DNA from: a virus
Strand: one strand, 5' to 3'
DNA length: 23,633 nucleotides
IMG/VR virus record: IMGVR_UViG_3300021962_000660
Span: 1-23,633 of that record
Numbering within the stretch: the stretch's first letter is position 1; each line of letters begins with the position of its first letter. Position numbers and translations under genes: made by a program. Below the pieces are notes generated by a model. That model was not told where the DNA came from and ran no database searches. It saw only the letters and a list, made by a program, of their open reading frames with translations. Below are positions 1 to 23,633 of this stretch, one piece after another.

Positions 1-1
1 T

Positions 2-319
2 AAACAAGGAACTGAAATTAAAGGTTATCACTTTATTATTAATGTTGAGAAGTCTAGATATGTTAAAGAGAAATCTAAAATACCAATTAGTGTTAGTTGG
101 GAAGGAGGAGTAGAAAAATGGTCAGGACTATTAGAAGTGGCTATGGATGGAAACTTTGTAACCAAACCATCTGTCGGTTGGTATAGTAGAGTTGATGCTG
201 AAACTGGTGAAGTGGAAGATGCTAAATTTAGAGAAAAAGATACACTAACCGAAGACTTCTGGTCAGCAGTAATTAATGATAAATTTAAAGAATATCTAAA
301 AGGTAAATTTAAAATATGA
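2..319 (+). CDS. uvsX: UvsX recombinase, C-terminal part (cut by window edge)
   Basis: The reading frame is open from the first bases and ends at a TGA at 317-319, giving the last ~105 residues of a protein whose start lies outside the window. The visible segment (FIINVEKSRYVKEKSKIPI, then SGLLEVAMDGNFVTKPSVGW, then FWSAVINDKFKEYL near the end) resembles the C-terminus of the T4-type UvsX/RecA-like recombinase as found in marine myoviruses. UvsX forms filaments on single-stranded DNA and drives strand exchange in recombination-dependent replication. The next gene begins inside the stop (ATGA). The Walker motifs are not in view, so the call rests on C-terminal resemblance and on a replicative helicase lying 2 kb downstream. 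Confidence 0.8.
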   Translation, partial: KQGTEIKGYHFIINVEKSRYVKEKSKIPISVSWEGGVEKWSGLLEVAMDGNFVTKPSVGWYSRVDAETGEVEDAKFREKDTLTEDFWSAVINDKFKEYLKGKFKI

Positions 320-1098
320 GAGTATTGATAACTGGATCTAGTGGTTTTATTGGGAGTCACCTCAAAACGAAACTACTAGAACTTGGTCATGAAGTTCGTG
401 ATTGTGATGAAAAGACTGGTCAAAGATTAGAGAATATTATTATAGCAAGTAGTGGTGAGTGGAAAACTGACTTTGTTGTTCACTTAGCCGCAACTGCAGA
501 TGTTCGAAGATCGTTTAATGAACCAGAACATTATTGGAAAAATAATGTAGAAAATACTACACGAATACAACAACTTTGTACTGGTCATAATATTCCACTC
601 ATATATGCTTCTTCATCTTGTGCTAAGAAATGGTGGTTATCCCCATATGGTACAACAAAAAGAGTTAACGAAGAAACTGCTGGTTCTAATCAAGTTGGTC
701 TACGATTTACTACTGTCTATGGTGATGGTGCCAGAGAAGGTATGTTTATGTCAAGACTAAAGAGTGGTAATATAGAATATGTTACAAATCACATCAGAGA
801 TTTTATACACGTTAGTGATGTAGTTGATGTGATAACTTACTTGATGAAAGATATGAAAAAACCTAATCACCCAATGACTGGTGCTTATGATGTTGGTACT
901 GGTGTTGGTAATAAAGTATTTGAATTATCTCAACTAGCAGGATATGCCTTACCTATTAGAAATGGTGAAGCATGTGAGGCACTAGAGAATGTTGCTGATT
1001 TAAAACCAATACAAACATTATTATCAGACTTAAAAGGTGGGTCTTGGCAACCTAAAGTTAATGTGAGAGAATATATAAAGAATGGTTACAGAGTCTAA
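316..1098 (+). CDS. NAD-dependent epimerase/dehydratase (extended SDR family)
   Basis: A 260-residue protein with the N-terminal Rossmann glycine motif GSSGFIG (residues 7-13) and the SDR catalytic pair in YGTTK (Tyr111, Lys115), preceded by a serine-rich strand IYASSS. Extended SDR enzymes oxidise, epimerise or dehydrate nucleotide-activated sugars; the substrate here cannot be told. It is somewhat shorter than the usual 300-350 residues, mostly in the C-terminal substrate-binding part. It overlaps the UvsX stop (ATGA) and overlaps the next gene by 17 bases, so it is co-transcribed with replication genes. It may act with the sugar dehydrogenase, carbamoyltransferase and sugar nucleotidyltransferase further along, but that link is inference. 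Confidence 0.85.
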   Translation: MRVLITGSSGFIGSHLKTKLLELGHEVRDCDEKTGQRLENIIIASSGEWKTDFVVHLAATADVRRSFNEPEHYWKNNVENTTRIQQLCTGHNIPLIYASSSCAKKWWLSPYGTTKRVNEETAGSNQVGLRFTTVYGDGAREGMFMSRLKSGNIEYVTNHIRDFIHVSDVVDVITYLMKDMKKPNHPMTGAYDVGTGVGNKVFELSQLAGYALPIRNGEACEALENVADLKPIQTLLSDLKGGSWQPKVNVREYIKNGYRV

Positions 1099-1351
1099 AG
1101 ATTATGAATTGATACCTCTTGAAAATGATACAGATGCTTGGGGTGTTAGAATATTAACAGGTGAGTTTTCAGAAACAGTTATCAAATATGGTAATGTAGG
1201 TTTTGAAGGAACAGGCAAAGATATGGTAATGAAATTCAACTTTGATATTATATCAACGCCTGATGAAGACTTAGACGTAGAAACAAACACAGAGTTACAA
1301 GAGCTCGCTCGTGATATCTTGTTTACAATATTTGAAGAGGATACAAAGTGA
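1082..1351 (+). CDS. Conserved small phage protein, unknown function
   Basis: An 89-residue acidic protein with no recognised domain. Its pattern (YELIPLENDTDAWGVRILTG, then FSETVIKYGNVGFEG, then an acidic helix ending ELARDILFTIFEED) looks like a family I associate with marine T4-like phages near uvsX and the helicase, but I cannot name a function. The ATG at 1082 overlaps the end of the epimerase gene by 17 bases, with a purine-rich stretch (GAGAGAA) about 10 bases upstream. Its last codons overlap the start of the next gene by four bases. No signal peptide or membrane segment is visible; it is probably cytoplasmic. Confidence 0.7.
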   Translation: MVTESKDYELIPLENDTDAWGVRILTGEFSETVIKYGNVGFEGTGKDMVMKFNFDIISTPDEDLDVETNTELQELARDILFTIFEEDTK

Positions 1352-1779
1352 AAATATTAATATGTGGTCTGCCAGGAGCAGGCAAAACAACATTAGGAAG
1401 ACCATTCGCTGAATTAATTGGTGGTGTATTTTTAAATGCAGATGAGATAAGAAAAGAATATGATGACTGGGACTTTAGTCCTGAGGGTCGTATGCGTCAA
1501 GCAATGCGAATGAAGTTCTTATCAGATGGTATAGTCAAAGCTGGTAAGATAGCTGTAGCAGACTTCATATGTCCTACAAAACAAGCAAGAGAACAATTTG
1601 GTGCAGACTTTATAGTTTGGATGGATACTATTAAAGAAGGAAGATTTGAAGATACAAATAAAATGTTTGAACCTCTAGAAAAAGATGAGTACGACTATCA
1701 TGTTTCAGGTTGGTTTGATGATACCCATAGAGAATTAGTTAAAGTCGTATCAAAATATATGGAGAGAAATAATGTTTGA
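1348..1779 (+). CDS. P-loop kinase, adenylylsulfate kinase-like
   Basis: A 143-residue protein starting at GTG with Walker A GLPGAGKTT (residues 7-15), then FLNADEIRKEYDDWDFSPEGR and VADFICPT, which follow the layout of adenylylsulfate (APS) kinase: P-loop, a DxxR motif after strand 2, a DxxFS(P)xxR-like lid and a conserved (F)I(S/C)P motif. APS kinase phosphorylates the 3' hydroxyl of adenylylsulfate. At 143 residues it is shorter than cellular CysC (about 200), so the real substrate may be another nucleotide or small molecule. It is followed directly by an HxGH nucleotidyltransferase, overlapping by 8 bases, a pairing that suggests the two act together. Phage versions are usually annotated as CysC-like without biochemical proof. 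Confidence 0.7.
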   Translation: MKILICGLPGAGKTTLGRPFAELIGGVFLNADEIRKEYDDWDFSPEGRMRQAMRMKFLSDGIVKAGKIAVADFICPTKQAREQFGADFIVWMDTIKEGRFEDTNKMFEPLEKDEYDYHVSGWFDDTHRELVKVVSKYMERNNV

Positions 1780-2173
1780 TTGGAAAAAACCTACAGTACA
1801 AATGCTTGGTCGTTGGCAACCATGGCATGATGGACATACTGAATTATTTAGAAAAGCACATTCAATAACAGGTCAAGTTGTTATTATGGTAAGAGATGTA
1901 CAAGGTGCAAGTGGTGGTGATGGACAAGATGATAATCCTTTTGATTATGGTAGTATTGTATTAGATGCTTCTACAAAATTATTGGAAAAAGGGTTTACAA
2001 TCAATAAAGATTATATTATAATAAGAGTACCGAACATAGTTGATATAAGTTATGGTCGTGGAGTTGGCTATACTTTTACAGAGCACGACTTAGGTAAAGA
2101 TGTACATAATATTTCTGCTACCAAGATTCGTGAACAAATGAGGAAGGAAGGAAAACTTGATCCCAAACATTGA
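1772..2173 (+). CDS. Cytidylyltransferase-like nucleotidyltransferase (HxGH family)
   Basis: A 133-residue protein with the nucleotidyltransferase signature HDGH (residues 19-22) inside GRWQPWHDGHTELF and the C-terminal ISATKIR motif (114-120), the two nucleotide-binding hallmarks of the cytidylyltransferase/NMN-adenylyltransferase superfamily. Such enzymes join a nucleoside monophosphate from NTP to a phosphorylated acceptor, releasing pyrophosphate. ATP sulfurylases also have an HxGH motif, which is intriguing next to an APS-kinase-like gene, but the size and the ISATKIR end fit the NadM/TagD group better. It overlaps the kinase gene by 8 bases. A second, larger HxGH protein occurs at 18356-19603, where it carries a capsid-targeting-like leader. 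Confidence 0.75.
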   Translation: MFDWKKPTVQMLGRWQPWHDGHTELFRKAHSITGQVVIMVRDVQGASGGDGQDDNPFDYGSIVLDASTKLLEKGFTINKDYIIIRVPNIVDISYGRGVGYTFTEHDLGKDVHNISATKIREQMRKEGKLDPKH

Positions 2174-3515
2174 ACAAACGATTCTTCGGAATCTATTACA
2201 TGATGAATCATATATGCGAAAAGTTTTACCATTCGTAAAACCAGATTATTTTCAGGGCATATATAAAACTCTATTTAAAGAAATTGCTAAATATGTGGGT
2301 AAATATAATAAATTACCAACTCAAGAAACTCTAGTAATAGAACTAGAACATTTGAACGAAGAACAATACAATATGGCACTTGATATTGTTCCTCATATTT
2401 TCACTAAAGAAAAAATAGATAATGCTTGGTTATTAGACGCAACAGAAAAGTGGTGTCAGGATAGAGCAATTTATAATGCTGTTATGGAATCTATCTCTAT
2501 TATTGATGGTAAACATGAGAGCTTAACAAAGAATGCATTACCAGAACTTTTATCAAAAGCACTTGGTATATCATTCGATACTAATGTAGGACACGATTAT
2601 ATTGAAAATGCTGAAGAACGATATGACTTCTATCACACAGAAGAGGACCGCATACCGTTTGATTTGGAATACTTTAACAAGATTACAAAAGGTGGCGTCC
2701 CAAACAAAACTCTTAATATATGTCTCGCTGGGACTGGGGTTGGTAAATCTTTGTTTATGTGTCATCTTGCTTCTAATGCACTTTCACTAGGAAAAAATGT
2801 TCTTTATATTACTATGGAGATGGCTGAAGAGAGGATCGCTGAAAGAATAGATGCGAACTTACTCAACTGTCCTATCGATCAATTAAATAATATTTCTAAA
2901 GATATGTTTACTCGTAAGGTGCACAACCTTACAAAGAAATCTAATGGTAAACTAATTATCAAAGAATATCCAACTGGCTCTGCTCATGCTGGTCATTTCA
3001 GAGCATTACTAAACGAACTTAAACTAAAACGACAATTTATACCAGATATGATTTTTATTGATTATCTAAATATTTGTTCGAGTAGTCGAATGAAAGGAAT
3101 GGGAGGGTCTATCAATTCATACACTTACATTAAAGCAATTGCTGAAGAATTACGTGGTCTTGCGGTCGAGTACGACTTACCGATCTTCTCTGCAACGCAG
3201 ACGACTCGTTCTGGTTATTCTAACTCGGATGTTGGGCTTGAAGATACGTCCGAGTCTTTTGGATTACCCGCAACCGCAGACCTCATGTTTGCACTCATCT
3301 CAACAGAAGAGCTAGAGAAACTTGGTCAATTTATGGTTAAACAATTAAAGAATAGATATAATGATCCAACTATGTACAAGAGATTTGTTATTGGGGTTGA
3401 CAGGAGTAAAATGAGATTGTATGATGTTCGCGAAGTAGAACAAACACTACAAGATGATACACCTGTATTTGATAATACAGAATTGGCTGATAAATTCGAG
3501 GGATTTAAAGTATGA
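2157..3515 (+). CDS. 41: Replicative DNA helicase, T4 gp41 / DnaB-like
   Basis: A 452-residue hexameric-helicase-type protein. Residues 1-~150 are the helical N-terminal domain; the RecA-like motor follows, with Walker A GTGVGKS (192-198, Lys197), the ITMEMAEERIAERIDANLL region after it, and Walker B MIFIDYLNI (Asp302). The later ATQTTRSGY segment fits the sensor region of DnaB-family helicases. T4 gp41 (475 residues) unwinds the lagging-strand template at the fork with primase gp61. The start is TTG at 2157, chosen because a strong purine-rich site (AGGAAGGAAGG, 2141-2151) sits just upstream and the N-terminus MIPNIEQTILRNLL fits the family; no upstream ATG is available in frame. It overlaps the nucleotidyltransferase gene by 17 bases. 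Confidence 0.92.
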   Translation: MIPNIEQTILRNLLHDESYMRKVLPFVKPDYFQGIYKTLFKEIAKYVGKYNKLPTQETLVIELEHLNEEQYNMALDIVPHIFTKEKIDNAWLLDATEKWCQDRAIYNAVMESISIIDGKHESLTKNALPELLSKALGISFDTNVGHDYIENAEERYDFYHTEEDRIPFDLEYFNKITKGGVPNKTLNICLAGTGVGKSLFMCHLASNALSLGKNVLYITMEMAEERIAERIDANLLNCPIDQLNNISKDMFTRKVHNLTKKSNGKLIIKEYPTGSAHAGHFRALLNELKLKRQFIPDMIFIDYLNICSSSRMKGMGGSINSYTYIKAIAEELRGLAVEYDLPIFSATQTTRSGYSNSDVGLEDTSESFGLPATADLMFALISTEELEKLGQFMVKQLKNRYNDPTMYKRFVIGVDRSKMRLYDVREVEQTLQDDTPVFDNTELADKFEGFKV

Positions 3516-4186
3516 GTACAGTAAAATTAATTAGTTATTCAACAGTACCAAATAAAAGTTATTATAAACAAAATATGGAAGATTTGATTGCATATTGTGC
3601 AAGAGTATCAAATCCTGCTAACCAAGATAACTATGATACATCACATAAACTTTTAAAATATCTTATAAGAGAAAAACACTGGTCGCCATTTGAGATGGCA
3701 TCTGCTTGTTTAGAAGTTACAACAACAAGAGATATCGCACGACAATTACTTAGACATAGATCTTTCTCATTTCAAGAATTCTCTCAAAGATATGCCGATC
3801 CTTCAAAAGATTTAAATATAAACATATTACGAGAAGCAAGATTACAAGATACAACTAACAGACAGAATAGTATACCAACAGAAAATTGCGAACTGCATCA
3901 TTCTTGGTTTGATAAACAAGAAGCAGTTATGGACCTTGTAGAAGAAACATACAAGTGGGCAATAGATAATGGTATAGCAAAAGAACAGGCTAGAGCAATC
4001 TTACCAGAGGGTACGACTGAATCTAGATTGTATGTGAATGGCACTATTCGTTCTTGGATTCATTATGTTGAATTACGGTCCGGTAATGGAACACAACTGG
4101 AACATAGGGAGTTAGCAATACAATGTGCCCAAGCATTAAAGGGAGTATTTCCAATGATAACTAACTTTTTACAGGAGGACAAATAA
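3512..4186 (+). CDS. thyX: Flavin-dependent thymidylate synthase ThyX
   Basis: A 224-residue protein with the diagnostic ThyX motif RHRx7S: Arg81-His82-Arg83, seven residues, Ser91 (RHRSFSFQEFS). The later segments ARAILPEGTTESRLYVNGTIRSW and HRELAIQCAQALKGVFP are also typical. ThyX makes dTMP from dUMP using FAD, NADPH and methylene-tetrahydrofolate, without producing dihydrofolate. It starts with an ATGA overlap on the helicase stop and is common in marine phages. Its presence means the phage boosts thymidine supply. It does not itself provide a hydroxymethylated base, which matters when interpreting the TET/JBP gene at 9505. Confidence 0.96.
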   Translation: MSTVKLISYSTVPNKSYYKQNMEDLIAYCARVSNPANQDNYDTSHKLLKYLIREKHWSPFEMASACLEVTTTRDIARQLLRHRSFSFQEFSQRYADPSKDLNINILREARLQDTTNRQNSIPTENCELHHSWFDKQEAVMDLVEETYKWAIDNGIAKEQARAILPEGTTESRLYVNGTIRSWIHYVELRSGNGTQLEHRELAIQCAQALKGVFPMITNFLQEDK

Positions 4187-4395
4187 TGAAAAAAGAAGAT
4201 AAAGTGCAATCTGAAGTAGTTGAATATATATTAGAACAAAAGGTAAAAAAATATCAATATACTGTTGCTCAATATTTTTTAAGGTTTATTGGTTTAGGTA
4301 CATTAGTTTTTTCTAATGACCCAGTACAAATGTTACCTATCGCAGCAGTGATATTAATGTTTGGAGAAGCCGCTGGAGCAACAAGGGATTTATGA
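4186..4395 (+). CDS. Small membrane protein, unknown
   Basis: A 69-residue protein with a strong ribosome binding site (AGGAGG about 8 bases before the ATG). A charged N-terminal helix (residues 1-~28, many Lys/Glu) is followed by two hydrophobic stretches (about FLRFIGLGTLVF and MLPIAAVILMFG), separated by a short SNDPVQ turn, suggesting a helical hairpin in the inner membrane. I do not recognise a family. It sits between thyX and the sugar dehydrogenase and overlaps the latter by four bases, so it is translated from the same message. A role in membrane takeover is possible, but nothing in the sequence shows it. Confidence 0.65.
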   Translation: MKKEDKVQSEVVEYILEQKVKKYQYTVAQYFLRFIGLGTLVFSNDPVQMLPIAAVILMFGEAAGATRDL

Positions 4396-5153
4396 TGCAA
4401 GGTTATCGTACAATGAATTATGGTTTTTTAGGATATGGCTATGTAGGTCGAGCAACTTATGATATAGTTGCTAATTCAGTTAACAGTCATGGTATAATAC
4501 ATGATATCGCACATAACTCTTCTAGAGATGATTTAGCAGATTGTGCTGTGGTATTTGTTTGTATACCGACTGTTACTGATGAAGATATTGATACAGTAAT
4601 ATTTGAAATAAAAGAACTCAAGAAATTAAACCCATACAATACAATAGTTGTTCGATGTACACTCCCCCTTGGCTCTTGTGACAGGATACAGCGAGAGACT
4701 GGAGAGAAAATCATATACTGGCCGGAATTCCTGAGAGAACAACATTTTGATGCTGATAAAGTCAAACGACCATGGGTTATTGGACACGATGGTGTAGACT
4801 TACCTAAGTTTATTATCAATGACGAGTATATAGAAGTATCTACTAAAGAAGCAGAACTAATTAAGATGTTTTCTAATAACTTAGGAACAATGCGTGTTGC
4901 TTTTGCTAATCTATTTTATGATTTGGCTGAAAAAGTTGGTGCCGATTATAATAAAGTTAAAGATGCTTATCTAGAAGTCCAACAAAATCAATCTTATCTT
5001 GATGTTCCAGGATATGATGGTAAGAAAGGATTTGGCGGTAAGTGTTTGCCTAAAGACCTTGATTTCTTAATTGACACACTAGACCAGAATGATGTTGACT
5101 CGATGATGTTTAAGGCAATCAGAGAATTGAATGAAGAGTGGAGAAATGAGTGA
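4392..5153 (+). CDS. Short UDP-sugar dehydrogenase (UDP-glucose/GDP-mannose dehydrogenase family)
   Basis: A nucleotide-sugar dehydrogenase with Rossmann motif GYGYVG (14-19) and the catalytic cysteine motif GFGGKCLPKD (Cys218). The family oxidises the C6 hydroxyl of UDP-glucose or related sugars to the acid with two NAD+. At 253 residues it is far shorter than cellular enzymes (390-450) and lacks the third, UDP-binding domain, keeping only the NAD and central dimerisation domains. The start is uncertain: ATG 4392 (ATGA overlap, AGGG at 4384), ATG 4395, or ATG 4413, which begins directly at NYGFLGYGYVG as most relatives do. The neighbouring oxygenase, carbamoyltransferase and epimerase suggest a sugar-tailoring set. 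Activity without the third domain is unproven. Confidence 0.85.
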   Translation: MMQGYRTMNYGFLGYGYVGRATYDIVANSVNSHGIIHDIAHNSSRDDLADCAVVFVCIPTVTDEDIDTVIFEIKELKKLNPYNTIVVRCTLPLGSCDRIQRETGEKIIYWPEFLREQHFDADKVKRPWVIGHDGVDLPKFIINDEYIEVSTKEAELIKMFSNNLGTMRVAFANLFYDLAEKVGADYNKVKDAYLEVQQNQSYLDVPGYDGKKGFGGKCLPKDLDFLIDTLDQNDVDSMMFKAIRELNEEWRNE

Positions 5154-5635
5154 TACCACTTATTATACAGGATGATTTTCTAAAGAAAGAACAGTTCGAG
5201 TTTTTAAAAGAAAATTTTAATGATAAATTTATGGTAGAGAATATGTTACTAACGGCTGCCATATATAAGTTGTACAGACATAGACTAGAATTAAAAGAAC
5301 AAGTATATAATAAAAGATGTGATTATTCTGATACACCACATTCTTGCTTTTGGAATATACGTTTGGTTACTCATGTTCCTGGAACAATAAAAGACAAACA
5401 TCTTGACTCTAGTTGGAAATTACTTTCATCAGTGTTGTATGTCAGTGATGAGGGCGAAGGAACAACATTCATAGACGAAGAAGGTGAACATCAAATAGAA
5501 TGGAAACCTAATAGAGTTGTTTCATTTATACCAAGTGAAGATAGTTGGCATAGATATGAGAACATGTTAAATACTGATAGAAATACAGTTCTTTTTAATT
5601 ACGGAAATAAAATATCGGTTGACAAAATAGAATGA
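5150..5635 (+). CDS. 2-oxoglutarate/Fe(II)-dependent oxygenase
   Basis: A 161-residue protein with the facial triad and cosubstrate residue of the prolyl-hydroxylase-like 2OG-Fe(II) superfamily: His84-x-Asp86 (KHLDSS), distal His134 (SWHRYEN) and Arg144 (RNTVLFNYG), ten residues after the distal histidine as usual. The segment SVLYVSDEGEGTTFIDEEG between them is the typical jelly-roll centre. These enzymes hydroxylate proteins, nucleobases or small molecules using O2 and 2-oxoglutarate; the substrate is unknown. The start is GTG at 5150, overlapping the previous stop (GTGA); no better in-frame ATG lies upstream. Small 2OG oxygenases are frequent in marine T4-like phages. It is unrelated in layout to the TET/JBP protein at 9505. 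Confidence 0.8.
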   Translation: MIPLIIQDDFLKKEQFEFLKENFNDKFMVENMLLTAAIYKLYRHRLELKEQVYNKRCDYSDTPHSCFWNIRLVTHVPGTIKDKHLDSSWKLLSSVLYVSDEGEGTTFIDEEGEHQIEWKPNRVVSFIPSEDSWHRYENMLNTDRNTVLFNYGNKISVDKIE

Positions 5636-6282
5636 GTTTTTTAGTACACAATCTACCACCAATACACGTTTATGTAAAGAAAGAATATCTCTATGACTTA
5701 CAAAAAGGACATGGTGACTTAACACCAGGCGTTTGGATATCTGTTAAGTCAATACAAGGTAGAGCATTATACTTTGAAACATTGTTGACTGACTATGGTG
5801 CTTTATATGATAAATTACCACTATCTGCTTTCGTATGGAAAACTGACTATGATAAAAAGAATCAGTTACCTCTAGACACATTACAGATATGGGATTGTTT
5901 TGATTATGACATAACAGTTATAAAGAAACCTTTACTTGCGAACTGCGAGTTCTTTGGTAAAGATAAAAAGATGCATAAAGGTGAATATCTCTTTACAATA
6001 GATAATTGTCATAGAGATAACAGTACACTTGATACAAACTTTAGTGAATATGATCCAGAGCATAAATCATTTAATGTAATCAAATTAGACAATGGACAAT
6101 TTGCGGCACAACCAAATAATAGAGTTGTATTCTCAGACCAGAGTTTAACACTAGATGAAACATTAACACCAGACTTTAAAGTTTGTACACAAAACTATGT
6201 TGTAGAAACTACACCTAAATGGTCAGTCGGACATACTGATGAATGGCAATATAAAACAAAAGATGAAGATAGTAGGAGTTAG
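5632..6282 (+). CDS. Conserved phage protein, unknown function
   Basis: A 216-residue soluble protein starting with an ATGA overlap. It has no signal peptide or membrane segment and no motif I recognise. It looks beta-rich and contains a well-defined N-terminal half (LPPIHVYVKKEYLYDLQKG, then DYGALYDKLPLSAF, then a Trp/Asp/Tyr-rich segment around LQIWDCFDYDI). Its C-terminus is overlapped by 20 bases (or 44, depending on the start chosen) by the carbamoyltransferase gene. Proteins of this look occur in marine T4-like phages, but I have no function to offer. Confidence 0.65.
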   Translation: MSFLVHNLPPIHVYVKKEYLYDLQKGHGDLTPGVWISVKSIQGRALYFETLLTDYGALYDKLPLSAFVWKTDYDKKNQLPLDTLQIWDCFDYDITVIKKPLLANCEFFGKDKKMHKGEYLFTIDNCHRDNSTLDTNFSEYDPEHKSFNVIKLDNGQFAAQPNNRVVFSDQSLTLDETLTPDFKVCTQNYVVETTPKWSVGHTDEWQYKTKDEDSRS

Positions 6283-7594
6283 TGAAGGATTCCACGATGC
6301 GTCTGTAACAATACTAGAAGATAATAATATTGTTTATGCAGGTCATTCTGAAAGATACAGTCGTATAAAGAATGATAAATGGATTCACAAAGACCAACCA
6401 ACTGCTGGTCATTACTTTGCGTATTATGAGAATCCCTTTCTAAAAAATACAAGACTATGGTTTAGTGGTCAGAAAAAAGAACCACTTCGACACAAATTCA
6501 ATTTCAAATTTAAACATCACGAGTCACACGCGGCCGCAGGATACTATACAAGTCCATTCGAAGAATGTAATATATTAGTTATTGATGCTATTGGCGAATG
6601 GGATACGATTAGTATATGGAAGTCGTATCAAGACTATAACTTTTCTAAAATTAAAAAGATAAAGTCTTGGAAATATCCATACTCGCTTGGTCTTTTATAT
6701 TCATCTATAACTCAACGCATAGGATTAAAACCAAACGAAGAGGAATATATTACTATGGCTATGGCATCCTATGGCGAACCAAAGTATGATTTAGAATTTC
6801 TTTTACATCAAAACAATCATAAAGGATGTGGTGATATATTTCCAAATGCCAGAAATGAAGACTTGGCGGCAAGTGTACAAGCATTATATGAGAAGAAGTT
6901 ATTAGAACTTGTTAGTAAATGTCCTTCAAATAATTTAGTATTGATGGGTGGTTGTGCTTTAAATTGTGTTGCTAATTCTAAAATAAAAAAGAATCTTTGG
7001 ATTATGCCGAATCCTGGAGACGCAGGTAGTTCGCTTGGTGCGGCTGCACTTGTTCTCGCACAAAAACTAAATTGGAAAAGTCCATATCTTGGATATAATA
7101 TAGAAAGAGATATCAATCCTGCAGAAGTTGTCAGACATTTATTAGAGCATGGTGTTTGTGGTGTTGCTAATGGTAAAGCAGAGTTTGGACCAAGAGCATT
7201 GGGTAATCGTTCTTTACTAGCCGATCCAAGAAAAGATATTAAAGATACAGTTAATGATATAAAGAAACGACAGAGATATAGACCATTCGCTCCTGCTATA
7301 CTAGAAGAATATGCTGAAAAATATTTTGATGGACCGATGAATGAGTATATGCAGTTTGTAGCAAAAGCAAAGCATGATTATAAATCGGTAACACATATTG
7401 ATGGGACAGCTAGAGTACAGATAGTCAAGAAAGATTGCGAGTCAGTTATAAGACCTATACTTGAAGAATGGCATAGAAAGACTAAGTGTCCTATGTTATT
7501 AAACACAAGTCTAAATATAAAAGGACAACCAATAGTCAACAATGAGAATGATGCAAGTGAATTTGAGAAAGTAAATAATGTCAAAGTCTTCTAA
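6263..7594 (+). CDS. Carbamoyltransferase (NodU/CmcH/TobZ family)
   Basis: A protein of 443 residues from the ATG at 6263, where the family's usual N-terminus (here MKIVGVSEGFHDAS) begins; an in-frame ATG at 6239 would add eight residues, and neither start has a clear ribosome binding site. Motifs: HHESHAA (85-91, the metal-binding HxxxH of the Kae1-like domain), YITMAMASYG, LMGGCALNCVANSKI, then the C-terminal YrdC-related motifs FGPRALGNRSLLADPR (about 308-323), RYRPFAPAILEEY and LLNTSLNIKGQP. Family enzymes activate carbamoyl phosphate with ATP and transfer the carbamoyl group to a hydroxyl on sugars or antibiotics. It is shorter than the usual 530-610. A sugar attached to DNA or an envelope glycan is a plausible acceptor; the former would tie it to the cassette at 9505-13222. 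Confidence 0.9.
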   Translation: MKIVGVSEGFHDASVTILEDNNIVYAGHSERYSRIKNDKWIHKDQPTAGHYFAYYENPFLKNTRLWFSGQKKEPLRHKFNFKFKHHESHAAAGYYTSPFEECNILVIDAIGEWDTISIWKSYQDYNFSKIKKIKSWKYPYSLGLLYSSITQRIGLKPNEEEYITMAMASYGEPKYDLEFLLHQNNHKGCGDIFPNARNEDLAASVQALYEKKLLELVSKCPSNNLVLMGGCALNCVANSKIKKNLWIMPNPGDAGSSLGAAALVLAQKLNWKSPYLGYNIERDINPAEVVRHLLEHGVCGVANGKAEFGPRALGNRSLLADPRKDIKDTVNDIKKRQRYRPFAPAILEEYAEKYFDGPMNEYMQFVAKAKHDYKSVTHIDGTARVQIVKKDCESVIRPILEEWHRKTKCPMLLNTSLNIKGQPIVNNENDASEFEKVNNVKVF

Positions 7595-8408
7595 AATAGT
7601 AGTATCTGGTGATAGTTTTACTGCTAACGACCATTATCCAGTGGAAGATTTTACTAACTTAGGATTTTCAATAGAAGATTTAAAGTATCCTTTGCCGAAA
7701 TATACTTCTTGGCCATTATTACTCCAAGAAAAATTAAAAACTCCTGTTATAAACCTAGCACGATCAGGTATGGGAAATTATTATATATGTAAAAGTGCTA
7801 CAAATGCAATAGTAGAAAACTATGGTAAAGTAAAATTATGTATCGTTGCATTATCATCTTGGCATAGAATGGAAACTACAAAATGGGATTCTATACCAGC
7901 CATTAAATTATTTGATTATGAAAAAAATAAATTTATTGTTTCAGATTATGATTTAACCACTATTATGAATAATACTCTCAGAAGTATATATGAGTTACAA
8001 TTGATTTGTAACCATTTAAATATTCCTTTAGTATTTTTTAATATGATAATGCCTATACCAAATTTACGCAATTATTTAAATACTCATATATCAAATCTAG
8101 GAGAACCAAAACCAATAGAAATACAAAAATATATTTTTAAGTTTATCGTTGAAAATCCTTACTTTAATTTAATAGATTCTAAGTATGCAATAGGGTGGCC
8201 TTTTTTTGATTTAATAGGTGGATATAATTTTTTACAAAGATATATTTTATCCGACAAAAATAAATATTGCGTGGGACCAATGCAAAAATTAATAGAACGA
8301 AATACACCTGAATTTAAATATTATTATGACCATCATCCAAATCAAGAGGGACATAAGTTGATATTTGAAAAAGTTATTGAAAACCTAGAGAAGTTTAAAC
8401 TAATATGA
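7578..8408 (+). CDS. SGNH/GDSL hydrolase-like protein, copy 1
   Basis: A 276-residue protein with the SGNH block I GDSF (11-14, nucleophile Ser13), block III-like GMGN (about 64-67) and block V-like DHHPNQEGH (Asp251, His253). SGNH proteins are esterases, lipases or O-acetyl/acyl transferases acting on lipids and carbohydrates. Oddly the last block reads DxHP rather than the classical DxxHP. A clear paralogue is at 13388-14278; both share the strings around LRSIYELQ, NPYFNLI and IGWPF, so they form one family whose C-terminal half is not typical of ordinary esterases. No signal peptide is present, so it probably acts in the cytoplasm, perhaps acylating or deacylating a sugar. It overlaps the carbamoyltransferase gene by 17 bases. 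Confidence 0.75.
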   Translation: MSKSSKIVVSGDSFTANDHYPVEDFTNLGFSIEDLKYPLPKYTSWPLLLQEKLKTPVINLARSGMGNYYICKSATNAIVENYGKVKLCIVALSSWHRMETTKWDSIPAIKLFDYEKNKFIVSDYDLTTIMNNTLRSIYELQLICNHLNIPLVFFNMIMPIPNLRNYLNTHISNLGEPKPIEIQKYIFKFIVENPYFNLIDSKYAIGWPFFDLIGGYNFLQRYILSDKNKYCVGPMQKLIERNTPEFKYYYDHHPNQEGHKLIFEKVIENLEKFKLI

Positions 8409-8509
8409 AAATAAGTATTTACAAATATTATATTATAATATATTATAACTTATTAAAGAATAAGTTGTTGAGAAAAAAACAAGATGACGACCCAGATTTT
8501 ATTTACTAA
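8405..8509 (+). CDS. Possible 34-residue small protein
   Basis: An ATG overlapping the previous stop (ATGA) opens a 34-codon frame ending in TAA at 8507-8509. The N-terminal half is rich in Ile/Tyr/Leu (SIYKYYIIIYYNLLKN), the C-terminal half is a basic then acidic tail (LLRKKQDDDPDFIY). Such very short, charged-tail proteins are common in T4-like phages. Against it, the same bases contain the AAGTATTTACAAA promoter element seen at two other sites here, and the hydrophobic codons are just what AT-rich noncoding DNA would give. Real translation is a little better than even. Confidence 0.4.
   Translation: MKISIYKYYIIIYYNLLKNKLLRKKQDDDPDFIY
8413..8446 (+). promoter_or_regulatory. Sigma70/early-type promoter, weak -10
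   Basis: AAGTATTTACAAA (8413-8425) is identical over 13 bases to the elements at 9440 and 12008. TTTACA (8418-8423) is the -35; 17 bases later lies TATTAT (8441-8446), a one-mismatch -10. It overlaps the possible 34-codon gene at 8405. It could drive the exported-protein genes at 8611 and 9040, but the terminator-like hairpin at 8559 lies between. Confidence 0.5.
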
Positions 8510-8520
8510 AATAGAGTTAA

Positions 8521-8528
8521 TATAAATA
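8521..8528 (+). promoter_or_regulatory. T4-type late promoter (TATAAATA)
   Basis: Exact TATAAATA in a noncoding gap. T4 late promoters consist of this octamer alone, read by the gp55 sigma factor with gp33 and the sliding clamp, with transcription starting about 6 bases after it, here near 8534. The next gene starts at 8611, but an intrinsic-terminator-like hairpin intervenes. Confidence 0.6.
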
Positions 8529-8558
8529 TACTTACAGGGTGGTTCCTTAATAAACTCG

Positions 8559-8588
8559 TGCTGGGCAACGGTTACCCAGTATTTTTTT
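8559..8588 (+). terminator. Intrinsic terminator-like hairpin with U-tract
   Basis: Stem CTGGG (8561-8565) pairs with CCCAG (8575-8579), extended outwards by T8559-A8581 and a G-T wobble; AA/TT pairs add to the inside with a C-A mismatch. It is followed directly by seven T residues (8582-8588). It would end messages from the 7578 operon, or attenuate or terminate transcripts starting at the late promoter 8521. Confidence 0.65.
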
Positions 8589-8610
8589 CAACAACACAAG
8601 GAAAAAGTTA

Positions 8611-8991
8611 ATGTGGAAAGACAAAAAGACGCTAACAATAGGCGCACTAATAGTTGTCATCGTTGCTTTAATTTGGTCTAACTGGTTGGCAAAACCAGCG
8701 GCTGCAAGCACACTAGATTTTCTAGGATGGGATATTAGTAAAGAGATTGGATATGAAAGAGCAATGGAAGGTGATAAGCAATCACTATACGGTTCACTAG
8801 GTATCGGACCTGTATCATTCGGAGCAACTTTCACAGACGATCTAGCCGTTGATGGCATACAATTTGATAACGCAGGCTATGACTTGAATATTTCTCAAGA
8901 CATAGGTTGGGTCACAGCTTATGCTAATAATGCACTTGATGAAGATTTCGCTTTAACTGAAACTACCATTGGACTTAAATGGAGTTTTTAA
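8611..8991 (+). CDS. Exported small beta-barrel-like outer-membrane protein
   Basis: A 126-residue protein with good ribosome binding site AAGGA (8598-8602). The N-terminus is Lys-rich followed by a hydrophobic core (residues 8-27) and AAA|S, giving a likely signal peptidase I site after residue 32. The mature ~94 residues are rich in Gly, aromatic and alternating polar/apolar residues (LYGSLGIGPVSFGATFTDD, YDLNISQDIGWVTAYANN) and end in TTIGLKWSF. A C-terminal phenylalanine on such a strand is the recognition signal that Gram-negative outer-membrane beta-barrels present to the BAM complex. I infer a very small outer-membrane barrel, perhaps altering the host surface after infection, though a periplasmic beta protein is also possible. 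No named family recognised. Confidence 0.7.
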   Translation: MWKDKKTLTIGALIVVIVALIWSNWLAKPAAASTLDFLGWDISKEIGYERAMEGDKQSLYGSLGIGPVSFGATFTDDLAVDGIQFDNAGYDLNISQDIGWVTAYANNALDEDFALTETTIGLKWSF

Positions 8992-8998
8992 TTTGATA

Positions 8999-9020
8999 GA
9001 GGTGGTTTAACCGCCACCTC
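8999..9020. other. Strong intergenic hairpin
   Basis: GAGGTGG (8999-9005) pairs perfectly with CCACCTC (9014-9020) around an 8-base loop, in the 48-base gap between two exported-protein genes. No T-run follows on the plus strand, so it is not a classical terminator for these genes. It may protect the upstream message's 3' end or be an RNase III site. The following gene's site AAGGA lies just after it. Confidence 0.6.
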
Positions 9021-9039
9021 AAACCCTTAAGGAAAATAA

Positions 9040-9438
9040 ATGAAAATTATATTTACTTTTGTTGTTTTTATACTGTTGATGTTTGCTGTCAGTTTTTCAT
9101 TCGCAGTAAGAAATGCGATAGGATGGGAAGTCGTAGATATTCCTGAACCGACCATAGAAGAATCAGTAGAAGGTTCTTTTATGGCAGCCAAACCAATAGA
9201 ATGTACCTTTGACGAAACAATCATAAAAGAATACATAAAGACTACAGGTGAAGAACCATTAGCAAAAGGTCAATCATATATGACTGACGGCAATGAAGTG
9301 TTTTTAGTAGAAGTTATGATATATGTAAATCTAAAACAAAAAACATTTTCTGTATTTGAAGTATATCCAGATGGAAGTGCCTGTTTATCAATTCAAGCAA
9401 ATAACTTAGATATATTTTCTTTTGGATTAAATACATAA
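9040..9438 (+). CDS. Exported protein with Sec signal peptide, unknown
   Basis: A 132-residue protein with AAGGA about 6 bases before the ATG. Residues 1-22 are a textbook signal peptide (MKIIF, a long hydrophobic run, then SFA|VRN). The mature part holds two cysteines, one in IECTFDETI and one in GSACLSIQ, which could form a disulfide in the periplasm, and a beta-rich middle (VFLVEVMIYVNLKQKTFSVF). I do not recognise a family; a lipoprotein is ruled out by the absence of a lipobox cysteine. It follows the beta-barrel-like protein and the hairpin, so the two exported proteins may work together in the host envelope. Confidence 0.7.
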   Translation: MKIIFTFVVFILLMFAVSFSFAVRNAIGWEVVDIPEPTIEESVEGSFMAAKPIECTFDETIIKEYIKTTGEEPLAKGQSYMTDGNEVFLVEVMIYVNLKQKTFSVFEVYPDGSACLSIQANNLDIFSFGLNT

Positions 9439-9439
9439 A

Positions 9440-9473
9440 AAGTATTTACAAACCCACATAAATATTATATAAT
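9440..9473 (+). promoter_or_regulatory. Sigma70/early-type promoter of the TET/JBP operon (copy A)
   Basis: AAGTATTTACAAA at 9440-9452 contains TTTACA (9445-9450), then exactly 17 bases, then TATAAT (9468-9473): a near-consensus sigma70 promoter of the kind T4-like phages use early. The start would be about 9480, leaving a ~25-base leader with GGAG seven bases before the ATG at 9505. Nearly the whole 68-base region is repeated at 12008. Confidence 0.85.
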
Positions 9474-9507
9474 AATAACCATAGAATAATAATGGAGTAT
9501 AAGCATG
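9440..9507 (+). repeat. Duplicated promoter-leader, copy A
   Basis: From the -35 region to the start codon this stretch matches 12008-12074 almost base for base, including the identical end TAATAATGGAGTATAAGCAT before the start-codon G. Only a few scattered bases in the spacer and leader differ. The two copies precede the TET/JBP gene and the cupin gene. Confidence 0.9.
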
Positions 9508-10911
9508 ACTGAAACAATTGAAATTAATGGTCACAAATGGCTAAAGTCTAAGGGAGACGAAGGACAAGATGTTTATGTTGCTCAATTCGCCTTAGACGAA
9601 GATAAAGTATTAGGAAAGTATGTTGACGAAACTTCTTACGACATACTTGTTGAAAACGATACAGACTTTTATTTACCAACCAAATCAGTAACAGGAGACG
9701 ATACACTAAGCGAAGACGATGTTGCTTTTAAGTTTCGTAAGAATGTATTTACACCCGAAGAACAAGCTGGTGCTGTAGAAGGATTATATGATGCGGCTGG
9801 TGAATCAAATAATAGAGGACACGCGGCTGGTCCAAGAGCTGAAACGAATGGTGGTAGAGATTGGGTTACACCATATCAAGCTGAAGTATTAGATTACTAT
9901 ATTAAAGGACAGCCAGAAACTGTCGATGGTACAGATCCTCTAGAATCAATTAAAAAGAAACATGAAGCTGGTAAATACGAAACTCGTGGATCAGTATGGT
10001 TACGAGGTAAAGTTGAAGATGCTTATGGTGAATATTCTACTTTCTTCGGTACTTTGATGGAAGAACTAAAGAGTATGAGTGTTCCAGAAGCAATCAAAAC
10101 TGCTAAGAATGTAAAAGATAAATTTATATCAGATACTTCTTATGCTACACCGATCTGGTCTGGTATTGCTGGTTTCTATGGTAGATATCCTCGTATACCA
10201 TATGGTCGTGCTACTTCTTATGTAGAACACAATATGGAAAAATTTGAAAAGAGTTATCCTTTTGCTAGAAAACTAGAAGCAGAGTTTAAAAGAATGATGC
10301 CAGTAAGATGGGGTCGTCAAAATGTTTATGCTGAACAAATGGATAAGAAGTTTCTAATTGGTGAGGATACTACATTTACAACTATAACTGTAAATACTAC
10401 AACTGCTGATAGGAATGCTCGTATGGCATGCCATCGTGATGCTGGTTCATTAAATCCAGGATTCTCAAATCTAACAGTTGTAACGAAAGATGGTAAGGGA
10501 TGGCAGGGTGGTTATCTTGTTGCTCCAGAAGTTAGAGCCGCAATTAACTGTAGACCTGGAGACTTATTACTTATTGATAATATGAGAGTAATACATGGTA
10601 ACACTCCTATATCAGCTCCAGAAACTGGTGATGCTGACTTTATGAGAATGTCACTCGTATATTATTTCCGTGAAGATATGGCTAATCTAGGAACTTGGGA
10701 TTATGAGCAAACAAGAAGACAGTTCGTTGACGATCGTAGACTTAATAAAGACCATACTCTTTGGCGAGAATACTGGAATGGTGTATCTCCTAACATGTGG
10801 GATGAACAAGAATGGTATGACTATCTTTCTGATAAAATGGGTGCTGATGTTTTAAAAGAATATCATCCTAAAGCAGTTGAAGAGAAATCATCACTAGACG
10901 AATTTTTCTAA
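9505..10911 (+). CDS. TET/JBP-family 2OG-Fe(II) dioxygenase (pyrimidine 5-methyl hydroxylase)
   Basis: A 468-residue protein whose residues ~290-395 match the TET/JBP core: TTITVNTTT, then His310-Arg-Asp312 (iron ligands), GFSNLTVV, GGYLVAPEV, INCRPGDLLLIDN, distal His364 (VIHGNTP) and Arg381 in RMSLVYYF. The Arg-x-Ser-Leu-Val-(Tyr/Phe)-Tyr motif, 17 residues after the distal His, is the arrangement seen in TET2 (Arg1896, Ser1898). TET/JBP enzymes oxidise the methyl of 5-methylcytosine or thymine in DNA to hydroxymethyl. The N-terminal ~285 residues are not recognised and may bind DNA or partner proteins. The gene has its own promoter, strong GGAG site, and is followed 18 bases later by a sugar nucleotidyltransferase. 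No cytosine methyltransferase is in the window, so the base substrate (5mC or T) is open. Confidence 0.82.
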   Translation: MTETIEINGHKWLKSKGDEGQDVYVAQFALDEDKVLGKYVDETSYDILVENDTDFYLPTKSVTGDDTLSEDDVAFKFRKNVFTPEEQAGAVEGLYDAAGESNNRGHAAGPRAETNGGRDWVTPYQAEVLDYYIKGQPETVDGTDPLESIKKKHEAGKYETRGSVWLRGKVEDAYGEYSTFFGTLMEELKSMSVPEAIKTAKNVKDKFISDTSYATPIWSGIAGFYGRYPRIPYGRATSYVEHNMEKFEKSYPFARKLEAEFKRMMPVRWGRQNVYAEQMDKKFLIGEDTTFTTITVNTTTADRNARMACHRDAGSLNPGFSNLTVVTKDGKGWQGGYLVAPEVRAAINCRPGDLLLIDNMRVIHGNTPISAPETGDADFMRMSLVYYFREDMANLGTWDYEQTRRQFVDDRRLNKDHTLWREYWNGVSPNMWDEQEWYDYLSDKMGADVLKEYHPKAVEEKSSLDEFF

Positions 10912-10929
10912 TAGTTGTGTTGAGTTGTT

Positions 10930-12009
10930 ATGAAAACTTTAGTTATACCCATGGCTGGGTTGGGTTCCAGATTCACAAAAGCAGGATTTAATGTTCACAA
11001 ACCTTTGATTGAGGTAGATGGGATACCATTAATTAGACACTCCATAGATTCTTTAAATTTAAGCGATGAATGGAGTGTCGTTCTAATTGCTAGAGATCTT
11101 GGTAAAGGATACAAAGAAGAAGTCCAAGAAAAAATTCCTGAGGGAAAATTTATTTGGATTGATGAGTTAACTGGTGGTGCTGCTGAAACTGCATTATTCG
11201 CTTCTGAATTAATAGATCCAAAAGACGAACTTATTATAACGAACTGCGACCAATATCTAGATTGGGATGTTAATGACTTTCTTACAAAAAGTAGAGAAAA
11301 AGGTGTTGCTGGTTCTGTTCTAACTTATAAATCAAAAGATCCTAAAAATTCATTTTGTCGTTCAGATAACACAGGAAAAATATTTGAAATAGTTGAAAAG
11401 AATCCTATATCTGAAGAAGCATTAGTTGGATTACATTGGTGGAAACAAGGAAACGATTTCATAAGTACAGCTAGAAAATTGGTTAAAGAATGTCCTAAAG
11501 ATAGGGAATCTTATATCTCTGAAACTTATTCTTACCTAATCAATAAAGGCAACACCATAAAATCTATTCCGATAAAAGGAAAATATTGGTCGCTTGGCAC
11601 ACCTGAAGACTTCTATATCTTTAAAGGTTATCTTGCTGAGTTTCGTATGGCTAAACCAAGAACCTTCTTTATAGATCTAGATGGAACAGTTTTAATGCAT
11701 GGTCATCGTTATTCTAACTTATATAAAGGACAAGAAGCATGTCCTGGTGTAGTAGAAGCATTAGATGAATTAGATTCTCTTGGGCATAAGATAATATTAG
11801 TATCTGCTCGTAAAGAATCATCTCGTAAATTTACCGAAGAAAATTTAGCAAGACTTGGTATTCCTTATGACCAACTTATATTAGGAGTTTCTCAAGGAAA
11901 AAGAGTAGTGGTAAACGACATAATATCTGAAGCAAGTGCTCCAAGAACAGGTACCGTAGATGTTATAACTGATAAAGGTTGGCAATCAAGGATGTTATTA
12001 GAATGTTAA
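10930..12009 (+). CDS. Sugar-phosphate nucleotidyltransferase fused to HAD phosphatase
   Basis: A 359-residue two-domain protein. Residues 1-~237 are a GT-A-like sugar nucleotidyltransferase: PMAGLGSRF (7-15) with HKPLIEVDG after it, ITNCDQYLDWD as the metal-binding strand, and KYWSLGTPEDFYIF at the domain end. Residues ~243-359 are a HAD hydrolase with the nucleophile motif DLDGT (Asp249, Asp251), ILVSARKES as motif II and GKRVVVNDI as a reduced motif III/IV, closest to capsule-type HAD phosphatases. Together they could dephosphorylate a sugar bisphosphate and activate the sugar-1-phosphate as NDP-sugar. It follows the TET/JBP gene by 18 bases without its own promoter or clear ribosome binding site, suggesting it makes the donor for base glycosylation. 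Confidence 0.85.
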   Translation: MKTLVIPMAGLGSRFTKAGFNVHKPLIEVDGIPLIRHSIDSLNLSDEWSVVLIARDLGKGYKEEVQEKIPEGKFIWIDELTGGAAETALFASELIDPKDELIITNCDQYLDWDVNDFLTKSREKGVAGSVLTYKSKDPKNSFCRSDNTGKIFEIVEKNPISEEALVGLHWWKQGNDFISTARKLVKECPKDRESYISETYSYLINKGNTIKSIPIKGKYWSLGTPEDFYIFKGYLAEFRMAKPRTFFIDLDGTVLMHGHRYSNLYKGQEACPGVVEALDELDSLGHKIILVSARKESSRKFTEENLARLGIPYDQLILGVSQGKRVVVNDIISEASAPRTGTVDVITDKGWQSRMLLEC

Positions 12010-12041
12010 GTATTTACAAACGAACAAAAATATTATATAAT
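12008..12041 (+). promoter_or_regulatory. Sigma70/early-type promoter of the cupin-glycosyltransferase operon (copy B)
   Basis: AAGTATTTACAAA (12008-12020) contains TTTACA (12013-12018), a 17-base spacer and TATAAT (12036-12041). The geometry is identical to the promoter at 9440. The -35 side overlaps the stop codon of the preceding gene. GGAG lies seven bases before the ATG at 12072. Confidence 0.85.
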
Positions 12042-12074
12042 AATAACATAAACTAATAATGGAGTATAAGCATG
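12008..12074 (+). repeat. Duplicated promoter-leader, copy B
   Basis: The second copy of the ~68-base promoter/leader at 9440-9507, ending at the start-codon G of the cupin gene. Conservation is continuous from -35 to start codon, which points to recent duplication or strong selection for identical timing and translation. Confidence 0.9.
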
Positions 12075-12407
12075 AGTGAAGTTGAAAAATATAGAATAGA
12101 AGATTTTAAAGGTGGGTGGTTTATAGGAAACTTTGAACCTTCTTTATTTAAAACAAATGAATTTGAATGCTCAATCAAACTACATCCTAAAGGAGAAGTT
12201 TGGGAAAAGCATTATCATAAAATTGCTAAAGAATATAATTATGTCTTTAAAGGTATAGTTGAAATAGATGGTCAAGAATACAAAGAAGGGGATATATTTG
12301 TTATCAATCCAGGATTTGTAGTCGATCCTATATTCAAAGAAGATTGTACAATTTGTTGTATTAAAACACCTTGTGTCATAGGAGATAAGTATGAGGTGGA
12401 AAGATGA
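12072..12407 (+). CDS. Cupin-fold protein
   Basis: A 111-residue single cupin. Motif 1 reads EKHYHKIAKEYNYVFKG, giving the His-x-His-x(n)-Glu metal ligands; motif 2 is GDIFVINPGFV, where the usual histidine is missing. Small cupins include sugar epimerases (RmlC-like), isomerases and metal-binding sensors. A tyrosine/histidine-rich single cupin beside a glycosyltransferase and sugar nucleotidyltransferase fits a role in sugar isomerisation or epimerisation (FdtA-like), but this is inference. It has its own strong promoter and ribosome binding site, and its stop overlaps the start of the glycosyltransferase gene (ATGA). Two cysteines near the end (CTICCIKTPC) are unusual for the family. Confidence 0.75.
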   Translation: MSEVEKYRIEDFKGGWFIGNFEPSLFKTNEFECSIKLHPKGEVWEKHYHKIAKEYNYVFKGIVEIDGQEYKEGDIFVINPGFVVDPIFKEDCTICCIKTPCVIGDKYEVER

Positions 12408-13222
12408 TTATTGTAATCCCAACATACTTAAGAGAAGATAATCAAAAAGCATACAATAATTTACCTAAAGAAATACAAGAGAAAGTTATTTTAGCTACAC
12501 ACAGTGGTCGTGGTAAACTTTTACAAGAAGAAAATCCAACAGCTAATGTTCATGAATGGGATGGAGAACTTAAAATACCAGGAGTGAGAAAAGCATGTAT
12601 GGATCTTGGTGAAAAAGTTTTAATAATGGATGACCAGTGTATCTTCTATAAAAGAAGTTATCTAGAAGATAAAATTAAACATATCAAATTGACTGAAGCA
12701 TCAGAATATAATGATATGTTTAATGAAATCGAAAAAGAATTAGATAACTACTTTTGGGTTGGACCCTCACCTAAATCAAGTAACACCTTACATAAAGAGT
12801 CTCGCTCCGAGATAATTCGTTCCTATTCATGCTATGGAATAAACTCTGATATGATAAAAGGTGAGGGAGTCCGATGGTCTGCATTAGAAGATAAAAATCC
12901 AGAAGCAACTATACTAGAAGATTTTTATGTTTTGTTGTCTATGTTTAGTAAAGGATATAAGAATTTAATGTTACATAATTGGGTCTTTGACCATAAGCAT
13001 GGTATGAAAGGCGGAAACTCTACCAGTAGAAACAATCAAAGACAAGAACAAAGTCAGTTGGAACTTATGAAACATTTTCCTAACATAGTAACACAATACG
13101 AAAAAGATAATCCATCTTGGGTTGCTGAAGAAGGTTCTACTTCTAGAACTGAGATAAGAGTTGCTTGGAAAAAAGCATATGAGTTATCACAAACCCAGAG
13201 TTTAGATTCATTTTTTAATTAA
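12404..13222 (+). CDS. Candidate TET/JBP-associated glycosyltransferase (DNA base GT)
   Basis: A 272-residue protein with a GT-A-type beginning (VIPTYLRED), a conserved turn IPGVRKACMDLGEKVLIMDDQ holding the acidic metal-binding pair Asp-Asp at the end of a beta strand, ATILEDFYVLLSM in the position of the catalytic acidic segment, and a C-terminal HKHGMKGGNSTSRNNQ ... HFPNIVTQYE ... region. This order resembles the TET/JBP-associated glycosyltransferase (TAGT) family, whose kinetoplastid member glucosylates hydroxymethyluracil to base J. Lying one operon away from a TET/JBP oxygenase under the same type of promoter strengthens the call. It is translated with the cupin (ATGA overlap). A different GT-A glycosyltransferase acting on glycans cannot be excluded from motifs alone. 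Confidence 0.65.
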   Translation: MIIVIPTYLREDNQKAYNNLPKEIQEKVILATHSGRGKLLQEENPTANVHEWDGELKIPGVRKACMDLGEKVLIMDDQCIFYKRSYLEDKIKHIKLTEASEYNDMFNEIEKELDNYFWVGPSPKSSNTLHKESRSEIIRSYSCYGINSDMIKGEGVRWSALEDKNPEATILEDFYVLLSMFSKGYKNLMLHNWVFDHKHGMKGGNSTSRNNQRQEQSQLELMKHFPNIVTQYEKDNPSWVAEEGSTSRTEIRVAWKKAYELSQTQSLDSFFN

Positions 13223-13235
13223 TGAGGAGGAAAAT

Positions 13236-13391
13236 GTGCCAAAAAATTCAAAACGTCACGACTCTTCCATGCTAGCCGCATGGGCGAGACAATATGGTAT
13301 AAAAGGTTACGAACAGTTTGACCCAAAATACAAACAACAACAAATTCAAAAAGCATTAAAAGATACTCATTTAAAGTCAAAGAAGAAATGA
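13236..13391 (+). CDS. 51-residue basic protein, GTG start
   Basis: A very strong site GAGGAGG (13224-13230) precedes GTG at 13236 by five bases; this frame runs 51 codons (MPKNSKRHDSSMLAAWARQY..., ending HLKSKKK) to a TGA overlapping the next gene's ATG. The ATG at 13234 is out of frame and hits a stop after 13 codons, so GTG is the likely start. The protein is basic and hydrophilic, with a central AAWARQYGIKGYEQFDPKY segment that could fold as a small helical domain. A nucleic-acid-binding role is possible by charge only. It links the glycosyltransferase gene with SGNH copy 2. Confidence 0.7.
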   Translation: MPKNSKRHDSSMLAAWARQYGIKGYEQFDPKYKQQQIQKALKDTHLKSKKK

Positions 13392-14278
13392 AAAATATAG
13401 TAGTTTGCTCTGATAGTTTTGGTGATTATGACTACAATTTATTTGATTCCAAAAAATATTCAGAACGTTGGAAACTCACGAAAGAATATGAAAACAATAA
13501 AACTATGCCAGCAATACCCTCTTATGATTGTTGGCCTGTTTTATTAAACAAAGTATTAAACAAAAACATAGTTAATCTTTCTGTAAAAGGTTACGGTAAT
13601 TTAGCAATATGTAAACAAACTCAAGACTATGTTATTCAAAATTATAAGGATATAGATTTCTGTATTGTTGGACTTACCAGATGGGATAGAGTTGAAGATT
13701 CTCTTTTAAACAGAATGGGTAAAAAAGGAGCAGGTTCATCCTATGTTTATTCTAAAGGATTAGTTAAATCAAGCAATCTTAATGGAACTTATTATTATAG
13801 TGATTATAAGAATCCAGAAAGAGAATATTTTTTAGAAGAATTTAATTATAAAAAAAAGTCTATGTTAGTGTACTCTACACTAAGGTCAATATTTGAATTA
13901 CAAAAAACTTGTGAGGAGTATAATATAAAATGCATTTTTATAAGCCTTTTAAATCCTCTACCATCTAATCCTGCTGAGGGATTCAATTTAATAACAATTC
14001 ATAAGATTCTAAACACTATAATAAGAAATCCTTATTTCAATTTAATTAATACTCAATATTGTATCGGTTGGCCTTTTATATCTTTATTGGGTGGTTTTAA
14101 TATTTTTGATAAATATTTTAGAAACAAACCCAGTTATCTTATAGGTGAAACTTATCAAATCGATGACAAATACAAAGTTAAAAAAATGTGGGATTCGCAT
14201 CCTAATCAAAAAGGACATAATCTCATATGCGAAAAAATCATAAATGAATTAAATAATCTTGGAGTTATAGATTCGTAA
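13388..14278 (+). CDS. SGNH/GDSL hydrolase-like protein, copy 2
   Basis: A 296-residue paralogue of 7578-8408. Block I is SDSF (8-11, Ser10), where the first Gly of GDSF is replaced by Ser; GYGN follows as block III, and WDSHPNQKGH closes the protein (DxHP as in copy 1). Long matching strings include the LRSIFELQ helix, NPYFNLINTQYCIGWPF and LLGGFN. It has an insertion relative to copy 1 around residues 115-150 (Lys/Tyr/Ser-rich). It shares an ATGA overlap with the 51-residue protein and so ends the cupin-glycosyltransferase operon. That makes an acyl esterase or acyltransferase acting on the cassette's sugar possible; no signal peptide is seen. Confidence 0.75.
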   Translation: MKNIVVCSDSFGDYDYNLFDSKKYSERWKLTKEYENNKTMPAIPSYDCWPVLLNKVLNKNIVNLSVKGYGNLAICKQTQDYVIQNYKDIDFCIVGLTRWDRVEDSLLNRMGKKGAGSSYVYSKGLVKSSNLNGTYYYSDYKNPEREYFLEEFNYKKKSMLVYSTLRSIFELQKTCEEYNIKCIFISLLNPLPSNPAEGFNLITIHKILNTIIRNPYFNLINTQYCIGWPFISLLGGFNIFDKYFRNKPSYLIGETYQIDDKYKVKKMWDSHPNQKGHNLICEKIINELNNLGVIDS

Positions 14279-14338
14279 TATTTTTTTAATATTCAAAATG
14301 CTGTTATGATTAAATAAAAATTTATAAAGGAGTCTACT

Positions 14339-14782
14339 ATGAAATTAGACCTAGGAAACCCAATCGTAACAGTTCTCGTTGGTTTAGTAGTATTCTACAT
14401 AGGACTAAAAATGTTCTCTGGTGGAATGAAATCAATGGGTAATATCGAACATCTTCAATTCTTTCTCGGAAACCCAATCTATATGTTCTTTGGTGGTATT
14501 GTTATGACCTTGTTGTGGCAATCATCATCATTGTCAACTACTGCCATTATCGCACTCGTGGCGTCTGGTGCTTTACCATTACCAGCGGCGATTGCTTGTG
14601 TACTTGGTGCGAATATCGGAACAACTGGAACGATATGGTTAGCAGGTTTATTAGTATCTGATGGTATGCCCAAAGGTGATACATTACGAATCGCTATGAT
14701 GCATACTGGTGCTAATTTGGCAATGGCAATCGCATTACTTCCATTCGTACATCACATTGCTAAATTTTTAGGAAAGTTCTAG
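14339..14782 (+). CDS. Half-size Na+/phosphate cotransporter-like membrane protein
   Basis: A 147-residue integral membrane protein with ribosome binding site AAGGAG about 8 bases before the ATG. It carries the two signatures of the Na/Pi-cotransporter II (NptA/YjbB, PF02690-type) repeat: QSSS (61-64) and GANIGTT (90-96), with ASGALPLPAAIA between. Four to five hydrophobic helices are visible. Cellular members have two such repeats in opposite orientation; here only one is present and the gene is intact, not followed by a remnant of the second. It could work as a homodimer or boost host phosphate uptake during infection. A virus-borne phosphate gene fits phosphate-poor oceans, but transport activity is inference. 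Confidence 0.85.
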   Translation: MKLDLGNPIVTVLVGLVVFYIGLKMFSGGMKSMGNIEHLQFFLGNPIYMFFGGIVMTLLWQSSSLSTTAIIALVASGALPLPAAIACVLGANIGTTGTIWLAGLLVSDGMPKGDTLRIAMMHTGANLAMAIALLPFVHHIAKFLGKF

Positions 14783-14809
14783 TACCTATTTTGTATAAAT
14801 AGTTGTACT
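14781..14809. repeat. Imperfect inverted repeat around the late promoter
   Basis: AGTAC-CTATTT (14781-14791), loop TGTAT, then AAATAG-TT-GTACT (14797-14809): 11 base pairs with a two-base bulge, ending just before the ATG at 14810 and containing the TATAAATA box. Probably too AT-rich to terminate transcription and without a T-run; it may be coincidental or may occlude the start of read-through messages. Confidence 0.4.
14794..14801 (+). promoter_or_regulatory. T4-type late promoter (TATAAATA)
   Basis: Exact TATAAATA octamer in the 27-base gap between the transporter and the structural gene. With initiation about 6 bases downstream, the mRNA would begin near 14807, only about three bases before the ATG at 14810. 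No Shine-Dalgarno sequence fits in that space. Confidence 0.7.
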
Positions 14810-15526
14810 ATGGCATACAAAAGTAGATATCTTGCGAACACACAAATAGCAGAAGAAATTGATATAGCACGAGGTGCCGTCATTGGCACCTCTACTGTCA
14901 ATAAATTCGGTTATAATTCTGCCGTTGGTACATCATACGAAACCGTTTGGGACGGTAATAATCTCTACACATATATCTCTACAGCAGGAACGGCAACTGT
15001 AACGAGTTCTAACTCGGCATTAGATGATGGTGGTACAGTTCAAGTTTTTGGTTTAAATGCGGCCTATGAAGAAGTTAATGAAACTTTGACAATAGGTGGT
15101 AGTGCTGGTTCAGTATCATTTTATAGAGTATTCAGAGCAACATTACTTACTGCAAATACAGGAACATCTAATGTTGGTAATGTTACAGTAACAGTTGATT
15201 CACAATCTGCGGCGATTATTAATGCTGAGTATGGTCAAACATTGATGGCATTATATACTGTACCTGTAAATAAAAGTGCTTATATGTTACAGTTAGATGC
15301 AGGTAGTTCTAAAGATTTAGAAAATGAATTAATTATGGTTACTAGAAATGGTGATGGTGCGGCATTTAATACAAAAGAGTTTTTAACATTTAGAGGTGGA
15401 TTTTTAGAAAAAGATTTCAAAATACCTTTATTAATACCAGAGAAACATGATATAGAAATTAGAGTGAAGTCAAGTGCTACAAGTGCCGTAAGTGCAGGAT
15501 TTGAATTAATATTAGTTGATAATTAA
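14810..15526 (+). CDS. Virion structural protein (marine T4-like type)
   Basis: A 238-residue beta-rich, Ala/Ser/Thr/Gly-rich protein. The N-terminus MAYKSRYLANTQIAEEIDIARG and the segments QTLMALYTVPVNKSAYMLQL and a C-terminal KHDIEIRVKSSAT...SAGFELIL match a protein I recognise as recurrent among structural genes of marine T4-like phages; its exact place in the particle is not known to me. Jelly-roll-like alternation and low charge fit a surface decoration or appendage protein. It is the first gene behind a clean late promoter and lacks a ribosome binding site, so its mRNA may be nearly leaderless. Confidence 0.75.
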   Translation: MAYKSRYLANTQIAEEIDIARGAVIGTSTVNKFGYNSAVGTSYETVWDGNNLYTYISTAGTATVTSSNSALDDGGTVQVFGLNAAYEEVNETLTIGGSAGSVSFYRVFRATLLTANTGTSNVGNVTVTVDSQSAAIINAEYGQTLMALYTVPVNKSAYMLQLDAGSSKDLENELIMVTRNGDGAAFNTKEFLTFRGGFLEKDFKIPLLIPEKHDIEIRVKSSATSAVSAGFELILVDN

Positions 15527-15529
15527 TAC

Positions 15530-15558
15530 TTTACAAACTATATTAAATGGAGTATAAT
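15530..15558 (+). promoter_or_regulatory. Promoter with -35/-10 abutting the start codon
   Basis: TTTACA (15530-15535), 17 bases, TATAAT (15553-15558), followed by AAAACT and the ATG at 15565. Spacing is the same as in the promoters at 9440 and 12008, and TTTACAAAC is shared. Transcription would start at about 15565, on the start codon itself. TATAATAA also resembles a degenerate late box. Confidence 0.55.
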
Positions 15559-15564
15559 AAAACT

Positions 15565-16863
15565 ATGGAAAGTTTTAAACAACATACGACTAATCAGTCA
15601 TTCGCAAAGATGCTACAAAACGAAGCATCGATAGTCAATCAAAACAAATACGGTCCTGGACACAAGTTGGTTGTAAGAAAATCAGCTAATAGGATTGTGT
15701 CAGGATTGTTTAAAAATGAAGTAGAAATATCATCACCAACTAATGATGCTGAAGAGGTTAAAATTAGTGGTGGTTCTGATTCAGTGTATATTAATTCAGG
15801 AGGAACAGTATACAAACTAGTCGGAACAAAATCTTCAATAGAAAATTCCTTTAACCATGCTGGTGGTGGTAAATCCGATACCAATAAAAAGACAAGAGCA
15901 AAAGAAGCCATTTCATTGATAGTATTTAAATATTATCTTGAAAAGGGAGGGATTATTGGTGAAGATGATGCTATTGACCAAATGAATAATTGGAATGCGG
16001 ATCCTAGTGTATATACAACAAATTATTATGAAAGTGCTGTATTACAATTAAGTTCTTTCAAAAGAATTAGAAATTTAAAAAGTATGATATTTGAATTTCA
16101 AGGAGATAAACACTCGGCTAAAATATACAAAAAGATGAAAGATTTGAACGGTCCAAGTAGTGTAGATAATTGGAATCCAGCTGATATATGGTTGTTTAAT
16201 GATTCATATGTCAATTCTATGGATAGTGAGTTAAATAAAATGAAACATCTACAAGAATTAAATATTTGGTTAAAAAGAAATTATATTAAAAAGAACATAA
16301 TTCCTATATCATTAAAACAAGCATCAGGAAAATCTACTATTGAATTAATAGACCCACAAAAATATATTAAAAGAGAAATAGAATATGATCTCAGTTTGAC
16401 TAGAATAGTGATAGCAGGTTCACTAAAATCAGTATTTGTTGAAACAAAATCAGGATTTACATTTAAAGCAAATGCTCGTTCAAAGGAAACTAATCCTAAT
16501 TTATTTTATGAAGGAACTATGAAAGGTGAAAACTTTGCTATGGGTGCAATTAGTAAAAACGAATGGGATAAATTTAGTAAAGGAGAAGTTCCTAGTGGAA
16601 CAAGTATAAAACCAACACCAGCTTTAATACAGAAGGCTAAAAATACTTACAACGCATATAAGAGATATATATTACTAAAAGATAACGATATATTATTTAA
16701 TCCTGACATAAGTAAGATGGATGAATTATTACAACAAAGATACATTCATTGTGGTGACTTTTTAAAATTTATTATGGAAAACTTCGACGAAGCAATGAAG
16801 TTTGGTTTTTACGCATCAATGAAAGTATCTGAAAACAACTCAATGTATATAAAAATAAAATGA
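15565..16863 (+). CDS. Probable internal virion protein with PD-(D/E)XK nuclease-like core
   Basis: A 432-residue protein from ATG 15565; an in-frame ATG at 15547 would add six residues but has no ribosome binding site and lies inside the promoter. The N-terminus MESFKQHTTNQSF resembles the amphipathic leaders of other genes in this block, with LQNEAS offering a possible Glu|Ala maturation site. In the middle, WNPADIWLF (Asp207) is followed 40 residues later by IIPISLKQASG (Lys251), the spacing and pattern seen in PD-(D/E)XK nuclease-fold phage proteins (PADIW ... xxxSLK). Basic, 50 kDa, no membrane segment. If nuclease and packaged, it could be injected to attack host DNA; both steps are inference, and the fold call is tentative. 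Confidence 0.5.
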   Translation: MESFKQHTTNQSFAKMLQNEASIVNQNKYGPGHKLVVRKSANRIVSGLFKNEVEISSPTNDAEEVKISGGSDSVYINSGGTVYKLVGTKSSIENSFNHAGGGKSDTNKKTRAKEAISLIVFKYYLEKGGIIGEDDAIDQMNNWNADPSVYTTNYYESAVLQLSSFKRIRNLKSMIFEFQGDKHSAKIYKKMKDLNGPSSVDNWNPADIWLFNDSYVNSMDSELNKMKHLQELNIWLKRNYIKKNIIPISLKQASGKSTIELIDPQKYIKREIEYDLSLTRIVIAGSLKSVFVETKSGFTFKANARSKETNPNLFYEGTMKGENFAMGAISKNEWDKFSKGEVPSGTSIKPTPALIQKAKNTYNAYKRYILLKDNDILFNPDISKMDELLQQRYIHCGDFLKFIMENFDEAMKFGFYASMKVSENNSMYIKIK

Positions 16864-18086
16864 TAGAATTTAACGAATTTATAACGGAAGCCAAAAATAC
16901 TCATATGACACATATAGAGGATAAAGTTCTCTATGGTGGAGTTGATGGAACAAGACAAGCAATCGTTGCTCTTTTATCTTTAAGAGATACTTTAGCTGGA
17001 GTACATAAAGGAAATGTATCAGTTAAGTGGGATGGAGCTCCTGCCATATTTGCTGGAACAGACCCATCTGATGGTAAGTTCTTTGTTGCTAAAAAAGGCG
17101 TATTTAATAAATCACCAAAAGTATATAAAACACCAAAAGATGTAGATGCTGATACTTCTGGCGACTTGGCTAAGAAACTAAAAGTAGCATTGGCTGAATT
17201 ACCAGCACTTGGTATAAAAGGAGTAATACAAGGAGATTTCTTATTTGGTCCTGGAGATATAAAAAAAGAAACTATTGAAGGAGAAGAATATTATACATTC
17301 CATCCCAATACAATAGTTTATGCGATCCCAGTTAATTCAGAAATAGCAAAACAAATTAGAGTTTCTAAAATAGGAATTGTATGGCATACTGAATATACTG
17401 GAAATTCTTTTGAAACTATGAAAGCGAGTTATAATTATAATTCTTCTAAATTAAAAAAATCTAAAAGTGTATTTTCTACAGATGCTAATTTAAAAGATTT
17501 AAGTAACTTGACTATGAGTGCTGAAGAAACAGAAACAGTTACTGATTATTTAAGACAAGCTGGTCGAGTGTTTAATCAAATAGCAGGAAGCACTTTACGA
17601 GAACTTGAAAAAAATCAACAACTCGCTCAACATATTGAAACATTTAACAACACATATGTTCGTAAAGGTGAATTGATTATTAATACCAGACAGCATGTAA
17701 CAGACCTTATAAATTATATTAAACTAAGATATCAAAAACAAATAGATGATTTGAAAACACCAGCTGGTAAAGAAAGAAGAAATGTAGAACTTCAAAACCT
17801 TTTGACTTTCTTTTCTGACCAAAATAAACAGAGTTTAGAAAAAATGTTTGACTTACAAAGATTAATAGTAATGGCAAAAATAAAACTTATAAATACTCTT
17901 GATAAGTTCAATAAGACAAGAACTTTCTTAAAGACCAGTCGTGGATACAGAGTAACTGGTCAAGAGGGTTATGTCGCTATTGACCAACTTGGTGGTGATG
18001 CTGTGAAAATTGTTGACCGAATGGAATTCTCGTTTGCCAACTTTTCACCAGATATATTAAAAGGATGGGATAAATCAGGGAGATAA
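16860..18086 (+). CDS. Capsid-targeted KxDG ligase/nucleotidyltransferase-like protein
   Basis: A 408-residue protein. The leader MIEFNEFITE|A mirrors the T4 internal-protein capsid-targeting sequence and contains a perfect gp21-type site (Ile-Thr-Glu|Ala). It is followed by NTHMTHIEDKVLYGGVDG, then VSVKWDGAPAIFAGTD with Lys56-Trp-Asp-Gly59, the motif I of covalent nucleotidyltransferases (ATP-dependent ligases and capping enzymes), FFVAKKGVFN, GVIQGDFLFG (Asp126) and IGIVWHTEY, in the order expected for motifs I, III and IV. The C-terminal half is helical and charged. Similar proteins occur in cyanophages and are annotated only as unknown. Function may be RNA/DNA ligation or adenylylation of a host target. 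It overlaps the previous gene by four bases. Confidence 0.65.
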   Translation: MIEFNEFITEAKNTHMTHIEDKVLYGGVDGTRQAIVALLSLRDTLAGVHKGNVSVKWDGAPAIFAGTDPSDGKFFVAKKGVFNKSPKVYKTPKDVDADTSGDLAKKLKVALAELPALGIKGVIQGDFLFGPGDIKKETIEGEEYYTFHPNTIVYAIPVNSEIAKQIRVSKIGIVWHTEYTGNSFETMKASYNYNSSKLKKSKSVFSTDANLKDLSNLTMSAEETETVTDYLRQAGRVFNQIAGSTLRELEKNQQLAQHIETFNNTYVRKGELIINTRQHVTDLINYIKLRYQKQIDDLKTPAGKERRNVELQNLLTFFSDQNKQSLEKMFDLQRLIVMAKIKLINTLDKFNKTRTFLKTSRGYRVTGQEGYVAIDQLGGDAVKIVDRMEFSFANFSPDILKGWDKSGR

Positions 18087-18088
18087 AA

Positions 18089-18352
18089 ATGGCAGATACA
18101 CACCCACATCAAAATCCTTTAACAGGACCTCTTTCATTTAGACATATGTATAACGCAGAGTATCGTCCTGGTGAGGACGAATTAATAAACTATAGAGTTC
18201 AAAGGAGAAAAAGAATGGAATCAGTCAATCCATGTCCAAGATGTGGCGATGAGTGTGAATGTGGACCAGATTGTAATTGTGGTTCCGAGTGTGAATGTTG
18301 TGGTATTGTATCAGAAAATAAACTAATGAGATTTAAACAATTTATAGGATAA
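18089..18352 (+). CDS. Metallothionein-like Cys-rich small protein
   Basis: An 87-residue protein with nine cysteines packed in 23 residues (49, 52, 56, 58, 62, 64, 68, 70, 71) as C-x2-C-x3-C-x-C-x3-C-x-C-x3-C-x-CC. The repeated ECECG/DCNCG pattern is typical of metallothioneins, which bind zinc, copper or cadmium through clustered thiolates. The first 45 residues (HPHQNPLTGPLSFRHMYNAEYRPGEDELINYR) look like an independent, conserved phage segment with His residues. The last eight residues, MRFKQFIG, resemble the start of capsid-targeting leaders but sit at the wrong end. It lies inside a run of putative internal virion proteins and starts two bases after the previous stop, so it may be packaged and deliver or buffer metal. 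Confidence 0.7.
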   Translation: MADTHPHQNPLTGPLSFRHMYNAEYRPGEDELINYRVQRRKRMESVNPCPRCGDECECGPDCNCGSECECCGIVSENKLMRFKQFIG

Positions 18353-18355
18353 TTT

Positions 18356-19603
18356 ATGGTAATCAATTCGTTCAAAAACTATTTGGTTGAAGAGGAAAAG
18401 ACCGTATACTTTACATGGGGTCGTATGAATCCTCCGACTATTGGTCATGAGAAGTTAATGAACAGTCTCGCATCAAAAGCAGGAAGAAATCCTTATAGAG
18501 TTTATCTTTCTAAATCACAAGATCCGAAAAAGAATCCTCTAGAGTACAATCAAAAAGTAAAGACTGTTAGAAAGTTCTTTCCTAAACACGCACGATCAGT
18601 TATACTAAATCCGAAACAAAGAAATCTATTTGACATAGTAGTTGACCTTTACAACGAAGGATTTAAAAATATTATAATGGTTGTGGGATCTGATAGATTG
18701 AACGAATTTGAGATATTACTTAAAAAATACAATGGAGAAAAGGGAAGACATGGCTTCTATAATTTTAATAGTATAGGAGTAATGAGTGCTGGTGATAGAG
18801 ATCCTGATGCCGAAGGAGCATCTGGTATGAGTGCTTCAAAGATGAGAGCAGCCGCATCAGAAAATAATTTTACAGCATTTTCTCAAGGATTACCAAAAGG
18901 AGTATCAAACGCAGAAGCAAAGAAAATATTCAATGATGTACGATTGGGAATGGGACTTAAAGAACAAAAAGACTTTACCAATAATGTACAGTTTGAACCA
19001 GTAAGTGAAGAAAGAGAACAATATGTATCTGGTAATTTATTTCAGCCGGGTGATGTAGTACAAGATAAAAATTCAAAAGAAACTTATGCGATTAAATATC
19101 TAGGAGCAAATCATGTCATAGTAGAGGATATTGAGGAGAAGACGCACAGGAAATGGTTAAACTCAATTACGAAAGTAGAAGAAAAAATGACAAAAGGTTT
19201 TAAAGCATACGAACAAGCACTCAAATATATGAAACTAAAAGATGCTGAAGATCCAGATATAGGCGATAGAGAAGGAAGTCAACCTGCAAAATATCATAAA
19301 GGATTGGCTAAATCAACAAAAGTTAAAAGAGATAGACAATTTCAAAAACAAGCTGACATGGATGATGATAATCCAGATGCTTATAAACCAGCTCCTGGAG
19401 ATAAAGATACAAAAACCAAACCAAGTACACATACTCGTAAATTTAAAAAGATGTATGGTGAAGCACAATACATGAGACAAGCAAAACAAAGAATTGACCA
19501 AGAGAAGAAAACGAGAGATGCTAAAGATAAAATACGATTTGATAGAATGAGAGATATGGCTCGTACAAGAGATGCTCAAGCAAAAAATAGGGCAACGAAT
19601 TAA
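18356..19603 (+). CDS. Capsid-targeted HxGH-type nucleotidyltransferase with disordered tail
   Basis: A 415-residue protein. The leader MVINSFKNYLVEEEK fits the capsid-targeting pattern. Residues ~16-200 form a cytidylyltransferase/NMN-adenylyltransferase fold: FTWGRMNPPTIGHEKL (TIGH, 28-31, an HxGH variant with Thr for the first His), NIIMVVGSDR and GMSASKMR (the ISSTKIR-type motif, near 160). Residues ~225-275 (FQPGDVVQDKNSKETYAIKYLG) look like a small SH3/KOW-like barrel. The remaining ~140 residues are highly charged and probably disordered (Lys/Asp/Arg rich), as in many packaged proteins. The acceptor is unknown; NMN or a host macromolecule are options. It is a second HxGH enzyme besides that at 1772, suggesting injection of a nucleotide-cofactor enzyme. 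Confidence 0.75.
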   Translation: MVINSFKNYLVEEEKTVYFTWGRMNPPTIGHEKLMNSLASKAGRNPYRVYLSKSQDPKKNPLEYNQKVKTVRKFFPKHARSVILNPKQRNLFDIVVDLYNEGFKNIIMVVGSDRLNEFEILLKKYNGEKGRHGFYNFNSIGVMSAGDRDPDAEGASGMSASKMRAAASENNFTAFSQGLPKGVSNAEAKKIFNDVRLGMGLKEQKDFTNNVQFEPVSEEREQYVSGNLFQPGDVVQDKNSKETYAIKYLGANHVIVEDIEEKTHRKWLNSITKVEEKMTKGFKAYEQALKYMKLKDAEDPDIGDREGSQPAKYHKGLAKSTKVKRDRQFQKQADMDDDNPDAYKPAPGDKDTKTKPSTHTRKFKKMYGEAQYMRQAKQRIDQEKKTRDAKDKIRFDRMRDMARTRDAQAKNRATN

Positions 19604-19785
19604 TGAAAACTTTTAAAGAGATTCGTAAAGGTAAAATCGCAAGAGGATATAGTAGTAGTTATCCTCAAACAAAAGATAAAGAAAAGGAAGTAGATTGGAA
19701 TCCTAAAGTACAAGGTAAATATGTAACTAGAAAACTTGGTAAGGGTTCTATTATGCTTGACCCATTCGGAAAGAAATATAGATGA
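19603..19785 (+). CDS. 60-residue basic protein, putative internal protein
   Basis: Starts at the last base of the previous stop (TAATG) with MKTFKEIRKGKIARGYSSS, an N-terminus close to the MK(T/S)F(K/Q)E(I/F) pattern of capsid-targeting leaders, then a very basic, low-complexity body (TKDKEKEVDWNPKVQGKYVTRKLG). No fold is recognised. Charge and size are like those of T4 internal proteins, which coat or accompany packaged DNA. It overlaps the next gene by four bases. Confidence 0.6.
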   Translation: MKTFKEIRKGKIARGYSSSYPQTKDKEKEVDWNPKVQGKYVTRKLGKGSIMLDPFGKKYR

Positions 19786-20018
19786 TTGGATTAAGAGAAT
19801 TTATAGTAGAGAAAACACCAGCCGGATTAAAAGATAAAGCTGACAAGTCTGGTGTTCCATTAGGTATACTAAACAAAGTATACAATAGAGGTTTTGCGGC
19901 ATGGAGAACTGGGCATAGACCTGGAACTACTCCGCAACAATGGGCGATGGCAAGAGTTAACTCTTACATCACTAAAGGTAAAACATATCATACAACTGAT
20001 GCTGATTTAAGGAAGTAA
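19782..20018 (+). CDS. DUF5824-like phage protein
   Basis: A 78-residue protein with leader MIGLREFIVEKTPAG, again a capsid-targeting-like start, followed by the recognisable run KSGVPLGILNKVYNRGFAAWRTGHRPGTTPQQWAMARVNS (split here into its parts: LGILNKVYNRG, AAWRTGHRPG, TPQQWAMARVNSYITKG). This matches a short family of unknown function that I know from marine T4-like phages (probably DUF5824). The invariant Arg/Gly/His/Trp core suggests a small compact domain, possibly binding nucleic acid. It is overlapped by four bases on its upstream side, and its C-terminus ends in DADLRK. Confidence 0.65.
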   Translation: MIGLREFIVEKTPAGLKDKADKSGVPLGILNKVYNRGFAAWRTGHRPGTTPQQWAMARVNSYITKGKTYHTTDADLRK

Positions 20019-20022
20019 AAAA

Positions 20023-20301
20023 ATGAAATCGTTTAAAGAACTAAGAGGAACCATTAAAGAAAAATATTGGGATTCTACAGGTAGTGGTGAAGGAAAGATG
20101 CCATCCAATGCTAAAATGGTTCAAAAGATAAAACTACCTAGACAAGTAGATGGTGATAGTATCACTTTCTATGATGATGGTAAAAATACTTATGCTGAAA
20201 TACAAGGAAGTTCTCAGAATGCTGGAACATTCAAATTTGGTAAGAAGTATAGCAGAGCTGATTTTGCTAAAATAGTAAAAGAGCTTGAAGACCTTAGCTA
20301 A
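20023..20301 (+). CDS. Small internal-type protein, unknown
   Basis: A 92-residue protein with ribosome site AAGGAAG upstream and leader MKSFKELRGTIKEKYW, near-identical in style to MKTFKEIRKGK two genes before. The body is beta-rich (QKIKLPRQVDGDSITFYDD, NTYAEIQGSSQNAGTFKFG) with a C-terminal helix (SRADFAKIVKELEDLS). No family recognised. I place it in the capsid-targeted set because of the leader and position; it overlaps the next gene by one base (TAATG). Confidence 0.6.
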   Translation: MKSFKELRGTIKEKYWDSTGSGEGKMPSNAKMVQKIKLPRQVDGDSITFYDDGKNTYAEIQGSSQNAGTFKFGKKYSRADFAKIVKELEDLS

Positions 20302-20867
20302 TGAAATTTAAATCTTTTGTAGAAGCATTTAGCGAACCATTTATGTTAGATCTTATGCGAAAAGCATTTGATGCTGAATCAGGTTCTCCTGAGCAAAAAG
20401 AACTAATAAAAAAATTAAATGCTTACCGAGTAAAGTATGGAATGGATCCTGTCGACGAAGCAATGTCTCGTCCTCAACAGGCTGCTATTGCTATTGCTAA
20501 AAAGAAATCTGGTAAGTATGATGAAGATGGTAAACGTATAAAAGAATCACTACAAGAGTTTGATACTGTAAGAGCTATTAAACATATGCTCGCAACAACA
20601 GTGTCTAAAGATAGATATCAAAAAGCACTAGCAGTTCTTAAAGGAGTAATTGCTAGGAAAGAAAAAGAAGCGAGGGGAGGTTCTCTAAATCATGATATAG
20701 AATATTATGCTCAAGAAATTGGTAAACAATTTAGAGGAATCGATGCTCGAGAATTAGCAAAGTTGTATAGAAAAGAAGAGTCTATAAAAGAAGATCAACC
20801 ATATGATTATGGTACAGATGCTTCTGTTAAATATATAAAGAAAATGACTCCAGGAGAAAAGAAATGA
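20301..20867 (+). CDS. Internal-type protein with candidate protease sites
   Basis: A 188-residue charged helical protein. The leader MKFKSFVEAF has Phe-Val-Glu|Ala; further inside are Val-Asp-Glu|Ala (DPVDEAMSR) and Ile-Lys-Glu|Ser (RIKESLQEF), the last a full match to the T4 gp21 maturation consensus (Leu/Ile-x-Glu|Ala/Gly/Ser). The segment MSRPQQAAIAIAKKKSGKYD is a string I know from other marine phage proteins in this neighbourhood. It may be processed into several peptides in the prohead. No enzymatic motif is visible. It overlaps the next gene by four bases. Confidence 0.6.
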   Translation: MKFKSFVEAFSEPFMLDLMRKAFDAESGSPEQKELIKKLNAYRVKYGMDPVDEAMSRPQQAAIAIAKKKSGKYDEDGKRIKESLQEFDTVRAIKHMLATTVSKDRYQKALAVLKGVIARKEKEARGGSLNHDIEYYAQEIGKQFRGIDARELAKLYRKEESIKEDQPYDYGTDASVKYIKKMTPGEKK

Positions 20868-21307
20868 TAGAAAGAGAGTTAACAAAAGCAGAACTTAAAA
20901 AAAGAGAAGAAATCGCAAAGGATTTACCTGATGCTGATTTTAAGAAAAGATATGGAGCAGATTGGATGTCAGTAAAAATGGCTACAGCTACTAAGATGGC
21001 TAAGAACGAAATGAGAGAAGCAATAGGACCTAAAGATGCATCTGATGCTGGTGAATATGATTACGAAGGTGCTATGGCTATAAATGATTTAAAAAACATA
21101 GCAAGGTCAGCACAGGAATTAATTGGCATGTTAGATGCCAAAACCAATTTACCTGAATGGTGTCAATCTAAAATAACAAAGGCTGATGATTATATAGTCA
21201 GTGTAAGAGATTATTTAAAATCAGAAAATGAACAAGTAGAAAAACCAAAAAGTAAAATGGAATCATTACAAGATATAAGAAAAAGAGTTAAAAAATTAAT
21301 AGGTTAA
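20864..21307 (+). CDS. Conserved marine myovirus protein, unknown
   Basis: A 147-residue acidic/basic helical protein. Two conserved blocks can be seen: LTKAELKKREEIAKDLPDAD followed by FKKRYGADWMSVKMATATKMAK, and GEYDYEGAMAINDLKNIARS followed by NLPEWCQSKITKADDYIVSV. Both recur, to my recollection, together or as separate modules in many T4-like marine phages, with no known function. The C-terminus MESLQDIRKRVKKLIG is an amphipathic basic helix. It lies within the putative packaged-protein run but lacks the N-terminal leader. The two-block build suggests fusion of small modules. Confidence 0.65.
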   Translation: MIERELTKAELKKREEIAKDLPDADFKKRYGADWMSVKMATATKMAKNEMREAIGPKDASDAGEYDYEGAMAINDLKNIARSAQELIGMLDAKTNLPEWCQSKITKADDYIVSVRDYLKSENEQVEKPKSKMESLQDIRKRVKKLIG

Positions 21308-21308
21308 T

Positions 21309-21848
21309 ATGTTAAGATTTAAAACACATTACGAAAGTCAAGAACTACAATATATCATTGACCATAAAATGCAAATAGGTGAATTATATAGAGTTGGCTC
21401 TTCAAAATATTATAGTTTATTTCGTGAATTACGATATTTAAATCATGAAGGAATGATAGAACTTACAGGAACGGATAAACATCTGATAGAAAATACAGAT
21501 ATAGGTGAGTTCACCGAATACAGAGGAAAGACTGTTCCTCTTGATTCACCAATGATTAATGAAGCTGAATATGATGGTAAAGAAGTCGAACTAAATAAAC
21601 CCAAAGCTGGCGGCCCTAAAAAATATTATGTATATGTGAAAGATGGAGATAAAGTAAAAAAAGTATCTTGGGGAGATACTACTGGATTAAAAGTAAAACT
21701 CGATAACCCAGATGCCAGAAAAAGTTTTGTTGCTAGACATGATTGCGAAAACAAAAAAGACAGAACGAAGCCTGGATATTGGGCGTGTAACTTACCAAGA
21801 TATGCAAAACAATTAGGATTATCAGGTGGAGGAAATTTCTTTTGGTAA
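21309..21848 (+). CDS. Internal-type protein with DUF5872-like C-terminal domain
   Basis: A 179-residue protein. The leader MLRFKTHYESQ is followed by a helical N-terminal half (IGELYRVGSSKYYSLFRELR), then Ile-Asn-Glu|Ala (SPMINEAEYDG), a perfect gp21-type maturation site, and a C-terminal domain: YVYVKDGDKVKKVSWGD, DARKSFVARHDCENKKDRT, PGYWACNLPRYAKQL. This Arg-His-x-Cys ... Tyr-Trp-x-Cys domain is common in phage proteins (DUF5872-type) and its His/Cys residues could bind zinc. The function is unknown. Cleavage after Glu would release the C-terminal domain (from about residue 87) as a separate product. Confidence 0.65.
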   Translation: MLRFKTHYESQELQYIIDHKMQIGELYRVGSSKYYSLFRELRYLNHEGMIELTGTDKHLIENTDIGEFTEYRGKTVPLDSPMINEAEYDGKEVELNKPKAGGPKKYYVYVKDGDKVKKVSWGDTTGLKVKLDNPDARKSFVARHDCENKKDRTKPGYWACNLPRYAKQLGLSGGGNFFW

Positions 21849-22105
21849 AATTAAAACCTTATGTTGACTTACAAGATGGTATTAGAATCTTTAAGTCATA
21901 TGTAGAAGAACACGAATTAGTATGGCATCGTGACAAAGAAGATAGAGAAATTGCTGTCATGGAAGGTAGTGGTTGGAAATTTCAGTTTGATGATAAAATG
22001 CCTTTTGATTTACTCCCAGGCAAACTATTCTTTGTCCCTCAAATGACTTATCATAGATTATTAAAAGGTGAAGGTGATTTAACAATAAAGATATGGAAAG
22101 TGTAA
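21842..22105 (+). CDS. Small cupin-like protein, TTG start
   Basis: An 87-residue protein whose only sensible start is TTG at 21842, about 8 bases after a good site (GGAGG near 21829) inside the previous gene. The body EHELVWHRDKEDREIAVMEG, FQFDDKMPFDLLPGKLFFVP and MTYHRLLKG forms a single cupin-like barrel, with His residues in WHRD and YHRL at metal-ligand positions. Such mini-cupins are frequent in marine T4-like phages; their job is unknown. It overlaps the glycosyltransferase-like gene by 13 bases. Confidence 0.65.
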   Translation: MVKLKPYVDLQDGIRIFKSYVEEHELVWHRDKEDREIAVMEGSGWKFQFDDKMPFDLLPGKLFFVPQMTYHRLLKGEGDLTIKIWKV

Positions 22106-22899
22106 AAATATTATTCTTATATTTTGGTCAACCGAGAATGGTTGAAGAATCTATTTACTCTCATAATGCTCTCTTTGAATATTTACAAAGTAAAGATATA
22201 AAGGTTGATAGACACTATTCTCTATGGGATAGTTATAACAAAAATCGATCTAGACCAAAAATAAAACAAACATATATTCCTCTAGAAGAAGATAAATTTA
22301 AAAAGATTATTTCTGGATCAACATATAAATTACATAGTTATGATGCTGTAGGATTTATTTGGAAGAAAGTTTGGTCCATGATTGATAAAGATATGTTTTA
22401 TCATTTGTTTTCTCAGATAATAAGTAAAGGTCTTGCGTTCAAAAACATAAAAGAAGATTATGATTATATTATTCTACTCAGAACGGATTTGATATTTAAT
22501 AAAGAAAAATTTGAAAATATATTAAAAACTATTTTTAATGATGACACTATTGGTAATAGAATGGGATCTTTTGCTATCAGAAAAAATTTTATGTTTGTAC
22601 AAACACCATGGATGAGATATTCTTTTAAAAAAGAAATAGAAATAGAAGATCGTTTAAACATTTCTACTCCAGAATGTTTTAAATACATTTATAATGATTA
22701 TGAACAAAAGATTATAGATTATATAAAAAGTAATTGGGAAAATTCAATTCTTAAATCTTCTGGTATGCAAAATAATTTAGCAGTAACATTCAATCAGTTC
22801 TATGAATTGAAACATTATGTAAAACAAAAAAAAGCAAAGAAGTATTTTTATTTAGAAAATCATTTGTTAAACGATAATTTGTTTGATACTAATAAATAA
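22093..22899 (+). CDS. Glycosyltransferase-like protein (LPS/capsule type)
   Basis: A 268-residue protein that begins ILFLYFGQPRMVEESI, typical of a glycan-synthesis family in which a GxxR loop starts the first Rossmann strand, and continues with DYDYIILLRTDLIFN, a beta strand ending in Arg-x-Asp-x-(Ile/Leu)-x-Phe. This is the pattern of WavE/capsule-type transferases with an Arg-(Pro/Thr)-Asp in place of DxD. It is Lys/Ile/Asn rich and more AT-rich than neighbours, like a recent addition. Substrate unknown; it could decorate a virion or envelope glycan, as it sits among late genes rather than in the cassette at 9505. A remote or inactive family member cannot be excluded. Confidence 0.5.
   Translation: MESVKILFLYFGQPRMVEESIYSHNALFEYLQSKDIKVDRHYSLWDSYNKNRSRPKIKQTYIPLEEDKFKKIISGSTYKLHSYDAVGFIWKKVWSMIDKDMFYHLFSQIISKGLAFKNIKEDYDYIILLRTDLIFNKEKFENILKTIFNDDTIGNRMGSFAIRKNFMFVQTPWMRYSFKKEIEIEDRLNISTPECFKYIYNDYEQKIIDYIKSNWENSILKSSGMQNNLAVTFNQFYELKHYVKQKKAKKYFYLENHLLNDNLFDTNK
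22891..22898 (+). promoter_or_regulatory. Degenerate late promoter (AATAAATA)
   Basis: AATAAATA differs by one base from the T4 late octamer and lies five bases before the ATG at 22904, so transcription would begin at about the start codon. The 14 bases AATAAAACTATGGA (22895-22908) are identical to 15556-15569 at the start of the nuclease-like gene. Confidence 0.4.
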
Positions 22900-22903
22900 A
22901 ACT

Positions 22904-23185
22904 ATGGATATGTTCTTCGAAATATTAGTAGAGTTTGGATTACCTGTTGCGGCAGCAGTTACAATGGGTGTATTCATATACATCATTCTCAAATACATTT
23001 TAAGTGGTGTTGTCGGTCAAGTATCAACATTGACAATGATAATATCACAATTAGATAATCGTGTCAAGACTATGAATCACGATATGATTAAGTTAGATTT
23101 GTTAATATCTCACGCACTTAATCTCAAACCAGACCTTGATAGAATGTCAAGAGCAGATGGTAAAGAAGATGCGAGGAAAGACTAA
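22904..23185 (+). CDS. Membrane/coiled-coil protein 1 (holin-like shape)
   Basis: A 93-residue protein from ATG 22904 (MDMFFEILVEFGLP); a TTG at 22883 in the same frame is much less likely and no ribosome binding site is visible for either. One hydrophobic helix (about residues 10-33, VAAAVTMGVFIYIILKYIL) is followed by a coiled-coil-like segment (STLTMIISQLDNRVKTMNHD) and a charged C-terminus. The shape (single N-terminal transmembrane helix and coiled coil) is that of BhlA/UviB-type holin-like proteins. The next gene is its paralogue. A role in lysis or in membrane assembly with the curli-type protein downstream is possible. Confidence 0.65.
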   Translation: MDMFFEILVEFGLPVAAAVTMGVFIYIILKYILSGVVGQVSTLTMIISQLDNRVKTMNHDMIKLDLLISHALNLKPDLDRMSRADGKEDARKD

Positions 23186-23445
23186 TGTCAATTGTTGAGA
23201 TATTAAATCAATACGGATTCGCAACACTCGCCGCTGTTGCTATGGGGTATTTCATATACTTCATATACACATTCGTTACAGAAAAAATCATAGAGAAGTT
23301 AGATGGTCAAATGGTAACACTTGTTGCTTTAATTGACAGAGTAAGAATGTTAGACAATGACATTATTAGACTTCGTTCAAAACTTGATACCATACTAGAA
23401 ATAAGAGCAGAAGAAGAAAAGAAAAAGACTAAAACATATAAATAA
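23185..23445 (+). CDS. Membrane/coiled-coil protein 2 (paralogue of 22904)
   Basis: An 86-residue protein beginning MSIVEILNQYGFATLAAVAMGYF, matching the preceding gene position by position: short amphipathic start, Gly, (Ala)AVxMGxFIY membrane helix, then a coiled-coil segment (KLDGQMVTLVALIDRVRMLD) and a Lys/Glu tail. A tandem duplication is the simplest explanation. The start overlaps the previous stop by one base (TAATG), implying coupled translation and perhaps a hetero-oligomer. The last codons contain the late promoter of the CsgF-like gene. Confidence 0.7.
   Translation: MSIVEILNQYGFATLAAVAMGYFIYFIYTFVTEKIIEKLDGQMVTLVALIDRVRMLDNDIIRLRSKLDTILEIRAEEEKKKTKTYK
23437..23444 (+). promoter_or_regulatory. 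T4-type late promoter (TATAAATA)
   Basis: Exact TATAAATA overlapping the end of the preceding gene, eight bases before the ATG at 23453. That is exactly the same gap as at 14794/14810. No Shine-Dalgarno sequence lies between, so the message would start with a leader of about three bases. Confidence 0.7.
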
Positions 23446-23452
23446 TAACATT

Positions 23453-23633
23453 ATGAAAATGTTGTTAATATTGTTTTTACTTTTGTATTCTACATCATTA
23501 TCTAGTAGTGAAATGGTACATTCATTCAACAATCCATCTTTTAGTGGTAATGGTTTCTCTAGTCATGTCTTATCAATAGACCAACTAGAACGACAAAGAG
23601 AACAGAAGATAAAAGATGACATTGAGGCCGCTG
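23453..23633 (+). CDS. Curli-assembly CsgF-like protein, N-terminal part (cut by window edge)
   Basis: Sixty residues are visible. A signal peptide (MKMLLILFLLLYSTSLSS|SEM) is followed by MVHSFNNPSFSGNGFSSHVL and SIDQLERQREQKIKDDIEAA. The (Y/H)xFxNPxFxGN beginning of the mature protein resembles CsgF, the extracellular cap that binds the CsgG outer-membrane pore in curli secretion. CsgF/CsgG homologues are known in marine T4-like phages, usually side by side; a CsgG-like gene would be expected just beyond this window. In a phage the pair may form an outer-membrane pore, not curli fibres. The end lies outside the window. Confidence 0.65.
   Translation, partial: MKMLLILFLLLYSTSLSSSEMVHSFNNPSFSGNGFSSHVLSIDQLERQREQKIKDDIEAA

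Follow-up and report, generated by a model that had tools for sequence, protein, structure and literature searches.

The main new result of this analysis is that the TET/JBP-family dioxygenase and the TET-associated glycosyltransferase (TAGT) of a phage gene cassette both end in an LxxFF peptide, a feature absent from the observations of an earlier note on this DNA. The stretch analyzed here (the window) is a 23.6-kb phage fragment, with the phage's own polymerase, clamp, and any methyltransferase lying outside it. The best explanation is that the phage is T4-like, Kyanoviridae-related, and marine, and that the cassette serves replication-coupled DNA hypermodification, in which TET and TAGT would dock on the sliding clamp, thymine would be oxidized, and a sugar would be added (rough probability 0.72). 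Protein families, catalytic residues, folds, gene linkage, and the common tail with its specificity are read or modeled from the sequence, and from there we infer clamp binding, the identities of base and sugar, and the benefit. All four open reading frames (ORFs) assigned to the cassette by the earlier note are present where it placed them, and the features are as follows.

9440..9504, + strand: leader 1, promoter-like repeat (TTTACA-17-TATAAT, within a 37-nt repeat) and ribosome-binding site, before TET
9505..10911, + strand: TET/JBP-family Fe(II)/2OG dioxygenase, 468 aa (PF12851, invariant residues, fold)
10432-10440, 10594-10596, and 10645-10647, + strand: TET catalytic codons for H310/D312, H364, and R381, respectively (invariant residues of relatives)
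10891..10908, + strand: SLDEFF tail of TET, putative sliding-clamp-binding peptide
10930..12009, + strand: sugar-1-phosphate nucleotidyltransferase (~10930-11634) fused to HAD phosphatase (~11647-11934) (PF00483, PF03767)
12008..12071, + strand: leader 2, second copy of the promoter-like 37-nt repeat and ribosome-binding site, before the cupin
12072..12407, + strand: cupin-like protein, 111 aa (Cupin_7 below cut-off; phrog_24762)
12404..13222, + strand: TAGT, GT-A fold, 272 aa (PF20691, fold, alignment)
12629-12634 and 12917-12922, + strand: TAGT acidic motifs DD and ED, respectively
13199..13219, + strand: SLDSFFN tail of TAGT, putative sliding-clamp-binding peptide

The 9505 protein matches PF12851 at 48.7 bits against a cut-off of 34.9 (E 6e-13), and the residues of the TET signature claimed for it earlier (H310-x-D312, H364, R381-x-S-L-V) occupy the claimed positions, with H310, D312, H364, and R381 invariant in an alignment of 35/35 TET relatives. 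Its AlphaFold model (pLDDT 83.2) has the TET-type double-stranded beta-helix fold and aligns with its nearest solved folds, TET2, NgTet1, CMD1, and CcTet, at VIA-align Z scores of 15–17, compared with at most 11.9 for AlkB types. Profile and model confirm the protein as a TET/JBP dioxygenase, for which oxidation of a 5-methylpyrimidine in DNA is predicted. The HxD...H...R active site, the profile score, and the fold are shared with the TET/JBP family (PF12851; TET2, NgTet1, JBP1/2), whereas the window TET is just 10–13% identical to solved TETs, has a long N-terminal region, carries the clamp-type C-terminal tail, and has no methyltransferase partner among the sequences searched (given below).

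The 12404 protein matches PF20691 at 34.3 bits against a cut-off of 27.5, contains the GT-A motif IPGVRKACMDL...IMDD that had been read in it, and yields an AlphaFold model (pLDDT 85.2) matching GT-A glycosyltransferases at Z scores of up to 13.8; D76, D77, E172, and D173 are invariant in an alignment of 14/14 TAGTs. It resembles the TAGT family (PF20691), including the T2/T6 beta-glucosyl-HMC-alpha-glucosyltransferase, in its profile score, fold, DD and ED motifs, and position adjoining a maker of hydroxymethyl pyrimidine; it differs in having an extra C-terminal LxxFF peptide and in being linked to its own nucleotidyltransferase/HAD/cupin genes. In LuckyBarnes and ctUhy936, phages without TET at that locus, TAGT adjoins a thymidylate synthase/pyrimidine HMase.

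A near-identity DNA search returned only four phage records with short common stretches, mostly in the helicase gene, and relatives found by TET sequence alone numbered five contigs. A TET profile search retrieved no fewer than 589 stretches; the 80 best loci were kept, so that the sample leans to near relatives. A PF20691 match (E 0.01) is found in 14 of 50 related TET contigs, TET–TAGT gene linkage is present in many independent contigs, and TET, TAGT, nucleotidyltransferase, and HAD occur together again in DLP6, S-CBWM1, and contigs L079 and L137. The earlier proposal of the two enzymes as a DNA oxidation-then-glycosylation pair is thus upheld by families over cut-off, appropriate folds, linkage, and the tails on both.

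The strict tail occurs in 2 of the 36 window ORFs, those for TET and TAGT, and ends 78 of 82 TET relatives in a sample leaning to near ones. Among 1513 non-TET neighbor ORFs it is present in 56, compared with 0.54 expected, and the carriers are nearly all polymerases or DNA-modifying enzymes (polymerase 13, TAGT 13, GNAT 11, ADDT 10, GT4 4, a 195-aa protein 3, singles 2), with none among the metabolic neighbors (epimerase, CTP-transferase, GATase, amidoligase, nucleotidyltransferase, HAD). The terminal L, F, and F are invariant in an alignment of 14 TAGTs having cores down to 21% identity. DNA polymerases end alike, in ...TLEDFFG in C48C1 and ...SLDFLFG in T4, where gp43 ends in KASLDFLFG and gp55 in PSLDFLYEAND. 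The C-termini of T4 gp43 and gp55 bind the clamp and can replace one another, the gp55 linker being divergent (PMC2988020). T4 alpha-glucosyltransferase (alpha-GT) also binds the clamp gp45, although this leaves the glucosylation pattern seen in vivo largely unexplained (PMC13216743). The open-licence literature yielded no prior report of phage TETs or TAGTs bearing a common clamp tail. The strict tail is missing from the TAGT of T4-like Muldoon and the TET of S-CBWM1.

That the tail docks on some other partner, such as a phage assembly or transcription factor, is very unlikely. A baseplate-hub-like protein also ends in the tail in C48C1 and DLP6 (a variant form is seen in Cr30), which is consistent with such a partner, but the DNA polymerases of these phages end in the same tail, the likeness to the T4 gp43/gp55 clamp peptides holds position by position, and the carriers are nearly all DNA-acting enzymes. 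Moreover, the TAGT and TET homologues of phages with other replisomes, lacking a T4-type polymerase, end before the tail.

Under the clamp-docked reading, DNA would be copied by the phage polymerase on its sliding clamp, and TET and TAGT, through short, poorly ordered linkers ending in L-x-x-F-F, would ride the clamp over the fresh DNA, since the tail is the type of peptide that anchors the T4-type polymerase, gp55, and gp33 to the clamp. Because both tails match the clamp peptide of the polymerase, the DNA is probably decorated as it is copied. TET, using Fe(II) and 2-oxoglutarate, would hydroxylate a pyrimidine at its 5-methyl group, most probably converting thymine to 5-hydroxymethyluracil (5hmU), and TAGT would move a sugar from a nucleotide-sugar to the TET-made hydroxyl, giving a base-J-like base. 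The nucleotidyltransferase-HAD protein, perhaps with the cupin, would supply a dedicated activated sugar, and the benefit may be escape from host restriction or CRISPR.

The earlier note left the base open, and the comparative evidence favors thymine, converted to 5hmU as for base J, over 5-methylcytosine (5mC), because no C5-methyltransferase was found in the related contigs and complete TET phages searched and the TET lineage pairs with ADDT and a kinase. At 47 of 82 loci, TETs of this lineage neighbor ADDT and/or a P-loop kinase, which in this set never occur together with a glycosyltransferase, and on the tree the lineage switches at least 10 times between sugar transferases and an amino-acid:DNA transferase with kinase. 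ADDT (PF18724) is absent from the window and present in sister cassettes; the two payloads are not wholly exclusive, since Cr30 carries ADDT together with a weakly TAGT-like gene. In phages M6, ViI, and phiW-14, 5hmdU is the presumed starting point of the hypermodified thymidines, with a DNA kinase acting on the way (PMC6449724). The HxD+3 residue, considered as a marker of base specificity, is S or D and shows no sorting by payload.

Alternatively, the same cassette could act on 5mC, made by the host or by a phage methyltransferase that escaped detection, with TAGT glycosylating 5hmC; precedents are the phage TET systems already published and the di-glucosyl pathway of T-even phages. The characterized published phage TETs are said, after Burke in 2021, to act on 5mC. 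The T2/T6 TAGT acts on glucosylated hmC (PMC13216743; PMC13390438), and the phage carbamoyltransferase family with a member at 6239-7594 modifies 5hmC and not 5hmdUTP (PMC8670742); that family, however, is found in 143 phage records against a TET match in 9. A C5-methyltransferase (PF00145) is lacking from the window fragment, 50 related contigs, and the four complete TET phages C48C1, DLP6, Cr30, and S-CBWM1, host methylation being possible, and a PF00303 hydroxymethylase-type gene is lacking from the relatives tested except Cr30. These results, together with the pairing of the same TET lineage with ADDT and kinase, whose chemistry is known on 5hmU, make the 5mC alternative unlikely.

The nucleotidyltransferase-HAD fusion described earlier is borne out by NTP_transferase at 36.7 bits against 21.2, followed by Acid_phosphat_B at 38.8 against 27, and it has a solved relative in 4evw (E 3e-12); the nearest solved structures are those of generic sugar pyrophosphorylases and do not point to a particular sugar. 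The cupin claim stands in part: the protein is cupin-like (phrog_24762 at 7e-32), but Cupin_7 scores 23.9 bits, under the cut-off of 27. Placing these genes in the DNA pathway likewise holds partially. They interleave with TET and TAGT in several contigs, but their tie to DNA is weaker because a cyanophage glycan cluster that lacks TET has the same gene types. Sugar-nucleotide genes are found at 7/17 glycosyltransferase loci compared with 4/47 ADDT loci (Fisher p 0.005), a result uncorrected for relatedness and therefore taken as support only.

It is accordingly conceivable, if improbable, that TET and TAGT are the DNA-modifying pair, with TAGT using a host nucleotide-sugar, while the nucleotidyltransferase-HAD protein and cupin serve another glycan on the virion or host surface, together with the epimerase, sugar dehydrogenase, and carbamoyltransferase encoded nearby in the window. 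Both proteins lack the clamp tail, and they occur with a GDPD-like gene in the glycan-type cluster of cyanophage Bellamy, where there is no TET. Against this, nucleotidyltransferase and HAD lie beside TET/TAGT in differing arrangements in the window, L137, L079/L072, DLP6, and S-CBWM1, the cupin sits directly between TET and TAGT in contig L058, and near-identical leaders are common to both transcription units. The carbamoyltransferase was set aside as a cassette member because its family is common in cyanophages and its only homologue among the TET loci examined is in C48C1.

The proposed system resembles T4 in having a DNA glycosyltransferase predicted to work with the sliding clamp, as T4 alpha-GT does with gp45; in contrast, T4 hydroxymethylates dCMP before replication, the window oxygenase is also predicted to dock, and T4 alpha-GT ends in FDIITK rather than an SLDFLF-type peptide. 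As in the kinetoplastid base J pathway (JBP1/2 plus JGT), TET/JBP oxidation of thymine in DNA would precede glycosylation, a likeness drawn from the neighbors, but the window system is from a phage, uses TAGT and not JGT, may add a sugar other than glucose, and would dock on the clamp. Sister TET cassettes share ADDT, P-loop kinase, GNAT, and GATase with 5hmU hypermodification (ADDT, aGPT-PPlase, 5hmdU kinase; ViI, M6, phiW-14), whereas in those phages 5hmdU enters DNA from the nucleotide pool, a step that TET would replace here, and the window cassette carries a sugar payload.

It is an evenly balanced possibility that widespread marine T4-like phages have a modular clamp-docked line, in which a thymine-hydroxylating TET and an exchangeable partner enzyme (a glycosyltransferase or an amino-acid transferase) both carry polymerase-type tails and produce hypermodified thymine while the DNA replicates, the window product being a base J counterpart with a custom sugar. 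If correct, clamp riding would account for the ability of a post-replicative oxygenase and glycosyltransferase to keep up with the phage fork, and a thymine-oxidizing TET route would be added to the known phage hypermodification routes. A terminal LxxFF like that of the polymerase of the same phage would also be a simple tag by which new DNA-modifying enzymes of T4-like phages could be recognized. Cultured relatives exist, making the proposal testable now; Stenotrophomonas phage DLP6 and Synechococcus phage S-CBWM1 share the gene set, and Caulobacter phage Cr30 represents the ADDT type.

The cassette appears to form two transcription units with near-identical leaders and putative promoters. 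Sigma-70-like sites in the window are no commoner than in shuffles (34 versus 35.3), which leaves the exact repeat as the basis of the promoter claim. What the earlier note called matching promoters is a genuine repeat: a 37-nt block at 9442-9478 recurs at 12010-12046, with zero mismatches to the shared pattern and 0.00 expected from shuffles, and both copies hold the promoter-like TTTACA-17-TATAAT (11/12 positions). The leaders are near-identical over ~65 nt, and in the alignment their similarity extends past the ribosome-binding site to ATGA.

The record of 23,633 bases, which lies entire in the window, is related to the Kyanoviridae phage C48C1 (73% at the DNA level in the helicase region, 65% at the protein level for the oxygenase). 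The four genes that the earlier note had assigned to a DNA hypermodification cassette are all genuine ORFs on the + strand:

9505-10911, +, TET/JBP dioxygenase (TET; Tet_JBP 48.7 bits, cut-off 34.9)
10930-12009, +, sugar nucleotidyltransferase fused to HAD phosphatase (NTPT-HAD; NTP_transferase, then HAD domain)
12072-12407, +, cupin-like protein (Pfam search)
12404-13222, +, TET-associated glycosyltransferase (TAGT; 34.3 bits, cut-off 27.5)

The profile scores uphold the TET/JBP and TAGT calls. The TET signature residues named earlier, H310, D312, H364 and R381, are invariant across 35 relatives, as are D76-D77 and E172-D173 of TAGT across 14. AlphaFold models (pLDDT 83.2 for TET, 85.2 for TAGT) predict a TET-type fold, with TET2, NgTet1, CMD1 and CcTet as best structural matches (Z 15-17) and AlkB-type oxygenases clearly lower (Z ≤11.9), and a GT-A fold for TAGT (Z up to 13.8). 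The cassette is a variant of TET-TAGT DNA hypermodification, reportedly predicted by Iyer in 2013; new are a polymerase-type putative clamp tail borne by both the oxygenase and the transferase, the exchange of second enzymes within a single TET lineage and, arising from this, an inferred case for thymine as the base.

TET and TAGT end in EEKSSLDEFF and QTQSLDSFFN, and are the only two of the 36 ORFs in the window with the strict tail, a C-terminal LxxFF peptide that is putatively sliding-clamp-binding. The C48C1 DNA polymerase ends in ATLEDFFG, its TET in SLEEFFV, and a Dam-like methyltransferase adjoining the polymerase gene (33480-34364 of that record, just upstream of L001) in the clamp-type tail STLDAFFG. 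In the 82 TET loci the tail closes 78 TETs. Its strict form is carried by 56 of the 1513 other ORFs, where shuffles of the final 12 residues predict 0.54; these 56 are 13 DNA polymerases, 13 TAGT-type transferases, 11 GNAT proteins, 10 amino-acid:DNA transferases (ADDT), 4 GT4 glycosyltransferases, a 195-aa protein (3) and 2 singles. Counted non-redundantly by family, the strict tail occurs in 60/65 TETs, 9/11 polymerases, 11/11 TAGTs and 3/3 GT4 proteins, and is absent from the epimerase, CTP-transferase, GATase, amidoligase, NTPT-APH, HAD, gp46, gp47, helicase and clamp-loader families. In phage T4, gp43 ends in KASLDFLFG and gp55 in PSLDFLYEAND; the C-termini of gp43, gp55 and gp33 bind the clamp and are mutually interchangeable, that of gp55 being placed behind a divergent linker (reviewed T4 work, PMC2988020), and T4 alpha-glucosyltransferase is a clamp-binding DNA glycosyltransferase (PMC13216743). 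The TAGTs of LuckyBarnes and ctUhy936 and the TET of HTVC112P, which belong with other replisomes, lack the tail, their sequences stopping where the enzyme core does. The spread of the tail among DNA-acting families, its likeness to the T4 C-termini and its absence from these homologues strongly suggest, at the level of sequence, that TET and TAGT dock on the clamp. Both models end at low confidence, their last residues forming a short helical turn, which is what a docking peptide would show, yet is no evidence of one. A similar C-terminal xxFF peptide occurs in a baseplate-hub-like protein of C48C1 (115098-115805), DLP6 (135667-136368) and Cr30 (133694-134395).

ADDT and/or a P-loop kinase neighbours TET in 47/82 loci and a glycosyltransferase in 17/82, the two types together in 0/82. 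The second enzyme changed at least 10 times on the TET tree, a number that is approximate because the tree is a quick one with several open forks. C5-methyltransferase (PF00145) was found in none of the window, 50 related contigs and complete phages C48C1, DLP6, Cr30 and S-CBWM1. Hypermodified thymidines of the characterised phages M6, ViI and phiW-14 are believed to arise from 5hmdU via a DNA kinase (PMC6449724). Should one and the same TET lineage supply both kinds of second enzyme, thymine would be the simplest TET substrate.

TET and NTPT-HAD form one transcription unit and cupin and TAGT, overlapping by four bases, the next. The claim that the two operons have matching promoters is borne out as a repeated leader containing putative promoters: a 37-nt pattern is common to the TET (9442-9504) and cupin (12010-12071) leaders with 0 mismatch (0.00 expected), and beyond it the two leaders stay similar across the ribosome-binding site as far as ATGA. 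A shorter relative occupies 8415-8446. The cupin gene of contig L058 begins two bases after TET and is followed by TAGT; on one reading, NTPT-HAD was inserted between TET and cupin along with a leader copy.

DLP6, S-CBWM1, L079 and L137 all combine TET, TAGT, NTPT and HAD, the first three with an APH-type kinase in addition; HAD dephosphorylation, C1 phosphorylation by the kinase and NTPT could together yield a nucleotide-sugar by salvage. The tie of NTPT-HAD, cupin and GDPD-like genes to DNA is less secure, since cyanophage Bellamy has these gene types in a glycan-type cluster without TET. A small GDPD-like ORF lies between sugar genes and TAGT in L137 (9573-10001) and L138 (670-1119); it has no Pfam match and is homologous to Bellamy gene 213. 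UDP-galactopyranose mutase lies beside TET in C48C1 and L087, so the sugar probably differs from phage to phage.

Near the cassette, 6239-7594 encodes a carbamoyltransferase (PF16861/PF02543) of a family common in cyanophages; across the TET loci and the four complete TET phages, C48C1 alone has a homologue (42%). Carbamoylation of 5hmC is known for a related phage enzyme (PMC8670742). A nucleotide-sugar dehydrogenase at 4392-5153 has N and central domains only, without the C-terminal UDP-binding domain. On either side of the cassette lies one of two proteins whose openings resemble each other (7578-8408 and 13388-14278; one is weakly GDSL-lipase-like), and a Na+/phosphate cotransporter domain (PF02690) at 14339-14782 of this phage contig marks a possible auxiliary metabolic gene. 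A GmrSD_N-like gene (PF03235, below cut-off) lies near TET and glycosyltransferase in L006 (3586-4965), L060, L070, L085 and L131, possibly to recognise modified DNA or to defend against it.
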